This document shows positions 1 through 64,000 of a DNA stretch of 64,000 nucleotides, one piece after another; position 1 is the first letter of the stretch, and every line of letters begins with the position of its first letter. Below the pieces are notes generated by a model. The model was not told the origin of the DNA. It saw nothing but the letters and a program-made list of their open reading frames with translations, and made no database searches. The DNA is taken from the NCBI GenBank assembly GCA_028293625.1, contig JAQGOL010000035.1, positions 372,001 through 436,000 of the forward strand. Reading direction: 5' to 3'. The DNA is from Chthoniobacteraceae bacterium (GTDB lineage Bacteria; Verrucomicrobiota; Verrucomicrobiia; Chthoniobacterales; Chthoniobacteraceae). The position numbers and the translations under genes were made by a program.

Positions 1-50
1 CGGATCAAACGGGCGCCGAACATGGCCACTTCACCGAATTCAGGCAGTGA

Positions 51-1118
51 TCAATGCGGCAAAGCATTTGAGTTTTGAACGATCCCTCCAAAACGTTCCG
101 CCAGTAACCGGGTGAAAATCGCGGCTCCTTTTTCATTAAGATGCGCGCCGTTGTAATGCATCGCTGGTTCAAACAAGACCGGGTGGAGATTGGGATCATT
201 GAAGGCAAACAAAGGGACATTGCCGGGCGCCGCTTTGAAGTTCTCCAGAGGGTTGCAGTTGGGCGCGATGACAAAGAGCGGTTCGGCGCCGGCGGCACGG
301 ATTTCGGCAATCAAATCAATCAGGGCATTACTTAGCGCGGGGCTCATGGGCGCTTCGGGCAGATTTCGCCGAACCTGTTCAACCTGCTGCTCAAAAAACC
401 GGAGTTCCTCACCCGCCATTAAACTATCCGGGCCTGGCGTAAAACCTTCGGCACCGGCCCAGGCGGGCGATTTATCCCTGGCTGGCTTTTTTCCAAGCAA
501 CTGGCCGTGCAACAGCTCGGCACTCCGGCCGAGAGCGGTGAACTGCTTTAAAAAAACAGTGCCGTGATCGACGGTGAGCTTCCATTTTTTAGGATCGTGC
601 CCTTCCAAAGCATCAAGCCGGCGCCAAACCAGAAGAGTATGTCTCCAGTCATGCCAGTAAGCCATGCGAAGAGATTCGGTGGTCGCTTCGTTAAGGAGAG
701 GATTGATGTCCATCAGCTCCACGACGACCCAGCGCAGGTTACGAGGCCGCAATGCCAGAAGTTTGCGCGTCAGAAAATAGCTTTCCGGCGGATAACAGCC
801 GTCCCAGCCGAAGTTGAAAGAGCGGATCTTAACGCCGGTTGCTTTCTCCACCTGCGCGTCGAATTGCCGGGGAATGATCTGACGATAAAAGCGGCTTGAT
901 CCAATAAAAAGCAGTTCGTAGTCGTCGCGATGGGCCGCAAAATAACGAAGCTTGGGTGCAATCCCATTCACCTCCGGAAACGGGTGCAGGCTTCCAATCA
1001 GCCCGCAAACCAGCGCCAGAAAGGCCAGGAAAACGGCGCTGTAAAGGACCATCCAAGCTCCCCTGGCGGGTGCCCTGGAGGAAGGGATGCTGTCAGCTGG
1101 CCCGGCAGGAGGTTGCAC
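51..1118 (-). CDS. SGNH-like membrane-anchored protein (putative glycan acyl-transfer/esterase partner)
   Basis: A 355-residue protein with one N-terminal membrane helix (about residues 23-45), then a soluble, probably periplasmic domain. The motif FIGSSRFYRQI near residue 72 looks like the serine block I of SGNH hydrolases. A late HLNEKGA motif near residue 330 looks like block V, which carries the catalytic His. The usual Asp shortly before that His is not obvious. It is clearly a paralogue of the protein at 16254-17327 (shared GSSR, YWHDW/F, HLN and closing FTxLLAxR motifs). Proteins of this kind (AlgX/AlgJ, DltD-like) work with MBOAT acyltransferases on polysaccharides, and an MBOAT gene lies at 19162. 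The outermost start is a GTG; ATG at 1052 would begin right at the helix. Function is inferred from fold motifs and context only. Confidence 0.65.
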   Translation of the reverse strand: MQPPAGPADSIPSSRAPARGAWMVLYSAVFLAFLALVCGLIGSLHPFPEVNGIAPKLRYFAAHRDDYELLFIGSSRFYRQIIPRQFDAQVEKATGVKIRSFNFGWDGCYPPESYFLTRKLLALRPRNLRWVVVELMDINPLLNEATTESLRMAYWHDWRHTLLVWRRLDALEGHDPKKWKLTVDHGTVFLKQFTALGRSAELLHGQLLGKKPARDKSPAWAGAEGFTPGPDSLMAGEELRFFEQQVEQVRRNLPEAPMSPALSNALIDLIAEIRAAGAEPLFVIAPNCNPLENFKAAPGNVPLFAFNDPNLHPVLFEPAMHYNGAHLNEKGAAIFTRLLAERFGGIVQNSNALPH

Positions 1119-1190
1119 GGGCGCGGAGCATAGAAAGCCGGATTTTCACTTCAAGGAGATTACGGCGCACGGATGGCAAGCCATGACAGC

Positions 1191-2207
1191 TCAGGACGAG
1201 GCCAGCGCGCGTTGGATCACTTCCCGGTAGGCGATGCACATTTGATCCCCGGAAGGCGGAGCGGCCAGGACTTGCGTGCGCCATTGCGCATACTGGTTTT
1301 TCATCGCGTGCACGGCGCCGGCAACATCGTCCCGGAAACCGATTCCGAATCTTTTCCCAAGCTCCACGATGCCGCCGCCATCTTCGTGATAAATCATTGG
1401 CAGCCCGCATTGGAGGCCTTCAATAAAATGCATGCCACCCGGCTCGTGCAGGGAAGCGGTTACGTAAGCATGACACTGCCGCAAAAGGCCGGCGAGTGCG
1501 GCTCCATTAGCCGGCGGAAAAGTGCGGGCACTCTTCCAGCGAATGGTTTTTGGCCAGCGGCCGATCACCCAGAGTTCAACGTCCTTGAGTTCGCCTGAAG
1601 CGATGCGCTCATCAAGCTCGACGTATTGAGGAAACCCTTTCATCGGATTGTCAGACCAATGATGGGTGACAAAGCGCAGCGGTTCACCTGGTTTCCAGGG
1701 GTGGTTCCCCAAAGGATGAAAAATACTCGGATCGGCCCCGTTAAGAATGGTGCTATGAGGGCGGGCAGGATCAAACCACTTGGCGGCGTGATGATCGCGA
1801 AGCCAATCGGAGATGAAAACCGTGTGATCGGCCGTGGCATCAAAGCGCGCCAGCCGATTATCCATCTCGGTGGTTTTTTTGCGGACATCGTTATCGTTGA
1901 TCCGATGCACCACACGAACCGTGGGATGGCTGCGCTTATATGCGGCAATCTCCTCGACTCCAAAAGCCAGCTTCCCTGTCAGCCCGGAATGATTGATCAG
2001 AATGCAATCGACCTCTTCCTTCAGGTCGAAACGGACTCTGTATCCCGAGTAATTGAGATACCGCGCCATCTGCAGCAGCCATTGATTTCCACCGCCCCAC
2101 GATGCGAATACAGGACGCATGTTAATGGCAATCCGCGCCACGGCCGGGACCGGCGGACGCACTTTTGACAGGTTTCGGTATCCAACCAGGTCATTAAGAA
2201 ATTTCAT
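1191..2207 (-). CDS. GT4-like glycosyltransferase
   Basis: Glycosyltransferase of the GT-B type, 338 residues from the ATG at 2207. A longer frame opens at 2300, but its first 31 residues overlap the upstream gene, and MKFLND is the more natural start. The C-terminal half has the pattern EPGGMHFIEGLQCGLP followed by an acidic/glycine stretch, which is the nucleotide-sugar binding region of GT4-type enzymes. The middle carries NGADPSIFHPLG, the usual hinge phrase (NGVDxxxF). It probably transfers a sugar to the growing surface glycan on the cytoplasmic side of the membrane. It begins just downstream of the 2219-3295 gene, so the two are likely co-transcribed. Donor and acceptor cannot be read from the sequence. 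Confidence 0.8.
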   Translation of the reverse strand: MKFLNDLVGYRNLSKVRPPVPAVARIAINMRPVFASWGGGNQWLLQMARYLNYSGYRVRFDLKEEVDCILINHSGLTGKLAFGVEEIAAYKRSHPTVRVVHRINDNDVRKKTTEMDNRLARFDATADHTVFISDWLRDHHAAKWFDPARPHSTILNGADPSIFHPLGNHPWKPGEPLRFVTHHWSDNPMKGFPQYVELDERIASGELKDVELWVIGRWPKTIRWKSARTFPPANGAALAGLLRQCHAYVTASLHEPGGMHFIEGLQCGLPMIYHEDGGGIVELGKRFGIGFRDDVAGAVHAMKNQYAQWRTQVLAAPPSGDQMCIAYREVIQRALASS

Positions 2208-2218
2208 GTTTGGGAGGC

Positions 2219-3295
2219 TCAGGGTTTTAAAGTTCGCCAGGGGGCGCCGGCCGGATCGAGAATTTTCCAGATCATCGCCAGCGCCCAAACCAACAGGCAT
2301 GTGCCCTGGATGTCGCTCTCATCGAGCCCTTTGGAGATTTGAACGCCGTAATAATGGGTTTGCGCCTTGCGCAATGAAAACGAAAAGCCGCCGTCGGCAT
2401 GGGCATGCAGCTTGATCATTTCGAGGACGCTCATGCAAAAACGCCGCGTTTCGGCGCTTGGTTCACCACGCAAACATTGGTGAATCACATAGATTGCATC
2501 AATGAGATGGCAGCCATCGGCCGTCGGAACTTGTTTCAGGCAAGTGCTCACAAGCCGGTCCGCGTAGTGTGGTTCCACATCGAGCCAGTCGAGGGCCATG
2601 AGCACTTTCATCGCGCCATTGACCATTTCCCCGTGAGCGGGGGTTTTGCCTTTAAAATAGGCGCCCGTCACCGGATCGGCCAAACCGCTATAGAAATCCC
2701 GGCAAACATTTAGCAACTCTTCCACGTCGCGTGGTGCCAGGAACGCAGGACTTTGTGTTTTTAAAAAAACAATCAAACCAGCCGATTGTCCGCCGGCGCC
2801 CCAGGGCCGCGACCAGTCCTTGGCCTTCAACCACGCCAGCACCGACTCGGGAGTGCATGGATATTTTCGAAAGGGCCGCCTGGTTGTAACGCCCACTTCG
2901 GCCAGCGTCGTGATCGCCTGCTTGGTCTCCGCGAGCATGACCGAATGGGTAAAATCGGTTGCGGGCTTGCGGCCAAGCAACGCGGCGGCGCGTTCCCTCC
3001 AGGGCCGGTGGGTGCGCAAATATTCGATCTGGGGCGGATCGATAAAGGCGCCTTCCTCATCCTGGAAAGATTGGATGAACTCAACCCAGCGCTCCCGTTC
3101 GGGCACCGACTCCCAGCGATTGAGCATCCACTCGAGTTTGAGCGCAAAACAACTGAACCCGAGCGCCATCTCGCGGCCAACGGGTGTGGAGCCGCGTTCA
3201 CATGGCAAATAGCGTCCGGGCTGATCGGCCACCTGAATCCGGCGAAGATAGACCGGCACGGTTTCCACCAGGCTTTCAAGCCATGCGGTGCTCAT
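2219..3295 (-). CDS. Alpha/alpha-toroid-like protein of unknown function
   Basis: A 358-residue soluble protein with no signal peptide. Repeated helical units with aromatic and glycine turns (for example GAFIDPPQIEYL, GAYFKGKTP, GGFSFSLRKAQTHYYG) resemble the terpenoid cyclase/prenyltransferase alpha-alpha toroid fold. The repeated G-(A/G)-(F/Y) turns recall QW-like repeats. No catalytic DxDD or metal-binding triad is evident, so enzymatic activity is not claimed. Its ATG overlaps the stop of the 3292-4278 gene by four bases (ATGA), so the two are translationally coupled. The location among glycosyltransferases suggests a role in polysaccharide or lipid-carrier metabolism, but this is context only. 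Confidence 0.6.
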   Translation of the reverse strand: MSTAWLESLVETVPVYLRRIQVADQPGRYLPCERGSTPVGREMALGFSCFALKLEWMLNRWESVPERERWVEFIQSFQDEEGAFIDPPQIEYLRTHRPWRERAAALLGRKPATDFTHSVMLAETKQAITTLAEVGVTTRRPFRKYPCTPESVLAWLKAKDWSRPWGAGGQSAGLIVFLKTQSPAFLAPRDVEELLNVCRDFYSGLADPVTGAYFKGKTPAHGEMVNGAMKVLMALDWLDVEPHYADRLVSTCLKQVPTADGCHLIDAIYVIHQCLRGEPSAETRRFCMSVLEMIKLHAHADGGFSFSLRKAQTHYYGVQISKGLDESDIQGTCLLVWALAMIWKILDPAGAPWRTLKP

Positions 3296-4278
3296 TTGTT
3301 TCTTTTCGCGCCTCCGAGAATCTCCAGGGCACGCCTGAAATTGCGTCCGGTGGTCTTGATCCCTTCACGCAGGCACCAAAGGGCATAAAGCGGGGAGCTG
3401 AAATCGCCGTTTTTATAATAGAATGGAACAATCACACCAAAATCCCGGGCCGTGAATTGTCTCCCGGCAACGGTATTGAGGGCGGTCAGCGCTTCGGAAA
3501 AGCGCTCAAGATAAAGGGTGAACATTTCCCACGATTTCTCCCGTGGCCGATTGCGGGTAAACGGCCTGCCATCGAGCAGGATTGGCTGCCAGCCGCTCTT
3601 AAAATGAATGATGTGCATCCGGTCATTGATAGGAAGCGAGTTGGTTTCGTTTAAAACCGCACACGGCTCGCACCGCACAGCGACCCGGTGCCCTTCGACC
3701 GGGACTTCATAAGCAACGCGCCCGCGCTCATATCCAAGCATTTGATAAAGTGCCATCTGATCCCCGCCTCCGTACTGGAGTGAATAATCATTGGCCTGCC
3801 GGCGAAGCTCCGGCGTGCGAAGGATTTCCAGGGTGCGCTCGTTCCAGAGCCGGAAAAAAGCGCTCGCGGCCTCTCCGCCGCGAGCAAGGATGACGCCGCT
3901 GTTCAAAGGTGAACGTTCGGGCTTGTCGGTAAAAACGATCTGGGCCGGATCTTCAAAAAAGGCGGAGAGATCCCGCAGGATCAACGTATCGACATCGGCC
4001 AGGCAGATCTGCGGTTCGTGCGCATGCTCGCCCACGGCGCGGCACCACGCATTGAGTTTGCTGGAGATCCGTTGGAGGAAATCGGAGGAAAGATCAAAAT
4101 CTGTCCGGATAAAATCCGTGTTCGGGAAAAGCGCGCGGATCGGATCAAGAAGGCGGTTTGGAATGTCCTGCCAATAAACGGAGACGCGCGCCGAAGGATG
4201 GCTGCGCGCGATCGAGTGCAGATGCGTGAGCAGCATGCCCGAATGCCGCGGACCATAGCTGGCGACGATAAATCTCAT
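3292..4278 (-). CDS. GT-A fold (GT8-like) putative glycosyltransferase
   Basis: A 328-residue protein. The N-terminus MRFIVASYGPRHSGML and an ADVDTLILRD stretch near residues 93-102 resemble the nucleotide-binding strand and DxD metal motif of GT-A transferases such as GT8 (glycogenin/LgtC-like). It is followed by SPLNSGVILARGG, the typical GT8 phrase for the acceptor-side loop (N-S-G). A late MHIIHFKSGWQP matches the HxxGxxKPW-like end motif. It therefore probably transfers a sugar from a nucleotide donor with a divalent metal. The gene overlaps the next one by four bases and is separated by 15 bases from the upstream GT4 gene. The exact family and substrate are unknown. Confidence 0.65.
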   Translation of the reverse strand: MRFIVASYGPRHSGMLLTHLHSIARSHPSARVSVYWQDIPNRLLDPIRALFPNTDFIRTDFDLSSDFLQRISSKLNAWCRAVGEHAHEPQICLADVDTLILRDLSAFFEDPAQIVFTDKPERSPLNSGVILARGGEAASAFFRLWNERTLEILRTPELRRQANDYSLQYGGGDQMALYQMLGYERGRVAYEVPVEGHRVAVRCEPCAVLNETNSLPINDRMHIIHFKSGWQPILLDGRPFTRNRPREKSWEMFTLYLERFSEALTALNTVAGRQFTARDFGVIVPFYYKNGDFSSPLYALWCLREGIKTTGRNFRRALEILGGAKRNK

Positions 4279-4293
4279 TCGTTCAAGAGCCCC

Positions 4294-5394
4294 TTAAAGC
4301 GGGCCCCGGGCTACGGCTCGCTCGCAGGCTTCGCCAATCTGCCGCGCAAACGTATGGATATTGCCGTGAATCAGTGTGCTTTCGCGTCCCGCATCGCCAA
4401 TGCGCCGGGCCAGGGCTGGATCGGCCAAAAGCTTCCGAACGGCGGCAGCAAGCGCAGCAGGGTCGGTCGGCGGCACAAGGCAGACATTTTTGCCATCAAA
4501 GAACGTGTCCGGGTTCCAAAGGCCGCACGTATTGGTGAGCACCACCGGCGCCCCGCATGCCATCGCCTGCTGACTGACACTCTGGCCCGAGGGTTGAAGC
4601 GTGTCGGTCACCGAGGTGACTACACACGCCGCGCGCCGGTAAAGATCGCGGATGCCTTGATCAGAAATCGCCACATTCTGCCAGCAGCCGTTTACAACGG
4701 TGACATTGTCCGGGAGCGCTTCGCGGAATTTGAGCCGGGTGATGATTCGCACCGGCGCCGGGATGTCGCTCGCTGCCTTAAGGAGTGTGTCGTAATCGCG
4801 CTGAGGATCGCTGCCCACAGCGAGGACGTAATCTTCGCGCTCGCCCTCCGGCGTCCAGAAGTTCAAATCGACTCCGAATTGGCCATCAGCGAGTTGCGAA
4901 GGCGGCACTTTAAAGTCGGCCCGCGCCGGTTCGACTTCTGTTATTCCGAAAAAGACCGATTCGCAGTGCCGCAAAAACCGGTTGCTGAGGTGTCTTTGCC
5001 AGGGTGAATAGCGATGGCGAAGCAAACCGCACTGGATGCTCACAAGCGGAACCTTCAGCCGGCCGAGCTCCGCGCATAATCCAAATGCCATGCCGTAGTG
5101 GCCAACGGTGGCCACGACCACATCAAAATCATTGAGCTTGGGGCTGATATTCCAGGCGTTGAGCAAAGTCCATCCATCGAGCTTCGGCGGAATCAGGCGG
5201 GAAAGCCGTAAAAGATCGAGCGCCTTCGGGAGGACCGGCACGAGCTCATTAAAATCGAATTCGAATCGCTCGATCTCATGTCCGGCGGCGGCCAGTTCCA
5301 CCGCGCCATAGAAAAACTCAGTGGGCACCTCTCCGGTGACCACGCTGTTGTACCGGGCTCGGCGGCCTGGTGTGTAAACGAAAGCTATACGCAC
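4294..5394 (-). CDS. GT4 glycosyltransferase
   Basis: A 366-residue GT-B enzyme starting at a GTG. The N-terminal domain opens with MRIAFVYTPGRR. The C-terminal Rossmann domain has VLAVGSDPQRDYDTLLKA and the donor-binding stretch QQAMACGAPVVLTNTCG, which matches the GT4 pattern in which an acidic residue and a small-residue loop contact the nucleotide sugar. The downstream IRRL-type helix (AAVRKLLADPALARRIG) is typical of the last helix of the family. Role: cytosolic glycan assembly. It is a member of the minus-strand cluster, with 11 bases to the upstream GT2 gene. Sugar specificity is unknown. Confidence 0.85.
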   Translation of the reverse strand: MRIAFVYTPGRRARYNSVVTGEVPTEFFYGAVELAAAGHEIERFEFDFNELVPVLPKALDLLRLSRLIPPKLDGWTLLNAWNISPKLNDFDVVVATVGHYGMAFGLCAELGRLKVPLVSIQCGLLRHRYSPWQRHLSNRFLRHCESVFFGITEVEPARADFKVPPSQLADGQFGVDLNFWTPEGEREDYVLAVGSDPQRDYDTLLKAASDIPAPVRIITRLKFREALPDNVTVVNGCWQNVAISDQGIRDLYRRAACVVTSVTDTLQPSGQSVSQQAMACGAPVVLTNTCGLWNPDTFFDGKNVCLVPPTDPAALAAAVRKLLADPALARRIGDAGRESTLIHGNIHTFARQIGEACERAVARGPL

Positions 5395-5405
5395 TTTTTA
5401 GAAAA

Positions 5406-6236
5406 TTAAACGGTTGCGAGAACCCAGCCGTCGGTGTTCCCATCGAAACGGCAGAGTGTGGAGTTGGCGCGCCTTGGCAGGTATTTTGCAATCAGGTTGG
5501 GGAAAGCGCCCCCATGGGCTCTCCAGGCGCGCTCGGCTTCGGCGACATAATTATCACGCTGCAGGACGCTGCGCTGATTGCCATGGGCCCGGAAACCGCC
5601 CAATGGAGTATCAATCATCACCAAGTCGGCATGGGCGAAAAAACGGGCCCAAAGTTCGAAGTCGCCCGCCAGCGGATAATCGGGATTGAGTTTTCCACCT
5701 GCCCGATCCCAGAGCGAACGCCGCCAGAAAGTCGATTCCTGCTGGATAAGCGAGTCGCCGCGCCCGGGCAGGTAATGGCCATGGAAAAAGCCGCGGCGTG
5801 AGAACCCGTTGCGGCGCGAGCAGCGAATGGCGCGTCCCAGGCGATCCCAGCGCAGCGGATAACGGGTGGTAACCCATTCGACTTCCGGGAACTGGGAAAA
5901 AACCTGGGCAACGACGGAGAGCGCCCAGGGGGTGTATTGGTCGTCGGAATTGAGCCAGCCCATGATGGGAGCGGTGGTTCGGGCGAAACCTTTGTTCACG
6001 GCATCGTACTGCCCTCGATCGGGCTCACTGCACCACCATGCCAGCCGGTGCGCGTGGCGTTGAATAATCTCCACGCTTCCATCGGTGCTGCCACCATCGA
6101 CCACGAGATGTTCAACCTCCACGGAAGGATCGGCATGGATCGAGGTGATTGTCTGTTCCAAAAACGCCGCCTGATTAAAGGAGGGCGTTACGATGCTTAT
6201 TTTCGGGAGTGATAAATTCGGGGTGCGATCTGACAT
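5406..6236 (-). CDS. GT2 glycosyltransferase
   Basis: A GT-A family 2 enzyme, about 276 residues from the ATG at 6236 (the frame is open to 6266). Clear motifs are ISIVTPSFNQAAFLEQT at the start, VDGGSTDGSVE for the uridine-binding Asp, and WLNSDDQY, which holds the DxD-like metal site. A QQESTFWRRSLW segment in the second half is the acceptor-side motif commonly seen in this subgroup. The protein has no membrane segment, so it acts at the cytosolic face. It is one of several GT2 genes in this polysaccharide locus; the linkage it makes is unknown. Confidence 0.88.
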   Translation of the reverse strand: MSDRTPNLSLPKISIVTPSFNQAAFLEQTITSIHADPSVEVEHLVVDGGSTDGSVEIIQRHAHRLAWWCSEPDRGQYDAVNKGFARTTAPIMGWLNSDDQYTPWALSVVAQVFSQFPEVEWVTTRYPLRWDRLGRAIRCSRRNGFSRRGFFHGHYLPGRGDSLIQQESTFWRRSLWDRAGGKLNPDYPLAGDFELWARFFAHADLVMIDTPLGGFRAHGNQRSVLQRDNYVAEAERAWRAHGGAFPNLIAKYLPRRANSTLCRFDGNTDGWVLATV

Positions 6237-6323
6237 TGCCAGGCGTTTGGGTACAGGAGCGGGCATCGTTTTGCGATAGTTTCAAGAACAGAGTCCTGAA
6301 TCGGCGCACGAGACCGGCCGTTT

Positions 6324-7229
6324 TTACAGCGGCACTTCCACCAGCGGACAGGTGGCAAGGATGGCGGCCTCCTCCTTGGCTGAAGCGAACGTGAGCCGGC
6401 CCCGCGCATCGCGCGCTTCGCGAAATTGCGAGTCGGTGAAGCCCTCCGCAGCGCTCAGTTCGGGAAGCGATTCGGGCCTGAGATCGGCCCGGACAAAGAA
6501 AGCATTGTTGCCGGCGCTGTTGGTGCCGACAAAAGCGTACCCTTTCCGGCGTCCCAGCGCGACCAGGGCCGCCAGCGACGCGCCGTAATAAATGTTGGAA
6601 TGATGCGCCTTGGTGCGTTGAAAATCGGCCGCATAAGGGATTGTAACGGCGCGTTCCGCCCCAAAACGCGCGTTGTATTCGACAATCACAATGGCCGGAT
6701 TGACGACCGTGATCTGTTCCCAGACCCAATAATCATTCCCGTCGATATCGACGGAAAGCAGTCCGATTTCGCCCACGAGTCCGTGATCGCGCAGCAGAAG
6801 GTCGATGTTTTCGCGGTTAATAAACGCGCAGACGGCCTTGAGGTTGTAGCGCCAGTAGATCGAATCGCGTTTGACGTAATCGATATCGGCCTGGCTGCCG
6901 TCAATGATCAGGCCGCTCCAGTTGTCGTGTTTGAGCAGAAAACGCGTGTTGCTTTCAGTAAAATCCTGGACGCCGAACTCCACGAAGATGCGGCGTTTGA
7001 CAGGCACCTGCCGCAGCAGAAACTGGATGATTCCGTCCTCGCCCCATTGCGAGTAGACCTTGAATTCCTGGCTTTTCAGATCGGCGGCAGGACCGGATGC
7101 GCACTGGCGCGATTCGATGCGTCCAAGGGCTTCCTGCACAAAAGCGAGCGATTCCTGGAGCCGTTTGACGCTTCGATAAGTCGACGTAATTTGCCGGCCA
7201 AGACCTCGGAGCTGATCAATCAAAAACAT
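6324..7229 (-). CDS. FkbM-like (methyltransferase-fold) protein
   Basis: A 301-residue cytosolic protein. After an amphipathic N-terminal helix it has YSQWGEDGIIQFLL, IFVEFGVQDFTESNT and LLSVDIDGNDYWVW. These are the landmarks of a group of O-antigen-cluster proteins related to FkbM methyltransferases: the E-F-G-V strand corresponds to the SAM-binding strand I and D-I-D-G-N-D to the post-II/IV acidic loop. FkbM members O-methylate sugars or glycosides. The proof residues for SAM binding here are not certain, so the activity is inferred. It sits between a GT2 and a sugar aminotransferase gene, consistent with a nucleotide-sugar or glycan tailoring step. Confidence 0.6.
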   Translation of the reverse strand: MFLIDQLRGLGRQITSTYRSVKRLQESLAFVQEALGRIESRQCASGPAADLKSQEFKVYSQWGEDGIIQFLLRQVPVKRRIFVEFGVQDFTESNTRFLLKHDNWSGLIIDGSQADIDYVKRDSIYWRYNLKAVCAFINRENIDLLLRDHGLVGEIGLLSVDIDGNDYWVWEQITVVNPAIVIVEYNARFGAERAVTIPYAADFQRTKAHHSNIYYGASLAALVALGRRKGYAFVGTNSAGNNAFFVRADLRPESLPELSAAEGFTDSQFREARDARGRLTFASAKEEAAILATCPLVEVPL

Positions 7230-7280
7230 GGGCGATGGTTTTCACGATGCCGTCTGAATTACCAGCCCGACCTGAGCGCT

Positions 7281-8477
7281 TCACGCACTCTGAAAATGCT
7301 GGTGAATCTCAGCCGCGCGCGTATGGGCTGTCCGGATGATCGAGCCGACCCGGTCAATCTCCTCCGCGCCGATGCTGGTGCCGGTCGGCAATGCCAGCAC
7401 GCGGGTGCAAAGGCGTTCGGTCTCCGGGAGCAGCTGGCCTGTGTTGGGGTAAAGGGAAATATAAGGCTGTTGCCGATGGCAGCCCGGGTAAAAATAGCGG
7501 CGGGCGAGCACATTGTCGGCATGCAGCACGCGCAACAGTTCATCCCTGGAAAGCCCAAAACGGGTTTCGTCCACTTCAAGGATCACATATTGGGCATTAA
7601 AGCGTTCATTTTCCGGCAAGGGCATGAATTCAAGTCCCGGCACGCCGCGCAGTTCGGCTTCATACGCGCGGAAATTGATCAGATTGGTTGCAATGAACGG
7701 CTCGAGGTTTTCCATGCCGGTGATCCCCATCGCGGCGCAAACTTCATTCATTTTGCCGTTGGTGCCGATGTCGATCACGTTATCGAGCCCCGAGAACCCG
7801 AAATTGATCATCAGGCGGATTCGCGCGGCAAGCGCATCGTCATTGGTGGCGATGGCGCCGCCTTCAAACGTGTTCATGAATTTGGTCGCATGAAAACTGA
7901 ACACTTCCGCATCGCCGAAATTGCCGATCATCGTGCCGTGGTGTGAACAGCCAAAAGCATGGGCGGCATCAAAAAGAAGGCGCAGGGAATGGCGTTTGGC
8001 GATGGCGGCCAGCGCTTCGGTATCGCAAGCGCGCCCCCAGAGATGCACGCCAATGATTCCCGTGGTGCGGGGGGTGATGAGTTGTTCCACGCGCGCCGGA
8101 TCGAGGTTATGCGTGAGCGGGTCGACGTCGCAGAATATGGGCGTAATCTCCTGCCATTGGAGGGCGTGCGCGGTGGCGATAAAAGTGAAGGAAGGGATGA
8201 TGACCTCCCCACGCAGGCCCAGCGCGCGGATCGCCACCTCCAGCCCGACGGTCGCGTTGCAAACCGGGATGCAATGGCGCACGCCAAGCAGCGCGCACAT
8301 CCGGCGTTCAAATTCCCTCACACACTCGCCATTATTGGAAAACCAGCGGCGATCAAAAATCTCGCCCACCAGTTCAAGAAAGCGTTCGCGATTGCCGACA
8401 TTGGGACGGCCGACGTGCAGTTTTTCGGGAAAAGCAGGGGCGCCGCCGAGGCAGGCAAGTGACTTCATGGGATTCAT
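7281..8477 (-). CDS. DegT/DnrJ/EryC1/StrS family nucleotide-sugar aminotransferase
   Basis: A 398-residue PLP enzyme of the sugar aminotransferase family, near the usual length. Recognisable sites are CNATVGLEVAIRAL for phosphate binding, IIPSFTFIATAHAL, the LFDAAHAFG motif with the PLP-pairing Asp170, and SFHATKFMNTFEGG with the Schiff-base Lys199. It transfers an amino group, usually from glutamate, to a 4-keto (or 3-keto) nucleotide sugar. RmlA, which makes dTDP-glucose, is encoded at 29130, so a dTDP-4-amino-4,6-dideoxy sugar is a reasonable guess. No 4,6-dehydratase is visible in the window. It lies between the FkbM-like and GT2 genes. Confidence 0.9.
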   Translation of the reverse strand: MNPMKSLACLGGAPAFPEKLHVGRPNVGNRERFLELVGEIFDRRWFSNNGECVREFERRMCALLGVRHCIPVCNATVGLEVAIRALGLRGEVIIPSFTFIATAHALQWQEITPIFCDVDPLTHNLDPARVEQLITPRTTGIIGVHLWGRACDTEALAAIAKRHSLRLLFDAAHAFGCSHHGTMIGNFGDAEVFSFHATKFMNTFEGGAIATNDDALAARIRLMINFGFSGLDNVIDIGTNGKMNEVCAAMGITGMENLEPFIATNLINFRAYEAELRGVPGLEFMPLPENERFNAQYVILEVDETRFGLSRDELLRVLHADNVLARRYFYPGCHRQQPYISLYPNTGQLLPETERLCTRVLALPTGTSIGAEEIDRVGSIIRTAHTRAAEIHQHFQSA

Positions 8478-8493
8478 CGGCGGGCGTTGGCGT

Positions 8494-9468
8494 TCACACC
8501 GCTTGAATAAGAAGGCGGGTCAGGGTGCGCCAGTCCAATTTGCGCGGCCAGACGCGCGCGGTCCAGATCGCGGCCATGTTCCGCCGAATGGCGGCTTTAT
8601 CGTGGCATTGGGCGCCGAGTTTGGCGGCCATGCACGCGAACATCCCAAGGCGTTTCAAAGCGGCCTTGCGATGCGGCGTGCCGGAATGCTTTGCCACCGC
8701 GTCGAGCAAATCGACCATCATTTCATACCGGCTGATCGTGCGCCGGATTTGTTCGGAAGAAAGCTGTCCGCTGCCGGCGGCATTGCCTTGTGACCAGATC
8801 CCGCCCGAGTGCATCCGGTAAGAGCCCATCGGACGGTCGATAAATCCAAAATCGCCCCGCTGCCCATTAAGCGTATGGATCACAAAATCTCCCACGGGCG
8901 CCTCAAAAAACCATCGAGGCAGCGGATGAATCGCGCCGCGCCGGAAAAGCACTGTGCAAGTCTGCGCCTCATACTCGCCCGAGATCATCTCCTCCAGCGT
9001 GTAACGGTCTTTGATTTTTTTGATTGTCGGCGTTCTTTCCAGAGGCGCGCCGGACTCGTCGATGATCCTGGCATGATGAAAGGAGGTCATCAGCGTCGGA
9101 TCGCCCTCAAGCTGCGCCACCTGGCGGGCAAGCTTGGTTTCATCGGTCCAGCAATCGTCGCCATCCAAAAGCGCGATATATTCGCCACGCGCCGCGTTAA
9201 GATTATGGGCAAGATTGTTGCGCCCCGTCAGCCGGCCTTTGATGCGCGATTTGCTCGAGGCATCGTGGAAAAAAGCTGTGATCCGGTCCGGAAAACGCGC
9301 CGCGTATTCCCGGACAATTTCCCGGGTGCCATCGGTGGAATCGTCATCGCCAACGAGGATTTCCACGGGAAAATCGGTCTGCTGTGCGAGCACGCCATCG
9401 AGTGCAATTCGGATGAATGGCGCATGATTAAACGCAGTGATAGAGACCGAGACTTTGGGAGTGGTCAT
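8494..9468 (-). CDS. GT2 glycosyltransferase
   Basis: A 324-residue family 2 transferase. The N-terminus VSVSITAFNHAPFI, the DDDSTDGTREIV motif and the metal-binding ALLDGDDCW (DxD-type) define the GT-A core. The sequence matches the subgroup found in O-antigen and capsule loci, where the substrate side has a QTCTVLFRR segment. There are no membrane helices. The ATG overlaps the stop codon of the upstream acyltransferase gene by four bases, so the two products are made together. The sugar is unknown. Confidence 0.88.
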   Translation of the reverse strand: MTTPKVSVSITAFNHAPFIRIALDGVLAQQTDFPVEILVGDDDSTDGTREIVREYAARFPDRITAFFHDASSKSRIKGRLTGRNNLAHNLNAARGEYIALLDGDDCWTDETKLARQVAQLEGDPTLMTSFHHARIIDESGAPLERTPTIKKIKDRYTLEEMISGEYEAQTCTVLFRRGAIHPLPRWFFEAPVGDFVIHTLNGQRGDFGFIDRPMGSYRMHSGGIWSQGNAAGSGQLSSEQIRRTISRYEMMVDLLDAVAKHSGTPHRKAALKRLGMFACMAAKLGAQCHDKAAIRRNMAAIWTARVWPRKLDWRTLTRLLIQAV

Positions 9469-10643
9469 GGGGCCGGGGCAAACTGGAGAAGGAAACGCCG
9501 TGTCGGGCGCTCAATGCCACGCCAGACGAGCCAGGAAGCAGCCAGAAGAACGACGCAGAATCCGATATAAAGGATTCCTTCGCTCACTCCTGTGAACATG
9601 GTTCGATGGGCAAGCAGCCATCGCAGAAAAATTTGATGCAGCAAGTAAATGGAAAAACTGATCTCGCCAAGCAGGACCGCAGGCCGCGAACCGAAACCGC
9701 GTGAAATCAAACCGCGTTGCGAGGCAAATACCATGATCAGCAAAGCAAACGCGGGAGCCGCGCCTGCATGGCGCAGGTACGCAGCCCACGATTCTCCGAA
9801 TGTCTGTTCCAACGTCGTTTTCGCAGAGAAAACAACAATCGCCCAGACAGAGAGTCCCAGAGAGAGGCTTTCAAGGAGCGTTGCCACGCTCATCCGCATC
9901 CGGAAGAGCGCGGCGGAATGCTTCCAAAGTTTCGCGGCGACCATGCCAAGGAAGAACTCCGCGAGCCGGGCGGCCGGGGTGATGTAAAGCAGCCCGGCGC
10001 GATTGACCTCAAAAGGAGCAGCGTTGGCAAACGCAGGGATCCGCAGTCGTTCGCAGGTGAGAACCAGGGCGAACACCACAGAGCCAAGGAGAAGCCCCTT
10101 CCACCACCATGTCTGATGGAAACCGGCGATCAGCAGGGGGAAAGCCAAATAGAAAAAGAGCTCTGTCGAAATGCTCCAGCTCACCGCGTTAAACGAAAAA
10201 AACCACGCGCTGACGGGAACCCACGCATGAAGCATGGCAATATTGGCGGCGGCAATCGAGGTATTGATCGGCGTGGAAGCAAGCCCAAGCGCAAGCAGCA
10301 GCAGGAACGAGAAAAAGTGCGCCGGCCAGATCCGGGCGATGCGCGCGATCAGGAAGCGCCGGATCGCCCTCGGCCCGTTCAACGACGGATAGACGTGGGT
10401 GAGAATGAACCCGCTCAGGACAAAGAAAAACGATACGCCGCACTGGAGCGACACGCCTCCCAGGAATTCCTTGGAGAAGCCGAGCACGCCGCGCGAATGA
10501 TGAATGACGATCATCACCGCCGCCACGAATCGAAGGCCGGTCAGCGCGTTAAGTTTCTGCGTGCCGGAGCTCGGCTGATTGATTATTCCGATCGGCTCCG
10601 ATTTACCCTCCCGAACATCCGTCTGGAGCTGACTGGTTTTCAT
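9465..10643 (-). CDS. Acyltransferase 3 family (OafA/YrhL-like) membrane protein
   Basis: A 392-residue polytopic membrane protein with about ten hydrophobic helices. The hallmark N-terminal phrase LNALTGLRFVAAVMIVIHHSRG carries the conserved RxxA and catalytic His of acyltransferase-3 proteins. The first loop FFFVLSGFILTHVYP and the R-F-L-I-A-R-I-A-R-I-W-P helix start are also diagnostic. Such enzymes move acetyl or other acyl groups across or onto the outer face of the membrane to modify O-antigen or exopolysaccharide. It is translationally coupled to the GT2 gene at 8494-9468. A second O-acylation route (MBOAT + SGNH) is encoded elsewhere in the locus. Confidence 0.92.
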   Translation of the reverse strand: MKTSQLQTDVREGKSEPIGIINQPSSGTQKLNALTGLRFVAAVMIVIHHSRGVLGFSKEFLGGVSLQCGVSFFFVLSGFILTHVYPSLNGPRAIRRFLIARIARIWPAHFFSFLLLLALGLASTPINTSIAAANIAMLHAWVPVSAWFFSFNAVSWSISTELFFYLAFPLLIAGFHQTWWWKGLLLGSVVFALVLTCERLRIPAFANAAPFEVNRAGLLYITPAARLAEFFLGMVAAKLWKHSAALFRMRMSVATLLESLSLGLSVWAIVVFSAKTTLEQTFGESWAAYLRHAGAAPAFALLIMVFASQRGLISRGFGSRPAVLLGEISFSIYLLHQIFLRWLLAHRTMFTGVSEGILYIGFCVVLLAASWLVWRGIERPTRRFLLQFAPAP

Positions 10644-10655
10644 CGATTCTCGGAA

Positions 10656-11327
10656 TCAGGAATTCCGGTTTTCCCAGGGAAATTCCTCATACCGGGGTGG
10701 GCGTCCGAGAAACCGGCATAGCTCCTTGTAGGAGGAGGATTGCCCGACATCGATTGTCAGAAGATCGCCGGGTCTGAATCGGAAATAATCGGCCACCATC
10801 GCGTTGTGCCGGCGATAATGCGCAATCCAGATGTCCCGATTATAGAGGTCATCATCGGGCAATCCGTACGCGTACTTCTTCGTCTCGTAGGCAAACCCTT
10901 TGTAGCAATAAGGATCGTTCCTGAGCTCCTCGAGCGTGCCGACCGCGCCCTCTTTGCCGTGCATTTTGATCTGAAAACGGACGAGCGAATCAAACCATTC
11001 ATCTTCATCGCGCACGGTGAGAATGAATTTGCTCCCGGGGAATGCCTGATCGAGGGCAATGAACGTGTAAGGGAGGCTGAACGGGATGTCCTGGAAAGCT
11101 TCCGCCGAGGCGCAGTATTCAATCAGCGGTCGAAAATCCCGGTCTTTGTAATGCCGGAAAAGCTTTTCCGCCACATGCTGGTTTCCCACGTGGTAACCGA
11201 GATCTTCAAGCGCTTTTTTAAGCGAGGTAGTCCCTGTTTTATTTCGGCCGATGCAGAAGATCTTGGGCTCCTGCAGGGTCTCAAGATGCCTGAGCGCCTT
11301 GATGAATGCGGACAGAATTTTAGGCAT
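10656..11327 (-). CDS. Sulfotransferase family protein
   Basis: A 223-residue soluble protein. IFCIGRNKTGTTSLKKAL at residues 23-40 is the 5'-phosphosulfate binding loop that holds the PAPS cofactor (P-loop-like GxxKTGTTSL). FPGSKFILTVRDEDEWFDSL contains the 3'-phosphate binding region with its R/S contacts. It belongs to the short sulfotransferases seen in polysaccharide loci. Predicted reaction: transfer of sulfate from PAPS to a hydroxyl of a glycan or a lipid. It heads, in transcription order, a segment with the acyltransferase and GT2 genes, and follows the VOC and ComA-like genes, so the neighbourhood holds two independent hints of sulfur chemistry. Confidence 0.82.
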   Translation of the reverse strand: MPKILSAFIKALRHLETLQEPKIFCIGRNKTGTTSLKKALEDLGYHVGNQHVAEKLFRHYKDRDFRPLIEYCASAEAFQDIPFSLPYTFIALDQAFPGSKFILTVRDEDEWFDSLVRFQIKMHGKEGAVGTLEELRNDPYCYKGFAYETKKYAYGLPDDDLYNRDIWIAHYRRHNAMVADYFRFRPGDLLTIDVGQSSSYKELCRFLGRPPRYEEFPWENRNS

Positions 11328-11376
11328 ACAGAAGGGTGGCGCGAACTCGAATCGACTCGGGCGGCGCGGGCCGGCT

Positions 11377-11778
11377 TCAATACATCATCTCCGGATTGTT
11401 GTAGTACTTAAACTCCAGCAGGTTGTTCGATGGATCGCAGAGGAAAAACGTGTGGTGCTCCTCCTTGCGTCCGCCAAAGCGAATAAACGGCTCGCCAAAG
11501 AACTTGATCCCGTTGGCGCGGGCACGCTCGATGAGCGCGTCGTATTCCTCGCGGTGCTTGAAAGTCACTCCGAAATGGCGCGGATACATCTCGGGCGCCG
11601 GATCGATCTTATCGGGCGCCAGATGACAGACCACCTGATCGCCAAAGAAGTTGAGCGTGATGCGGTCATCATACCGGCGTGCAAGCGCGCAGCCGAGCTG
11701 GTCCACATAAAACGATTTGGTCGCGTCGAGATCGGCGCACGGGATGGCGAGGTGGAAAACGTTATCGGAATTTCGCAT
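11377..11778 (-). CDS. VOC (glyoxalase/dioxygenase fold) family protein
   Basis: About 133 residues from the ATG at 11778 (an earlier in-frame start at 11799 would overlap the upstream gene). VFHLAIPCADLDATKSFYVDQLG at the start and FFLCDPSNNLLEFKYY at the end are the paired beta-alpha-beta-beta-beta halves of a vicinal-oxygen-chelate protein. The early His, the mid-sequence His in RHFGVTF and the final Glu in LLEFK are the usual metal ligands. Family members isomerise, cleave or oxidise small substrates through a bound metal. It starts right after the ComA-like gene and is likely part of the same operon and pathway. The substrate is unknown. Confidence 0.8.
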   Translation of the reverse strand: MRNSDNVFHLAIPCADLDATKSFYVDQLGCALARRYDDRITLNFFGDQVVCHLAPDKIDPAPEMYPRHFGVTFKHREEYDALIERARANGIKFFGEPFIRFGGRKEEHHTFFLCDPSNNLLEFKYYNNPEMMY

Positions 11779-11785
11779 GATCGGG

Positions 11786-12547
11786 TTATTCGAAGGCAAT
11801 CAGCGTGTCGGAGCGCAAGCCAAGCCGCAAGGTTTCCAATCCGATCACGTCCGAGAACGGGATATTGGCGAGGTTCACATTGGAACCGAGCTTCTTTACA
11901 AAATAGGTCTGAAGCTCCTTGTTCGGCGCCTCGAAGATCACCCGGCCCATGTCAACCGGTGACGCGATGATTTCGCTGATCAACCCGTAGCGCACTTCAC
12001 CATCGGAACGGCAGATGCCGCTGGTGCCCGACTCGCGCGACTCCGTAATCACCATCTGCGCGCCGGCGGCAAGTTCGCTCAGCATAAATTCAATCCATTT
12101 ATACGGCGGCAAATTGATCGAGCGCTCGCCGTCCTTGTATCCCACCTCGCTCCAGACAGTGAATTGCTGGGCAAACCGCGTGATGTGACGGCACTTCTCT
12201 TCCTGCGCCATTTCGAGCGTGCCGTTTGAAATTTCAACGAGCGGACAATTCGATTCGACGCAAAAGCGGAAATAGTCGTCCACGCAATCGCGTTGCACCG
12301 CTTTTTCAAAGAGCGAACCGCCGAAGAGGAATGTCACGTCGTTGGCGCGCAGGACGGCCATCTTCTCTGCAAGATCCTTGGTCACAAGCGAGGTGCCCCA
12401 TCCGAATTTCACGCAGTCGACCAGCCCGCCGTGGCTTTCGATCACATCGCGGAAGTAACCGGTCGGCAGGCCCGGATCTATCAGGCAGGTGAGGCCCGAA
12501 GCACGTGGTTTTAAAGGACGGTCTGGGAGGGTGAATGGAAGAGTCAT
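11786..12547 (-). CDS. Phosphosulfolactate synthase (ComA)-like protein
   Basis: A 253-residue TIM-barrel-type protein with the landmarks of the ComA family. They are VDCVKFGWGTSL (residues 43-54, with the Lys that activates phosphoenolpyruvate), VEISNGTLEM (104-113), SEVGYKD (133-139), IFEAPNKELQ (204-213) and ETLRLGLRSDT (238-248). The characterised archaeal enzyme adds sulfite to phosphoenolpyruvate to give (R)-2-phospho-3-sulfolactate, the first step to coenzyme M. No other coenzyme M gene is visible. The family also includes plant/bacterial HSA32-like proteins of unclear activity, so the reaction is inferred. The start overlaps the ATP-grasp stop by four bases, so the two are coupled. 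Finding it inside a polysaccharide locus is unusual. Confidence 0.8.
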   Translation of the reverse strand: MTLPFTLPDRPLKPRASGLTCLIDPGLPTGYFRDVIESHGGLVDCVKFGWGTSLVTKDLAEKMAVLRANDVTFLFGGSLFEKAVQRDCVDDYFRFCVESNCPLVEISNGTLEMAQEEKCRHITRFAQQFTVWSEVGYKDGERSINLPPYKWIEFMLSELAAGAQMVITESRESGTSGICRSDGEVRYGLISEIIASPVDMGRVIFEAPNKELQTYFVKKLGSNVNLANIPFSDVIGLETLRLGLRSDTLIAFE

Positions 12548-13734
12548 CGAGGAGCGAGCACTGCGGCACGGAATTTAAAATAGAGGTACGCCTGCACCAG
12601 AAACGGGATCGGGTCGTCGAGCTTGAAATCCATGTAGAAATCGTCGTCGAAATCGAGGTACTGGCGCAAGCTGCCGCGCTGGCCGGGCGCTGACTGGCGG
12701 CGTTTTAAATAGCTGATGACGTCGCCGGCAATCCACCGGCTTTTGAGCCCATCGCGATACTCCGGGAACGGCTCGAAAGCGATCCCGTTGGCCATGCAGA
12801 ACTGGAGCCAGGGAAACTCCACGCCGCAGTCGATATCGTGCGCGCTGGTGCCCCAATATCGCGGATTAATCTCCATGAGCCAGCAGCGACGGTCATTTTG
12901 TTCATCGACAAGAAACTCAAACATCGCCACGCCGGTAAAGCGGAGGTGTTCGGCAATCCGTGTCGCGTGCGCGACGGCTTCGGGCAAATGCGTGCTCTCG
13001 GCCTTCACACAAGCACCGCCGAAAGGTTCCTTTTCGCGCAGGTTGCGCCGCACAAAACTCGCCAGCACGCGGCCTTCATCGGCCAGCAATGAGACGGCGT
13101 AAATGCGCGCGGTGATAAATTCCTGGACGATGGGCCAATTATCACCGGAAGCCAGCCCGCGGGCAGCCTCGCTCCAATGGCGCTCAAGTTCACCCGGCGT
13201 CTGGTAAATGCCCACGCCATGCGAGCCATGGCTGTGCGTGCGTTTGACAACACCGTGCGCGGGCAGATCCCCTTTGCGTTGCTGAAAATCGGCTTCACCC
13301 GAAAACTGGAAGGTGCGCGGATGCGGAATACTGAGCTCCTGCGCGAGTTGCTGGGCAAGCAGCTTGTTGTCCATCGCCTCAATCGTGGCGTGCGGCGAGA
13401 TGGGAATTTTTACACCGGCCGGAAAGCGGTCGCGATACTTCGCCACGATAAATCCCTCCTCATGGGAAGGGAGATAGGTGCCGATGTCGTGCGCGGTAAT
13501 AAACTCGACCAGCGCCGAGATGAAGCCTTCCGGATCTTTTTTGAAATCGGGATGCCGCAGCCAGCCTGCGCAATACCGCGAGTAACGGCTCATGAAGACC
13601 TGCTGTGTATCGCCCGCGTACACCTTCAGCCCATGCCTGGCCAGATTGCGGATCATCGCCCATGAACTGCGGACCCACGCGTAGGTAACGAGCACCCGAG
13701 GGTTGCTCACGCGGGAAGGGTGGCGGTTCGACAT
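12544..13734 (-). CDS. ATP-grasp carboxylate-amine ligase-like protein
   Basis: An ATP-grasp enzyme of about 396 residues from the ATG at 13734 (a GTG at 13752 is possible). The N-terminal preATP-grasp Rossmann part begins RVLVTYAWVRSSWAMIRNL. The ATP-binding Lys lies in HGVVKRTHSHGSHGVG, a glycine-rich clamp loop. The metal-binding segment is CWLMEINPRYWGTSA. Such enzymes form amide or ester bonds through acyl phosphates, coupling a carboxylate to an amine, thiol or hydroxyl. Its product is translationally coupled to the ComA-like protein, so one idea is that the sulfo-acid made by ComA is attached to an amine (an amino sugar or amino acid) by this ligase. That link is inference. Confidence 0.85.
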   Translation of the reverse strand: MSNRHPSRVSNPRVLVTYAWVRSSWAMIRNLARHGLKVYAGDTQQVFMSRYSRYCAGWLRHPDFKKDPEGFISALVEFITAHDIGTYLPSHEEGFIVAKYRDRFPAGVKIPISPHATIEAMDNKLLAQQLAQELSIPHPRTFQFSGEADFQQRKGDLPAHGVVKRTHSHGSHGVGIYQTPGELERHWSEAARGLASGDNWPIVQEFITARIYAVSLLADEGRVLASFVRRNLREKEPFGGACVKAESTHLPEAVAHATRIAEHLRFTGVAMFEFLVDEQNDRRCWLMEINPRYWGTSAHDIDCGVEFPWLQFCMANGIAFEPFPEYRDGLKSRWIAGDVISYLKRRQSAPGQRGSLRQYLDFDDDFYMDFKLDDPIPFLVQAYLYFKFRAAVLAPR

Positions 13735-13809
13735 GGGCGCGGACTTTTTCACAACACCTGATTAATTCAAGAGGCAAATCACGGCTCGCGCCGCCGCTAC
13801 GATGCCGCG

Positions 13810-13836
13810 AAAAAAGAGCCGCGTGCCATGGCGCTC
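13810..13836 (-). terminator. Intrinsic terminator overlapping the ABC ATPase stop
   Basis: Read on the minus strand, GAGCGC and GCGGCTC form a short stem (one bulged G) with an 8-base loop, followed by six T residues (13815-13810). It overlaps the stop codon of the Wzt-like gene and would end the transporter transcript before the ATP-grasp gene at 13734. Confidence 0.5.
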
Positions 13837-15151
13837 AGGGGACGCCCGCGGCCGTTAACTGCACCGGCATCGGGGCCGATTCCATTCGCCATTCAGCCGG
13901 CACCAGGCAGACCCCAGCCTGGATGGCCGGCACTTCGCCACTCGGGAAAAACTTGCCGTTCTCCACGGGAAGTTCGAGCGCGTTGCTGATCGCGTCGATC
14001 TTTTCACCCCGCCGATATTCCGAGTTGACGATATAACTGATCCGGTAAACCGCTGCCGGGAGCGGCAGCCGTGGGATGCGGCAAACAAAGGCGCCCTTGG
14101 AGGGAAGCTCACGGAACGATTCGCCCGCCAGCAGATTGGACTGCGTAAAGACCGGAGCGCCAAGGTGCGTCGTCACGTTGAGCTTTACGTTCAGCCGCGG
14201 GAAAGCCCGTTTCCCGTTGTTTTCAAAATAAAGCCAGAGATCGATGTCGTCGCCCGCATTGACGTTGTGCCGCAAACGTCCCGAGGGATCGCGCAATTCC
14301 ATGGCAACGATCCGCACCTCGCCCGAGCCGGAACGATCGTCGCGATCCCGCAGGCACTTGGTTTTGATCGCGGTGCTGGCCGAATAATAAGCGATTGCCT
14401 CGGTTTGGGTTCCCGAAAAAACGAGTTCCCCTTTGTTCATCACCACTCCACGGGTGCAGAGGTTTTCGACAGCGGCGGCGTTGTGGCTGACAAAGAGCAC
14501 CGTGCGCCCGCCCTGCGCGACTTCGCTCATTTTCCCAATGCACTTTTGCTGGAATGCCGCGTCCCCGACCGCGAGCACTTCATCAATAATGAGGATCTGC
14601 GCTTCCAAATGCGCGGCCACGGCAAATGCCAGGCGGACCCGCATCCCGCTCGAATAGCGCTTCACGGGGGTATCAATGAAATCCTCGACGCCGGAAAAGG
14701 CGACGATCTCATCGAACTGGCGGGCGACTTCGCGATGCGTCATTCCGAGGAATGTGCCGTTGAGGAAAACGTTGTCGCGGCCGGTCAGCTCAAGATGAAA
14801 GCCGGTGCCGACTTCCAGCAGGCTGGCAACCTTGCCTTTGATCAGGACGCGGCCCGAGGTCGGCGCGGTGATCTGGGAGAGGATCTTGAGCAAGGTCGAT
14901 TTACCCGAACCGTTATGGCCGATGACTCCGAGGACGTCGCCGTGCTGGACATCAAAACTAACGTTGCGCACCGCCCAGAGATGATCCTTGTCGTTGGCAT
15001 CGAGGGCATCGCCGGTGACGGGGGCGTTCGGATCCGGTTTTCCACGCCAGCGCGCCCAGCGGGATTGCAATTCCTCATAGAGCATCCGGCGATTGATCTC
15101 GCCGAGCTGGTAACGTTTGCTGACGTTTTCGACTTTAAGAACCGTGGACAT
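13835..15151 (-). CDS. Polysaccharide ABC exporter ATPase with Wzt-like C-terminal domain
   Basis: A 438-residue ATPase. Residues 1-245 are the nucleotide-binding domain: GHNGSGKSTLL (Walker A, 78-88), KRYSSGMRVRLAFA (signature) and ILIIDEVLAVGD (Walker B). Residues ~265-438 form a beta-rich domain like the Wzt C-terminal carbohydrate-binding module, which recognises the finished O-antigen chain end. It energises export of the undecaprenol-linked glycan together with the permease. The start is the ATG at 15151, which overlaps the permease stop by one base (TAATG); the frame is open further upstream but would run into the permease gene. The C-terminal domain suggests that export requires a specific terminal modification made by the cluster. 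Confidence 0.93.
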   Translation of the reverse strand: MSTVLKVENVSKRYQLGEINRRMLYEELQSRWARWRGKPDPNAPVTGDALDANDKDHLWAVRNVSFDVQHGDVLGVIGHNGSGKSTLLKILSQITAPTSGRVLIKGKVASLLEVGTGFHLELTGRDNVFLNGTFLGMTHREVARQFDEIVAFSGVEDFIDTPVKRYSSGMRVRLAFAVAAHLEAQILIIDEVLAVGDAAFQQKCIGKMSEVAQGGRTVLFVSHNAAAVENLCTRGVVMNKGELVFSGTQTEAIAYYSASTAIKTKCLRDRDDRSGSGEVRIVAMELRDPSGRLRHNVNAGDDIDLWLYFENNGKRAFPRLNVKLNVTTHLGAPVFTQSNLLAGESFRELPSKGAFVCRIPRLPLPAAVYRISYIVNSEYRRGEKIDAISNALELPVENGKFFPSGEVPAIQAGVCLVPAEWRMESAPMPVQLTAAGVP

Positions 15152-16020
15152 TAAGCGGTATCCATGACGGTGCGTTGCACGCGGGTGAACATGATGAGTC
15201 CCACAACGAGGATGACCATGCTCATGCAAAAGCTCAGCACTAATTGCCAGAGTTGAATGACGCCGGTGCCCAAAAACGCATACCGGAACGACTCGATGAT
15301 CGGCACCATTGGGTTAAGAATAAAAAGCCAGCGGTAATCGGGCGGGACTTTTTCAAGCGGAGTCACCACGCAGCTGACAAACATCATGAGCTGCGTGCCG
15401 AACGTGACCGCCAACGCCATGTCGCGGTAACGCGTCGTCAGCGCCGAAGCAATGCAGCCCGCGCCGAACCCGAGCGCCGCCATCTGAAAGATGAGGACCG
15501 GCAGGACAACAATCCGCCAGTTGGGATGCGCCGGTGCGCCGAAATACCACGCGGGAACAAATAAAATCGCAAAAAGCGCAAACTGAAACGCGAAGTTGAT
15601 CAGATTGGTGATAAGCACCGAGATCGGCATCACAAGGCGCGGAAAATAGACTTTTCCGAAAAGCTCCTTGTTCGTGTTGAAGGTCGAAGAGGTCCGCACC
15701 AGCGACGCCGAGAAATAGCTCCAAAGGATCACCCCCGCGAAATAGAAAAGGTATTGCGCCGTGCCCGGGGTGGTGACCTTGGCGATCCGCCCAAAGGCGA
15801 TCATGTAAACAAGCGCTGTAAAGATCGGCGGCACAAAAAACCAGAACGGCCCGAGGATTGTTTGTTTGCAGCTTGCCGTAAAATCGCGCAGGACCAGCAA
15901 TTTAATCAGGTCGCGCGCGCCCCAGATTTCTTTAAAACGAAAATCAAACCAGCCCTGCTGCGCCGTGATGACGGAGCTCCATTCACTGAGATCTTCCACA
16001 GGCTCAGGCTTTGGCTTCAC
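15151..16020 (-). CDS. Polysaccharide ABC exporter permease (Wzm-like)
   Basis: A 289-residue ABC-2 type membrane protein with six hydrophobic helices. The N-terminal amphipathic part RFKEIWGARDLIKLLVLRDF is the interface helix seen in Wzm/TagG proteins, followed by CKQTILGPFWFFVPPIFTALVY in the first helix. It flips the lipid-linked polysaccharide across the inner membrane with the ATPase encoded immediately downstream (one-base overlap). The pair marks the locus as an ABC-transporter-dependent O-antigen/capsule system; no Wzx/Wzy pair is visible. A predicted terminator lies about 20 bases upstream of the start, so this pair appears to be its own transcript or to depend on read-through. Confidence 0.92.
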   Translation of the reverse strand: MKPKPEPVEDLSEWSSVITAQQGWFDFRFKEIWGARDLIKLLVLRDFTASCKQTILGPFWFFVPPIFTALVYMIAFGRIAKVTTPGTAQYLFYFAGVILWSYFSASLVRTSSTFNTNKELFGKVYFPRLVMPISVLITNLINFAFQFALFAILFVPAWYFGAPAHPNWRIVVLPVLIFQMAALGFGAGCIASALTTRYRDMALAVTFGTQLMMFVSCVVTPLEKVPPDYRWLFILNPMVPIIESFRYAFLGTGVIQLWQLVLSFCMSMVILVVGLIMFTRVQRTVMDTA

Positions 16021-16035
16021 GATGAAGCCCTCCCA

Positions 16036-16064
16036 AAAAGACGCCGCCTGGGATGTTGCGGCGT
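16036..16064 (-). terminator. Intrinsic terminator between SGNH gene and ABC exporter
   Basis: On the minus strand, ACGCCGC (16064-16058) and GCGGCGT (16047-16041) form a perfect 7-bp stem with a 10-base loop, followed by CTTTTT. It lies downstream of the gene at 16254-17327 and just before the permease start, so it may also act as an attenuator. The rest of the 16021-16253 spacer shows nothing else recognisable. Confidence 0.45.
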
Positions 16065-16253
16065 GGAGCGTGGAAATTCAGTACGGTTCAAATCGGAAAA
16101 ATGTGGAGCGGTAAACCCGGAGGACGGTTGCGTCGTACGAATGCGATTCCTCTGCGGGAGCGGCGATTTATAACGGCACGGTTTTGGAGGCGCAAGCGAC
16201 ATTTCCCGGCTGCCAGAGCGTCTTCGATGCCGCCGGAAATCGCCCGCTTTCAC

Positions 16254-17327
16254 TCATCGGCGGGACGGCTGCACTTCGGTTGCGCCTTGCTCAAGCGAAT
16301 CGGCAATTCGGTTGGCCAATAATTGTGTGAACTCGGTTGAACCGGTCAGATTCAAATGCTGGGCGTCATACCGTTTGGCAGGGGCATAAAGCGACTCGTA
16401 AAGAACCGGGTCGTCGAATTCAAATGTCACCGGGTGGGAGCCGTCGGTGGCCCTCGGCAGGAGTGAACGCCCCAGCGCGGCCACCGGCGGCGCGACAAAA
16501 AAGGCGTGTGCCCCGGTCGATTCGATTTTTTTTACAAACCGCTCAAGCGCCACCTCCAGCACCGGATCCTGTCGAACGCGCCGATTCTCGGGGATTTTCA
16601 TGGCGGCCAGTTTTTCATCAAAAACAAGCGCCTCGGCCGGTTTCATCAACTCGTCGACCGGAAAATAACCACGATCCTTCTCGTCAATGGAAGTGACGTC
16701 GCTTTTCCCGGGCGCCTGAAGAAGCGCATAGCAGCGTCCAAGATTGCAATAGCGGCGCATCATCAGATTGAGATGGGCTGCCAGGAGTTCCCCATAATTT
16801 GTTGAAGGGCCGCCATTTGCCTTCGGATCCCGCAGGACGGCCCGGCAGGCTTCCATGGTGTAATGGAAATCATGCCAGTAAATGGCTCGCAACGATTGCT
16901 CGGCATTTACCGGATAAAGTTCGCGCCGCAACGGATTGAGATCGGTGACGATCATGCGCAGCCTTGGTTGTTTCCCCAGAATCTCAACGACCCTGTCCAG
17001 CAGGTAGCCGAGTTCGGGAAACGTCATTGCATCGACCCCCAGATTAACTGAGCAGGTGGGAAATCCGCGGGCCGCCATCGTCGCATCGAAGACGGCGGGT
17101 GAGATTTGCCGGCGGACCCGGCTCGACCCAATAAAGAGCACATCGTACGCATCGCGATGCGCGGCAAGCCAGGCGAGTTTGGCGGTCACTGTCGGTACAT
17201 CCTGCTCGGGCAGCAGCCAGTCGATTCCCATGCCGGCCACGATCAGCGACAGCACAAAAATAACGCTGTTTCGCAAGCCGCAGACGACGGCTGCATTTCG
17301 CGTTGTTTTCAAATAAGCGGCCTTCAT
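16254..17327 (-). CDS. SGNH-like membrane-anchored protein (paralogue of 51-1118)
   Basis: About 357 residues from the ATG at 17327 (the frame is open to 17411). One N-terminal membrane helix (SVIFVLSLIVAGMGIDWLL) precedes a soluble domain. LFIGSSRVRRQISP holds the putative nucleophile Ser; YDAQHLNLTGSTEFT near the C-terminus holds the block V His with a preceding Asp, closer to the canonical SGNH triad than in the copy at 51-1118. Family knowledge suggests an acyl-ester transfer or hydrolysis role on the polysaccharide in the periplasm, probably paired with the MBOAT at 19162. It is divergent from the next SGNH-type gene at 17450, with a 122-base spacer between them that should hold both promoters. 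Confidence 0.65.
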   Translation of the reverse strand: MKAAYLKTTRNAAVVCGLRNSVIFVLSLIVAGMGIDWLLPEQDVPTVTAKLAWLAAHRDAYDVLFIGSSRVRRQISPAVFDATMAARGFPTCSVNLGVDAMTFPELGYLLDRVVEILGKQPRLRMIVTDLNPLRRELYPVNAEQSLRAIYWHDFHYTMEACRAVLRDPKANGGPSTNYGELLAAHLNLMMRRYCNLGRCYALLQAPGKSDVTSIDEKDRGYFPVDELMKPAEALVFDEKLAAMKIPENRRVRQDPVLEVALERFVKKIESTGAHAFFVAPPVAALGRSLLPRATDGSHPVTFEFDDPVLYESLYAPAKRYDAQHLNLTGSTEFTQLLANRIADSLEQGATEVQPSRR

Positions 17328-17449
17328 CGGCCGGCAGCTATGGATTTTTTTGGAGAGCAAAGAAATTGCAAAATCTGCCCGGAAGACGCACATGGACCGG
17401 CGCCGCACCACCCTTTCGCCATCCGGCGTGATCCATCCTACATCCGCCC

Positions 17450-19162
17450 GTGGAATCTGAATACAGCAACAGCCAGCTAAGACGCTTTGTTTTGATATGG
17501 ATCGCTCTGGTCGCGCTGGTGGTAATGGTCATTTTTCCCGGACTGACTTTTCTTCTTCTAAACTGGGCGGACGATCCAAGCGCCCGCTGGGTGGAGGAGA
17601 TGTGGACTCGCAAGGTCCGCGCAGCACAACTTTGCTCCAGCGGACCGCGCCTGCTCATCGCGGGTGGATCGAGCGGACATTTCAGCGTTGATGCGGAATT
17701 GCTCGAAGCGCGTTTGGGAATTCCAACGATCAATCTGGCGACGCACGCCGGCTTGGGCCTGCGCTATCTGCTTGAGGATGTCCGGCAAGTAGCGCGAAAC
17801 GGAGACACCGTTTTACTGCATCTGGAGCGCCAGCATTACGGCTCAAAAATAATGGGCTGGACCGAACTTGAGCGAAAAGTGGTCTGGACGAGCAACCCTT
17901 CACGGCTTTTCCAATTGCCGCCTGGCGAACTGCTCCGGCAGCTTTACGGAAATCCGCTTTCCGATTACGCAAACTCGGTGACGCGCCTCGATCGCCGGCT
18001 GCACGGCGACCCGGTGAGCGCGGGCTATTCATTTGTCACCATGGGTCCGCGCGGCGATTTTCGCGATACCGTGCCCTTCCGCAAAATACCGGATCCCGCG
18101 CAGCTTGGAAAAATCGACGGGCCCGGGAAAGAGGCTACGGCAAGGCTGCGGGACTTTTTTAAATGGTGCGCCAAACGCGGCATCCATGTTGTGGGAGCAT
18201 CTCCGGGTGTGGTCCGAGTGCTTCCCGAAGATCAGGTGGGAGCGAGGCGGGCTTTCGAGTCAATCCGCGCATTTTATGAGCGGAACAAAGTGCCGATTCT
18301 GGAGTCTCCCGAGCTTTTTCAACTTCCCGCGGAACTCTTTTTCGATACGGCGCACCATGCCAACGCCGCAGGCCGGCGGCTGATTACCGAAGTGATAGCA
18401 AAAGGACTCGGAAGTGTGCTGGGACGGCCTGTTAAACAAGGCGACGGCACCGTGTTTCTCGTGGCCTCAAAAAGTGGCGGCACCGGCCGCGAGCTGCTTC
18501 TCTCCAAATCAGAAGCGCCTCTCTGCCGTTTTATTTCAAAAGACGATTTGCATCACCCGCTCTGCGTTACCCCGGAGGATGTTTCCCGATTGATCGAGCA
18601 AAAACAGCGGGTTCTCTTTGCCGACCCGGAGATTGGCGTGCTGCTTGATAAATCCGGCATTGCGAGCACGGCTCTGGAGGCGAAGAGCTCGACCTTAAAA
18701 GAGTGGGTGGAAGCTTATCCCGATCACCTTTTCGCCCTGGCAAGCGTTGCCGGCTTTGACACCGCGCCCTTAAATAGCGGCCTTCCTGAACCGTTTCGCA
18801 CCTTTGTCCTGGACCAAAACCGCTGCAAAGCCGCGCTCTTTGGCACGGGGCGTTATTCCACCCTCAAACTCTGCCGTTCTTCAAAAGAAAAAGTGGAGCT
18901 CCATCTGCCCATCTCCGAAAAGTGGTACTCCCGCACGCGTTTTCCTATGGACCTGCTGCTGGAGGCCACACCGGCGGGTTTGTCCGGCGCTGAGATCAGA
19001 CCGATCCGGGTCATGAACGATTCGGTCGTCAACCGGGACGATCCCGGACTGGCTGTCGCGGTGATTGATCCTGAGTGCGGGCTCGTTGTGAAACGCGGCT
19101 TTTTCAAGGGCATAACCTTGGTGGAGTGGGAACTTCGCCAGGTGCAACCAGGCGCGCTTTAA
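17450..19162 (+). CDS. SGNH-like protein with extra C-terminal domain, coupled to MBOAT
   Basis: A 570-residue protein with a GTG start and one N-terminal membrane helix (residues ~12-36). An SGNH-like domain follows: LLIAGGSSGHFSVDAELLE (Ser block) and FFDTAHHANAAGRRL (Asp-x-x-His block). Residues ~335-570 form an additional domain with repeated strands such as RVLFADPEIGVLLDKSG and LAVAVIDPECGLVVKRGFF. These faintly recall the ILEI/PANDER-type lectin-like fold, at low confidence. The stop overlaps the MBOAT start by one base (TAATG), so the two are made together. This is the classical arrangement of a periplasmic acyl-transfer partner with its membrane acyl donor. Probable role: O-acylation of the exported glycan. 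Confidence 0.6.
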   Translation: MESEYSNSQLRRFVLIWIALVALVVMVIFPGLTFLLLNWADDPSARWVEEMWTRKVRAAQLCSSGPRLLIAGGSSGHFSVDAELLEARLGIPTINLATHAGLGLRYLLEDVRQVARNGDTVLLHLERQHYGSKIMGWTELERKVVWTSNPSRLFQLPPGELLRQLYGNPLSDYANSVTRLDRRLHGDPVSAGYSFVTMGPRGDFRDTVPFRKIPDPAQLGKIDGPGKEATARLRDFFKWCAKRGIHVVGASPGVVRVLPEDQVGARRAFESIRAFYERNKVPILESPELFQLPAELFFDTAHHANAAGRRLITEVIAKGLGSVLGRPVKQGDGTVFLVASKSGGTGRELLLSKSEAPLCRFISKDDLHHPLCVTPEDVSRLIEQKQRVLFADPEIGVLLDKSGIASTALEAKSSTLKEWVEAYPDHLFALASVAGFDTAPLNSGLPEPFRTFVLDQNRCKAALFGTGRYSTLKLCRSSKEKVELHLPISEKWYSRTRFPMDLLLEATPAGLSGAEIRPIRVMNDSVVNRDDPGLAVAVIDPECGLVVKRGFFKGITLVEWELRQVQPGAL

Positions 19163-20595
19163 TGCTCTTTAACAGCTTCGAATTCCTATTCGGATTCCTG
19201 CCGCTTTGCCTGGCCGGTTATTTCCTTTTAACCCGCGTGCCCCGGCTGGCGAGCATCTGGCTCGCGCTGGCATCGCTGGTTTTTTACGGATTATGGCAAT
19301 ACGACCCGGCGACGCCCGGGAAAGAGGCCCGGCGGCTTTTGCTTTACGTGGCGTTGCTTTGCGGCAGCACGGGCGCGAATTACCTGGCCGGCTATTTTCT
19401 GCAAAAGAGGCCGCGAAAATGGCTGCTCGCCCTCGGCATCAGCGCCAATCTCGTGGTGCTTGGTTATTTCAAATACAGCGCGTTCCTGGTCGAGACATTG
19501 AACACGCTTTCAAGCGGCACATTTGAAATCCCGCGGATCATTCTGCCCCTCGCCATCTCGTTTTATACCTTCACCCAGATTGCGTTTCTCGTGGATGCCT
19601 ACCGCGGGCTTGCCAGGGAATTAAGCTTCGCGAGGTATTGTCTGTTTGTTTTCTTTTTCCCTCATCTGATTGCCGGGCCGATTGTTCATCACTCGGATAT
19701 CATGCGGCAGTTTTCGCTTCCGGAAGCAAAACGCTGGAACCTCGGCAATGTCAGCGCGGGCATCCTCTGGCTGAGTCTTGGATTATTTAAAAAAGTCGTG
19801 ATCGCCGATTCGTTCGCGCCGCTTGCCAACTCGGTTTTTGCCCATGCCGGCAGCGTCTCCATATTGGAAGCGTGGTGCGGTGTGCTCGCTTACACGTTTC
19901 AACTCTATTTTGATTTCTCGGGCTATAGCGACATGGCCATCGGCGTCAGCCTCTTTTTTAATATCCGGCTTCCGGACAATTTTAACGCCCCGTATCGCGC
20001 CACCTCGATTGTCGATTTCTGGCGGCGCTGGCACATCACGCTCTCGCGGTTTTTACGCGACTACCTTTACATCCCGCTTGGAGGCAACCGGCGCGGCCCG
20101 GCTCAGCGCTACATTAATTTATTTCTCACCATGCTCCTTGGCGGCATCTGGCATGGCGCGGGATGGACTTATCTGATTTGGGGCGGCTACCACGGAATCC
20201 TGCTGATCGGCTGCCATCTCTGGCAGGGACTCAAACGGCCGCTGCCTCTCTGGATTGCGCGGTTGGGCACGTTTATAGCGGTCGTGATCGGATGGGCGAT
20301 TTTTCGCGCCAAATCCCTTTCCCAGGCGCATGAGATTTTCAGTGCCATGATCGATTTCGGCTCATTCCGGATGCATTCGCTGGCGTCATCGCTGCAGGTC
20401 GAGGACTTCGCGTTTCTCGCCGGCATCCTGATGGTGGTCAACATGGCGCCGACCACCAAGCAATGGATCGAATCCCGGCGCATGAATTCACGGGATGGGA
20501 TCGTGGCGGCGCTTTTGTTTGTTTGCGCTCTTCTTCTGATGCGCAACACCGTGCTGCAATTTCGGCAGAGCGAGTTCATTTACTTCCAGTTTTAA
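19162..20595 (+). CDS. MBOAT family O-acyltransferase (AlgI-like)
   Basis: A 477-residue polytopic membrane protein. The start is the ATG at 19162, which overlaps the preceding stop; an upstream in-frame start would lie inside the previous gene. Diagnostic MBOAT features are FNSFEFLFGFLPL at the start, YLAGYFLQKR, YTFTQIAFLVDAYRG, WRRWHITLSRFLRDYLYIPLGG and the catalytic-His segment GGIWHGAGWTYLIWGGYHG. AlgI-type members pass acetyl groups from acetyl-CoA through the membrane to a periplasmic SGNH partner, which puts them on a polysaccharide. The partner is most likely the coupled protein at 17450-19162, with two further SGNH-like paralogues in the locus. Confidence 0.93.
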   Translation: MLFNSFEFLFGFLPLCLAGYFLLTRVPRLASIWLALASLVFYGLWQYDPATPGKEARRLLLYVALLCGSTGANYLAGYFLQKRPRKWLLALGISANLVVLGYFKYSAFLVETLNTLSSGTFEIPRIILPLAISFYTFTQIAFLVDAYRGLARELSFARYCLFVFFFPHLIAGPIVHHSDIMRQFSLPEAKRWNLGNVSAGILWLSLGLFKKVVIADSFAPLANSVFAHAGSVSILEAWCGVLAYTFQLYFDFSGYSDMAIGVSLFFNIRLPDNFNAPYRATSIVDFWRRWHITLSRFLRDYLYIPLGGNRRGPAQRYINLFLTMLLGGIWHGAGWTYLIWGGYHGILLIGCHLWQGLKRPLPLWIARLGTFIAVVIGWAIFRAKSLSQAHEIFSAMIDFGSFRMHSLASSLQVEDFAFLAGILMVVNMAPTTKQWIESRRMNSRDGIVAALLFVCALLLMRNTVLQFRQSEFIYFQF

Positions 20596-20656
20596 GCATC
20601 CACCCGACGCAGTTGAGAATTTACATCGTGGAAAACGGCCGCATACGTTCTCCGCG

Positions 20657-21637
20657 ATGATTTCCGTCACAGTCCCAATTTGCAACGAAGCTGGAAACAT
20701 CCCCGCCCTCTATGAACGGGTGCGCGCCACGATGGAAAAGCTCGGCCGCCCCTGGGAGCTCATTTTAATCAACGATGGGAGCACCGACGGCAGTGACGTG
20801 CTCCTTGATGCCATCGCCGACAAAGACAGCGCGGTGAAGGTGATCCATTTCCGGCGCAACTTCGGACAGACCGCCGCGATGATGGCCGGCTTTGATTTTG
20901 CCAAGGGCGATATCATCGTTCCCATGGATGGCGATCTGCAAAATGATCCCGCCGATATTCCGCTCATGCTCGCCAAGCTTGAGGAGGGTTACGATGTCTG
21001 CTCAGGCTGGCGCAAGGATCGCAAGGACGACGCGATCAAACGCAATCTGCCCAGCATTCTGGCCAACCAGCTCATCTCGCTCGTCTCCGGTGTGCGGCTG
21101 CATGATTTCGGCTGTTCGCTCAAGGCGTACCGGCGCGAAGTGATCGAAGGCGTGCGTCTTTACGGGGAAATGCATCGGTTTTTGCCCATCTACGTGAGCT
21201 GGCACGGAGCAAAAATCACCGAGGTCGCTGTCAGCCACGCGGCCCGCACGAGCGGCAGCTCCAAATACGGGCTTGAGCGCGTGCTTAAAGTGCTCGCCGA
21301 TCTGATTGTCGTAAAGTTCCTCGACCGGTTTCAGCAAAAACCGATGTATATCTTCGGCGCCGTCGGACTGAGTTCCTTTGGCATCAGCTTTTGCAGCGGG
21401 ATATTCGCGCTTTACCGCAAATTGATCGAAGGCGAATCGTTCATCAAAAACCCGCTTCTCCTGCTCGGCGTGTTGACCGGGATGACGGGACTGATGTGCA
21501 TCCTGATGGGGCTGTTGGCGGAAATGATCATGCGGACCTTTTACGAGTCCCAGGGCAAAAACGTCTATCTGGTGCGCGAGATGCGCAACATGGACCGTGG
21601 CACCGTCACCGTCATGCTCCCGCCCCGCGCCCTGTGA
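20657..21637 (+). CDS. GtrB/DPM1-like polyprenyl-phosphate glycosyltransferase
   Basis: A 326-residue GT2 enzyme with ISVTVPICNEAGNIPALYERV, LINDGSTDGS and VPMDGDLQNDPADIP (the DxD in a D-x-D-L-Q-N-D-P phrase typical of DPM1/GtrB/ArnC). Two C-terminal membrane helices (PMYIFGAVGLSSFGISF and LLGVLTGMTGLMCILMG) match the bacterial GtrB class. The reaction is transfer of a hexose or aminosugar from a nucleotide donor to undecaprenyl phosphate, giving a donor for extracytoplasmic glycosylation. The membrane GT-C protein at 26921 would be a natural user of such a lipid-linked sugar. Confidence 0.9.
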   Translation: MISVTVPICNEAGNIPALYERVRATMEKLGRPWELILINDGSTDGSDVLLDAIADKDSAVKVIHFRRNFGQTAAMMAGFDFAKGDIIVPMDGDLQNDPADIPLMLAKLEEGYDVCSGWRKDRKDDAIKRNLPSILANQLISLVSGVRLHDFGCSLKAYRREVIEGVRLYGEMHRFLPIYVSWHGAKITEVAVSHAARTSGSSKYGLERVLKVLADLIVVKFLDRFQQKPMYIFGAVGLSSFGISFCSGIFALYRKLIEGESFIKNPLLLLGVLTGMTGLMCILMGLLAEMIMRTFYESQGKNVYLVREMRNMDRGTVTVMLPPRAL

Positions 21638-21677
21638 GCTTAAATCTTCCATCCATCGTGCTGAAGGTTCTTTTGTC

Positions 21678-23519
21678 ATGTGCGGAATAGCCGGCTTCGC
21701 CGGGAATGGAGACCTCGGCACATTACGCGCCATGACCGACGCGATCCGGCATCGCGGTCCGGATGCCGAAGGATTCTGGCATGACGCAGGGGTGTTTTTG
21801 GGGCATCGCCGCCTTTCGATTGTCGATCTGGCAGGCGGCAGCCAGCCGATGTGGAGCCAGGATGGCGAACTGGGCGTGGTCTTCAATGGCGAGATTTATA
21901 ATCACAACGAATTGCGCGCCGAGCTCAAGGGAAGGGGACACCATTTCGTAACCGATCATTCCGATACCGAGGTGTTGCTCCACGGTTACCGCGAATGGGG
22001 CGAGGCTTTTGTGGAACGCCTCAACGGGATGTGGGCTTTCGTTCTTTTTGATCGCAAATCCCGGTCCCTTTTCGGGAGCCGCGATCGGTTCGGGAAAAAG
22101 CCGCTCTATTATTTCAACGAAAACGGCACGTTCGGGTTCGGCTCGGAATTGCCCGCCCTTTTGGCGCATCCGGCCTCGCCGCGCAGCCTCTCGGCGCTCT
22201 CGCTTCAGAAATATTTTGCCTATTGTTACATCCCGGCGCCGCGTTCGATCTACGAGCGGGTTTGGAAATTGCCGGGCGGCCATTCCTTTCGTTTTGATCT
22301 TGCGAGCCGCGAGCTCAAAACGTGGCGGTACTGGGAGTTTGTTCTCGAACCGGATGAGGCGCTGAATGCCGGCGGCACCGACCTGCTTTGTGAGGAAATT
22401 CGCGATGTGCTTGAACGTGCGGTCAAACGCCGGCTCATGTCCGACGTGCCGCTCGGCGTGTTTCTCAGCGGCGGCATCGATTCGTCTTCCATCGCCGCGC
22501 TCGCCGCAAAACACGTTCCGGAGCTGAACACATTCAGCATCGGATTTAACGAGCCGAGTTTTGATGAATCGAGTCATGCCCGGCTCGTGGCTCAAAAGCT
22601 CGGCACCCGGCATCACGAAGAAATTCTCGACCTGGACAAAGCCGTGGCGCTTCTCCCTGAGATTGTGGCGCGCCTCGATGAACCGCTCGGCGACGGTTCA
22701 CTGCTGCCAACCTATTTGCTTTCCCGGTTCACCCGCCAGCATGTCACCGTCGCCCTTGGCGGTGATGGGGCGGATGAACTCTTTGCCGGATACGACCCGA
22801 TGCGCGCCTTGCAGGCCGCTGAAATTTACTCCCGATTTGTCCCGCGTCCGCTCCATGGCGCGATCCGGTTGATGGCGGGAAGGTTGCCGGTCAGCCACGC
22901 GAACATCAGTTTTGATTTTAAAATCAAACGAACGCTCATGGGGCTCAGCTACCCGCCCCAGCTTTGGAATCCGGTCTGGATGGGCGCCATCGAGCCGTCC
23001 GAGCTGGGCGATCTTTTCGGGGGAGCGTGCGATGTGGAGAATGTCTACAGCGAGGCGATTGAAGCATGGGATCGCTGCGCGCAACCCAACCTGATCGATC
23101 GCGCCCTGCAGTTCTGGACAACGCTTTATTTGCAGGATGGCATCCTGGCCAAGGTCGACCGGGCCAGCATGATGCCTTCGCTTGAGGCGCGTTCCCCTTT
23201 TCTCGACATTGAATTTGTCGATCTCGCCCGGCGCATCCCGCATCAGCTTAAACTGCGGGGCGGCACGACCAAATGGATTTTAAAACGCGCGCTCGCCCCG
23301 TTGCTGCCGCGCGAGATCATCGAGCGCCCGAAAAAGGGATTCGGCATGCCGATCGGCCGCTGGTTGCGGGAAGACCGGTTCGATTTTTCCGCCCCCGCGC
23401 CGGCTCCCGTCAGCCGCGCCTTCCTCGATGGAAAACTTGCCGCGCATCGAAACGGCAAATCCGATGAGCGGCTTTTCCTGTGGTGCGCATGGCTGCTGAA
23501 CCGTTGGATGCAGAAGTGA
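21678..23519 (+). CDS. asnB: AsnB-type glutamine-dependent amidotransferase
   Basis: A 613-residue class II amidotransferase; the start is fixed by MCGIAGF, because Cys2 is the catalytic nucleophile once the Met is removed. The N-terminal glutaminase (about 1-200) has RHRGPDAEG and GEIYNHNELR. The synthetase domain has FLSGGIDSSSIAAL, the PP-loop for ATP, and GGDGADELFAGYDPM. The closing RPKKGFGMPIGRWLR region is complete. The canonical reaction is aspartate + glutamine + ATP to asparagine. AsnB-like genes inside surface-glycan loci often amidate uronic acids or other carboxylates, and that is a good alternative here. It lies two bases before a GT4 gene. Confidence 0.88.
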   Translation: MCGIAGFAGNGDLGTLRAMTDAIRHRGPDAEGFWHDAGVFLGHRRLSIVDLAGGSQPMWSQDGELGVVFNGEIYNHNELRAELKGRGHHFVTDHSDTEVLLHGYREWGEAFVERLNGMWAFVLFDRKSRSLFGSRDRFGKKPLYYFNENGTFGFGSELPALLAHPASPRSLSALSLQKYFAYCYIPAPRSIYERVWKLPGGHSFRFDLASRELKTWRYWEFVLEPDEALNAGGTDLLCEEIRDVLERAVKRRLMSDVPLGVFLSGGIDSSSIAALAAKHVPELNTFSIGFNEPSFDESSHARLVAQKLGTRHHEEILDLDKAVALLPEIVARLDEPLGDGSLLPTYLLSRFTRQHVTVALGGDGADELFAGYDPMRALQAAEIYSRFVPRPLHGAIRLMAGRLPVSHANISFDFKIKRTLMGLSYPPQLWNPVWMGAIEPSELGDLFGGACDVENVYSEAIEAWDRCAQPNLIDRALQFWTTLYLQDGILAKVDRASMMPSLEARSPFLDIEFVDLARRIPHQLKLRGGTTKWILKRALAPLLPREIIERPKKGFGMPIGRWLREDRFDFSAPAPAPVSRAFLDGKLAAHRNGKSDERLFLWCAWLLNRWMQK

Positions 23520-23520
23520 A

Positions 23521-24678
23521 ATGAGAATCCTGGTGCTTTGTTATGAATATCCGCCCCTTGGAGGAGGCGGCGGCCGCGCTGCAAAGAGCGTCGCGGAAGA
23601 ACTTGCCCGACGCGGACACGAGGTCCGGGTTCAAACGGCCGGGATGCGCCATTTGCCACCGCGCGAAACCATTGAAGGAGTCGAAGTTTTCCGGCGCGAG
23701 TCGTTCCGCCGCCGGGAGGAATCGTGCAGCGTGGCCGAGATGGCGCTTTACCTGGTAACGAGTTTTTTACCTACGCTGGGGCATCTTCGCGCCTGGCGGC
23801 CCGATGTGATCCACGCGCATTTTGCGGTCCCGACCGGAGCCCTGGCGTTGGCGGCGCATATTCTGAGCGGCGTGCCATATGTGCTTACGGTGCAATTGGG
23901 GGATGTTCCCGGCGGAGTTCCTGAACAGACCGACAAGCTGTTTCGCTGGCTCAACCCGTTCATCACTCCGATCTGGAAGCGTGCGGCGGCCATCACCGTG
24001 GTCAGTGAATTTGTCAAACGCCTGGCGATCGAGGCGTATGGCTTGCCTGTGCGGCGCATCCCCAATGGGATCGCGTTGGAAGCGACACTGCCGCCTTTGG
24101 TGCCCGAGAGGCAGCCGATTCGGCTCCTGAGCGTTGGCCGGTTTAATCCGCAGAAAAACTACCCCTTTCTCATCGATGCCCTGGCGCGTGTCGCGGATCT
24201 GAAAAATTGGCGGCTCACGATGATCGGCGACGGCGCGGAGATGCCCGCTGTCAAAGGCAGGATTGCGGCCCATGGGCTTGAAGACCGGATCGAACTACTT
24301 GGCTGGCTCGGCGCCGGCGATGTTCAAAGCCAGATGGACGGGTCGGAGGTTTTTCTCATGCCATCGCTTTCCGAAGGACTCTCGGTAGCTGCCGTGGAGG
24401 CGTTGAAATCGGGGCTCGCCATTCTTGGCAGCGAGATTGGCGGGCTTACTGATCTCGTCGACCAGGGCGGGAACGGCTTCCTTGTCCCGGTCAACGATCT
24501 CGATGCATATGCGGGCAAGCTTCGCCTTCTTCTCACCAACGAACCGTTGCTCTTTCAGTGCAGGTCCGGCAGCCGAACCAAAGTCCACGAGTTCGATCTC
24601 AAAGAAATCGGCGCGGAGTATGAAGAAACGCTGAGAGCCGCGGCGTTGCTTCGAAAAAAACGGGCGCTTGGGGTATGA
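23521..24678 (+). CDS. GT4 glycosyltransferase
   Basis: A 385-residue GT-B enzyme. The N-terminal domain has YEYPPLGGGGGRAAKSVAEEL, the glycine-rich loop of GT4 enzymes (WcaL/PimB-like), then IHAHFAVPTGALA. The C-terminal donor domain has LLSVGRFNPQKNYPFLIDAL and the conserved MPSLSEGLSVAAVEALKSGL, with the E-x7-E motif that binds the nucleotide sugar. The reading frame starts one base after the AsnB stop, so the two genes share an mRNA. The sugar donated is unknown. Confidence 0.92.
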   Translation: MRILVLCYEYPPLGGGGGRAAKSVAEELARRGHEVRVQTAGMRHLPPRETIEGVEVFRRESFRRREESCSVAEMALYLVTSFLPTLGHLRAWRPDVIHAHFAVPTGALALAAHILSGVPYVLTVQLGDVPGGVPEQTDKLFRWLNPFITPIWKRAAAITVVSEFVKRLAIEAYGLPVRRIPNGIALEATLPPLVPERQPIRLLSVGRFNPQKNYPFLIDALARVADLKNWRLTMIGDGAEMPAVKGRIAAHGLEDRIELLGWLGAGDVQSQMDGSEVFLMPSLSEGLSVAAVEALKSGLAILGSEIGGLTDLVDQGGNGFLVPVNDLDAYAGKLRLLLTNEPLLFQCRSGSRTKVHEFDLKEIGAEYEETLRAAALLRKKRALGV

Positions 24679-24693
24679 TATTCGGACGCCCGT
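24654..24693 (-). terminator. Intrinsic terminator for the minus-strand GT4 gene
   Basis: On the minus strand ACGGGCG (24693-24687) pairs with CGCCCG(T) (24666-24660), separated by 20 bases, and runs straight into seven T residues (24660-24654). It lies 57 bases downstream of the stop at 24750 and overlaps the tail of the convergent plus-strand GT4 gene, so it separates two convergent transcripts. Confidence 0.5.
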
Positions 24694-24749
24694 AATTGAT
24701 CGATTTAAAGCTCGAGTTGGTACTGCTGCGGACTCTTGCGTCCGCCACG

Positions 24750-25802
24750 TTAGGATTCCCGGTAGATGGCCATCAGCCGGGCGCGGATCTCTTCATCGCT
24801 GCTCACCTGTTCCTGGCGGATTTGTTCGATAAAACGGGTCCGGGTTGTTTCATCGGACATTTGCTCGAGCGCGGCGGCCAATGCATGGGATGAACGCGGT
24901 TCAACAAGGAGCCCGTTGATGCCATCGCGCACGACATCGCCAATGCCGCCGACGCAGGTGGCGATGACCGGTTTATCGAATGCGAATGCCATATAGACCA
25001 CGCCACTTTGGGAAGCAGAGATATATGGCAGCGCGATGACATGGGCCGCGTTGAAAAGCGCGCTCATTTCCTCCTCAGTGATAAACCGGTGGATGGTGCG
25101 GATATTGGGTGCATCGAGCTCGTAACCGGAGAGGTCGCCTTCCCCTGCGATAGTCAGGGTAAAACGTGCCGGATCAAGCTGGCGAAATGCTTCCAGAAGA
25201 TACTCAAGTCCTTTGTAGCGCAGCATCCGGCCAAAAAAGAGCACCGAGAGCGGACCGTCGCGGTGAGCCGGCGATTTGTCCTGGGCCCAGAGCCGGTAAT
25301 TGACATGCGGCAACACCCGCACCCGGGAACGGAGGAAAAAAGGGAGCTCGGCGCGGATCACTTCCGAGTGGACGATGATTTTACGGACACAGAAAAAGAG
25401 GAGCAGCGGATGGAGCCGCATAAAAAGCCGTTTAACCAGCCGCTCACCCTCGTGCGGCACCGCATCATGGAGTGTGACGACTACATTCAAAAAAGCGAAT
25501 AACGGGAAAAGTGGGAGAAGCACCGGCAGCTCGCTATTGAGATGGATGGCGAGCGGTTTTCGCCGGATGATCTCCCGGGCCAATCGCCACAAGGTTGTCG
25601 ATGCGCCCAAACTAACCGCCTTGAGTTCAACAGGCCACCCTTCCACCGGCACGCGGCTGGCATGGTTGCGAACGTAAAGGAGATCGACCTCGGCGGCCAT
25701 CGCCGCGACTAGCGATTCGGAGTAATGCATCATCCCGCTCTCCGGCCACAGATTGATGTATACGACGGTCTCGCGCAGAGTATGGGAGGGCTCGGATGGC
25801 AT
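24750..25802 (-). CDS. GT4 glycosyltransferase
   Basis: A 350-residue GT-B enzyme. The donor domain has VLFFGRMLRYKGLEYLLEA, EGDLSGYELD and ALPYISASQSGVVYMAFAFDKP, an acidic-poor but recognisable version of the GT4 nucleotide-binding loop, with the last Glu displaced. It stands alone on the minus strand between convergent (23521-24678) and divergent (25903) neighbours; the 100-base spacer at its start is shared with the epimerase gene. The role is assembly of the surface glycan; specificity is unknown. Confidence 0.85.
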   Translation of the reverse strand: MPSEPSHTLRETVVYINLWPESGMMHYSESLVAAMAAEVDLLYVRNHASRVPVEGWPVELKAVSLGASTTLWRLAREIIRRKPLAIHLNSELPVLLPLFPLFAFLNVVVTLHDAVPHEGERLVKRLFMRLHPLLLFFCVRKIIVHSEVIRAELPFFLRSRVRVLPHVNYRLWAQDKSPAHRDGPLSVLFFGRMLRYKGLEYLLEAFRQLDPARFTLTIAGEGDLSGYELDAPNIRTIHRFITEEEMSALFNAAHVIALPYISASQSGVVYMAFAFDKPVIATCVGGIGDVVRDGINGLLVEPRSSHALAAALEQMSDETTRTRFIEQIRQEQVSSDEEIRARLMAIYRES

Positions 25803-25902
25803 GCCGCCAAAGAGTGTCGGCGTTTGCTTTCATGCACAAGCCGCGTGGGCCGCGTAAATCTGCTCGCACCGGGGCATTCAATATGGATTCTCCGCCGCAG
25901 CG

Positions 25903-26952
25903 ATGAGCGCCTATTCCATTCTCCAGCAAGAACTCATGACGGCTCCGCGCACCTGGCTGGTGACGGGGGTGGCGGGCTTTATCGGTGCGCATCTTTTGGA
26001 GAGCCTTTTGCGGCTTGATCAACGGGTTGTGGGGCTCGACAACTTCATGACTGGCTCCCCGGAAAGCCTTCAGCGTGTGCGGAAGGCAGTGAGCGAGGCG
26101 CAATGGCAGCGGTTTATTTTCCACGAAGGAAGTGTGACCGATCTCGATGTGTGTCGCGCAGTGACCGGCGGGGTCGATTATGTCCTGCACAAGGCCGGGT
26201 TCGTTTCCGTGCCGCTCTCCATCGAACAACCGGCCGCCTGTCACGATATCAACGTCACCGGCACGCATAACGTCTTGCTTGCCAGCCGCGACAACCAGGT
26301 GCGCCGGGTTGTCTATGCAAGCTCCAGCGCGGTCTACGGCGACGACGCGCGGATGCCGAAGGCCGAGGAACAAATCGGCCGGCCGCTCTCCCCGTATGGC
26401 GCCTCCAAACTGATTGGCGAACTCTATGCCGCGCTCTTTGTAAAACATTACGGGCTCGAATGCATCGGGCTGCGGTATTTCAATGTATTTGGTCCGGGAC
26501 AAAGCCCCTTTGGCGGCTACGCGGCAGTCATTCCGCAATGGATCACGACGCTGTTGGAAGGAAAGGATTGCCGTATTCACGGCGATGGAAGCGCGACGCG
26601 CGATTTCTGCCATGTCGCCAACGTCGTGCAGGCCAACCTTCTGGCCGCCACCAGTTCAAATCCCGCTGCCATCGGCCAGGTCTACAACGTGGCTTTGGGC
26701 GGCAGTACGACGCTAAACGCGCTCTATGCAATGATCTGCGCAAAGCTCGCCGCCATCCATGGCATCGCGGCGCGCCCTATTCATTACGGTCCGCCGCGCG
26801 CGGGCGACATCCTTCATTCCTCCGCCGACATCTCTGCCATCCAACGCGACCTCAGCTTCACACCGGAAGTCAGCGTGGAGGAAGGCCTGGAGGAAACCGT
26901 GCGGTGGTATGCGGGTCCCCTCACTCCTTCAGTGCATAAATCTGATACTTAA
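25903..26952 (+). CDS. UDP-HexNAc 4-epimerase, WbpP-like SDR
   Basis: A 349-residue extended SDR. TGVAGFIG (21-28) binds NAD; SSSAVYG (140-146) and Tyr165-x3-Lys169 form the catalytic triad. The N-terminal phrase YSILQQEL before TWLVTGVAGFIG matches the WbpP class of UDP-GlcNAc/GlcNAcA 4-epimerases and supports the first ATG over the internal one at 25936. The loop after the adenine site reads HKAGFVSVPLSI, where WbpP-type enzymes usually have HQAALGSVPRSI, so substrate preference may be shifted. It supplies UDP-GalNAc or the uronate for the polysaccharide. Its last 32 bases overlap the end of the convergent gene at 26921. Confidence 0.88.
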   Translation: MSAYSILQQELMTAPRTWLVTGVAGFIGAHLLESLLRLDQRVVGLDNFMTGSPESLQRVRKAVSEAQWQRFIFHEGSVTDLDVCRAVTGGVDYVLHKAGFVSVPLSIEQPAACHDINVTGTHNVLLASRDNQVRRVVYASSSAVYGDDARMPKAEEQIGRPLSPYGASKLIGELYAALFVKHYGLECIGLRYFNVFGPGQSPFGGYAAVIPQWITTLLEGKDCRIHGDGSATRDFCHVANVVQANLLAATSSNPAAIGQVYNVALGGSTTLNALYAMICAKLAAIHGIAARPIHYGPPRAGDILHSSADISAIQRDLSFTPEVSVEEGLEETVRWYAGPLTPSVHKSDT

Positions 26953-28654
26953 GGATGGTGCCGGCGAGCGTGTAGTTCTCCTCGATATACTGTTGGGTTT
27001 TGCCGGCCCAAACACTAAACCGGGAATCTTTGCTTTGATTGATCGCCCAATCATTGATGACAATGACAGCCGGCTTTTTTGACTTTAGCTTGGCGATGGT
27101 TTTCGCATCGAAATTGGGCGCGCGGACCGCGTTGTCCACATATAGGCTCCATTCATAGGTCGGCCGGTTGGCCAGGATGTTGATCCCGGGCGAGTAAGGG
27201 TAACAAACCACATACTCCTCTGGCTGCGCGTTTTTTATTACCAGGTCGCGAATTTCGCCATAGCCGGCAGCTTCCTCAGAAGTAAGTAGGATGTTCACGC
27301 CGTTCTCCGCATGGAACGGTTCAGTGCGCCCGCTCCGCAAGGCGATGGTGCCGGCGCCGCGCTGCGGAAAGGCGAAGACGATCCAGACCGCCAGATGCAG
27401 GACTAATAGAATGCAAACAAGCATCGCGCACGGCGGGCCAACATATTTTTTCGCGCGGATGTTCTGGAACAGATAAAACCCTCCAGCCGCCGCGGCCACG
27501 ATAAAGCCCGGCATGAACTCGGCAAGGTGGGAAACGTCGGGCCGGAATCCGAAAAACTGCGGGAAAAGCGTTAGCGCGCCTCCTGAAAGAACGAGGATAG
27601 TTAGGAGCCGCGGGTAGATGTCCGGTTCAAGGCGGCGGCGAATACCGATGCTCAGAGTCCAGGTTAGAAGCGCGCCCAGACTAAAAATTGGGGCATAGGT
27701 TACAAAAGCCTGCGCCCTGGCCTTCCACTTTTTGGCTTTCCAGATTTGTGCGAATGGCTTGCGTGCCAGGTTCATCCGGCCGGCTTCAGCCTCCTGGGCA
27801 GGCGCCGCGACGTCCGGCTTGTTGGCGTTGATATTAACGAGGCGCGCCACCGGTGCTTTCGCGGCCTTGGCGGGCATGAGATTTCCACGGATAATCCCAT
27901 CGCGCATGAGGCGATAAGAGGTCACGTATTGCTGTAGAAACTCCCTGTTAAAGCCCTGGGCCTTTGCCAAAAAATAAACGGGCAGATGCACTGCCAGGAC
28001 AACGATCGCCGTTAGAACAATGGAAGGCAGAAGGGCGGCGCGTTTCCGGTCCGGATGCCGTGGCGCAAAAGCGTTCAAGACCAAGGTTCCAATCCAGATG
28101 AGCGCAAAGAAAATGCCGACATCGACCCGGACCAGGAAGGTAAGGCCCAGGACCGTCGCGCCTGCCGTTACCCATAACCAGCCATTATCCCGAATCAACC
28201 GGAGCAGGCAGTACCCGTTGACCATGACCAGGAACGGAAGATAAACGCGGTAAGAAGTGCCCGGGTAGGCGACCAGCAGCAGGCCGACGATAAAAGCATA
28301 AAGCCGGTGGCCGGTAATCCGGCAGACTATCGAGTAGCCAAGCAAGGCGGTGATAAGGGCGAGCGAGAAAAAGTAGATCCTCATCGCCACGAGGCTTACC
28401 CCAAAGAGCCAGAACAATCCGGAAATTGGATAAAACCAGAGTATGTTATAGCCTAGCATCAGGTCCGTGAGCGGACGTTCGCCCTGCAGAATGCGCTGGC
28501 TTAGGAGCATGACCGATCCTTCGTCGGCGAGGTTAAAGCCGCACCGGAAATAGAGTCCGTAATAGCCGGCTCCAATCAGGATCAGAGCCAGCATCCAGAA
28601 GAGACCGTGCCGCCCCCCTTTGTCGTGTTCCTTTGAGAGGCAGCTTTCAGACAT
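26921..28654 (-). CDS. GT-C-like polytopic membrane protein (GT39/ArnT-like)
   Basis: A 577-residue protein with about ten to twelve membrane helices and a C-terminal soluble part. NLADEGSVMLLSQRILQGE in the first extracytoplasmic loop resembles the D-E catalytic motif of GT-C transferases (PMT/ArnT/GT83). Those enzymes take a sugar from a polyprenyl phosphate on the periplasmic side and pass it to lipid A, glycan or protein. The GtrB-like enzyme at 20657 could make that donor. The C-terminal segment GYGEIRDLVIKNAQPEEYV starts the periplasmic domain common in this group. The start codon lies two bases after the methyltransferase gene's coordinates in reverse order (28657), so the operon reads methyltransferase then this gene. 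Confidence 0.68.
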   Translation of the reverse strand: MSESCLSKEHDKGGRHGLFWMLALILIGAGYYGLYFRCGFNLADEGSVMLLSQRILQGERPLTDLMLGYNILWFYPISGLFWLFGVSLVAMRIYFFSLALITALLGYSIVCRITGHRLYAFIVGLLLVAYPGTSYRVYLPFLVMVNGYCLLRLIRDNGWLWVTAGATVLGLTFLVRVDVGIFFALIWIGTLVLNAFAPRHPDRKRAALLPSIVLTAIVVLAVHLPVYFLAKAQGFNREFLQQYVTSYRLMRDGIIRGNLMPAKAAKAPVARLVNINANKPDVAAPAQEAEAGRMNLARKPFAQIWKAKKWKARAQAFVTYAPIFSLGALLTWTLSIGIRRRLEPDIYPRLLTILVLSGGALTLFPQFFGFRPDVSHLAEFMPGFIVAAAAGGFYLFQNIRAKKYVGPPCAMLVCILLVLHLAVWIVFAFPQRGAGTIALRSGRTEPFHAENGVNILLTSEEAAGYGEIRDLVIKNAQPEEYVVCYPYSPGINILANRPTYEWSLYVDNAVRAPNFDAKTIAKLKSKKPAVIVINDWAINQSKDSRFSVWAGKTQQYIEENYTLAGTILKYQIYALKE

Positions 28655-28656
28655 AG

Positions 28657-29133
28657 CTATTTTTTAGGACTTAGCTCGCAGGTGAAAAATCGAGCATCGG
28701 TATCGAGCTTGATTAATTTCCACGGCTTGAATCCGTAAGCGCTTCCGTAGTCGTCGTAGACGTTGGTTTCAGTGAGATACTTGAAAGAACGGGGGACAAA
28801 AAAACGTTTGTGGGTGGGATCGCCAAAGGCTCCATCGGGCCAATGCAAGGCGTCGGGAACTTTAAACCAGAAGACCCCGCCCGGTTTCAAAACGCGCCAT
28901 ACCTCGTTCATGACAAAAAGAAATTCGTCGTTATCGAGATGCTCAAGCAAGTTGTCGGCTTCCACCAGCTCGGCTTCACTTTCAGTAAATGGAAGGCCTT
29001 TTGTCACATCGGCCACGATGTCGGCCGGGGGGCGGAAATCGATGTTGATGTAACCTTTCTTATGTTTGCTTCCACAGCCGAGATTGATTTTTTTGTTCGC
29101 CATTTTTAAAAAGCCAAGGTTCGGAATTTTCAT
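28657..29133 (-). CDS. Class I SAM-dependent methyltransferase (short)
   Basis: 158 residues (147 if translation starts at the internal ATG at 29103, MANKKINLGCG). INLGCGSKHKKGYINIDF is the SAM-binding motif I and the following acidic strand; VEADNLLEHLDNDE and EVWRVLKPGGVFWFKVPD are motifs of the methyltransferase_11 group. Its ATG overlaps the stop of rmlA by four bases. Shortened proteins of this type occur in LPS/EPS loci, where they methylate a sugar or a chain end. If so, it may supply the terminal mark read by the Wzt-like domain (13835); this last point is inference. Confidence 0.82.
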   Translation of the reverse strand: MKIPNLGFLKMANKKINLGCGSKHKKGYINIDFRPPADIVADVTKGLPFTESEAELVEADNLLEHLDNDEFLFVMNEVWRVLKPGGVFWFKVPDALHWPDGAFGDPTHKRFFVPRSFKYLTETNVYDDYGSAYGFKPWKLIKLDTDARFFTCELSPKK

Positions 29134-30038
29134 GCGGTTATTTCGCTGCCGGAGACCTTTTCCGGCCGGCGTTCGGTTAGGACATTCCGGAGATACTCCC
29201 GGTATTCGTTCTTAGGCAGGCTCCCGATCAGGACTTCAAGCTGGCCGGCTCCAATGAAATTCATGTAGTAAGCGATTTCCTCCAGGCAGGCCACTTTCAA
29301 ACCTTGCCTGTGCTCAATCGTGGCGATGTAGTTGCTCGCTTCCAGCAGGCTGTCGTGCGTGCCGGTATCCAGCCACGCCATTCCCCTGCTTAACATCCGC
29401 ACATTCAACTGGCCGCGCTGCATGTATTCCCGATTCACATCGGTTATCTCCAGTTCGCCCCGGCCCGAAGGCTGGAGGTTGCGGCAAATATTCACGACCT
29501 CATTGTCATAGACATAGAGTCCCGGCACGGCGAACTGGCTCTTTGGCCGGCTTGGCTTTTCCTCCAGGCTGATCGCTTTGCCATCCGGCCCAAATGCAAC
29601 CACTCCGTAACGCTCCGGATCGCGCACTTTATAGCCAAAAATACAAGCCCCTCGTTCCGTTGCCAAAGCTGCCCGGAAAAAATCGAGGTTCCCGTAGAAG
29701 ATATTGTCTCCCAAGATGAGGGTCACATTCGAAGTGCCGATAAACTCGGCGCCGATCAAAAACGCCTCGGCAATTCCGCCCGGATTAGGCTGGGCCGCGT
29801 ATTCAATTTGCAACCCGAGGCGCGAGCCGTCCCCGAACAAGTCGCGAAACCGCGGCAGATCCTTTTCCGTTGAAATGATGAGGATCTCCCGAATGCCGCC
29901 CAGCATGAGGGTCGCCATCGGATAAAAAATCATCGGCTTGTCGTAGATCGGCAGCAATTGCTTGCAGACGATATTGGTCAAAGGCGAAAGCCGTGTGCCG
30001 GCGCCTCCGGCGAGAATGATAGCCTTTTTGGAATTCAT
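29130..30038 (-). CDS. rmlA: Glucose-1-phosphate thymidylyltransferase
   Basis: A 302-residue nucleotidyltransferase of normal length for RmlA. IILAGGAGTRLSPLT is the nucleotide-binding signature and KQLLPIYDKPMIFYP carries the family's Lys; LILGDNIFYG, EKPSRPKSQ and AWLDTGTHDSLLEA are all diagnostic. It makes dTDP-glucose from dTTP and glucose-1-phosphate, the entry to dTDP-rhamnose and dTDP-amino sugars. The dehydratase and later rhamnose genes (rmlBCD) are not in the window, but the DegT aminotransferase (7281) could use the pathway. The stop codon overlaps the methyltransferase start. Confidence 0.95.
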   Translation of the reverse strand: MNSKKAIILAGGAGTRLSPLTNIVCKQLLPIYDKPMIFYPMATLMLGGIREILIISTEKDLPRFRDLFGDGSRLGLQIEYAAQPNPGGIAEAFLIGAEFIGTSNVTLILGDNIFYGNLDFFRAALATERGACIFGYKVRDPERYGVVAFGPDGKAISLEEKPSRPKSQFAVPGLYVYDNEVVNICRNLQPSGRGELEITDVNREYMQRGQLNVRMLSRGMAWLDTGTHDSLLEASNYIATIEHRQGLKVACLEEIAYYMNFIGAGQLEVLIGSLPKNEYREYLRNVLTERRPEKVSGSEITA

Positions 30039-30113
30039 CAGTGGGGAAGCGGCAAGAGACTATTCCCGCCTAGAACCGCCGCGCGATCCGCTTCAGCAGA
30101 TATTCTGGGGGTC

Positions 30114-31139
30114 TCATAGTTCGTCTATAAATCCGAGTTTAAGTCCCAAGCGCAACCATTTCGATTTCTCAAGCCGCGAAATCCTTTTCTCCCGGGCAAG
30201 CTCCTTTTTGAGAAGCCCGCTGGAGGGCGCCGTCAGCTCGGGAAAAGCAAGCGGACTCATCCCGGCGGTCAGATTGGCCAGCGCCTCGGACCCGTTATCC
30301 GCGAGGAGTTGCGCGATAAGGGTAAGGAAAATCTCTGCCCGGAAATCGGCGTGATTGCCGCACAGATTGCGAAAATAGCCGGTGTACGCTTTCCGCAGCT
30401 CGGGCGAGCCGGCCATATGCGGAGCAAGTTCCCGGAGCAAATCGCCATTCATTCGCAACGTCTCAAGTTTCACGGCTTCCGTGCCGGCCGACTTGATCGT
30501 GTTGGTGGGATGGGTGCGGTAGAGCAACAACGCATCATCGAGCACCGCAAGGTGGCCATGTAATGCGCATTCCAATGCGAAAAAATAGTCGTGCACATAC
30601 CGATAGTTGCGAAATGGATGCGCGGCAAAATAGCTTTGGCGGCCGACAAAGTTGCTGCTGGTCTTGACGAAATTGGCGATTCCCAGCCATTCGGCGAGGT
30701 CCGCCCGCCGTGCCGACCATACTTTCTCCACCCAGCGCGCTTTGGGAGCCGTGGCCGGCAGCTCAACGCCAGCGCTGTCAATCAGTTTTAATGCGCTGGC
30801 GACCACCTGAATCTCCGGGTGACTTTCCAGGCAGCCAAGGCATTTCTCGATTCGCGTCGGGCAATAAAGATCATCGGAATTGAGCACCGCGACAAATTCA
30901 CAATCGGCCGCTTCATCAATCGCCCGGTTAAGCGCGACGTGGGCTCCGGCGTTTTCCTGTGTCAAAAGCGAGATCCGCGGATCGCTCCATTGGCGGACCA
31001 CTTCCCGCGAGCGATCCGTTGAGCCGTCGTCAACGATCACTACCCGGTCAACCGGCCGCGACTGGGCAAAGAGCGAGGCTAAAGCGGGCCCGATATACTC
31101 TTCGTGATTGTAGAGGGGGATGGCGACAGCGAGCTTCAA
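30114..31139 (-). CDS. GT2 glycosyltransferase
   Basis: A 341-residue GT-A enzyme. The N-terminus LAVAIPLYNHEEYIGPAL, VDDGSTDRSREVV and the metal site VAVLNSDDLYC define family 2. The long C-terminal helical part (residues 220-341), with no membrane helix, is typical of rhamnosyl/hexosyl transferases of O-antigen clusters. It is first in the minus-strand unit that continues with rmlA, the methyltransferase and the GT-C protein, with a 75-base spacer after it. The donor is unknown. Confidence 0.87.
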   Translation of the reverse strand: MKLAVAIPLYNHEEYIGPALASLFAQSRPVDRVVIVDDGSTDRSREVVRQWSDPRISLLTQENAGAHVALNRAIDEAADCEFVAVLNSDDLYCPTRIEKCLGCLESHPEIQVVASALKLIDSAGVELPATAPKARWVEKVWSARRADLAEWLGIANFVKTSSNFVGRQSYFAAHPFRNYRYVHDYFFALECALHGHLAVLDDALLLYRTHPTNTIKSAGTEAVKLETLRMNGDLLRELAPHMAGSPELRKAYTGYFRNLCGNHADFRAEIFLTLIAQLLADNGSEALANLTAGMSPLAFPELTAPSSGLLKKELAREKRISRLEKSKWLRLGLKLGFIDEL

Positions 31140-31291
31140 TGGGAGAGCGTGACTAAAGGGCGGCGCATATTCTGGAGGTTATCAATCTATTGGGGGGCTG
31201 CCGGAGCCAAGTTTTTTGTTCGGATGGCAGCGCTCAAAGAAACAATTCTTTGGTGGCCCGCGGCGGGCTGTTGGTCCTCAATAGCTGCTCA

Positions 31292-31732
31292 ATGGAACCG
31301 ATTCCGACGCCCGAAATGCCCACTATTTTAACCGAAGTCCAGGTCATGTTCTTCGATACCGATTGCGCCGCCATCGTGCATAACCTCGCTTATCTGCGTT
31401 TTATCGAGGTGGCGCGCACCCATCTCGCCGAGCAACTCGGGATGGGCCTCGCTGACATGGCCCGAAACCGAATCTATCCGGTCCTTGTCCGTACTGAGAT
31501 CGATTACAAGCGCGCCGCCCAACTTGGCGACAAACTTCTGATTGAAGGCCGCCTTGAAAGTGTCGAACGCAGCCGCTTCTGGTGTTCGTTTGAGATCCGC
31601 CGTCCCTCCGATAACACGCTCCTTGTCACTTCCCGCCAGATGCTGGCGATGCTTCAGATGCCCGAAATGAAGCCGCTGCGGCTGCCTGCAGGCTGGGCTG
31701 AACGGTTTGCGCATCTGCGGCCGCGCGGATAA
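31292..31732 (+). CDS. YbgC-like acyl-CoA thioesterase (hot-dog fold)
   Basis: 146 residues from the ATG at 31292; the frame is open upstream, but the extra residues show no homology pattern. EVQVMFFDTDCAAIVHNLAYLRFIEVAR is split here by family logic into the catalytic Asp region (FDTD), the conserved H-N-x-x-Y-L-R-F-x-E-x-A-R helix, and later IDYKRAAQLGDKL. These define 4-hydroxybenzoyl-CoA thioesterase/YbgC proteins that hydrolyse short-chain acyl-CoA or acyl-ACP. In many Gram-negatives ybgC lies beside tol-pal; here it stands next to an 87-residue unknown and the Mla genes, so a lipid-envelope role is plausible but unproven. Confidence 0.85.
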   Translation: MEPIPTPEMPTILTEVQVMFFDTDCAAIVHNLAYLRFIEVARTHLAEQLGMGLADMARNRIYPVLVRTEIDYKRAAQLGDKLLIEGRLESVERSRFWCSFEIRRPSDNTLLVTSRQMLAMLQMPEMKPLRLPAGWAERFAHLRPRG

Positions 31733-31856
31733 GAAAAGGGTTTGCCAGCCGGGCACGGCCGAGACCGGATTCATTCCCTGCCCCCCTCTTCTCATTGCCG
31801 AATTCGGTTGCCAATGCGTCCACGGCGGACGTACGGTCGACTAACTCCCCCTTTTT

Positions 31857-32120
31857 ATGATTGAGCTCGAGATCTACGCCGCTGGTGTCCGCAATCTTGA
31901 AAAAATTCTGGCCCTCGACCTTGAGTTCGAAGGTGTCGCCGGATTGCGATATAAAGTTGATAGCAATCACGACATTGTTTATTTGGAAATGGAAGAAGCG
32001 ACCCTGAGCCTTCAGGAAGTGCGCGCTGTTTTCCGCAAACTCGACCTGGAACCACGCATTGTCGGCGCCATTCCCGCCGAGCTTACTTCCAGAAGCAAGA
32101 CTCAGCCGTTGCGTTTCTAG
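31857..32120 (+). CDS. Small conserved-looking hypothetical protein
   Basis: An 87-residue acidic protein with no signal peptide or membrane helix. Alternating strands and helices (YKVDSNHDIVYLEMEE, then LSLQEVRAVFRKLDLEPRIVG) suggest a small ferredoxin-like alpha/beta fold, with the last helix placed like those of ACT or HMA domains. No metal-binding CxxC is present. It is not recognised. The codon usage matches neighbours and it lies on the same strand, 124 bases after the thioesterase and 90 bases before mlaE. A short inverted pair GGATTAAGG / CCTTAATCC lies in the 90-base spacer. Confidence 0.6.
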   Translation: MIELEIYAAGVRNLEKILALDLEFEGVAGLRYKVDSNHDIVYLEMEEATLSLQEVRAVFRKLDLEPRIVGAIPAELTSRSKTQPLRF

Positions 32121-32210
32121 TCAGGGATGATGGATTAAGGGACCTTCGCCACAGCCGCGCATCCCGCCGCGGTGATTGGCGCTCATCCTTAATCCTTTAA
32201 TCCGTTTTTT

Positions 32211-32996
32211 TTGATTCTTCCCTTTCTGGGGCGCACTGCGCTTTCGTTTCTCAGTTATCTGGGCCAGCTGTTGCTGCTCGTCAATGAGACGGCTCGCGCC
32301 CTGGTTGTTTCGCCGATCCGCTGGCGGCTCTTTTTCCGGCAGCTGGTGGAAGTCGGGTTTCGCTCGCAGCTTGTCGTGGTGGTGACCGGCGGGTTCACCG
32401 GCGCCGTTTTTGCCGCGCAGACCTATTTTCAATTCAACCGCATCGGCATGGAGTCCGCCGTGGGCGCCGTGGTGGCTGTCTCGATGTTTCGGGAACTGGG
32501 GCCGGTGCTGACAGGGCTGATGGTGGCCGGACGCGTTGGAGCGGCGATCGCCGCTGAACTCGGCACGATGAAAGTGACCGAGCAAATCGATGCATTGCGC
32601 GCTCTGGGAGTGCATCCCATTGATTATCTGGTCGTGCCGCGGGCGCTCGCGCTCATGATCTCCATGCCGATCCTCGTGGCGGAATGCTGCGGACTTGGGA
32701 TTCTGGCCGGATACTTTGTCGGGACCAAAGTACTTGGCATTTCGGACGCTTATTATCTCAACACGATGATCAAGTTCACCGGCGCGCGCGACATCAAGAT
32801 GGCGCTGACCAAAGGATTTGTGTTCGGGCTGCTGGTTGTTTTTATCGCCTGCCATCAAGGGCTCAACGCCAAGGAAGGCGCAGTCGGAGTCGGACGCGCC
32901 CCGACAGAAGCCGTTGTGATCGGGTCGCTCTCCATTTTGATTGTGAATTTCTTCCTCTCCTTCGCGTTGAACATTTTCTATCCGGGTGGAGTTTAG
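32211..32996 (+). CDS. mlaE: MlaE-family ABC lipid transport permease
   Basis: A 261-residue inner-membrane permease starting at a TTG; no ATG gives a full-length protein. Family hallmarks are FVEVGFRS-like VEVGFRSQLVVVVTGGFTGAVF, AAQTYFQFNRIGMES, FRELGPVLTGLMVAGRVGAAIAAELGTMKVTEQIDAL and the closing SILIVNFFLSFAL. It forms the membrane part of the Mla/VPS phospholipid (or glycolipid) transporter that moves lipids between inner and outer membrane, working with the MlaF and MlaD proteins encoded just downstream. The operon lacks mlaC and mlaB here. Confidence 0.95.
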   Translation: MILPFLGRTALSFLSYLGQLLLLVNETARALVVSPIRWRLFFRQLVEVGFRSQLVVVVTGGFTGAVFAAQTYFQFNRIGMESAVGAVVAVSMFRELGPVLTGLMVAGRVGAAIAAELGTMKVTEQIDALRALGVHPIDYLVVPRALALMISMPILVAECCGLGILAGYFVGTKVLGISDAYYLNTMIKFTGARDIKMALTKGFVFGLLVVFIACHQGLNAKEGAVGVGRAPTEAVVIGSLSILIVNFFLSFALNIFYPGGV

Positions 32997-33017
32997 GAGC
33001 CCTTCATCCCACCTTTT

Positions 33018-33755
33018 GTGATCTCCGTCCGCAACCTCTATAAAACGCTCGGCACCCAGAGCATCCTTTCCGGGATCAATCTGCAGATTAAGCGGGGGGA
33101 AACCTGCGTGATCATCGGCCGTTCAGGCGGCGGCAAAAGCGTGTTGCTAAAACATTTCGTCGGCTTGATGAAACCAACCTCCGGCGAGGTGCTCGTCGAC
33201 GGGGAGGAAATCGCGGGACTGCCCGAACGCAAACTCGGCGCGATCCGCAAAAAGGTCGGGATTTTGTTTCAAAGCGGCGCCCTCTTTGACTCGATGAACG
33301 TGGAGGAAAACATCGCGTTTCCGTTGCGTGAAGCCGGAATCAAAGATCTGAAATTGATTCGGGAAAAAGTGGCGGAGGCATTGGAGATGGTTGATCTGGG
33401 GGGCGAACAGAAAAAGATGCCCGAGAACCTCAGCGGCGGCATGCGAAAACGAGTCGGGCTCGCGCGGACCATTGTCGGCAGGCCCGCCTGCATTCTTTTT
33501 GATGAGCCGACCACCGGGCTCGATCCGATCGCCAGCGACTCCATCAACCACCTGATTCGCCGCTTGCAAAAGCGTCTGAGCGTGACTTCGGTGGTTGTCA
33601 CCCACGACATGAAGACCGCTTACCATACCGCCGACCGGATCGCTTACTTGTATGAAGGGCGCATTTATTTCCTGGGCACGGCCGCCGAACTGCGCGCTTC
33701 GCAAGACCCAATCATTGAGGATTTTATTGAAGGCCGTTCCGGGGAGACTGATTAA
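33018..33755 (+). CDS. mlaF: MlaF-like ABC ATPase
   Basis: A 245-residue ATPase, GTG start. IIGRSGGGKSVLLKHFVGLMKP is Walker A (with Gly-rich Mla variant), ENLSGGMRKRVGLARTI the signature, and CILFDEPTTGLDP Walker B. The Q-loop phrase GILFQSGALFDSMNVEENIAFPL is highly typical of MlaF. It powers the permease encoded 21 bases upstream. The C-terminus (GRSGETD) is short, which fits members without a long MlaB-binding tail; no mlaB is found next to it. Confidence 0.95.
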   Translation: MISVRNLYKTLGTQSILSGINLQIKRGETCVIIGRSGGGKSVLLKHFVGLMKPTSGEVLVDGEEIAGLPERKLGAIRKKVGILFQSGALFDSMNVEENIAFPLREAGIKDLKLIREKVAEALEMVDLGGEQKKMPENLSGGMRKRVGLARTIVGRPACILFDEPTTGLDPIASDSINHLIRRLQKRLSVTSVVVTHDMKTAYHTADRIAYLYEGRIYFLGTAAELRASQDPIIEDFIEGRSGETD

Positions 33756-33760
33756 ACGAG

Positions 33761-34702
33761 ATGAGTACAGAGAGAAAAAACGTTGAGATTTTTGTAGGTT
33801 TGTTTGTGCTGATTGGCTTTAGCGTGATTGCCGTTTTGGTGGTCGTTTTTGGAAGGCTTGGGCAAAGCTTCCAGGATAACTATCCGGTCACAGTTATTTT
33901 TCCCAATGCAAGCGGCCTGGTCAAAGGCTCTGATGTGCTTCTGGCCGGGGCGCCGATCGGGACCGTAGCCGATGCGCCCAAGCTGGCTGGCAGCTCTTAT
34001 GCCGTGCAGGTGCGCCTGCTTATCCGGGGCGATGTAAAGATTCCAAAAATGTCGACGTTGCTGGTCGGCAGTTCAGGCCTCATGGGCGACCGTTACGTCG
34101 ACGTGATCCCGCAGGCAAATTTTGATCCCAATGATGTCGCCAAGCCGAATGACATCATTCAAGGCACGCGCGCCTCGGGGCTCGATGATCTGACCGCCAG
34201 CGGCGACCAGGTCATGAAGCAGTTGAGCGCCGCGGTTTTTGAGATTCAGAAGATGGCGGTAAACCTTAATGAGAAGCTTTTTGAAGATAAAAATCTCAAC
34301 AACCTTCAGGAAACTCTCGCCAATCTTAAAACCACCTCCGCCACGTGGAGTGAAAGCTCAAAACAACTTGGCCCAATTCTCGCCAGCGCCCAGACCGCTG
34401 TCGATTCGGCAAAAGGGACGATGAAAACCACCGATGCCGCCGCCGCCGATCTGCGTCTGGCCATTGCCGACGTGCGCAAGGCCGCCGCTTCCATCGATAA
34501 AACCGTCGCATCCGCCAAAGGTCTTATCGACTCCGGCAAAATTTTGGTCAAGAAAGCCAGCGACGGTGGCGGTCCGTTGGGAACCCTTATTTCCGACAAG
34601 GCGGCTTCCGAAAACCTCAAATCGTTCCTGTTTAACCTGAAGCGTTCGGGACCGCTTTTTTATAAGGATCGCCCGGTGCCTTCCACCGCGCCGGCCCGTT
34701 GA
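33761..34702 (+). CDS. mlaD: MlaD-family (MCE domain) substrate-binding protein
   Basis: A 313-residue protein anchored by one N-terminal helix (VEIFVGLFVLIGFSVIAVL). The MCE domain, about residues 40-120, includes ASGLVKGSDVLLAGAPIG and LLVGSSGLMGDRYVDVIP. It forms the periplasmic hexamer that passes lipids to the permease. The remainder (120-313) is mostly long helices with Ala-rich stretches, likely a coiled-coil tube as in larger MCE proteins. Five bases after mlaF, it completes a three-gene E-F-D unit. Its TGA overlaps the start of a 32-codon frame (TGATG). Confidence 0.93.
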   Translation: MSTERKNVEIFVGLFVLIGFSVIAVLVVVFGRLGQSFQDNYPVTVIFPNASGLVKGSDVLLAGAPIGTVADAPKLAGSSYAVQVRLLIRGDVKIPKMSTLLVGSSGLMGDRYVDVIPQANFDPNDVAKPNDIIQGTRASGLDDLTASGDQVMKQLSAAVFEIQKMAVNLNEKLFEDKNLNNLQETLANLKTTSATWSESSKQLGPILASAQTAVDSAKGTMKTTDAAAADLRLAIADVRKAAASIDKTVASAKGLIDSGKILVKKASDGGGPLGTLISDKAASENLKSFLFNLKRSGPLFYKDRPVPSTAPAR

Positions 34703-34800
34703 TGAGCGAGCGCGCCGCTTCGCAGCCGGATCCCGACACCGGCGTGCGTCACAATCCTATGTCCCCCTACTTTCCCGGTTTTGTGCCGGTCTCTTACTGA
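34702..34800 (+). CDS. 32-residue small protein locked between mlaD and PIN-TRAM gene
   Basis: A 32-codon frame (ATG 34702, TGA 34798-34800). Its ATG overlaps the mlaD stop as TGATG, and its own TGA overlaps the ATG of the next gene at 34800, again as TGATG. Such double stop/start overlap suggests translational reinitiation through a real short gene, not a random frame. The product is hydrophilic then Pro/aromatic-rich (ending FVPVSY), with no signal or membrane helix, and no family is recognised. Alternatively, it may be only a leader that carries ribosomes from mlaD to the downstream gene. Evidence is positional. Confidence 0.5.
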   Translation: MSERAASQPDPDTGVRHNPMSPYFPGFVPVSY

Positions 34801-35795
34801 TGCCTCCCCAATTCACCATCAATTTGCTGCGAGCGCTCTTTGTGACGTTTGCCACCTGTGTCGGATTGATGGTCGGGGAACAGGCATTCGGATCCGCGTT
34901 CAGCGGCGGCGCGCTGGGCGGAATATTCGGCTTGGGGATTGTCCTTGGCGATCGGCTTCTTAAAGGCATTTCACTGCGCCTTTTTTCCTCCGCCACGTTC
35001 GGGCTCTTTATCGGGTTTATTTTTGCCCAGCTCCTGCTGGCTTCTCATTTTCTGCGCGGCTCCTCCGAAGACGCTCAATGGATTGCCGGGCTGATGGTCT
35101 ACGCCACATGCGCTTATGTGGGGATGATGCTGGCGATTCGCAGCAGCCGCGACGAATTTGCCCTCGTTGTCCCTTATATCCGTTTCCGGCGCGCCACCGT
35201 GCAGGATGAACCGGTCCTCATCGATACCAATATCATTATCGACGGCCAAATCGTGGAGCTTTGCGCGACCGGTTTTCTCAGCAGCTCGCTTATCGTCGCC
35301 CGGTGCGTGCTCGATGAACTCCAACGCATGGCCGATTCCGCCGATCCGCTCAAACGGGATCGCGGTCGCGCGGCCCTGCTGCGGCTACAACAGATGCAGA
35401 GCAATCCGGCCCTGAGCATCACCATCCATGAGACCGATTCGGATGGCGATCTCTCGGTCGATACGCGCCTGGCCAATCTCGCCAAACTCCTGGACGTGCG
35501 TCTGCTCACCAACGACGGCAACCTTTGTTCGATCGCACGGTTGCAGGGAGTCACCGCGTTAAATATCAACGAATTGACCCGGGCGCTCCGGCCGACTATT
35601 GCCGCCGGACAGCATCTTGAACTCGCCCTGGTAAAGGAAGGGCGCGAACCGCATCAGGCGGTCGGATACCTCGCGGATGGAACCATGATCATCGTGAATC
35701 ATGCTCGTGCGTTCCTGGGCAAAACCGCATCGATCGTTATCGCCAGCGCGCATCAGACCAGCGCCGGGCGTCTCTTTTTTGCCGAGCTGCGTTAA
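34800..35795 (+). CDS. Membrane-anchored PIN-TRAM domain protein (YacL-like)
   Basis: 331 residues. Residues ~1-115 contain three to four hydrophobic helices (LFVTFATCVGLMVG, GGIFGLGIVLG, FGLFIGFIFAQLLL and IAGLMVYATCAYVGMML). Next is a PIN nuclease domain: VLIDTNIIIDGQIVEL with the first Asp, VLDELQRMADSADPLKRDRGRAAL, and DVRLLTNDGNL with a late acidic residue. The final ~70 residues are a TRAM RNA-binding domain (AAGQHLELALVKEGREPHQAVGYLADGTMIIV). This is the YacL architecture, a conserved membrane-tethered putative ribonuclease of Gram-positive and other bacteria. Its ATG overlaps the stop of the 32-residue frame. Confidence 0.88.
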   Translation: MPPQFTINLLRALFVTFATCVGLMVGEQAFGSAFSGGALGGIFGLGIVLGDRLLKGISLRLFSSATFGLFIGFIFAQLLLASHFLRGSSEDAQWIAGLMVYATCAYVGMMLAIRSSRDEFALVVPYIRFRRATVQDEPVLIDTNIIIDGQIVELCATGFLSSSLIVARCVLDELQRMADSADPLKRDRGRAALLRLQQMQSNPALSITIHETDSDGDLSVDTRLANLAKLLDVRLLTNDGNLCSIARLQGVTALNINELTRALRPTIAAGQHLELALVKEGREPHQAVGYLADGTMIIVNHARAFLGKTASIVIASAHQTSAGRLFFAELR

Positions 35796-35849
35796 GTTCC
35801 CGGGACGGCAACCTTTGCGACGTGTGTTTTAAAGCGTCCGCATGCGGTT

Positions 35850-37607
35850 TTAAAACTCCAGCGGGGAGAGGATCGGTTTGATCCGCAAAATCGGTTTATC
35901 CTCTTTCACCAGGTCGGTTAACTCGTAGGTGCCGTCACGGTTGAGCTGCAGTTTGCGGTCATGAAATTCCGTCAGCGTCGAGCGATGGCCCACGCTCACA
36001 AACGAAATGCCCGAGTCGCGCAACTTGTGATAAAGCGTCCGCTCATTGGACTCATCGAGGGCGCTGGTTGCTTCATCCAAAAATGCAACCTCGGGTTTCT
36101 TGAGAAAGAGCCTCGCGAATGAAACACGCTGTTGTTCACCAAGGGAGAGGATATTGGTCCAATCGACCACTTTACTCAGGTCGCCGTCGACACGGGTCAG
36201 GATTTCCTCAAGGTTGACCTCCTGAAGCACCGTGGCGATCACCTTGTCGTTAGCATCGCTCTCATGGAAAGGATACATGAGCTGCGCGCGCAGGCTTCCC
36301 TGGATCATGTACGGTTTCTGCGGAAGAAACATCATGCGTTTGAGCGTTGGCCGCTGAATGGATCCGCTGCCCGCGTGCCAGAGTCCGGCGATTGTGCGCA
36401 GCAGCGAGCTCTTGCCGCCGCCGCTATCGCCCGTGATGAAGAGACTTTGCCCGGGCTCAAGTTCAAAGGAGAGATTGCGTGCGAGCGTTTTTTCGCCCCC
36501 AGGCGTTTGTACCGTCAACCGTTCGATCGCGAGCCTGGAACCTTCGGCGGTCTCTTCCACCTGATCCTGCGCTGCCTCGCGTTTTTCCTCCACGTCGTAT
36601 TCATCGAGAAAATCCCAAAGCGCGCCGAGCCGCTGGACCCCGGCCGTAAACGCGCTGAGGTTTTCAAACTGTGTAATAATCACCGAAAGGGCGATGAGCA
36701 CCTGCGCAAACGCGCCTTCCGCCTGGGTCACGACCCCGAATTCCACCAACCCGCTCATATAAAGCGGTCCAACCACCATGACCGGCAGCAGCAGCGCGAG
36801 GTAATTGTAGCCATTGATGAAAAACCCAAGGTTCCGGTTCCAATTGATGATCTCCAACGAGTTCTTGAGCACCGCCGCAAACCGCTGGATCTGATCGCGA
36901 TGCTCGTTTTTTTCGCCCCGGAAAAAAGCGATCGATTCCGCATTTTCCCGGACACGAATCAAGCCGTAACGAAAATCGGCCTCCTTTTGGTATTGATGAA
37001 AATGCAAGCCGACCAGGCGCCGTCCGACGAGAATCGAAATGGTGGTTCCCACCAAGGCGTAAACAAGCAGCACCCCGACCAGTTTGCCCGAAATGAGCCA
37101 AAGCACGCCAAGAAACCCAAACAGCGTGACAAACGAGTTGATGAGAATGAGGAAAAAATTGAGGGTGCCCGTCGTAAACAAACGGACATCCTCCGCGATG
37201 CGCTGATCGGGGTTGTCAACGGTTTCCGAGCTGCGCAACCGGTAATAAGCGCGATTAAAAAAGTAGCGTTTGATCAGGTGCTGGGTCATCCATTGGCGCC
37301 ATGCCAGGGAGAGCCGTTCCTGCCAGTAGCGGTAAAAGACACCGATGGGGATGGAGAGCGCAAATGTGCCCAGGTATTTCCAGAAACTGCGGATCCAGCG
37401 GTCGTGATCGCGCTCTGTCAATGCGCTGATAAAATCGCGCGCCGCATAGCTCATGAGCACCTGCACGCCGCCTACGGTGACACAAAGGCCAAGCAAAACC
37501 CCGACCAGCACCCGCCCCTTGGAACGGTTTTCCCCGGTAAAAAACGGTTTGGAGATCGCAAAGAAACGTTGGAGCGAAAGAAGTCGCTGCCTGGGGATGT
37601 CGGGCAT
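35850..37607 (-). CDS. SbmA/BacA-YddA-type ABC transporter (permease + ATPase)
   Basis: 585 residues: a transmembrane SbmA_BacA-like half (about 20-340) with FLGTFALSIP-like helices, WMTQHLIKRYFFNRAYYRL, NPDQRIAEDVRLFT and ENAESIAFFRGEKNE, then an ATPase half with ITGDSGGGKSSLLRTIAGLW (Walker A), LSLGEQQRVSFARLFLKKP (signature) and VAFLDEATSALDE (Walker B). This is the YddA/cobalamin-bleomycin-peptide type. Relatives take up or export peptides, cobalamin or lipids, so the substrate is not clear. It is convergent with the PIN-TRAM gene and divergent from the histidine kinase across a 162-base spacer that holds a long inverted repeat. Confidence 0.9.
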   Translation of the reverse strand: MPDIPRQRLLSLQRFFAISKPFFTGENRSKGRVLVGVLLGLCVTVGGVQVLMSYAARDFISALTERDHDRWIRSFWKYLGTFALSIPIGVFYRYWQERLSLAWRQWMTQHLIKRYFFNRAYYRLRSSETVDNPDQRIAEDVRLFTTGTLNFFLILINSFVTLFGFLGVLWLISGKLVGVLLVYALVGTTISILVGRRLVGLHFHQYQKEADFRYGLIRVRENAESIAFFRGEKNEHRDQIQRFAAVLKNSLEIINWNRNLGFFINGYNYLALLLPVMVVGPLYMSGLVEFGVVTQAEGAFAQVLIALSVIITQFENLSAFTAGVQRLGALWDFLDEYDVEEKREAAQDQVEETAEGSRLAIERLTVQTPGGEKTLARNLSFELEPGQSLFITGDSGGGKSSLLRTIAGLWHAGSGSIQRPTLKRMMFLPQKPYMIQGSLRAQLMYPFHESDANDKVIATVLQEVNLEEILTRVDGDLSKVVDWTNILSLGEQQRVSFARLFLKKPEVAFLDEATSALDESNERTLYHKLRDSGISFVSVGHRSTLTEFHDRKLQLNRDGTYELTDLVKEDKPILRIKPILSPLEF

Positions 37608-37682
37608 GGTCAGGGGTGGAACTGGGAGAATTTGAACGCGATCCTACGCTACAAAGCAATGGCAGCAATAATCAGGCTGAAT

Positions 37683-37767
37683 TTGCAGAACCCGGCCCGC
37701 CAGCGAGCAAGGTCTTAAAAATCCGGCTTTAGGCGATTCATTTGGCTGGCGGGTCCGGTTTCTGCAA
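37683..37767. repeat. Long imperfect inverted repeat upstream of the hybrid kinase
   Basis: Arms 37683-37704 and 37745-37767 (22 and 23 bases) are near-perfect reverse complements, with one mismatch and one extra base, separated by 40 bases. The right arm ends two bases before the GTG start of the kinase gene. It could fold the 5' untranslated region or be an operator or a small repeat element. No terminator U-tract follows it. The rest of the 37608-37769 spacer shows nothing recognisable. Confidence 0.7.
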
Positions 37768-37769
37768 GT

Positions 37770-40646
37770 GTGGGTTTTCCGATGGTCGAGCCTGCCCTTC
37801 CTGTCACCGAGCAAGAGCGCCTTAGGGCGCTTTACGCGTTGCAGCTCCTTAATTCGCCCCGGGAAGAGCGTTTTGATCGAATCACCCGGATCGCGGCAAA
37901 GCTGCTTGATATGCCGATTGCCATCATCACGCTGGTTGATGCCGAGCGGCAGTGGTTTAAATCCACTTATGGCCTCGCGGTTCAGGAAACCCCGCGTTCC
38001 ATTTCTTTTTGCGGGCATACCATTCTGGGCGACTCGACCTTTATTGTTCCAAACGCGCTCCTTGATCAGCGCTTTTTTGACAATCCCCTGGTCGTAGGCG
38101 GGCCTGAGATCCGCTTCTACGCGGGCCGTTCCATTCAGACCGAGGACGGAAACAAAATGGGGACCCTGTGCGTGATTGATCGCAAACCGCGCACCTTGAC
38201 TGAGGCGGAGATCGAATTGCTCACCGATCTGGCCATGCTCGCCCAGAACGAACTGACGGCAATCCGCCTTCAGGAAGCGCTTGATCACATTGCCAAGAGT
38301 GACCTTGCCCTGCGCCAGGAACGCCAGATTCTTGACGCTTTCATGAATCACAGCCCGGCCATTGCTTTCATCAAGGATAGCGAGAGCCGCAGCATTTTCA
38401 TGAACCGCCGCGGAGAGGAGCTTTTCAAGGTGAGCGACGCTGAATTGCGCGGCAAACGCGACGACCAATGGTTGCCCCCGGAGGTAGGCCGGGTAATCAT
38501 GGAAAACGATCGGAAAGTGCTCGCCTCCAACCAGGTCTCCGAATTCATCGAAGCGGTGCCGATGGCCGATGGACGCACTCATCAATGGCTGGTTTTTAAG
38601 TTCCCCATCGAACGGGAATCTGGCGAGAAACTGCTGGGCGGCGTCGGCATTGAGATCACGGCGCGGTTGGCCGCTGAGAACGCGCTGAATGAGCTGAGCA
38701 CTCTTCAACGCGCCATTCTTGACAGCGCGAATTTTGCCATTGTTTCCGCAGATACCGACGGCACCATCCGCACTTTCAATTCAACCGCCCAAAGCTGGCT
38801 TGGATATTCAGAGGAGGAAGTTGTCGGAAAAGCGGCCATTACATTGCTTCACGACCTTGGCGAGATTGAAAAAAGGGCCGCTGCGCAAAGCAAATTGCCC
38901 GGCATTCAAATCGCCCCGGGGGTTGAAGCGCTCGTCTGCGAAGCGCGTGCCGGCGGGGCTCATGAGAGTGAATGGACATATGTCCGTAAAGAGGGAAGCA
39001 CCTTTCCGGTCATGCTCTCGGTGACCGCCATTCGCGACTCTTCCGGAACGATCACCGGCTTCATGGCAGTCGCGCGTGATATCACCGCCCAGAAAAAACA
39101 TGAGGCGGCCATGATCCTGGCCAAGGAAGAAGCCGAGCATGCCAATCGCGCTAAATCCCAATTTCTGGCCAACATGAGCCATGAAGTGCGCACGCCGCTC
39201 AATGGCATTCTTGGCGTCAATGGGATGCTTCTTGAGTCGACGCTTTCATCCGAACAAAAGCATCTGGCCGAGACTGTGCAGTTTAGCGCCGAATCACTCC
39301 TGAGCATCGTCAACGACATCCTGGAGTTTTCAAAAATTGAGGCCGGACACCTCAACCTTGAGCTGGAAGACTTTCCGGTCACTGAACTCATCAGCGGCGT
39401 GGTCGATCTTCACTCGGCGCGCGCGCAAAAAAAAGGAGTGCTGATCGAGTCGTCAATCGATCCGAGGATTCCAAAGCTGGTGCATGGCGATCCAGGCCGG
39501 CTGCGGCAGGTGCTCAACAACCTGGTCGGCAACGCGCTCAAATTTTCCGAACACGGCGCGATCCGCATTGCCGTGGAGCCATTGAATGAAGACTTTTTGC
39601 GATTCTCGATTACCGATGAAGGCATTGGCATCGCTCCGGAGGCGCAGGCGCATATATTTGAAGCGTTCGTCCAGGCCGACGACTCCATCACGAGCCATTA
39701 CGGAGGTACCGGACTCGGGCTTTCCATTTGCCGTCAACTTGCCGGATTGATGGGGGGAGAAATCGGGCTTGAAAGCGTTCCGGGCAACGGAGCGACATTT
39801 TGGTTCACCATCCGGTTCAGGGCCGCCAGCCAGATGCCGTTGCCGCCGGAACCGGTCGAAGAGTTCGACGAAATGAGCATCCGGCTTGCGGGCCGGCCAT
39901 TGCGCATTTTGCTGGCCGAGGACAACCGGGTCAACCGCATGGTCGCCATTCATCAGCTCCAGGCAATTGGTTGCCAGGTCGAATCGGTTGAGAACGGCCG
40001 GGCTGCCCTGGAAATGCTTGAGCGCGAAAGTTTCGACATCATTTTCATGGATTGCCAGATGCCGGTCATGGATGGATACAGCGCGACAATCGAAATCCGT
40101 CGCCGGGAGGAGGCTTCCTCCAATCATACTTGGATTATTGCTGTCACGGCCAACGCCATGGACGGCGAGCGTGAGCGTTGTCTGGAGGTTGGCATGGACG
40201 ACTATTTGAGCAAACCGTTCCGTCGAGTCGAGCTGGTTAATGTAATCCGGCGCATCGTGGCGCAAATTGCGCCGGTCGCAAAAATGAATTCGTCTTCTGT
40301 TGGTTCCGAGGAGATTGCGCAATTCAAAGAGTTCGGCCATGAGATGCTTGTAAGCGTCGCCCAGGCTTATCAGCGCGAGTCTCGCCTGATTCTTCTTCAT
40401 CTTGAAGAAAGCCTGGCCACGGGCAATCTGGGGCAGCTTACCGCTGGCTGCCATAAGCTTAGGGGAAGCAGCGCCTACTTTGGCGCCCACCGATTGGAGG
40501 AACTTTGCTTAAACCTCGAACAATCCTCCGGTACTGCCAACCGCCGAATGGCTGGGAAACTGGTTGCGGCAATCAAGCAGGAAACTGAAGTTGTCATCGC
40601 CGCCCTTGATGCCGAATGCACGGCGTCGCTCGCTGAATTTCTTTGA
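37770..40646 (+). CDS. Cytoplasmic hybrid histidine kinase (GAF-PAS-PAS-HisKA-HATPase-REC-HPt)
   Basis: 958 residues with no membrane helix (ATG at 37782 is an alternative to the GTG). Order: GAF (~27-165, including SFCGHTILGD and RFYAGRSIQTEDG); PAS (~185-300); PAS (~312-440, SEEEVVGKAAITLL); HisKA with ANMSHEVRTPLNGIL and phospho-His471; HATPase with LRQVLNNLVGNALKFSEHG and GTGLGLSICRQL; REC with ILLAEDNRVNR, phospho-Asp761 in FMDCQMPVMDGYS and Lys815; HPt with CHKLRGSSAYFGA and phospho-His895. A multi-step phosphorelay on one chain, sensing a soluble cue such as a small molecule or redox state. No cognate output regulator is adjacent. Upstream lies the inverted repeat at 37683-37767. Confidence 0.92.
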   Translation: MGFPMVEPALPVTEQERLRALYALQLLNSPREERFDRITRIAAKLLDMPIAIITLVDAERQWFKSTYGLAVQETPRSISFCGHTILGDSTFIVPNALLDQRFFDNPLVVGGPEIRFYAGRSIQTEDGNKMGTLCVIDRKPRTLTEAEIELLTDLAMLAQNELTAIRLQEALDHIAKSDLALRQERQILDAFMNHSPAIAFIKDSESRSIFMNRRGEELFKVSDAELRGKRDDQWLPPEVGRVIMENDRKVLASNQVSEFIEAVPMADGRTHQWLVFKFPIERESGEKLLGGVGIEITARLAAENALNELSTLQRAILDSANFAIVSADTDGTIRTFNSTAQSWLGYSEEEVVGKAAITLLHDLGEIEKRAAAQSKLPGIQIAPGVEALVCEARAGGAHESEWTYVRKEGSTFPVMLSVTAIRDSSGTITGFMAVARDITAQKKHEAAMILAKEEAEHANRAKSQFLANMSHEVRTPLNGILGVNGMLLESTLSSEQKHLAETVQFSAESLLSIVNDILEFSKIEAGHLNLELEDFPVTELISGVVDLHSARAQKKGVLIESSIDPRIPKLVHGDPGRLRQVLNNLVGNALKFSEHGAIRIAVEPLNEDFLRFSITDEGIGIAPEAQAHIFEAFVQADDSITSHYGGTGLGLSICRQLAGLMGGEIGLESVPGNGATFWFTIRFRAASQMPLPPEPVEEFDEMSIRLAGRPLRILLAEDNRVNRMVAIHQLQAIGCQVESVENGRAALEMLERESFDIIFMDCQMPVMDGYSATIEIRRREEASSNHTWIIAVTANAMDGERERCLEVGMDDYLSKPFRRVELVNVIRRIVAQIAPVAKMNSSSVGSEEIAQFKEFGHEMLVSVAQAYQRESRLILLHLEESLATGNLGQLTAGCHKLRGSSAYFGAHRLEELCLNLEQSSGTANRRMAGKLVAAIKQETEVVIAALDAECTASLAEFL

Positions 40647-40735
40647 GGCGCGCGGGCGAAAGGTCGGCTCGGATCATTACCCGCTCCTGATTGATTTTGG
40701 AATAGCGCTTCCTCCGCCGCGAGGCGTGAACAAAG

Positions 40736-41863
40736 TCAGCGCGCGCCAAAAAGAAAGGTCAGCGGGGCGCCAAGCCGGGCACGCCAGGCACTAAGGTTAT
40801 GAGCGGTTCCTTCGGCGCGAAGGACTTTGAAGTGCTCGCCTTCCACCCACGTTTTTTTGCTGAGAATCGCGTTAAGCCGCGTTTGGTATTTCTCATTGGC
40901 CGCCTCGCCGCCTGCCGTGCCGTGATCAAAGTAAATTTTGCGGTCGGGAAGAAAATCGGGGTCGGAGCGGATCTGTTCAATGATCCACGATTCATCGGGG
41001 GAATCGGCGCTGAGATCTTCGTAACAGGTCGAGAGGCAGGCGAATTTTCCAAACACATCGGAATGCCTCAGCGCCATAAAAAGGGCGAGCGACGCGCCAA
41101 GCGAGAAACCGAGGACGCCAGTGTGGGCAGGATCGGTGAGCACCCGATCTCGGCAAAAAGTGAAGTCAATGAATGGCTTGAGATCATGCACGAGGAAATC
41201 GGCCAGCTTGGGGCCATCGCATTGCGGCGACATCTCCACATCGCGCTGCCCGAAATCTTCGCGGTGGAAAACGGCAGCAATGATCAACTCAGGAATGAGC
41301 CCATCGGCGGCGAGTTTGCGCACCCACGTGTCGGCACGCAACGTCTCCGCCTCATCGGATTCGAGCGCGTGCAAGGCGTTTTGCCCATCAAGCAGATACA
41401 AAACCGGATGCCGTGAATCGGAGCTTTGGATGTAACCGGGCGGCAGCCAGATGTAAACGCGGCGGCTTTCTCCAAGCTGGGTGGCATCGAGCGCGCATTC
41501 AATCGCCTGGCCTTCGATCAGTTCGCGCGGCCACGGTTCCGCGTCGGCCCAATGTTCGACCGTCAAAGAGAGGCTCAGATCGTGCGCGATCAGGTACTGG
41601 TAATTGAGACCGGTGGAACCGTCTTTGTTTGACTCCTCGGTTTCCCACGAGCCGCGGGTGATTTTAAATTCGAGCAGCCCGTATGGGACATAAACCGAGC
41701 CCGAAAACCGGCCGTTGGTTTGGCGTTGAAGGACGAGTCCTTTTTCAGGCTGCCAATCGCCAAGCACGCGATCGGTGCCGACGATGACGACCCGCTGGCG
41801 TTCAACGTCAGCTGGAATGGAGATGTGGAATGTGAGACGAGGCATCGTTTTAGGAATTTCCAT
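40736..41863 (-). CDS. Esterase D-like hydrolase with N-terminal CBM20-like domain
   Basis: 375 residues. Residues 1-105 match a CBM20/CBM48-type starch-binding fold: VVIVGTDRVLGDWQPEKGLVL, GRFSGSVYVPYGLLEFKITRG, then LNYQYLIAHD. Residues ~118-375 are an alpha/beta hydrolase of the esterase/enterochelin-esterase group: RRVYIWLPPGYIQ, VLYLLDGQNAL, LGFSLGASLALF with nucleophile Ser254, and a late His in GTAHNLSAW. The combination suggests hydrolysis of an ester on a glucan or another carbohydrate-bound compound. No signal peptide, so a cytosolic site. It stands convergent to the kinase gene, and its upstream spacer to the next gene is 130 bases. Confidence 0.82.
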   Translation of the reverse strand: MEIPKTMPRLTFHISIPADVERQRVVIVGTDRVLGDWQPEKGLVLQRQTNGRFSGSVYVPYGLLEFKITRGSWETEESNKDGSTGLNYQYLIAHDLSLSLTVEHWADAEPWPRELIEGQAIECALDATQLGESRRVYIWLPPGYIQSSDSRHPVLYLLDGQNALHALESDEAETLRADTWVRKLAADGLIPELIIAAVFHREDFGQRDVEMSPQCDGPKLADFLVHDLKPFIDFTFCRDRVLTDPAHTGVLGFSLGASLALFMALRHSDVFGKFACLSTCYEDLSADSPDESWIIEQIRSDPDFLPDRKIYFDHGTAGGEAANEKYQTRLNAILSKKTWVEGEHFKVLRAEGTAHNLSAWRARLGAPLTFLFGAR

Positions 41864-41993
41864 GCGAGCTGGGAATGTGCTGCGATGGTAGGTTGGCCAA
41901 TATAAAAGGCAGCGGGCGTTACCGAAACGTTACCGGACTTCCGCCGCGCCTCCATCCACGTTGGTTTTTGTACAACCTTAACTTACACCTCAC

Positions 41994-43220
41994 ATGGCAA
42001 ACGCACTAGTCATCGGCATGGGCGGCGTCGGCTCGGTCATCGGCCAGAAACTGCATCAGTATGACTGTTTTCAGCGCATTGTTCTGGCGGACATCGAGCC
42101 TGCGTTCGCGCGGCATTTGCAGGCTAAAACCTCCAACAGCCGCTTCGTGGTCGCCACCGTCAATGCCATGGACACGGCTCGGCTGAGTGCTTTTATGCGC
42201 GAGCACGAAATCACCGTGACCCTCAATGCCTGCACCTGGCATGCCAACCATTCCGTTCTCGAGGCCTGCGCCCAGGCCGGCTCCCATTACCTCGACATGG
42301 CGGCCGATATTTACTCGCCCCCAGGCGTCAAACGGGCCGCCAAGAACAGCTATGAAGCCGAAATAGAAAAGTTTGACGCCCGCTTTCGCGAACTCAATCT
42401 CGCGGGAATCCTTTGCATGGGATGCGACCCGGGAGCGGTGAACGTCTTTGCACGCTGGGCTATGGACCGGCTCGATACCGCGGAGAGTATCCGTGTGCTT
42501 GATGCCGATAACGCTGAAGTGCGCGGATACCGGTTTGCGGTGCTTTTCAGTCCGGAAACCCTCTTCGAGGAGCTCGGTGCGGTCCCTTATTTTGTGAAGA
42601 ACTCGCGGGTTACTTCCGGCAAGCCGCTTGAAACCGAGGTCGAATGGGTCCGCTTTCCGCCGCCTCTCGGATTGATGAAAACCTACGCCGTCGCCCACGA
42701 GGAAGGTGTCAGCCTCGGCCTTTATCCGCCTTTTGTGAAAAAGGGCGTTCACTACTCGGTCTTCAAATATACGTTAAGCGATAAGGTGGTCGGGATCGCC
42801 AAGTCGCTTGCCCTTCTCGATGTCGATACCTGGAAAAAAGTGAAGGTTGATGGTGCTGAAGTGGCGCCGTTGCGGGTGGTCTGCGCCAATTTACCGAAAC
42901 CGGCGTCCCTTGGAGCCACGGTCGACGGCTACTCCTGCGTCGGGGCTGAAGTGCGTGGGATGAAAGATGGCAAGCGTGTCGAGTATTTCGTCTACACGAT
43001 GGATAACCACCGCGAAACGTTCGATCGCGACGGCTATTCGCTCACTGTCGTTCAGACCGGCGTCCCGCCCGCGCTCGCTGCCCGCCTGTTGGTGACCGGC
43101 GAGATCAAGGAACGCGGCGTCATGATGCCCGAGGCACTCGATCCGGAGGCGCTCATGAACAACTTCTCAAAAGAAGGCCTCCGCATTTTTGTGGAAAAAC
43201 GTGAGGCCTCCGAGATGTAA
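41994..43220 (+). CDS. Carboxynorspermidine dehydrogenase-like (saccharopine dehydrogenase family)
   Basis: 408 residues of usual length. VIGMGGVGSVIGQKLHQYD binds NAD(P); CTWHANHSVLEACAQAGSHYLDMA and GCDPGAVNVFARWAMD are family landmarks. In Vibrio and others this enzyme joins aspartate semialdehyde with diaminopropane/putrescine to make carboxy(nor)spermidine, which a decarboxylase (NspC) then converts to (nor)spermidine. No nspC is adjacent. The closely related lysine-pathway Lys9-type reading is less likely given length and motifs. It has its own upstream spacer and is followed by a perfect 24-bp inverted repeat that may end its transcript. Confidence 0.85.
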   Translation: MANALVIGMGGVGSVIGQKLHQYDCFQRIVLADIEPAFARHLQAKTSNSRFVVATVNAMDTARLSAFMREHEITVTLNACTWHANHSVLEACAQAGSHYLDMAADIYSPPGVKRAAKNSYEAEIEKFDARFRELNLAGILCMGCDPGAVNVFARWAMDRLDTAESIRVLDADNAEVRGYRFAVLFSPETLFEELGAVPYFVKNSRVTSGKPLETEVEWVRFPPPLGLMKTYAVAHEEGVSLGLYPPFVKKGVHYSVFKYTLSDKVVGIAKSLALLDVDTWKKVKVDGAEVAPLRVVCANLPKPASLGATVDGYSCVGAEVRGMKDGKRVEYFVYTMDNHRETFDRDGYSLTVVQTGVPPALAARLLVTGEIKERGVMMPEALDPEALMNNFSKEGLRIFVEKREASEM

Positions 43221-43233
43221 GGGCAGCACTTCT

Positions 43234-43294
43234 TACTCGTAATCTTAATCTTAATCGTCCGTTTACACTTCGATTAAGATTAAGATTACGAGTA
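43234..43294. repeat. Perfect 24-bp inverted repeat (REP-like or terminator)
   Basis: Arms 43234-43257 and 43271-43294 are exact reverse complements with a 13-base loop; pairing continues with one mismatch to 43231-43297. Inside each arm the hexamer ATTAAG/CTTAAT repeats in tandem and the outer end reads GTAATC/GATTAC. It sits 13 bases after the polyamine gene and right before the ribosome-binding site of the exonuclease gene. It may act as a terminator, an mRNA stabiliser or a dispersed palindromic element. Confidence 0.85.
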
Positions 43295-43363
43295 TGATTA
43301 AGAGAGATAAGGAGGAGACGGGGCTTGCCTTCACTTCTCTCTCCGGATGCACTCCGCGGCCGA

Positions 43364-44116
43364 ATGAAACTTGTTTCCTGGAACGTCAATGGCCTGCGCG
43401 CGGTGCTTAAGAAAGGGTTCCTCGATTTTGTTGAGGCTGAGCAACCCGACATCCTTTGCCTCCAGGAACACAGAGCCGCGCCCGACCTTGTGCCGCCGCA
43501 ATGGGCGGCCCATTACTCCACTTTCTGGAACGTGGCGGAAAAGAAGGGTTACTCCGGCACGGTCATTTTCACCAAACCAAAGCCGCTCTCGGTCACCTAC
43601 GGCATCGACATTGCCGAGCACGATAAGGAGGGGCGCGTCATCACGGCCGAGTATCCCGAGTTTTTTGTGGTGAACGCTTACGTGCCAAATTCCCAGCGCG
43701 AACTGACCCGGTTGGAATACCGGCAGAAATGGGACTGCGATTTTCTGGCTTATCTCAAGAGGCTGGAAGAAAAAAAGCCGGTGATCTTTTGCGGCGATCT
43801 CAACGTGGCGCACGGAGAACTCGATCTGGCGCGGCCGAGGCAAAACGCCGGAACCTGCGGCTTTACCCCGCAGGAACGCGCCGGATTTGACGCGCTGGTT
43901 GCCGCCGGATTTGTCGACACATTCCGGGAGTTTGAAAAATGCGGCGGGCATTATACCTGGTGGAGCGTCATGGCCGGGGCGCGCGGAAAGAACATTGGAT
44001 GGCGCATCGATTACTTCCTGGTCTCGGATCTTTTAAAATCGCGGCTCAAGTCGGCATTCATTCGCAAGGAAGTGCTCGGATCGGATCATTGCCCGGTGGG
44101 GATTGAGCTTTTATAG
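43364..44116 (+). CDS. xthA: Exodeoxyribonuclease III (AP endonuclease)
   Basis: 250 residues from the ATG at 43364, where MKLVSWNVNGLRAVLKK matches normal family starts. A TTG at 43325 is in frame, nine bases after a strong AAGGAGG at 43309-43315, so a 13-residue N-terminal extension is possible. Catalytic motifs: DILCLQEH (metal Glu), YVPNSQ, FCGDLNVAH (Asp/Asn), IGWRIDYFLVS and LGSDHCPVGI (Asp-His). It cuts DNA 5' to abasic sites and removes 3' blocks in base-excision repair. It follows the 24-bp inverted repeat closely. Confidence 0.93.
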   Translation: MKLVSWNVNGLRAVLKKGFLDFVEAEQPDILCLQEHRAAPDLVPPQWAAHYSTFWNVAEKKGYSGTVIFTKPKPLSVTYGIDIAEHDKEGRVITAEYPEFFVVNAYVPNSQRELTRLEYRQKWDCDFLAYLKRLEEKKPVIFCGDLNVAHGELDLARPRQNAGTCGFTPQERAGFDALVAAGFVDTFREFEKCGGHYTWWSVMAGARGKNIGWRIDYFLVSDLLKSRLKSAFIRKEVLGSDHCPVGIELL

Positions 44117-44327
44117 GACTGGCGGCTTTGCTGGGCGGGCAGAAGTTTTAATTCCTCGCTACGGATTCGCTTGGAGAAGGGTTGATCGAGCAGGATGTTC
44201 CCATGTTCGCCCCGGAACGTCCTCCGGAGTGGAGCCTTGAAATTGCGGACTCCAAACCATAAATCATCAAATTCCGCTGGCGGGTTCGTCCGCGGTGTTT
44301 AAAGAAACCTCCAATCAACCCACCCGA

Positions 44328-44756
44328 ATGAAATTTAAAACTCTCCTCACTCTTGCCGCCACGCTCGCGCTTGGCTTCAACGTTGCCACGGCCGCCGATG
44401 ACGACACGCCCCTTGGCACTGAGATGAAGGCCATGAACAAGAGCCTGCGCACACTCAAAAAGCAGCTCGCCGATGCTTCCAAAAAAGATGAGAACGTCGC
44501 GCTCGTTGAAAAAATGAAGAAGGATCTTGCGGCTTCCAAGAAGCATGAGCCCGCCAAGACCAAGGATATTCCTGCCGCTGACAAAGCCGCTTACCTGGCC
44601 AAATACCAGGAGCAGATGGACGCTCTCGGCAAATCCTACGATGAACTCGAAGTCGCCGTGAAAGCCGACAAGGTTGACGACGCAAAAAAAGTCCTCGAGA
44701 AGCTCTCCGATCAAAAGGAAAAAGGCCACAAAGACTTCAATCCTGACGACAAGTAA
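44328..44756 (+). CDS. Cytochrome b562-like periplasmic four-helix protein
   Basis: 142 residues from the ATG at 44328 (an earlier in-frame start at 44295 would precede the signal). Residues 1-23 are a signal peptide cut after VATA. The mature part is all helix and Lys-rich. TEMKAMNKSLRTLKKQL at the start and KGHKDFNP at the end place a Met and a His like the axial haem ligands of cytochrome b562 (Met7, His102). Internal AKYQEQMDALGKSYDELEVAV fits helix 3. Length (~119 mature residues) is close to the ~106-residue family. Haem binding is plausible but not shown, and the protein might be a non-haem b562-like (CpxP-like) helical bundle. Confidence 0.6.
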   Translation: MKFKTLLTLAATLALGFNVATAADDDTPLGTEMKAMNKSLRTLKKQLADASKKDENVALVEKMKKDLAASKKHEPAKTKDIPAADKAAYLAKYQEQMDALGKSYDELEVAVKADKVDDAKKVLEKLSDQKEKGHKDFNPDDK

Positions 44757-44785
44757 GACTGTGGCGCTTTTGCGTTAAAGAATAT

Positions 44786-44814
44786 GGCGCAGTCCTGGGT
44801 TTCAGGGCTGCGCC
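44786..44814 (+). terminator. Hairpin after the cytochrome b562-like gene
   Basis: GGCGCAGTCCTG (44786-44797) pairs with CAGGGCTGCGCC (44803-44814), a 12-bp stem with one G-U pair and a 5-base loop. A strong U-run does not follow, so it could be a weak terminator or a 3' stabilising hairpin between this gene and the next one. Confidence 0.55.
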
Positions 44815-44863
44815 TCCTGGTTCACCTCTGCTCTTTCGTGCTCAGGCACGGTTGAGAATCAAT

Positions 44864-45145
44864 ATGGCTCCAATGACACGACAGGAAGTCCTTGATCTTT
44901 ACTTCATGGACGCGCGCTCGAAGCTTATCGACCTCGCGGCGTTCCTCGATCGAATCGAGCGTGCCACTGGGGAGGCCGACTTCCGATTTGAAGCATTCAA
45001 GCGCGCGCTCGATTTGTTGTCGGCGGAGAACGCAAGCAAAGCCAGGGGAGTGCTCATGTCGTTGAGCGACCCGACCATCGAACCGATCGCTAAAGCCCCG
45101 GGGAAAGGCGCTTGCGGCGCATGGCCCGGCGCATCCGTTCACTGA
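44864..45145 (+). CDS. Small hypothetical protein upstream of TatD-like gene
   Basis: 93 residues from the ATG at 44864 (a TTG at 44852 is also in frame). Mostly helical and acidic; [27 protein letters not shown] is the clearest segment, and the end is Gly/Ala/Pro-rich. No signal, no membrane helix and no known motif. It ends ten bases before the TatD-like gene on the same strand, so they likely form one operon. The D-L-Y-F-M-D-A-R-x-x-L-I-D phrase looks like a conserved family core, but I cannot name the family. Confidence 0.62.
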
Positions 45146-45155
45146 ATTTATTCCA

Positions 45156-45959
45156 ATGCGCTATATTGAGCCGCACGGTCACATGGTCAGCCGCACCACC
45201 GATGACTACGAAAAAATGGTCCTCGCGGGCTGCGCGGCGGTCTGTGAACCGGCATTCTGGGCCGGATTTGATCGCAGCGGCGTGGAAGGTTTTTACGATT
45301 ATTTCTGCCAGCTGACCGATTATGAGCCGAAGCGGGCGGCGCGGTTTGGCCTGCCGCATTATTGCTGGCTTTGCATCAACCCGAAAGAGAGCGAGGACGT
45401 GCTCCTGGCGGCGGGGGTGCTCGAGATCATCCCGCAGTTTATGGACCGGCCCAATGTGCTCGGCATCGGCGAGATCGGACTCAATAAAAACACACGCAAC
45501 GAGATTCAGATCCTGGAGCGGCACATCGACCTGGCTGCTCGGCACGATCAGCTGATCCTGGTGCATACCCCGCATCTCGAGGACAAATTTAAAGGGACCC
45601 GGCTTATCCTTGACGCACTCCAGGCTGACAAGCGGATCAATCCGGGCCGGGTCATCATTGATCATTGTGAGGAGCACACGATCGAGATGGTGCTCGATGC
45701 GGGTTTTTGGGCTGGTATCACGCTTTACCCGGAATCCAAGACAACGCCTGCGCGCGCGGTCGACATGTATGAACTCTACGGCCAGCAAAACATCTGGCTG
45801 AACAGCGCGTGTGATTGGGGAAAAAGCGATCCGTTGGCTGTCCCGAAAACCGCGTTGGAAATGCGCAGGCGCGGCCATTCCACGGAGACAATCGATAAAC
45901 TGATCTTCCAGAACCCGGCGCGGTTCATGTCTCAAAACCCGCGGTTCCAGCTGAAGTAG
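45156..45959 (+). CDS. TatD-like metal-dependent hydrolase
   Basis: 267 residues of the amidohydrolase TIM-barrel fold. [11 protein letters not shown] carries the first His pair, [10 protein letters not shown] the metal Glu, [10 protein letters not shown] and [12 protein letters not shown] further His ligands, and [10 protein letters not shown] the last Asp. The core matches TatD-family hydrolases, but [14 protein letters not shown] and the C-terminal part show it belongs to a divergent branch seen in several phyla (including the EboB-like group), not the DNase subfamily. Substrate unknown. The 93-residue gene upstream is the only obvious partner. Confidence 0.82.
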
Positions 45960-45991
45960 CCGGGCTGACAAATCCAGGCCAGGGCCTTGGG

Positions 45992-48433
45992 TTATCTAAG
46001 CCAGACTTCGACACGGCGGTTTTTGTCCCGGCCCGATTGGGTTTCATTACTGGCCACCGCCGAAGTGGCGCCAAAGCCCGCCACCAAGGCCGGATGAATA
46101 CCTCGCGCAATCAAATGATGCGCTATTCCCTGGGCGCGCCCTTTTGATACTTTGAGGTTGGCCGGACCTGCTCCGTTTCCATCGGTAAATCCGAGTAAAA
46201 GCAATTGCCGGCCATAATAACGCGGCTCGCTCATCATTTGGACAATCCGGTCAAGATCGCGGACTGCTTTGGTATCCAGATCGACGCTGCCTGCGCGAAA
46301 ACGAAAGTTAAGACTTAGCCGATCCGCATTCCTGACAGCGGCCTTATAGTCGGCCGGAGCCGCCGCCGCGACGAGCGGCCTCTGTAAATCGATCGTCTGC
46401 TTTACGAACCCGATCCGTTGCACCATTTCCTGTCCTTCTTCACTGAGGGCAAATTCGACAAACTTCGCCACCCACGCCGATTGCGGCACCGCTGGCGTAT
46501 AAAGAAAAAGACGCCGCGACAGAACGTAATCTTCGGTGGCGACAGTGAATCGGGTGGCGAGAAAAGGAGGCGATCCCGCTTCGGAAACGGCCAGCACTTT
46601 TGTCGTGCCAACCGAGGCAAGTCCGGTAAAGCCAATGCCGCAGGGGTCCGCGGCGACTGCCTTGGACAATGCCGCGCTATCTTCAAAGGACTTCGCGGCC
46701 GGGATCATACGGAGACCTCCCAGAACGAGTGACTTGAAAGTATCGAAGGTGCCCGAGTTGCCGTCACGCGCATAGATCTGGATATGGCCGGGAGAGCCGC
46801 CGACCTGAGCCCAGTCGACGGTGCGCCCTGTGAAAATATCGGCGATCTGTTCCTTTGATAGTGCAGTAAGCGGATTGTCGCGGTGCACGAGGATGGCAAT
46901 ACCATCAAGACCAAGGACGTGTTCGCATTCAGGCGAGTTCATGTCGCCCAGGCCCGCCATGGCACATGCGCGGGCTTCCTCGGCTTTAATCGGGCGCGAT
47001 GACATCCCAATTTCACAACTCTGGCTCGTCAGCCCTTCAAACGCCGTGGTTGACCCGTGTGCGGCAATTTCAATGCGGCCGCGGCCGGTATCGGGAAACG
47101 TGGCCTGAACGACCATCTCTTCGGCATTGATGGAAGGAATCCACTTAATGTCTGTGACTCCTTCCTTTTGCAAAAACTTTTCCATCAACGCCGGAAGCAG
47201 TTTTCCTCCGATTGTGTTGGAGCCATGAACGCGCAGTACAACATTGGCAATTTCCAATGGCGCAGCGCTCTGAGAAGAATCCGGCGTCAGATTCTGCTTC
47301 GACACTCCAGCGGGTTCAGCATTCTCCACGGCCACGACTTTTGGTGTTTCCTTTTCCAAATGAGGCACTGACGCAAGTTCCGGCACCGGGGTTGGAGCGA
47401 AATTTTTCGAGACTTGCTGAGTATCGGAAAGGGTGGGGCGAACTTTCGCGGTCCGGCCATGAAGAAAAGCTGCGGCGGCAATCAATGTGAGCACGCCGAA
47501 GCCGGCTATGACTGCCATTTTAATACCGGGCATTTGTTTCCTGAACAACGGGATCCGCCGAGCTGGAGTGCTTACATTGATTTTGGATTCCGGCATCAGG
47601 GCGGTTTGAAGTGCGCCAAGAGCCTGCATCGCATTCTGGTAGCGATCCGCCGGGTCCCGATTAATCAACTTCATAACCCAATCGCAGACCGTTTCCGGAA
47701 GATCAGGCCGATAGCACGAAAGCGGAATTACTTCATGTTCCAAGTGTGCGGTGATGATCCTTGAAACCTGATTCGCTTCGAAGGGATAGATCCCGGCGAG
47801 TGCGTAGTAAAAAACGCAGCCCAGGGAGTATAGATCACTTCGGTTATCGACCAGATCCGAGGTGAGCTGCTCCGGGGAGATGCAATGAATGGAACCGGTA
47901 ACCGTTCCATCCGTATTGAAGTCCAGATGCGACGGGCGCGTATGAAACTTCGCAATTCCGAAATCCAAAATTTTAACCTGTAACGCGCCGCTTGGCAGCA
48001 TCGAGATCATAAGGTTGGACGGTTTAATATCGCGATGCACAAGTCCCGCATGGTGAGCCGCGAGAAGTCCTTCCAGCGATTGGCTCGCCACTTTCGCGAA
48101 TTCATCGCCAGTCAATACGCCTTTTGGAACGCGCGCTTCGATCGTATCTCCCTGCACGTATTCCATGACGACATATGGCGTGTCGCCATCCAGGCCGATG
48201 TCGTAGACCGCCACAATATTCGAGTGCCGGATGGCGGCGAGGTGCATCGCCTCTTTCCAAGTGCTCTGGATAAGGTCCTCGTGAATGCCGGTGGCCTTCA
48301 ACTTTTTGATTGCCACCGTTCTTTCTAGTTGAGAGTCCCAGGCCGTAAAGACTTCGCCAGCGCCCCCGTGGCCAAGGGCCGAATGGAGCTGGTAGCGTTT
48401 TTCTAACTTCGATAAGGGTGGCGCGGCTTGCAT
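45992..48433 (-). CDS. Ser/Thr kinase - membrane helix - PstS-like binding domain - OmpA domain fusion
   Basis: 813 residues. Kinase (~14-275): ALGHGGAGEVF (P-loop), Lys43 in VAIKK, HRDIKPSN (133-140, Asp135), DFG (157-159) and SPE (186-188). All key residues are present, so it should be active. A single helix (305-325) with Arg/Lys before it keeps the kinase cytosolic. A PstS-like periplasmic binding domain follows (~398-685): GSNTIGGKLL, HGSTTAFEGL, GMSSRPI and RDGNSGTFDTF, the phosphate-contact motifs. The OmpA domain (706-813) has GFTDGNG (Asp751) and SKGRAQ (Arg766), the residues that bind diaminopimelate, and ends with the NRRVEVW motif. The logic is a peptidoglycan-anchored receptor that signals ligand occupancy to a cytosolic kinase. 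A good SD (GGAG) precedes the ATG. Confidence 0.9.
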   Translation of the reverse strand: MQAAPPLSKLEKRYQLHSALGHGGAGEVFTAWDSQLERTVAIKKLKATGIHEDLIQSTWKEAMHLAAIRHSNIVAVYDIGLDGDTPYVVMEYVQGDTIEARVPKGVLTGDEFAKVASQSLEGLLAAHHAGLVHRDIKPSNLMISMLPSGALQVKILDFGIAKFHTRPSHLDFNTDGTVTGSIHCISPEQLTSDLVDNRSDLYSLGCVFYYALAGIYPFEANQVSRIITAHLEHEVIPLSCYRPDLPETVCDWVMKLINRDPADRYQNAMQALGALQTALMPESKINVSTPARRIPLFRKQMPGIKMAVIAGFGVLTLIAAAAFLHGRTAKVRPTLSDTQQVSKNFAPTPVPELASVPHLEKETPKVVAVENAEPAGVSKQNLTPDSSQSAAPLEIANVVLRVHGSNTIGGKLLPALMEKFLQKEGVTDIKWIPSINAEEMVVQATFPDTGRGRIEIAAHGSTTAFEGLTSQSCEIGMSSRPIKAEEARACAMAGLGDMNSPECEHVLGLDGIAILVHRDNPLTALSKEQIADIFTGRTVDWAQVGGSPGHIQIYARDGNSGTFDTFKSLVLGGLRMIPAAKSFEDSAALSKAVAADPCGIGFTGLASVGTTKVLAVSEAGSPPFLATRFTVATEDYVLSRRLFLYTPAVPQSAWVAKFVEFALSEEGQEMVQRIGFVKQTIDLQRPLVAAAAPADYKAAVRNADRLSLNFRFRAGSVDLDTKAVRDLDRIVQMMSEPRYYGRQLLLLGFTDGNGAGPANLKVSKGRAQGIAHHLIARGIHPALVAGFGATSAVASNETQSGRDKNRRVEVWLR

Positions 48434-48631
48434 CCGGTTACTCCATCATGCCGGCAGCATGAACCGATTACGGTCGCGTTACTTCTTGGTGACGGAATTT
48501 CCCGGAAATGATGCCAGATGAACTTGTGTGAGCTCGAAGCGCCTGTGTCGTCCTGACGCGGCGCCGGAGAACTTGTCATCCCTTCTCCTTTCCATTTACC
48601 TGCTGTGCTGCAGTTATAAATCCGGGCAGCG

Positions 48632-49018
48632 ATGAAACAAACACTCTCGATTACTATATGGCGTGAAAGCGTCTGCGCGGGCGACGACTGCGACGCTCCA
48701 CACGAACTTTGCCTCTTGCTGCCGCATGACATCTCGCTTGGTGATGTTGCCGAGCGGATACTCGGCGCGCGTTACCTGGCCTCCATCACAGGCGGCAAGG
48801 CGACATGGATTCTGGATGCTCAGCGTCCGCTCGCGGTCTTCGCACAGCAGTGGACCCAACCCCGCTTTTTGGTTTCCCCCGACACACCGCTTGCCTCGCT
48901 TTTCGATCACGCGGCAAAACCCCATCTGCAGTTTCGATATTGGTGCCAGGCCGATCCCGAGCGCGTATTTCACTCCCTTGAGCACGGGGAGGCTTTGCCG
49001 GAGCGCTATAGCCGGTAG
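48632..49018 (+). CDS. Hypothetical protein
   Basis: 128 residues, divergent from the receptor kinase across a 198-base spacer. Mixed strands and helices (SITIWRESVCAGDDCDAPH, then ATWILDAQRPLAVFAQQW). Two Cys near the N-terminus (CAGDDC) and a C in the C-terminal half could bind a metal or form a disulfide, but no family is recognised. Frame is open from an ATG with modest base signal before it. Its position next to a sensor kinase and before the other unknown gene suggests a small accessory protein. Confidence 0.6.
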   Translation: MKQTLSITIWRESVCAGDDCDAPHELCLLLPHDISLGDVAERILGARYLASITGGKATWILDAQRPLAVFAQQWTQPRFLVSPDTPLASLFDHAAKPHLQFRYWCQADPERVFHSLEHGEALPERYSR

Positions 49019-49045
49019 CTCAGCGCCGAAAGCCCAACTCGTAGC

Positions 49046-49537
49046 ATGACGATAACCTGTATTCCCAAGTCTCTTTGTTCATGGGATTTTCAGGTTTCTG
49101 GTATATCGACCGGTCTGGCGACACTTACCTTTGACTTCTTCAGCGAGCAAGGGAGTGTTTTTATCGGCGGTACCGAGTATTCCGTCCGAAAACATGGATT
49201 ATTTAGCGGGCACTGGTCGCTGGAGCGCGGCGGCGAGATATTCGTAGACGCTAAAAAGCCAAGCGCCATGTTTCGTTCTTTCGAGCTGCGGGCCGGCGAT
49301 ATCCAGCTCACTCTTAAGGCGCATTCTGCTTTCACGCGCAGTTACGACATCGTGACCGATGGCGCAGTAGCCGGAACTATAAAGCCGGCCCATGCATTTA
49401 CACGCCGGGCGTTCATTGAGTGTAATGAGCCGGTCCCCGAGATTGCCCAGCTTTTTGCATTCTGGCTGGTCGTTCTCACTTGGCGGCAGGCGGCAAGGAA
49501 CAACAACGCCTCCCCCGGCATGAACGCGTCTGTCTGA
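49046..49537 (+). CDS. Hypothetical protein with possible tubby-like barrel
   Basis: 163 residues with alternating strands: ATLTFDFFSEQGSVFIGGTEYSVRKHG, then SFELRAGDIQLTLKAHSAFTRSYDIV and GTIKPAHAFTRRAFIEC. They end in one hydrophobic helix (IAQLFAFWLVVLTWRQ). This strand pattern with a final buried helix resembles the tubby/LURP-one-type 12-stranded barrel closed by a central helix; this is a fold guess at low confidence. It follows the 128-residue gene at 28 bases. No catalytic site is visible. Confidence 0.58.
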   Translation: MTITCIPKSLCSWDFQVSGISTGLATLTFDFFSEQGSVFIGGTEYSVRKHGLFSGHWSLERGGEIFVDAKKPSAMFRSFELRAGDIQLTLKAHSAFTRSYDIVTDGAVAGTIKPAHAFTRRAFIECNEPVPEIAQLFAFWLVVLTWRQAARNNNASPGMNASV

Positions 49538-49619
49538 TAGGGGCTGCCAGCGTCTGCATCAAACAGCTGTTTTGGCGGTTCATGGAAAACCATGGCTAGT
49601 TCGGTCACGTATACTGCTC

Positions 49620-50222
49620 ATGGAACTTAATCTTGAAGGTGAACATGCCGATCGGGCATACGCGGTCCTCGCTTCTTTGGTGATCCCGCGTCCCATCGCA
49701 TGGGTGACAACCCTCAACGCGGAAGGGGTGGTCAATGCCGCGCCATTCAGCTTCTTTAATGTGCTCGGAGCAAACCCTCCCATCGTGGGCTTTTGTCCGG
49801 GCGACCGTGAGAATGGAGATCCGAAGGATACGGCCCGGAATATCAGATTAAACCATCAGTTCGTGGTAAACCTTGTCGATGAAGGCGTTGCGGAGGCAAT
49901 GAACAAGACGGCGGCTTCATTGCCGTATGGGACTGACGAATTAATGGCAGCCGGCCTGAGCACGCTGCCGTCATCCGTTGTCACTCCACCCAGGATCGCT
50001 GAGTCACCGGCGAGCCTGGAGTGTCTTGAATGGGGAACCGTGCAAATTGGCGGCAATCGGCTGATTATCGGGTTGGTGAAACGAGTGCATATCCGTGAAG
50101 AACTCTTCGATCCGAAGACATTGAGAGTTCGGAGTGAAGCTTTTCACGTGATTGGCCGGATGGCATCACCAAACTGGTACTGCAATACGCGGGACCGATT
50201 TGAGATGGTGCGCCCGCATTGA
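49620..50222 (+). CDS. Flavin reductase family protein (FMN-binding split barrel)
   Basis: 200 residues from the ATG at 49620. IPRPIAWVTTLNAEGVVNAAPFSFFNVLG and CPGDRENGDPKDTARNIRLNHQFVVNLVDE are the FMN-binding phrases of DIM6/NTAB-type flavoproteins, and ECLEWGTVQIGGNRLIIG completes the barrel. They reduce free flavin or serve as flavin-dependent reductases of unknown substrate. The nearest neighbours are unknown proteins and the start of the GTPase module, separated by about 170 bases, in which nothing recognisable is seen. Confidence 0.88.
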   Translation: MELNLEGEHADRAYAVLASLVIPRPIAWVTTLNAEGVVNAAPFSFFNVLGANPPIVGFCPGDRENGDPKDTARNIRLNHQFVVNLVDEGVAEAMNKTAASLPYGTDELMAAGLSTLPSSVVTPPRIAESPASLECLEWGTVQIGGNRLIIGLVKRVHIREELFDPKTLRVRSEAFHVIGRMASPNWYCNTRDRFEMVRPH

Positions 50223-50393
50223 AACTGCCGGTTCGTGGCTAACTCGGAAGCTAATGGTTCGTGTCCACATTATCGGCACAACTTCACTTGCAATGCATCG
50301 CGGCTAAACAGCGAAGCCGCACCTTTTACTATCGACGCACGCGCTGCTTCTTGCGCATCCTTTCTACTACCCACAGCAGGGAGATTAATAAAA

Positions 50394-50996
50394 ATGAGCT
50401 CCGAAGAAAATCAGCAGCCACCGCAACCCGATCAAGCGCCGCAACCTGATCAGGGGGCCGGCCGGAATGGCGGGATTGATGAAAGCGGCAATGTCGATCG
50501 CATTCGGAATATCCTTTTTGGATCGCAGATGCGCGATTACGACGGACGCTTTCAACGGCTGGAGGAGAAGCTGGTGCGGGATGCGGCCGAGCTTCGCGTC
50601 GATTTACAGAAACGGATTGAGGGGCTCGAGGAATTTATTAAAAGCGAAGTGGAATCGCTGGCCAACCGTCTCAAGAGCGAGCAGGCCGAACGCTCGCATG
50701 CGTTGGAGAGAGTTGGCCGGGATCTGACTGATACCGCCAAAGGACTGGAATTGAAAATCAGCCGAGTCGACGAGCAGGGGTCCAAGGATACGCGGGAATT
50801 GCGTCAGCAACTGCGCGACCAGCTCAAGGCAATCAGTGCGGAAATCAAGGATCGCCATGACCAGATCAAGGCCGGACTCGATCATGAGGCACAGCAGATC
50901 CGCGGCGCGATGACCGGGCGCGAGTCGCTGGCCGAGATGCTCAGTGAAGTGGCGCTTCGGCTCAAAGGCGAGTTCCGCGTGCCGGGCGCCTCTTAA
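50394..50996 (+). CDS. Coiled-coil protein of the small-GTPase module
   Basis: 200 residues from ATG 50394 with GGGAG upstream. A Pro/Gln-rich disordered head (1-30) is followed by VDRIRNILFGSQMRDYDGRFQRLEEKL and then a long heptad coiled coil to about residue 185, rich in Glu/Arg/Lys. No membrane helix. The R-N-I-L-F-G-S-Q-M-R-D-Y segment looks like a conserved docking motif. It is first in a tight five-gene run (spacings +23, -4, +4, -4). It may be a scaffold that links the GTPase or its membrane partner to other parts; the function is inferred from context. Confidence 0.72.
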   Translation: MSSEENQQPPQPDQAPQPDQGAGRNGGIDESGNVDRIRNILFGSQMRDYDGRFQRLEEKLVRDAAELRVDLQKRIEGLEEFIKSEVESLANRLKSEQAERSHALERVGRDLTDTAKGLELKISRVDEQGSKDTRELRQQLRDQLKAISAEIKDRHDQIKAGLDHEAQQIRGAMTGRESLAEMLSEVALRLKGEFRVPGAS

Positions 50997-51019
50997 AGCA
51001 GTGATCGCCTGCTAATCCG

Positions 51020-53116
51020 GTGGAAGATTTCGAGGAACTTCGCCGCTTGCTGCTGGGCCGGGAGCAGGAACAGATTCGCGACCTTAATAGCCGGATCGAG
51101 GACAAGGAGCGGCGTGTCCGGGATGTCTCGGTAGTGCTGCCGCATGCCGTAAAGTTGAGCCTGGAAAGAAACGGCGAGCTCGACCGTGCGCTGCAGCCGT
51201 CGGTTGAAAATTCGCTGCGGATCGCGATCCAGAAAAAGCCCGAGATTTTCGTCGAGGCGTTTCATCCGATCATCGGGCCGATCGTCCGGCGTTCGATTGC
51301 GGAAAGCCTGCGCGGCTTGCTGCAATCGCTTAATCAGACGCTTGAAAACACGTTCTCCTGGCAGGGCCTTAAATGGCGCTTTGAAGCATTGCGCACAGGT
51401 AAAAGTTTCGGGGAAATCGTCCTGCTCCGAAGCATGGTTTATCGGGTGGAACAGATTTTTCTCATCCACCGCGAAACGAGCCTTTCGCTGCTCTATGTCG
51501 CAAGAGATCCGACCGCTTCAAAAGACTCCGACATGGTTGCCGGCATGCTTAGCGCCATTCAGGATTTTGCGCGCGATTCTTTTGAGGCGGGAGCGGATGC
51601 GGTCCTTGAAGAATTCCGAGTAGGCGAGCTTGAAGTCTGGATTGCGCCTGGCCGCCACGCGTATCTGGCGGCGGTAATCCGGGGGAGCGCGCCGCGTGAT
51701 TTGCGGCTCGCCCTCCAGGAAACCATTGAATCGGTGCATATTTTAAAGGGAGCGGAGCTGGCGCAATTTGAGGGGGATTCCGCGGTTTTTGAAAGTGTGC
51801 GGCCGGAGTTGGAAGCGTGTTTGCGCGCGCAATATCAGCCGGCGGCGTCGAGTCAGAGCCGCCAGATTAAAGCATGGCTCGCCCTGGCCGGAACGGCCAC
51901 CCTGTTGCTTTCCATCGCTTGGATGGCGTGGAAAAGCGATGGACGATGGCGTGATTTTCTCCAGCGGCTCAATGCCGAGCCGGGCCTGGCGGTGACCGCC
52001 AACAAGCACAATTGGTTTCTGAAATCACGCGTCGAGGGATTGCGCGATCCGCTTGCGGTTGATGCCGCGCCACTGGCAGTCGCGGCGGGACTTGATCCGG
52101 CACGTCTCATTTTTCAATGGAAAGAGTATCTCGCACTCGATCCGGTCAGTGTCAGGCGGCGCTTTGAAAAACGGTTTTCCGTGCCGGCAGGGAGCAAGGT
52201 CACATTGAAAAACGGCGTCGTTGAGATTGCGGGTACCGCTCCTTTTGAATGGATCGAACAGCTCCGGCGCGAAGCATTGTTTGTCCCGGGAATCAGCGCG
52301 TTGAGCGAGCGCGATCTGACCCTTTTGTATGATCCCGCGCGGGTGCTTGAAAAATTCCAGGCTGCATTTCCCCTCCCGGCCGGTGTCGTTGCAGACTTCA
52401 ATAGTGGCTCGCTCGCCCTCTCCGGGCGGGCGCCGTATGAATGGGTTGCCGCGGTCCGCGAAGGCGCAAAACGTATCCCTGGCGTCACTGCTATTTCAGA
52501 AAAGGAGCTTGAAGTGGTGTTTGATCCGGCACGCGTATTAAGCCGGTTTGAAGCGCGCTTCGGATTACCTGAAAGCGTGAGCGCCTCTGTCGAAGAAGGT
52601 ATATTGATACTAAGCGGCGAAGCCTCCCATGCCTGGCTGGCGCGGGTTCGGCCCGCGGCCACGCAGATTGCCGGCATCAGCGCGATCAGGGAACAAAGCC
52701 TGGTTGATCTCGACGAGCAGACTTTCCGCCAGTCCAAATCCGTCATTGAAACGGCGCTCATCTATTTTCTTCCCAACAAAGAGAACTTCGCGACTGAAGG
52801 GTTCGTGGCGCTTTCGAGATTGCCTGACGAGATTCGCCGGCTTCAAACCGCGGCCAAACGGGTCGGCGCCACGATCGGGATCGAGATCCGTGGCTCAGCC
52901 GATGCGGTTGGTTCAGAGGCGAAAAATATCGATCTGAGTGAAAGGCGTGCGAAAGCCGTGTTCGATTTCCTGGTCTCCTGCGGATTGGATGCGGCGATGT
53001 TCAAACCGCTCGGCTTGGGCGCGGCGCTGGTGCCGGGAGAAAAAGCAGCCCCTGAACAGGCAAATAGACGGGTTGCCTTTCGTGTGGTCAGTCCGCCATC
53101 ATCAGTCGCGCCATGA
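51020..53116 (+). CDS. Membrane protein with longin/roadblock-like region, BON-like repeats and OmpA domain
   Basis: 698 residues, GTG start. Residues ~1-125 are helical. Residues ~130-245 (VEQIFLIHRETSLSLLYVA, MVAGMLSAIQDFARDSF and VGELEVWIAPGRHAYLAAVIRG) have the order of a longin/roadblock-like fold, known to bind Ras-like GTPases. A membrane helix (285-305) leads to three tandem BON-like repeats (~375-436, 437-503 and 504-566, each with a D-P-x-x-V-x-x-x-F start and a G-x-x-A-x-x-W-x turn) and an OmpA domain (~575-690) with GSADAV and DLSERRAKAV. Thus the cytosolic half can meet the GTPase encoded next, and the periplasmic half can hold peptidoglycan. ATGA overlap with the GTPase gene. 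Confidence 0.8.
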   Translation: MEDFEELRRLLLGREQEQIRDLNSRIEDKERRVRDVSVVLPHAVKLSLERNGELDRALQPSVENSLRIAIQKKPEIFVEAFHPIIGPIVRRSIAESLRGLLQSLNQTLENTFSWQGLKWRFEALRTGKSFGEIVLLRSMVYRVEQIFLIHRETSLSLLYVARDPTASKDSDMVAGMLSAIQDFARDSFEAGADAVLEEFRVGELEVWIAPGRHAYLAAVIRGSAPRDLRLALQETIESVHILKGAELAQFEGDSAVFESVRPELEACLRAQYQPAASSQSRQIKAWLALAGTATLLLSIAWMAWKSDGRWRDFLQRLNAEPGLAVTANKHNWFLKSRVEGLRDPLAVDAAPLAVAAGLDPARLIFQWKEYLALDPVSVRRRFEKRFSVPAGSKVTLKNGVVEIAGTAPFEWIEQLRREALFVPGISALSERDLTLLYDPARVLEKFQAAFPLPAGVVADFNSGSLALSGRAPYEWVAAVREGAKRIPGVTAISEKELEVVFDPARVLSRFEARFGLPESVSASVEEGILILSGEASHAWLARVRPAATQIAGISAIREQSLVDLDEQTFRQSKSVIETALIYFLPNKENFATEGFVALSRLPDEIRRLQTAAKRVGATIGIEIRGSADAVGSEAKNIDLSERRAKAVFDFLVSCGLDAAMFKPLGLGAALVPGEKAAPEQANRRVAFRVVSPPSSVAP

Positions 53117-53616
53117 TCCAAAAAAAGATCTGCATGATTGGGACCTCCGGAGTCGGCAAGACAAGTCTTGTCGCCCGGTTTGTGAGCAGCATTTTCTCGG
53201 ACAAATATCTCACCACGGTGGGAGTAAAGATCGACAAAAAAGTGCTCACCGTTGACGGCACCAATGTGACCCTCGTGCTTTGGGATCTCGCCGGGGATGA
53301 CGATTTCCAACGCCTTCAACTCTCTTACCTGCGCGGAACGGCTGGCTACATCCTCGTGGCCGATGGGACTCGCCAGATCACGCTCGATCAGCTCCTCGAT
53401 ATTCAAGCCCGCGTCATGGAAGCCGTCGGACCGGTTCCCTTTGTGCTTGCGCTCAACAAAGCCGATCTCCAGACGCAATGGGAGATTGGAAAAGAGCGCA
53501 TCGAGCAACTCACCGCCCAAGGCTGGCACATTCTTTTAACCAGCGCAAAAACCGGGGCCGGTGTCGAAGAGGCCTTTTCAGACTTGAGCCGAATGCTGCT
53601 TGCCCCCAAACCGTAA
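53113..53616 (+). CDS. Small Ras-like GTPase (Rup-type)
   Basis: 167 residues. GTSGVGKTS (G1, residues 10-18), TTVGVKI (G2 Thr34/35), WDLAGDDDF (G3, 57-65), NKAD (G4, 115-118) and TSAKT (G5, 143-147) form a complete Ras-like core. The residue after D-x-x-G, Gln61 in Ras, is Asp62 here, so intrinsic hydrolysis is expected to need help from a partner. There is no C-terminal lipidation Cys; membrane contact would come through the coupled longin/OmpA protein. Spacing: 4-base overlap before, 4 bases after. Predicted role: a nucleotide switch in envelope signalling. Confidence 0.92.
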   Translation: MIQKKICMIGTSGVGKTSLVARFVSSIFSDKYLTTVGVKIDKKVLTVDGTNVTLVLWDLAGDDDFQRLQLSYLRGTAGYILVADGTRQITLDQLLDIQARVMEAVGPVPFVLALNKADLQTQWEIGKERIEQLTAQGWHILLTSAKTGAGVEEAFSDLSRMLLAPKP

Positions 53617-53620
53617 AGCC

Positions 53621-54721
53621 ATGCCCGCTCGTGAATCAGCCATTGGCGCAGTATTTGAAACGCTTGGATTTGCGCTTTTCCTCCGTGAAGAGCCGGGCGG
53701 CTTGAAACTGGCAGGGGAAGCGCCGGCGTGGCTGAAAGAGATATGGCCCGGCGCGGCTCAATCCGGCGCGATGCTGGAGGTCTCGGAACTATCGCCTTTT
53801 TTGGAAAATTTTCTTATTGATGCCGGGGAATGCTGGACTGCCGGGGGAACGAGCCGGGTCAAATCGGGGCCATGGATCGAGGGAACAGACCTGGAGCTTG
53901 AAGCGACGGCATTGAGCGTCAATGGCCAGGCGGTCCTGTTGATTGAGCAGCTCGGCAAGGATTTTGAAACTCGAAAGGCCGTGCTGCAAAAAGCACGCGA
54001 GACCGTGATTGCGTATCAACGTCTAAATACCGAGATGCAGAAAAAGGAGATCCTTTTGCATTGCATCGCCGAGGACATGACCGGCGCATTGGGCAACGTC
54101 ATTACTTCCCTTCGCCTGATTGAACTTGAGCACGATCCACTTAAGACCCGGCGGCTTCTTGAGCTGGCAATGCTCGCCACCCAGGAGCAGCAAAACATCA
54201 TTCACCGCGTGCTTGATGTTTTCGCGGACGAGCTGGAAAGCCTTTACGGGCGCGCGGGCAAAAACCAGGCCGACGCGGAAGTGCACGATGTCATGCAACG
54301 CGCCCTTGGTGCCGTTCAATCTGAGTATCAGGAAAAGCGGGTTCGCCTCACGGCCTCAGGCTTTGGCACGTTGCGCGTCGCGGTGGATGCCGGGCATCTG
54401 GAGCGTGTGTTTGTGAACCTGCTTGAAAATGCGCTGCATGCGACCCCGGCTGGTGGCGAGGTCAAGGTGCGCATCGAAGCCGAGGCCGATACGGTTCTCT
54501 TACAATTCGACGATGGCGGCGCCGAGATTCACGAGGAAGTCAGTGAAAAGCTTTTCGCGAAATTTGATTGCTCCGAAGCGCGTCCTCAAGCGACGGCCTT
54601 GCGCCTTCATTTTTGCCGGATCGCCATTGAAAACTGCAACGGTGAGATCGGCCATACTTCCCTTGGAACCGCCGGCAACCGTTTTTGGGTTCGCCTTCCT
54701 GGATTTCACCCCGCGCAATGA
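53621..54721 (+). CDS. Histidine-kinase-like protein with degenerate catalytic motifs
   Basis: 366 residues from ATG 53621 with no membrane helix. A PAS-like N-terminal region (~10-110) is followed by a HisKA-like dimer (~125-210) and a GHKL ATPase fold (~225-360). In the dimer helix the family phrase LLHCIxHDL reads LLHCIAEDM (residues 146-153), so the expected phospho-His is Glu151. In the ATPase, the N-box RVFVNLLENALHATP is good, but the G1 box is DDGGAEI and the G2 box (near 324-330) has no Gly-x-Gly. It is likely a pseudokinase or a scaffold, coupled with the GTPase (4 bases) and the response regulator (4-base overlap). Confidence 0.75.
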   Translation: MPARESAIGAVFETLGFALFLREEPGGLKLAGEAPAWLKEIWPGAAQSGAMLEVSELSPFLENFLIDAGECWTAGGTSRVKSGPWIEGTDLELEATALSVNGQAVLLIEQLGKDFETRKAVLQKARETVIAYQRLNTEMQKKEILLHCIAEDMTGALGNVITSLRLIELEHDPLKTRRLLELAMLATQEQQNIIHRVLDVFADELESLYGRAGKNQADAEVHDVMQRALGAVQSEYQEKRVRLTASGFGTLRVAVDAGHLERVFVNLLENALHATPAGGEVKVRIEAEADTVLLQFDDGGAEIHEEVSEKLFAKFDCSEARPQATALRLHFCRIAIENCNGEIGHTSLGTAGNRFWVRLPGFHPAQ

Positions 54722-56037
54722 AAACAATCGTGCTCATTGAAAACGACGTGCTCACCCGGGCGTTGCTCTCGCAGTGCCTGGCCGGTGAAGGCTGGTGTGT
54801 GATGGAAGCAGACAACGGCGAGGCTGGGCTCGATCTGGTTCAGAAACATCATCCGGCCGTGGTGCTTTGCGACATCCGGACCCCGAAAGGCAACGGATTC
54901 AAAGTCTGCCGTTCGATCCGTGAACAGCCGGCGCTGGAATCAACCCGGGTCATCCTGACCAGTGTCAGCCGCTTTGGGAATGACCGGGACAGCGCTTTCG
55001 GAGCGGGCGCCCATGACTATCTTGTCAAACCGATTCCGCCTGCCGACCTGCTTCGCACCCTGGCGGCCTGCGTCCCAAAAGAACCTGAGCCGACCGAGGA
55101 AACCATTTCTGAAGCCGAGAAACACGCTCCCACGCTTGTCCGGTTCTGGGGCGTGCGCGGCTCGATTCCTACACCAGGCCATCAGACGGCGACTTTTGGC
55201 GGCAACACGTCGTGTGTCGAAGTGCGGGTCGGCGACAATGTCATCATCCTGGATGCCGGCTCGGGTATCCGGCTGTTGGGCCAGTCGCTCATGAAAGAGT
55301 TCCGCGACAAGCCGCTGAACATCACGATGCTGGTGACGCATACCCATTGGGATCATATCCAGGGGTTCCCGTTTTTTATTCCCGCTTACAGTCCGAAGGT
55401 GAGCGTGCGCGTGCTCGGTTATGAAGGCGCGGTGCATGGGTTGCGCGGCGCACTTTTCGAGCAAATGCAAAGCGCGTTTTTTCCCGTGGCGTTGCATCAG
55501 ATGGCGAGCCACGTGACTTTTGAGGAACTCGACGACCTGCAGTTTAAGTTAGGCTCGGTCAGGGTGAGCGCCATTTTTGCCAATCATCCCGGGATCTGTC
55601 TTGGCTACCGGCTTTCAACCCCGGCCGGCGACGTGGTCTACATGCCTGATCACGAGGCGTATGAACGCCATGAGGTTGAACGCCAGAAAGTATCCGGAGA
55701 AACTTCCGAGCAAGGCCTCGATTACGCCCGCCGCCAGGATGAAAAAGTCATTGAATTCATTCGCGGGGCTGACGTGATGATCGCCGATTCTCAATACGAT
55801 GCGGCCGAATATCCCGCACGCCTTGGATGGGGGCATACTTGCGCCGATGATACTGTCCAGAATGCGATCCTGGGTGGAGTAAAGCAGTTGTTCCTGTTCC
55901 ATCACGATCCCGATCATCACGACAAGAAGATCGAGTCGATGGTCGAACGGGCTCAGGAATGGGTGGCTGAACAACATTCGACGTTGAGCGTTGCCGCGGC
56001 GCGTGAAGGAGCCGAATACTTGCTTCAACCACACTGA
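54718..56037 (+). CDS. Response regulator receiver - metallo-beta-lactamase fold hydrolase
   Basis: 439 residues. The REC domain (1-118) has IENDVLTR, phospho-Asp52 in VVLCDIRTP, Thr81 and Lys104, so it should be phosphorylatable. A linker (120-138) leads to an MBL-fold hydrolase: FWGVRGSIPTPG, LDAGSGIRLLG, THTHWDHIQG (His208, His210, Asp212, His213), FANHPG (His290) and VVYMPDHE (Asp311). The fold matches PhnP/CpdA-like phosphodiesterase groups that act on cyclic nucleotides or phosphoesters. Output is thus enzymatic, not DNA-binding. It overlaps the kinase-like gene by ATGA and is followed 4 bases later by a GNAT gene. Confidence 0.88.
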   Translation: MKTIVLIENDVLTRALLSQCLAGEGWCVMEADNGEAGLDLVQKHHPAVVLCDIRTPKGNGFKVCRSIREQPALESTRVILTSVSRFGNDRDSAFGAGAHDYLVKPIPPADLLRTLAACVPKEPEPTEETISEAEKHAPTLVRFWGVRGSIPTPGHQTATFGGNTSCVEVRVGDNVIILDAGSGIRLLGQSLMKEFRDKPLNITMLVTHTHWDHIQGFPFFIPAYSPKVSVRVLGYEGAVHGLRGALFEQMQSAFFPVALHQMASHVTFEELDDLQFKLGSVRVSAIFANHPGICLGYRLSTPAGDVVYMPDHEAYERHEVERQKVSGETSEQGLDYARRQDEKVIEFIRGADVMIADSQYDAAEYPARLGWGHTCADDTVQNAILGGVKQLFLFHHDPDHHDKKIESMVERAQEWVAEQHSTLSVAAAREGAEYLLQPH

Positions 56038-56040
56038 CTA

Positions 56041-56526
56041 ATGAGTTCCGTCCTTTCTGTTAGTCCGGCGACGGAAGCCGATATCCCCCTGATTCTTGCC
56101 TTTATCCGGGAATTGGCGGAATTCGAAAATCTCACCCATGAAGTCAGCGCCACCGAAGAGAAGCTCCGGTCTACTTTGTTCGGAGCGCGCGTTTTTGCCG
56201 AATCGCTCATTGGCAGCGTAGACGGCGAGCCGGCCGGGTTTGCGGCGTTTCTGCCCAGCTACTCGACTTTCCTGGCCCAGCCAGGCCTATACCTGGAGGA
56301 TATATATGTCCGTCCGCAATATAGGGGCCGCGGTCTTGGACGGGTACTGATTACTGCCGTGGCTGGAATCGCCGTGCAACGCGGATGCGGCCGATATGAA
56401 TGGAGCGTGCTCGATTGGAACGCCCCGGCCATCCGCTTTTACGAAGGTCTCGGCGCCAGGATGCACAGTGACTGGCGCCGTATGCGGATAAGCGGCGCTG
56501 CGCTGGAGATGATGGCGAAAGGGTGA
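56041..56526 (+). CDS. GNAT family N-acetyltransferase (diamine-acetyltransferase-like)
   Basis: 161 residues. ATEADIPLILAFIRELAEFENL, YLEDIYVRPQYRGRGLGRVLITA (acetyl-CoA loop Q/R-x-x-G-x-G/A) and EWSVLDWNAPAIRFYEGLGA are close to spermidine/spermine- and thialysine-acetyltransferase (SAT1-like) proteins. It transfers acetyl from acetyl-CoA to an amine; polyamines or lysine analogues are possible substrates. A polyamine gene lies at 41994. It follows the response-regulator gene by three bases, so it belongs to the same transcript, but a functional link to the GTPase module is uncertain. Confidence 0.88.
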   Translation: MSSVLSVSPATEADIPLILAFIRELAEFENLTHEVSATEEKLRSTLFGARVFAESLIGSVDGEPAGFAAFLPSYSTFLAQPGLYLEDIYVRPQYRGRGLGRVLITAVAGIAVQRGCGRYEWSVLDWNAPAIRFYEGLGARMHSDWRRMRISGAALEMMAKG

Positions 56527-56565
56527 TTGGCAATCGCGCCGCGCTTAGCGGGCCTCGATGGCCGG

Positions 56566-58554
56566 CTAATGAATGGGGAGTTCAAAAGGCCGCGACCGGC
56601 GAAGAATGAGCCATTGAGCATGCTCGATTACTGCTTCTCGTCCTACATGCTCCATGACTTCAAGTGAGCGGCGAAGAGGAGAGTCCGGCGCCGAGACGCC
56701 GCCGGGTGACCTTGCCTGATCGAGGTTTTTGTTTGCCCGTGCAAAAACGGCGGCCATGCGGTCAAACTGATTCGCCAGCTCCTCGTGTAGCTTTCGTTCG
56801 CAGTAGGCAAGTAAAAGCCCGCCTGCGACGAGTAGAACTCCGGATCCGATCAGAATTTCGTGAGAAGGATGCCTGGGGGAAAAGAGGTAAATACCCAAAG
56901 CCATCAACCATGCGGCAACGGCCAGACCAAGGCCGGTACGTCTCAACTGGACAGCGGTATGATGATGGCTGGTGACGGCCTTTTTGAAATAGGCCAATTG
57001 TTTCTGAATCCAGTTTTGAGCAGCCAGCGCCACGCGATGGGCACGGTCCGCATCATGGGGCAACTTTTCAAAATAGGTACGCCAGATTTTTGGAGGCGGT
57101 GAGAGGGCGAATACAGATTTGCGCGCCCAGGCCATTTCTGAGCGAAACTGATTTAAATAGGTATCGATCACAGAAGCATCGATGCCGACAAATGCCCACC
57201 AGCAGCGAACGCGAAGGGCCTCGGAAAGGACACGATAATCAAGCCGTCTTTCGTCCAGGCGCAGGAACCAGACCCAAATGACAGTCAGACCGGCGAGTAC
57301 AATGGTAATGAGCGAAGCGGCCAGCCAGCGAGGATCATGAAGGGTTTGATCGCTGCTGATCTCAAAGTGATGGGCGTAGATGTGGAGGAAGAAGGCCGTT
57401 AAAGCGATCGCCGCGAAAAGCCCCATTTCGCACCGGTCCAGACGGCTTTGAAGAATCTGAGAAAGTTTGCCGGTCACGGCCCGGATGCGCACAAGACGAT
57501 CAAAAAGAGGTCCCGGTGACAGGCTTGCCTGATCTTCTCCCAGGAAGGCGGCGACCGCTGAAGTGGCCGTCGGTTCAATTTTTTCCCATTCGGTTGCGAT
57601 GTCGCAGTTAAAATCGTTGATAGCAGCGCAAGTCGCGCGAAATTGAGTCCACTGCCTGCGAATGATGGCTTGGTGATACTCGGGGGATGAGTCATTGAGA
57701 TGTGGAGTGGCCCCCAGCGCGCGCCGCAGGTGTGCTAAAAAGCGCGCGGCCCTTCTATAGGTGTGGCATCGATCCTCCTCCTCGTCGTTCCATACTCCGC
57801 CCGGCAGCTCCACGCGCACGTCGCCGCTCTTTGAATCCAAAGCACATTCTTCGCTGGGCGTGTGAATTATGTAAACAGGACCGCCGATTTCGTCCTCCAT
57901 GTTCAACCGATCACCCTGGGTCAGATCCGGGGGGATACCTTGTAACTGATAACGAACGAATTCCCAAGTGCCCGACGGCTTGCTAAGCCTATTTTCCGGG
58001 TCGGCGTTTCCATCCCAAAGAGCAATGAGGATCTGACAGCGGCGCACGATATATGCACCGGTAGTGGCGTAGCATCTATGGCGAAAATCGCTTGCCTGCT
58101 TACCCTCGTCCAGCGCAGGCCCAGCTTCACGGCTTTCCCTGGGGGCTTCACCTGGAACCGGAACTACAAATGATTCCACGTCGCCTCTGGCCAGCCATTC
58201 GCGCATCTGTTTGGCTGCATTCCGGCCACGCTCTGAGGCATCGAACGAGCTGCTATTGGCGAATTGCTCTTCGGGGAATGGCAATGGTGCGTGGACAGAA
58301 ATATCGAGGTGGGCTGGGGAGCGGATTTCGAGAGCGGCTTGCACCGCGAGTTGATCAGCCCCCTGCGCGAGGGAGGAGAGAACCAGAAGAGGGGTTTGAG
58401 GGCAGAACTCGTGAATCTCGCGATAGACCTTTTTCAAAGCCGCCAGCAGATGGCGCTCGGCGCTTTCGGAGTAGCGACGATGGCCGACAATGCCGATGAC
58501 GAGCGGGACGCGACATTGATGACAGAGAGCGGATAAAGAATTATCGTTCGGCAT
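56566..58554 (-). CDS. SLOG-domain protein with two 2TM (SLATT-like) units
   Basis: 662 residues from ATG 58554 (GTG at 58560 is possible). Residues ~17-200 form a SLOG/Rossmann domain: VIGIVGHRRYS, LLVLSSLAQGADQLAVQ and CQILIALWDGN, the pattern of YspA/TIR-like nucleotide-binding sensors. Then come two helix pairs at ~378-431 and ~541-584; after each pair is a helix such as LDYRVLSEALRVRCWWAF or KLHEELANQFDRMAAVF, as in the SMODS/SLOG-associated 2TM effector (SLATT). In defence systems these open membrane pores on sensing a nucleotide signal. It stands convergent to the GNAT gene and alone. The length of nearly 2 kb suggests a single self-contained sensor-effector. Confidence 0.72.
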   Translation of the reverse strand: MPNDNSLSALCHQCRVPLVIGIVGHRRYSESAERHLLAALKKVYREIHEFCPQTPLLVLSSLAQGADQLAVQAALEIRSPAHLDISVHAPLPFPEEQFANSSSFDASERGRNAAKQMREWLARGDVESFVVPVPGEAPRESREAGPALDEGKQASDFRHRCYATTGAYIVRRCQILIALWDGNADPENRLSKPSGTWEFVRYQLQGIPPDLTQGDRLNMEDEIGGPVYIIHTPSEECALDSKSGDVRVELPGGVWNDEEEDRCHTYRRAARFLAHLRRALGATPHLNDSSPEYHQAIIRRQWTQFRATCAAINDFNCDIATEWEKIEPTATSAVAAFLGEDQASLSPGPLFDRLVRIRAVTGKLSQILQSRLDRCEMGLFAAIALTAFFLHIYAHHFEISSDQTLHDPRWLAASLITIVLAGLTVIWVWFLRLDERRLDYRVLSEALRVRCWWAFVGIDASVIDTYLNQFRSEMAWARKSVFALSPPPKIWRTYFEKLPHDADRAHRVALAAQNWIQKQLAYFKKAVTSHHHTAVQLRRTGLGLAVAAWLMALGIYLFSPRHPSHEILIGSGVLLVAGGLLLAYCERKLHEELANQFDRMAAVFARANKNLDQARSPGGVSAPDSPLRRSLEVMEHVGREAVIEHAQWLILRRSRPFELPIH

Positions 58555-59356
58555 GGACACGCAATACTGATTGAAAACGTCTGTAGGTAGGAATCCTCAG
58601 TAAAATAGGTCAAAATTTCCGACCATATGCATAAAAACAGTTCACTAAAGAAAACGCGAGCTGTGTTATAGCTAATTTCCAATCATGATGCATTTAGCTG
58701 ACATTCAAGTTTGCATCTCGGATATTCATGCGGACGTTTTGGGGTTAGCGCGCCGATAAGATTGGCCCTTGAAAGAAGGGTGGCGTCCTTCAAGAGGTTG
58801 AATTGGGGCCGCTGCTGTAGCAGTCAGGCACGTAGTCTGGAAAAGCCGTTTCGGAATCAAATCCTTGATCGCCGCCTTTTCACCCCCGCTCACGAACGCG
58901 CCTGAGCAACAACTTGCCGGTGCTTACTGTCCAGTAGCGACGCGCAACCTCTCAACGACAAGCCTGTCGGGAGTGGTCAACGGCTTCACGAAACCGGCGC
59001 AGGCCCAGCGAATGAAAAGCTTTGATTGTTCGCCCTGCGACTTCAGAGCGATACAGCCTGCGCCACGCTCTATTGGCCTCTCTATTACGGTGGTGGCTCG
59101 GCACACCGTTCGCATCCCTTCTGATTTAGTGCGCGCATTCCAAATGCCGGCTCCTCCTCCTCCTCTTTACCTCAGGAGGGGCCGCGGGCGTTGCCGGCTG
59201 CGCGCCCGGGCAATCAAAGAGAGCTAATCTAACTTCACGGAGGGGATAAACTCGAATACAGATCCACACTTTCTGGCAAGCGTGTGGCTGCTTGATAAAG
59301 CCGCGCAGCTTCATCTTCCCGCGCCGGCTTAAGAAGCTGACAGCTGTCGAAGCGGT
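58555..59356. other. About 800 bases without a convincing gene
   Basis: Between the SLOG-type gene and the small basic protein gene I see no reading frame with protein-like sequence; short frames on both strands are low-complexity or Pro/Arg/Ala-rich. The first ~130 bases (58560-58690) are AT-richer than the surroundings and probably contain the promoter of the SLOG gene. No tRNA, hairpin terminator or insertion-sequence end was recognised. It might hold an eroded gene or a small RNA. Confidence 0.5.
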
Positions 59357-59638
59357 TTAGCCTTTCTGTTTTGCCCAGCGAGCGCGTTGAGCGGCGGCGA
59401 TTTTCTCGCGGGTTTCAGGTGACATTGTGCGCTTTCCTTTGCCTGCAGACTTGCTCTTGGCGGCAGGCGCCTGCTTGGCCGAGCCGTTACTTTGCGAGGC
59501 TTTGGCCGGTGCTGGTGCGGAAGCTGGGGCACTCTGGCTTAGAAGCGAATTGAGCTCTTGTTCAAGCGCCTCGATCTGCTCGGCGATTTGAACCGCGCGT
59601 TGAAGTTGCTGAACGGATGGACTCTGAGTTGATTTCAT
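59357..59638 (-). CDS. Small basic Ala/Lys-rich protein with SPETREKIAAAQRARWAK tail
   Basis: 93 residues. The N-terminal third is a coiled-coil helix (VQIAEQIEALEQELNSLL), the middle is an Ala/Ser/Pro/Lys-rich linker, and the end MSPETREKIAAAQRARWAKQ is a short motif resembling NUMOD3-type DNA-binding tails. Small proteins of this exact layout are frequent in Verrucomicrobia and relatives, in many copies per genome. The likely role is DNA binding or chromosome/gene silencing, H-NS-like, but this is unproven. It lies alone between two gene-poor stretches (802 bases on one side, 257 on the other, in which nothing further is seen). Confidence 0.72.
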   Translation of the reverse strand: MKSTQSPSVQQLQRAVQIAEQIEALEQELNSLLSQSAPASAPAPAKASQSNGSAKQAPAAKSKSAGKGKRTMSPETREKIAAAQRARWAKQKG

Positions 59639-59895
59639 AGAAGCCGTGTATCACGGATAAGTGAACGTGAAAAGGTGCAATTAGACTAAAATAGCAGTTA
59701 AGTTTCGCATCAAGAAGGCGCGTGCAGACAAGAAGCTGCTTAGATCGCATTACCGGCATTCAATCCGCTGCAGTGAAGCCGCTAGTTTGTAAGCGCTTTT
59801 TTTGCGCCTTTAAAAGCGGGAGCAACGCCGCTACTCCAGACCTCGTTGAGTAAAGCTCCGCTTGTTTGTTCTACCACGCAAAACCGCCGGCACCC

Positions 59896-61593
59896 TTATC
59901 CCTTGGAGGTTCGAACAGCTTTGATCTGGATCTGCGCGGTGACACGCTCCTGATACTCGTTGCGCTCAATAAAAAACGCCACATCCCACGGCATCCGGGG
60001 TAGTTCGAGGAGCGCGCCGCCAAACCAGACCGCGCGTTGTTCCCGGCCGTTTTGGCGAAGGCTAAGCATCAAATGCTTCTCCTTCATTATGCGCGGTTCA
60101 GCCGCAAGGCTCACGTTGCGGGCTACAAAGAGCGGCTGCGGGTTGCCCATTCCGAAAGGTTGCAAAGCTTCATGCTGGCGGAGCAGCTCAAGGTCGATCT
60201 CGCGCAAGGCAATAATCGAGTCCAGATAAAGGACGGGCTGGAGTTGCTCGGCGGTCAGCGATTGGCTGGCACAAGCCTGGAATGCTTCCCGAAACTCAAT
60301 GAAACGGACTTGCTGCAGAGTTAACCCGGCCGCCATTTCGTGACCGCCGAATTTCTCCAGCATCCCGCCGCAATGGCTCAACGCCTGGACAAGCGAGAGC
60401 CCGTCAATGCTGCGTCCGCTTCCTTTGCCAAGCCCCTGCTCGTCAAACCCTATCACAAAGGTAGGCCGATGATGCCGTTTCATTAAGCGCGATGCCACAA
60501 TTCCAACTACGCCGGGATGCCATCCCGCGTCGCCAACCACGATGGCTGCATCGCGGGTTGCATCAAAGCATTCGATTAGCTGCGCTTCGGCCTGTTTTAA
60601 TACGGAGTCTTCCACCGCGCGCCGTTCTCTATTTTGGATATCAAGGGCGTTGGCAATGGATCGGGCACGGGAAACGTCCTCGGTTAACAGCAGTTCCAGC
60701 GCATCCTGGGCGGTGCCGAGCCGGCCGGCCGCATTGAGCCGCGGGCCGAGTCCAAACCCGATGTTGGCCGGACTTAAAGGGGGGCGCAGTCCGGCTACTT
60801 CCAGAAGAGAGCGGATGCCAACCCAGTGCGAATGGGCGAGCTGTTCTAGCCCGCGTTTGACAAAAATCCGGTTCTCGCCGGTGATCGGGACGAGATCGGC
60901 CACGGTGCCAAGGGCGACAAGGTCGAGGTAATGGCGAAGGTCAAAGCCGGGCAGGGGACGACGCTTAAGCAGCGCGTGGGCTACTTTAAAGACGATCCCG
61001 ACACTGCAAAGGTTGTGGCTTTCATTGCCAAGCTTTGGATTAACGAGGGCGATGCAATCGGGCAGGTTCGATTTACATTCATGGTGATCGAGCACGATGA
61101 CATCGACTCCGTGCGTGCGCAGGGTTGCAATCTCGGCCACCGAGGAGGTGCCGCAATCGACCGCGATCAGGAACTGGGGCGCCAGCGTGCTTAAACAACG
61201 CGCCACCCCGTCGGCGCTCAGTCCGTAGCCTTCCTCAATCCGCGAGGGGAGAAAACATTGGGGCTGGGCGCCGTAAGCCCTCAGGACCCGTGTTAAAAGC
61301 GCAAGCGACGTGACTCCATCCACATCGTAATCTCCATAGAGGACGATGCGTTCGCCGCGATCGAGCGCCGCCATGATCCGTTCGACAGCCGCTTCCATAT
61401 TGGGAAGTAGAAACGGGTCGGCGAGCGATTTTAAGCGGGGATCAAGGAAATTGCCGGCCGCTTCATTGGTCTGAAAGCCGCGCCTCCAGAGCAGTTCGGC
61501 CACGAATGGCGCCACGCCAAGTTCATTGGCGAGCGGACGCGCCTCGCTCAGGTTTGATTCGGGAAAGATCCAGCGAAGTTGCACGTTGCTCAT
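59896..61593 (-). CDS. recJ: Single-stranded-DNA-specific exonuclease RecJ
   Basis: 565 residues, the usual length. RIVLYGDYDVDGVTSLALL (DHH motif I with Asp cluster), DVIVLDHHECKSNLPD (DHH), NPKLG, FGLGPRLNAAGRLGTAQDAL and the DHHA1-type GKGSGRSIDGLSLVQAL and GGHEMAAGLTL are all intact, and an OB-like C-terminal part follows. It degrades single-stranded DNA 5' to 3' in RecF-pathway recombination and mismatch repair. It follows the GH63-type gene by 30 bases on the same strand, so both may share a transcript. Confidence 0.96.
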   Translation of the reverse strand: MSNVQLRWIFPESNLSEARPLANELGVAPFVAELLWRRGFQTNEAAGNFLDPRLKSLADPFLLPNMEAAVERIMAALDRGERIVLYGDYDVDGVTSLALLTRVLRAYGAQPQCFLPSRIEEGYGLSADGVARCLSTLAPQFLIAVDCGTSSVAEIATLRTHGVDVIVLDHHECKSNLPDCIALVNPKLGNESHNLCSVGIVFKVAHALLKRRPLPGFDLRHYLDLVALGTVADLVPITGENRIFVKRGLEQLAHSHWVGIRSLLEVAGLRPPLSPANIGFGLGPRLNAAGRLGTAQDALELLLTEDVSRARSIANALDIQNRERRAVEDSVLKQAEAQLIECFDATRDAAIVVGDAGWHPGVVGIVASRLMKRHHRPTFVIGFDEQGLGKGSGRSIDGLSLVQALSHCGGMLEKFGGHEMAAGLTLQQVRFIEFREAFQACASQSLTAEQLQPVLYLDSIIALREIDLELLRQHEALQPFGMGNPQPLFVARNVSLAAEPRIMKEKHLMLSLRQNGREQRAVWFGGALLELPRMPWDVAFFIERNEYQERVTAQIQIKAVRTSKG

Positions 61594-61623
61594 GTGCCTA
61601 ATTGCGGACGGCGCCGCCAGTAA

Positions 61624-64000
61624 TCATGCGTGATCGGTATTTTTAGAAACCCGCCCGACGATGCCAAGGCAGCGCGTGATCAAGGCCGTCCAGCCTGTCT
61701 GATGATTGGCGCCGAGCCCGCATCCGATGTCGGCGTGGAAGTATTCATGAAAGAGCAGATTGTCGTGCCAGTTCGGATCGCTTGCATAGCGGAAGTTATC
61801 GCCAAAACAGGGGCGCTTTCCGTTTTCATCAAGCGTGAAAATCTTTGAAAGCCGAAGTGCGAGCTCACTGGCCACCTTGTCCAGAGTCATGAGATTGCCT
61901 GAGCCGGTTGGAAACTCCACCTTCACGCTCTCCCCGTAAAAATGATGGTAGCGTTCAAGCGCCTCGATCAGCAGGTAATTGATCGGAAACCAGATCGGGC
62001 CGCGCCAGTTGGAGTTGCCGCCAAAGAGATTGGAACGCGACTCAGCCGGCTCATAACAGATCCCGTAATCGTCGCCATCGAGCCGGAGGGTATATGGATT
62101 TTTTTCGTAAATCCGCGACAGGGAACGGATGCCGAAAGGGGAGAGGAACTCTTTTTCGTCGAGCACATAATGGAGCACGCGCACGAGCCGCTCTTTTGAA
62201 GGAATGGAAAGCATGCGCAAGGCCTCTTCATCCGTGCATTCGTTGCGTTGCATGCAGGAGATATGCCGGGAAAGATCGGGCCGGTTATTGATAAACCAGC
62301 GCATCCGTTTGCGGAAGCCGGGCAGCTTTTCCACAATCTTCTGGTCGAGCACTTCGCACGCGAGCAGCGGGATGATTCCAACCAAGGAACGCACCCGGAG
62401 CGGGATAGTCTGCGCGCCTTCAATAAGAAGCTGATCGTAATAGAAGCCGTCCTGTTCATCCCAAAGACCGCCGCCACCGATCGCATTCATGGCGTCCACG
62501 ATTTCAATAAAGTGCTCGAAGAACTTGGAGGCGATATCTTCGTAGGCGGGCCGGGTAAGAGCCAGTTCAAGCGCCATCGAGAGCATGGTGCCGCAGTAAA
62601 ACGCCATCCACGCCGTCCCATCGGCCTGGGCAAGCGACTGGCCGCTTGGCATCGGTTTGGAGCGGTCAAACAGGCCGATGTTATCGAGGCCAAGGAAGCC
62701 GCCGGAGAAAATATGGCGGCCCTGCACGTCCTTGCGGTTGACCCACCAGGTGAAGTTGACGAGCAGTTTTTGAAAACAGCGCTCCAGGAAAAGCGTGTCG
62801 CGCTCGCCGCGTTTGGAGCTGATCTTATAAACCCGCCAGCAGGCCCAGGCATGCACCGGCGGGTTCACATCGCCAAAGTTCCATTCGTAAGCGGGAATCT
62901 GCCCGCTGGGATGCATATACCATTCCCTTAAAAGAAGCTGAAGCTGGTCCTTGGCAAAGTCCGGATCGACCCGCGCCATCGGGATCATGTGAAAGGCCAG
63001 ATCCCACGCCGCATACCACGGATATTCCCATTTATCGGGCATCGAGAGGATGTCGTTGGCGTAAAGATGGGTCCAATCGAAGTTGCGGCTCTTGTCGTGC
63101 CCGGCCGGCGGCGCCGGTGTGGCCGGGTCGCCAACAAGCCATTCTTTCACCACGTAATTGTAGAACTGCTTTGTCCAGAGCAAACCGGCATAGGCCTGGC
63201 GCACGACGTTTTGCTGGTCGAGGCTGAGCTTCTGGGAAATCCGGTTTTTGAAAAATTCGTCCGCCTCCCGCTTTCGATCGGCAAAGATGGTGTCGAAGGA
63301 TTCAAACGCCGGCGTCGTGGATAAGGCATCGGGCCGCAGCCGGAGTCTTAGTTCAACATGGCCATGCGCGGGAATAGTCAGCTTGTAATGGGGCGCCACT
63401 TTGGTCCCATGCGTATCGCGAACCGCGTTTGCCGCCTGATGCACAACCTTCTCGTGGAAGCCGTCCTTGACTACTTCCGACGTGTTTGGCGCGTTGAAGA
63501 GCCGCTGGTTATTGGTTTCATTCTCGGTAAAAAGAAGGGGCGCCTCCGAGTCGATTTCAAACCGGAACTCACCCAAGGTCGGATGGCTTGCCGCAACCGT
63601 GCGGCCATCCAGCTTGCGCATGGACGGTTTCGCCGTTGAGCTCTGGGTTTCGCCCCAGCTCCAGGTGTTGCGAAACCAAAGTGTCGGCAGGACATGGATA
63701 GTCGCCGAAGCATCGCCCCGATTCTCAATGCGGAGCCGGATTAGAATGTCGTCCGGGCCGGCCTTGGCGTATTCGACAAAAAGATCGAAGTAACGTTGCT
63801 GGTCAAAGATGCCCGTTTCATGGATCTCAAATTCCCGATCCTGCTTTCCGCGGCGTCCATTTTCTTCAATCAACCACTGATACGGATACTCACCCTGGGG
63901 ATATTTATAAAGGCCGCGCAGATAGGAATGCGTGGGAGTGGAATCCAAATAATAATAAGCCTCTTTGACATCCTCCCCATGGTTGCCCTGTGGATTGGAA
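61624..64000 (-). CDS. GH63-type glycosidase, cut by the window edge
   Basis: The visible part is at least 790 residues; the frame is still open at position 64000 (upstream codons read NPQGNHGEDVKEAYYYLDS, a strongly conserved start region of the family), so the real N-terminus lies beyond the window. It resembles the MGH1/GH63 glucosidase group (mannosylglycerate-hydrolase-like, (alpha/alpha)6 barrel): YLRGLYKYPQ, SGGFLGLDNIGLFDRS, ADGTAWMAFYCGTML, GGGLWDEQDGFYYDQ (acidic) and NSNWRGPIWFPINYLLIEAL with FHADIGCGLGANHQTGWT at the end. Probable function: hydrolysis of alpha-linked glucose- or mannose-containing compatible solutes or oligosaccharides. Any operon upstream is unseen. Confidence 0.88.
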   Translation of the reverse strand, partial: SNPQGNHGEDVKEAYYYLDSTPTHSYLRGLYKYPQGEYPYQWLIEENGRRGKQDREFEIHETGIFDQQRYFDLFVEYAKAGPDDILIRLRIENRGDASATIHVLPTLWFRNTWSWGETQSSTAKPSMRKLDGRTVAASHPTLGEFRFEIDSEAPLLFTENETNNQRLFNAPNTSEVVKDGFHEKVVHQAANAVRDTHGTKVAPHYKLTIPAHGHVELRLRLRPDALSTTPAFESFDTIFADRKREADEFFKNRISQKLSLDQQNVVRQAYAGLLWTKQFYNYVVKEWLVGDPATPAPPAGHDKSRNFDWTHLYANDILSMPDKWEYPWYAAWDLAFHMIPMARVDPDFAKDQLQLLLREWYMHPSGQIPAYEWNFGDVNPPVHAWACWRVYKISSKRGERDTLFLERCFQKLLVNFTWWVNRKDVQGRHIFSGGFLGLDNIGLFDRSKPMPSGQSLAQADGTAWMAFYCGTMLSMALELALTRPAYEDIASKFFEHFIEIVDAMNAIGGGGLWDEQDGFYYDQLLIEGAQTIPLRVRSLVGIIPLLACEVLDQKIVEKLPGFRKRMRWFINNRPDLSRHISCMQRNECTDEEALRMLSIPSKERLVRVLHYVLDEKEFLSPFGIRSLSRIYEKNPYTLRLDGDDYGICYEPAESRSNLFGGNSNWRGPIWFPINYLLIEALERYHHFYGESVKVEFPTGSGNLMTLDKVASELALRLSKIFTLDENGKRPCFGDNFRYASDPNWHDNLLFHEYFHADIGCGLGANHQTGWTALITRCLGIVGRVSKNTDHA

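Follow-up and report, generated by a model that had tools for sequence, protein, structure and literature searches.

A verrucomicrobial Group 1 Rup GTPase operon with a predicted longin domain in its membrane protein and a degenerate kinase as its output

A five-gene operon on the forward strand of the window (the whole 64,000-nucleotide stretch of DNA analyzed here, in which all coordinates are given) is, by its gene content and motifs, a Group 1 Rup GTPase system, a kind already described (PMC4316618). New here are the predicted longin fold of its membrane protein, the near-perfect co-occurrence of that protein with the GTPase, residue Q123 of the output protein as the sole invariant column among the 28 Rup outputs aligned, and a variant of Rup in which a pseudokinase is joined by a receiver-hydrolase (REC-MBL) protein. 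The explanation we favor, and hold to be reasonably probable when taken as one whole, is that the GTPase is loaded by a longin protein anchored to the wall and in turn drives the pseudokinase-hydrolase output.

Results

The five genes (Table 1) follow one another at intervals of +23, -4, +4 and -4 bases, and recomputing these gaps gave the same values as an earlier note on this DNA. That note's calls of a Ras-like GTPase, of a transmembrane partner able to reach peptidoglycan (a single TM helix and an OmpA domain), and of a receiver joined to a hydrolase likewise held, per the profile matches listed in Table 1. Here, the gene set and order, co-occurrence, and losses and retentions of motifs are read from sequence, and the longin and PAS-like folds come from predicted structure only.

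Table 1. Features of the operon, with positions in the window.
Feature	Position	Strand	Remarks
Gene 1, coiled-coil protein, 200 aa	50394..50996	+	cytosolic
Gene 2, membrane protein, 698 aa, GTG start	51020..53116	+	
Gene 2, predicted longin domain, residues 140-275	51437..51844	+	AlphaFold2 model
Gene 2, DSDMVAGMLSAI motif of first longin helix, residues 169-180	51524..51559	+	domain's most conserved stretch
Gene 2, single TM helix, residues 285-304	51872..51931	+	hydropathy maximum at residue 285
Gene 2, three BON-like repeats, residues ~379-570	52154..52729	+	alignment repeat units
Gene 2, OmpA-like domain, residues 574-690	52739..53089	+	PF00691 E=7.7e-9
Gene 3, Group 1 Rup (Rab-like) small GTPase, 167 aa	53113..53616	+	Ras PF00071 E=3.6e-32
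Gene 3, G3 motif DLAGD	53284..53298	+	Asp replaces catalytic Gln of Ras/Rab
Gene 4, kinase-like output protein, 366 aa	53621..54721	+	
Gene 4, Q123 codon	53987..53989	+	helix after PAS-like domain
Gene 4, H-box, A150 replacing phosphoacceptor His	54068..54070	+	alignment
Gene 5, REC-MBL, 439 aa	54718..56037	+	Response_reg PF00072 E=2.9e-21, Lactamase_B_2 PF12706 E=1.4e-14
Gene 5, receiver phosphoacceptor Asp codon	54871..54873	+	D53, alignment numbering
Gene 5, HTHWDH metal-binding motif of hydrolase	55339..55356	+	invariant in 7 sequences

Loci were compared using tblastn and profile searches. The five-gene order is identical in six further Chthoniobacterales genomes (L006-L011; n = 7 including the window), and none of the window's neighboring genes had a match around those six operons within the 8 kb or less per side that the contigs allowed. 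Because the order is kept in six other genomes with differing surroundings, the five-gene set is unlikely to be a product of chance. A loose cluster of unrelated signaling genes, assembled by chance, would fit the patchy distribution of the operon among the sampled genomes, its absence from every other sampled genome in the genus or family to which the window belongs, and the wide occurrence of REC-MBL proteins without the GTPase. We nevertheless find such a cluster scarcely credible, given the order kept in 7 genomes with different flanks and a GTPase/longin pairing that is near-perfect in two phyla and on plasmids; for genes 1-4, chance clustering is refuted by this conservation.

Counted per genome, the cyanobacteria comprise 19 genomes with both the GTPase and the longin protein, 1 with the GTPase only, 0 with the longin protein only, and 126 with neither (Fisher p = 6e-23). 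The corresponding Chthoniobacterales counts are 11, 0, 1, and 201 (p = 1.5e-17), among 72,556 plasmids the 4 that carry the GTPase are also the 4 that carry the longin protein, and the two genes are adjacent in 17 of the 20 cyanobacterial loci. By these counts, the GTPase hardly ever occurs without the longin/OmpA protein, or that protein without the GTPase. In three genomes (f5), a GTPase-kinase-REC-MBL set lies apart from a coiled coil-longin-GTPase set and both sets have a GTPase of their own, so a single GTPase is not necessarily shared by the two ends of the pathway. The idea that all five partners are conserved together thus stands for the near-obligate GTPase/longin-OmpA pair and, usually, the coiled coil, but not for the output, which is exchangeable, or for REC-MBL, which mostly occurs without the GTPase.

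In 15 of the 20 Rup loci of cyanobacteria, a homologue of the coiled-coil gene 1 lies upstream of the longin/OmpA gene, and another is present on pWSM1497 of Mesorhizobium sp. WSM1497 (E=1.5e-28), where the plasmid operon runs coiled coil, OmpA, "Rab family GTPase", cyclase. Alignment of the 7 Chthoniobacterales sequences shows a conserved motif, VDRIR.ILFG.QMR.YD.RF, and a conserved C-terminal tail, MTGRE.LAEMLSEVALRLK. A motif that by eye seemed common to gene 1 and the N-terminus of gene 2 (L..LLFG.E...) was discarded at an hhalign probability of 0.1%.

The product of gene 3 has its nearest solved sequences in Rab2/Rab8 and, with its 167 aa and G1-G5 motifs, belongs among the small (under 240 aa) Ras-superfamily GTPases. 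In an alignment of 42 GTPase homologues the G1, G4, and G5 motifs are intact, and the G3 Gln is found in just 5, though the outputs of these five may carry the invariant Gln as well.

Gene 2 encodes a helical N-terminus, a predicted longin domain, one TM helix, three BON-like repeats (most relatives have two), and an OmpA-like peptidoglycan-binding domain that keeps D628 and R643, both invariant in 8 sequences. The earlier call of BON repeats is weak in the window protein itself (E=0.0067, below the cut-off) and firmer in the homologue L089 (E=1.6e-9, above the cut-off). The longin call likewise held as a predicted fold and lacked support at the level of sequence in the window protein: no Pfam profile for longin matched the window copy, the best such match being Fuz_longin_1 (E=0.045) in 2 of 28 members, and a profile search of the domain against the PDB gave no relevant match. 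The AlphaFold2 model, per its order of elements, follows the longin fold over residues 142-272, with two strands (142-150, 156-161), a helix (164-187), three strands (198-201, 204-210, 214-221), and two helices (226-248, 254-272); its pLDDT is mostly 89-97, falling to ~70-78 at the first helix and its surroundings. The cytosolic domain of gene 2 is accordingly described here as a predicted longin domain. Foldseek retrieved the Mon1-Ccz1/Ypt7 complex as the best match to the model (E=5.1e-5), the nearest solved folds include VAMP7, Sec22b, Mon1-Ccz1, TRAPP, and Fuzzy-Inturned, and VIA-align superposed the model on the VAMP7 longin at 2.1 A over 118 residues (Z 14.7). Longin domains are of the kind that activates Rab switches in human cells. 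The core of the DSDMVAGMLSAI helix, (M/A)L(T/S)A(I/L/M)..F, is kept in 28 of 28 sequences and is lost in G522, the sole relic of the longin protein in a Rup-less genome, which suggests this helix as a candidate GTPase-binding face.

The kinase-like gene 4 consists of an N-terminal domain with a predicted PAS-like fold, a signaling helix, and degenerate DHp and ATPase domains. Across 28 Rup outputs of five classes, no column other than that of Q123 is invariant (28/28); a Gln equivalent to it is also present in the Mesorhizobium cyclase, and Q123 matches the invariant output Gln of PMC4316618, with the position compared by that paper's text. Q123 sits in the coiled-coil signaling helix, outside the PAS-like core, and a purely structural role for this position is also possible.

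That location enters into an alternative which we think rather unlikely, in which the longin protein acts not as a GEF but as a GAP or passive tether, binding the GTP form as MglB does, with the output being only an effector and its invariant Gln structural. Longin and roadblock domains have a common fold and a common mode of GTPase binding, and MglB is reportedly a GAP that also has GEF activity (PMC3521125; PMC10933270). Roadblock structures, too, match the gene 2 model, at Z up to 10.9 over 102 residues. Against it, the model shows the topology of a longin, with its pair of C-terminal helices, and can be aligned to longins over 118-134 residues versus ~102 to roadblocks. Moreover, few of the GTPases have a G3 Gln, and yet a Gln stays invariant in outputs that are otherwise unrelated to one another.

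The earlier description of gene 4 as a degenerate two-component sensor was borne out. In the window, L006-L011, and L045 (8/8 of the clade), Ala or Ser takes the place of the H-box His, the G2 box (GLGL) has disappeared, and the G1 box is altered; the boxes are intact in sister loci, and the His is present in L046-L049 and in cyanobacterial L062/L063. With Ala at the His position and no G2 box, the window copy lacks these hallmarks of an active histidine kinase. Were gene 4 still a working kinase, with its phosphoacceptor shifted or ATP bound in an unusual way, genes 4 and 5 would form an ordinary two-component pair; this would account for the HATPase_c match of the window copy (E=1.8e-14), its retained N-box residues, and the Asp and Lys kept in the gene 5 receiver. 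We consider this improbable in view of the losses throughout the clade, to which L010 adds the N-box Asn, and of the ATPase part being the fastest-evolving region of gene 4 (mean identity 42%, versus 75% for the helical coil/DHp part, the best conserved). The gene as a whole has a dN/dS of 0.11-0.18 between close relatives and, by this measure, is under purifying selection despite the loss of its His and ATP-box motifs. In sister loci, an apparently active kinase still lies beside the same REC-MBL, so the kinase/REC-MBL pair is ancestral.

The active sites of both halves of gene 5 are apparently intact, as judged from their motifs. The receiver has D53 and K105 (alignment numbering) invariant in 7 sequences, with one acidic-pocket residue being Asn or Ser, and the hydrolase carries the HxHxDH metal motif of RNase Z and metallo-hydrolases; its closest solved sequence is an RNase Z, at E=0.0068 only. 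REC-MBL proteins occur in 115 of 213 Chthoniobacterales genomes, mostly without a Rup GTPase, which rules out REC-MBL as a Rup-specific partner. The 11 copies that are Rup-linked or in Rup genomes score highest, at 590 bits or more versus 508 or less for the others. Elsewhere, Rup outputs fall into the classes of histidine kinase, hybrid kinase, nucleotide cyclase, GGDEF, and sigma-54 activator. The claim that the output is enzymatic and not transcriptional is therefore good for the window's clade and fails for the deep Verrucomicrobiota copies, which end in sigma-54 activators.

Discussion

In the mechanism we propose, gene 2 would cross the inner membrane once, placing its BON-like repeats and OmpA domain in the periplasm, able to hold peptidoglycan, and its longin domain in the cytosol as the platform for GTPase binding. 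The longin domain most likely loads the GTPase with GTP upon a change in the envelope, by analogy with Mon1-Ccz1, TRAPP, and Fuzzy-Inturned, and gene 1 may serve as a coiled-coil scaffold or tether of the GTPase/longin complex. The GTP-bound GTPase would then engage the PAS-like domain and signaling helix of gene 4, where Q123 probably supplies the catalytic Gln absent from the GTPase; in that case, the output would serve as GAP as well as effector, giving a built-in timer. As gene 4 appears unable to transfer phosphate by the usual route, it would act as an allosteric scaffold on gene 5, and the final output would be hydrolysis of a substrate by the metallo-hydrolase. We infer the direction of the signal, the GEF, GAP, and scaffold roles, and the substrate; the periplasm-to-cytosol logic of the earlier note is counted as supported.

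A broader proposal, which we offer tentatively and would not yet bet on, is that bacteria (Cyanobacteria, Verrucomicrobiota, Alphaproteobacteria) have a true Rab-longin pair, with an obligate membrane-anchored longin exchange factor, coupling to the cell wall, and exchangeable outputs doubling as Gln-supplying GAPs. If this is true, the Rab/longin partnership of eukaryotic traffic is matched in bacteria and may have come from them. The predicted fold bears on the origin of that pairing, the roadblock/longin families being "thought to be of archaeal origin" (PMC10933270). It also offers a direct hypothesis for a domain left "unknown" for 12 years, that of a Rab-type GTPase with a Rab-type exchange factor, and provides the first predicted regulator for the Rup family. 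The pseudokinase/REC-MBL variant presents a kinase that apparently lost catalysis inside a GTPase pathway and yet stays under selection.

Group 1 Rup neighborhoods were described by Wuichet and Sogaard-Andersen in 2014, when no member had been characterized experimentally, as a Ras-like GTPase without the usual G3 Gln, a coiled-coil gene, a protein with an unknown domain, TM, and OmpA parts, and an output with an invariant N-terminal Gln (PMC4316618). The window operon shows all of these, with a small GTPase, no coupled MglB, and the Gln in its fourth-gene output; the suggestion that the system is undescribed is thus overtaken by neighborhoods in print since 2014. Our literature search, which reached few subscription journals, found no Rup paper later than 2014, none on bacterial longins and, in the published papers searched, no binding, exchange, or hydrolysis by these proteins. 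The operon differs from the systems of PMC4316618 in being verrucomicrobial (Verrucomicrobia are absent from that paper's Rup list and mentioned once, under MglA), in the predicted longin fold of the membrane-protein domain left unknown there, and in its pseudokinase output and fifth gene, REC-MBL; sigma-54 activators and nucleotide cyclases are output classes beyond those of that paper.

The longin-type Rab exchange factors Mon1-Ccz1, TRAPP, and Fuzzy-Inturned resemble gene 2 in placing a longin fold (predicted in gene 2) beside a Rab-like GTPase. In contrast to them, gene 2 is bacterial and carries its TM, BON-like, and OmpA parts on the same chain as the predicted longin fold, and its sequence similarity to them is near background. 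MglA/MglB and the actinobacterial conservons (Cvn), like the window operon, combine a Ras-like GTPase, a roadblock/longin-class protein, and two-component parts. A separate MglA/MglB-like locus is present in the same genome, with roadblock genes at C39:89858-91133, ~0.33 Mb from the operon. A domain search of the operon's five proteins found no roadblock (MglB) gene, and in this the operon differs from MglA/MglB and Cvn, as it does in having a Rab-like GTPase with a G3 Asp. Compared with MglB, gene 2 is of predicted longin type, membrane-anchored, and predicted to bind the wall.

A conserved five-gene operon

The five gene positions proposed in the earlier note were reproduced, as were the spacings of +23, -4, +4 and -4 bases between genes 1-5, and the genes form a real and conserved operon whose GC content (0.574) is like that of the window (0.567). 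Gene 2 carries an OmpA domain (Pfam, E=7.7e-9), and no curated Pfam family covers the coiled coil of gene 1 or residues 1-480 of gene 2.

Genes of the operon, with window positions and Pfam matches
Gene	Product	Position	Strand	Pfam match
1	Coiled coil	50394-50996	+	
2	Membrane protein	51020-53116	+	
3	GTPase	53113-53616	+	Ras, E=3.6e-32
4	Kinase-like	53621-54721	+	HATPase_c, E=1.8e-14
5	REC-MBL	54718-56037	+	Response_reg, E=2.9e-21; Lactamase_B_2, E=1.4e-14

The same set of five genes, in unchanged order, occurs in six more genomes (loci L006-L011; labelled Spartobacteria, Chthoniobacterales or Verrucomicrobia), with 66-72% identity for both the GTPase and REC-MBL. None of the window's flanking genes was found in these six loci, which marks the five genes as the unit. 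Genes 2-5 also stand at a contig end in a seventh locus, L045. The operon is patchy: the GTPase is found in 11 of 213 genomes sampled from the window's order, the window's genome being its sole bearer in its genus and family, in counts that leave out weaker matches (E around 1e-10) within proteins of 750-1474 aa.

Near the operon, a single protein at 45992-48433 (-) joins a Ser/Thr protein kinase to a periplasmic substrate-binding-like domain (PBP_like_2) and a C-terminal OmpA domain, another envelope-to-cytosol signalling design. The window also encodes, at 56566-58560 (-), a protein of 664 aa that appears to have TM helices and carries a VIGIVGHRRYSESAERHL stretch at its N-terminus. Outside the window, the same genome has a separate MglA/MglB-like locus (G000:C39:89858-91133), in which two roadblock matches (PF03259) flank an Arf/MglA-type GTPase match at 90241-90771.

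The GTPase and the membrane protein

Co-occurrence was scored per genome with profiles of the GTPase and of the cytosolic part of gene 2. In the cyanobacterial sample, 19 genomes had both, one the GTPase only, none the membrane protein only and 126 neither (Fisher p = 6e-23); in the window's order the corresponding counts were 11, 0, 1 and 201 (Fisher p = 1.5e-17), and both p values overstate the co-occurrence because related genomes are not independent. On plasmids, both proteins match the same 4 of 72,556 records (two Rhizobium, one Mesorhizobium, one Nostoc). Of 20 cyanobacterial loci, 17 have the two genes side by side, and in 15 the coiled-coil gene precedes them. The sole membrane-protein copy in a GTPase-free genome (L116, G522:C97:14572-15117) is truncated at its N-terminal end, and the first-helix motif that is conserved elsewhere (DSDMVAGML) is lost, with DSALVEKTV in its place; this longin/OmpA gene is possibly a decaying relic.

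The cytosolic part of gene 2 was modelled by AlphaFold2 from a 28-sequence alignment. Residues 142-272 are predicted to be ordered strand-strand-helix-strand-strand-strand-helix-helix, with pLDDT mostly 89-97 but falling to about 70-78 near the first helix; the prediction for the helical N-terminus is uncertain (mean pLDDT 76.7 over the whole modelled stretch). The relevant structure-search matches were longin- or roadblock-fold proteins. Foldseek placed Mon1-Ccz1 with Ypt7 (E=5.1e-5), adaptor sigma subunits and TRAPP at the top, and VIA-align matched the VAMP7 longin (Z 14.7, 2.1 A over 118 residues), Sec22b (Z 14.1), Fuzzy-Inturned with Rab23 (Z 14.1) and Mon1-Ccz1 (Z 11.9), the best roadblock match reaching Z 10.9 over 102 residues. 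The domain is predicted to have a longin fold, a shared fold not being proof of function. Sequence profiles did not detect a longin identity; that they miss this fold would explain why the domain was earlier called unknown.

Exchangeable outputs and an invariant glutamine

The expectation that all partners would be conserved together was borne out for the GTPase and membrane protein, but not for the gene 3' of the GTPase, which is exchangeable between loci. Cyanobacterial outputs are a histidine kinase, hybrid kinase, kinase-receiver-Hpt, adenylate/guanylate cyclase or GGDEF protein, and the Mesorhizobium output is a cyclase. In three deep Verrucomicrobiota loci (L053-L055), a sigma-54 activator follows the GTPase, which is of the Ras-like class Rup; therefore, some Rup systems probably control transcription, and the earlier claim of an output not directed to transcription would not hold for these loci, while it is supported for the window's REC-MBL hydrolase. 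The passages of the 2014 Rup paper (PMC4316618) consulted here do not name this output class.

The N-terminal region common to the outputs has a predicted PAS-like fold (mean pLDDT 89), and PAS structures top its match list with moderate scores (Z up to 8.9, Foldseek E about 5e-3). Q123 of the window's gene 4, located at the start of a long signalling helix in the predicted model, is the only invariant column in an alignment of 28 such regions, and the Mesorhizobium cyclase also retains it. The exceptions are L096 and L098, where the GTPase is followed by a receiver-kinase gene that lacks this region. Only 5 of 42 GTPases have a glutamine directly after DxxG.

In two cyanobacteria, an ORF of 132-133 aa with no Pfam match lies directly 3' of the GTPase (L086:7294-7692, L087:8452-8853). 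On a Mesorhizobium sp. WSM1497 plasmid (L139, 2252-7569), all four genes of a Rup operon are present, the output being a nucleotide cyclase; the annotations include 'Rab family GTPase' and 'OmpA family protein', and the operon would make a tractable model.

The pseudokinase and REC-MBL variant

Across the window's clade (8 sequences), gene 4 has Ala or Ser in place of the H-box His, has lost the GLGL box and has an altered G1 box; all three are intact in the sister loci L046-L049 and cyanobacterial L062 and L063. Among close relatives, dN/dS is 0.11-0.18 for gene 4 and, where it could be computed, 0.04-0.08 in the GTPase and 0.06-0.07 in REC-MBL; mean identity within gene 4 is highest in the coil/DHp region (75%, versus 42% in the ATPase region). 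The motif losses, the dN/dS of gene 4 and the kept coil/DHp region together mark gene 4 as a conserved pseudokinase. In gene 5, the receiver Asp and Lys and the hydrolase HTHWDH motif are all invariant.

Three sister genomes split the parts over two loci, with GTPase-kinase-REC-MBL at one and coiled coil-longin protein-GTPase at the other (in one of these genomes, L048, the contig stops short of REC-MBL, found on a different contig). This suggests a module in two halves, input and output, either of which can bear its own GTPase.

The analysis shows the gene set, the motifs, the pattern of co-occurrence and the predicted folds; beyond these, we infer the following as the best reading of the mechanism. 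Wall-bound gene 2 would sense, or be held by, peptidoglycan, and its longin domain, most likely a GEF, would control the nucleotide state of the GTPase. The GTPase would act upon the PAS-like/helix part of gene 4, whose Q123 would complete GTP hydrolysis, and gene 4 may signal to the REC-MBL hydrolase by allosteric relay.

Comparison with Group 1 Rup systems

The earlier note took this to be a possibly undescribed system; the operon type was already recognised in 2014, when Wuichet and Sogaard-Andersen described the Group 1 Rup GTPases (PMC4316618). According to the available text of that paper, these GTPases lack their own G3 glutamine, and their neighbours are a coiled-coil gene and a protein with an unknown domain, a TM helix and OmpA; the output, GGDEF/EAL or a histidine kinase, has an invariant glutamine in its N-terminal region. 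In the same text, no member had been experimentally characterised as of 2014, and Verrucomicrobia are absent from the Rup list, the phylum being named once, under MglA. If the fold prediction is right, this system pairs a Rab-like GTPase of bacteria with a longin partner, a combination reported in none of the papers searched. All the Group 1 features in the available 2014 description are present in the window operon; what is new here is a verrucomicrobial variant with a pseudokinase and REC-MBL.
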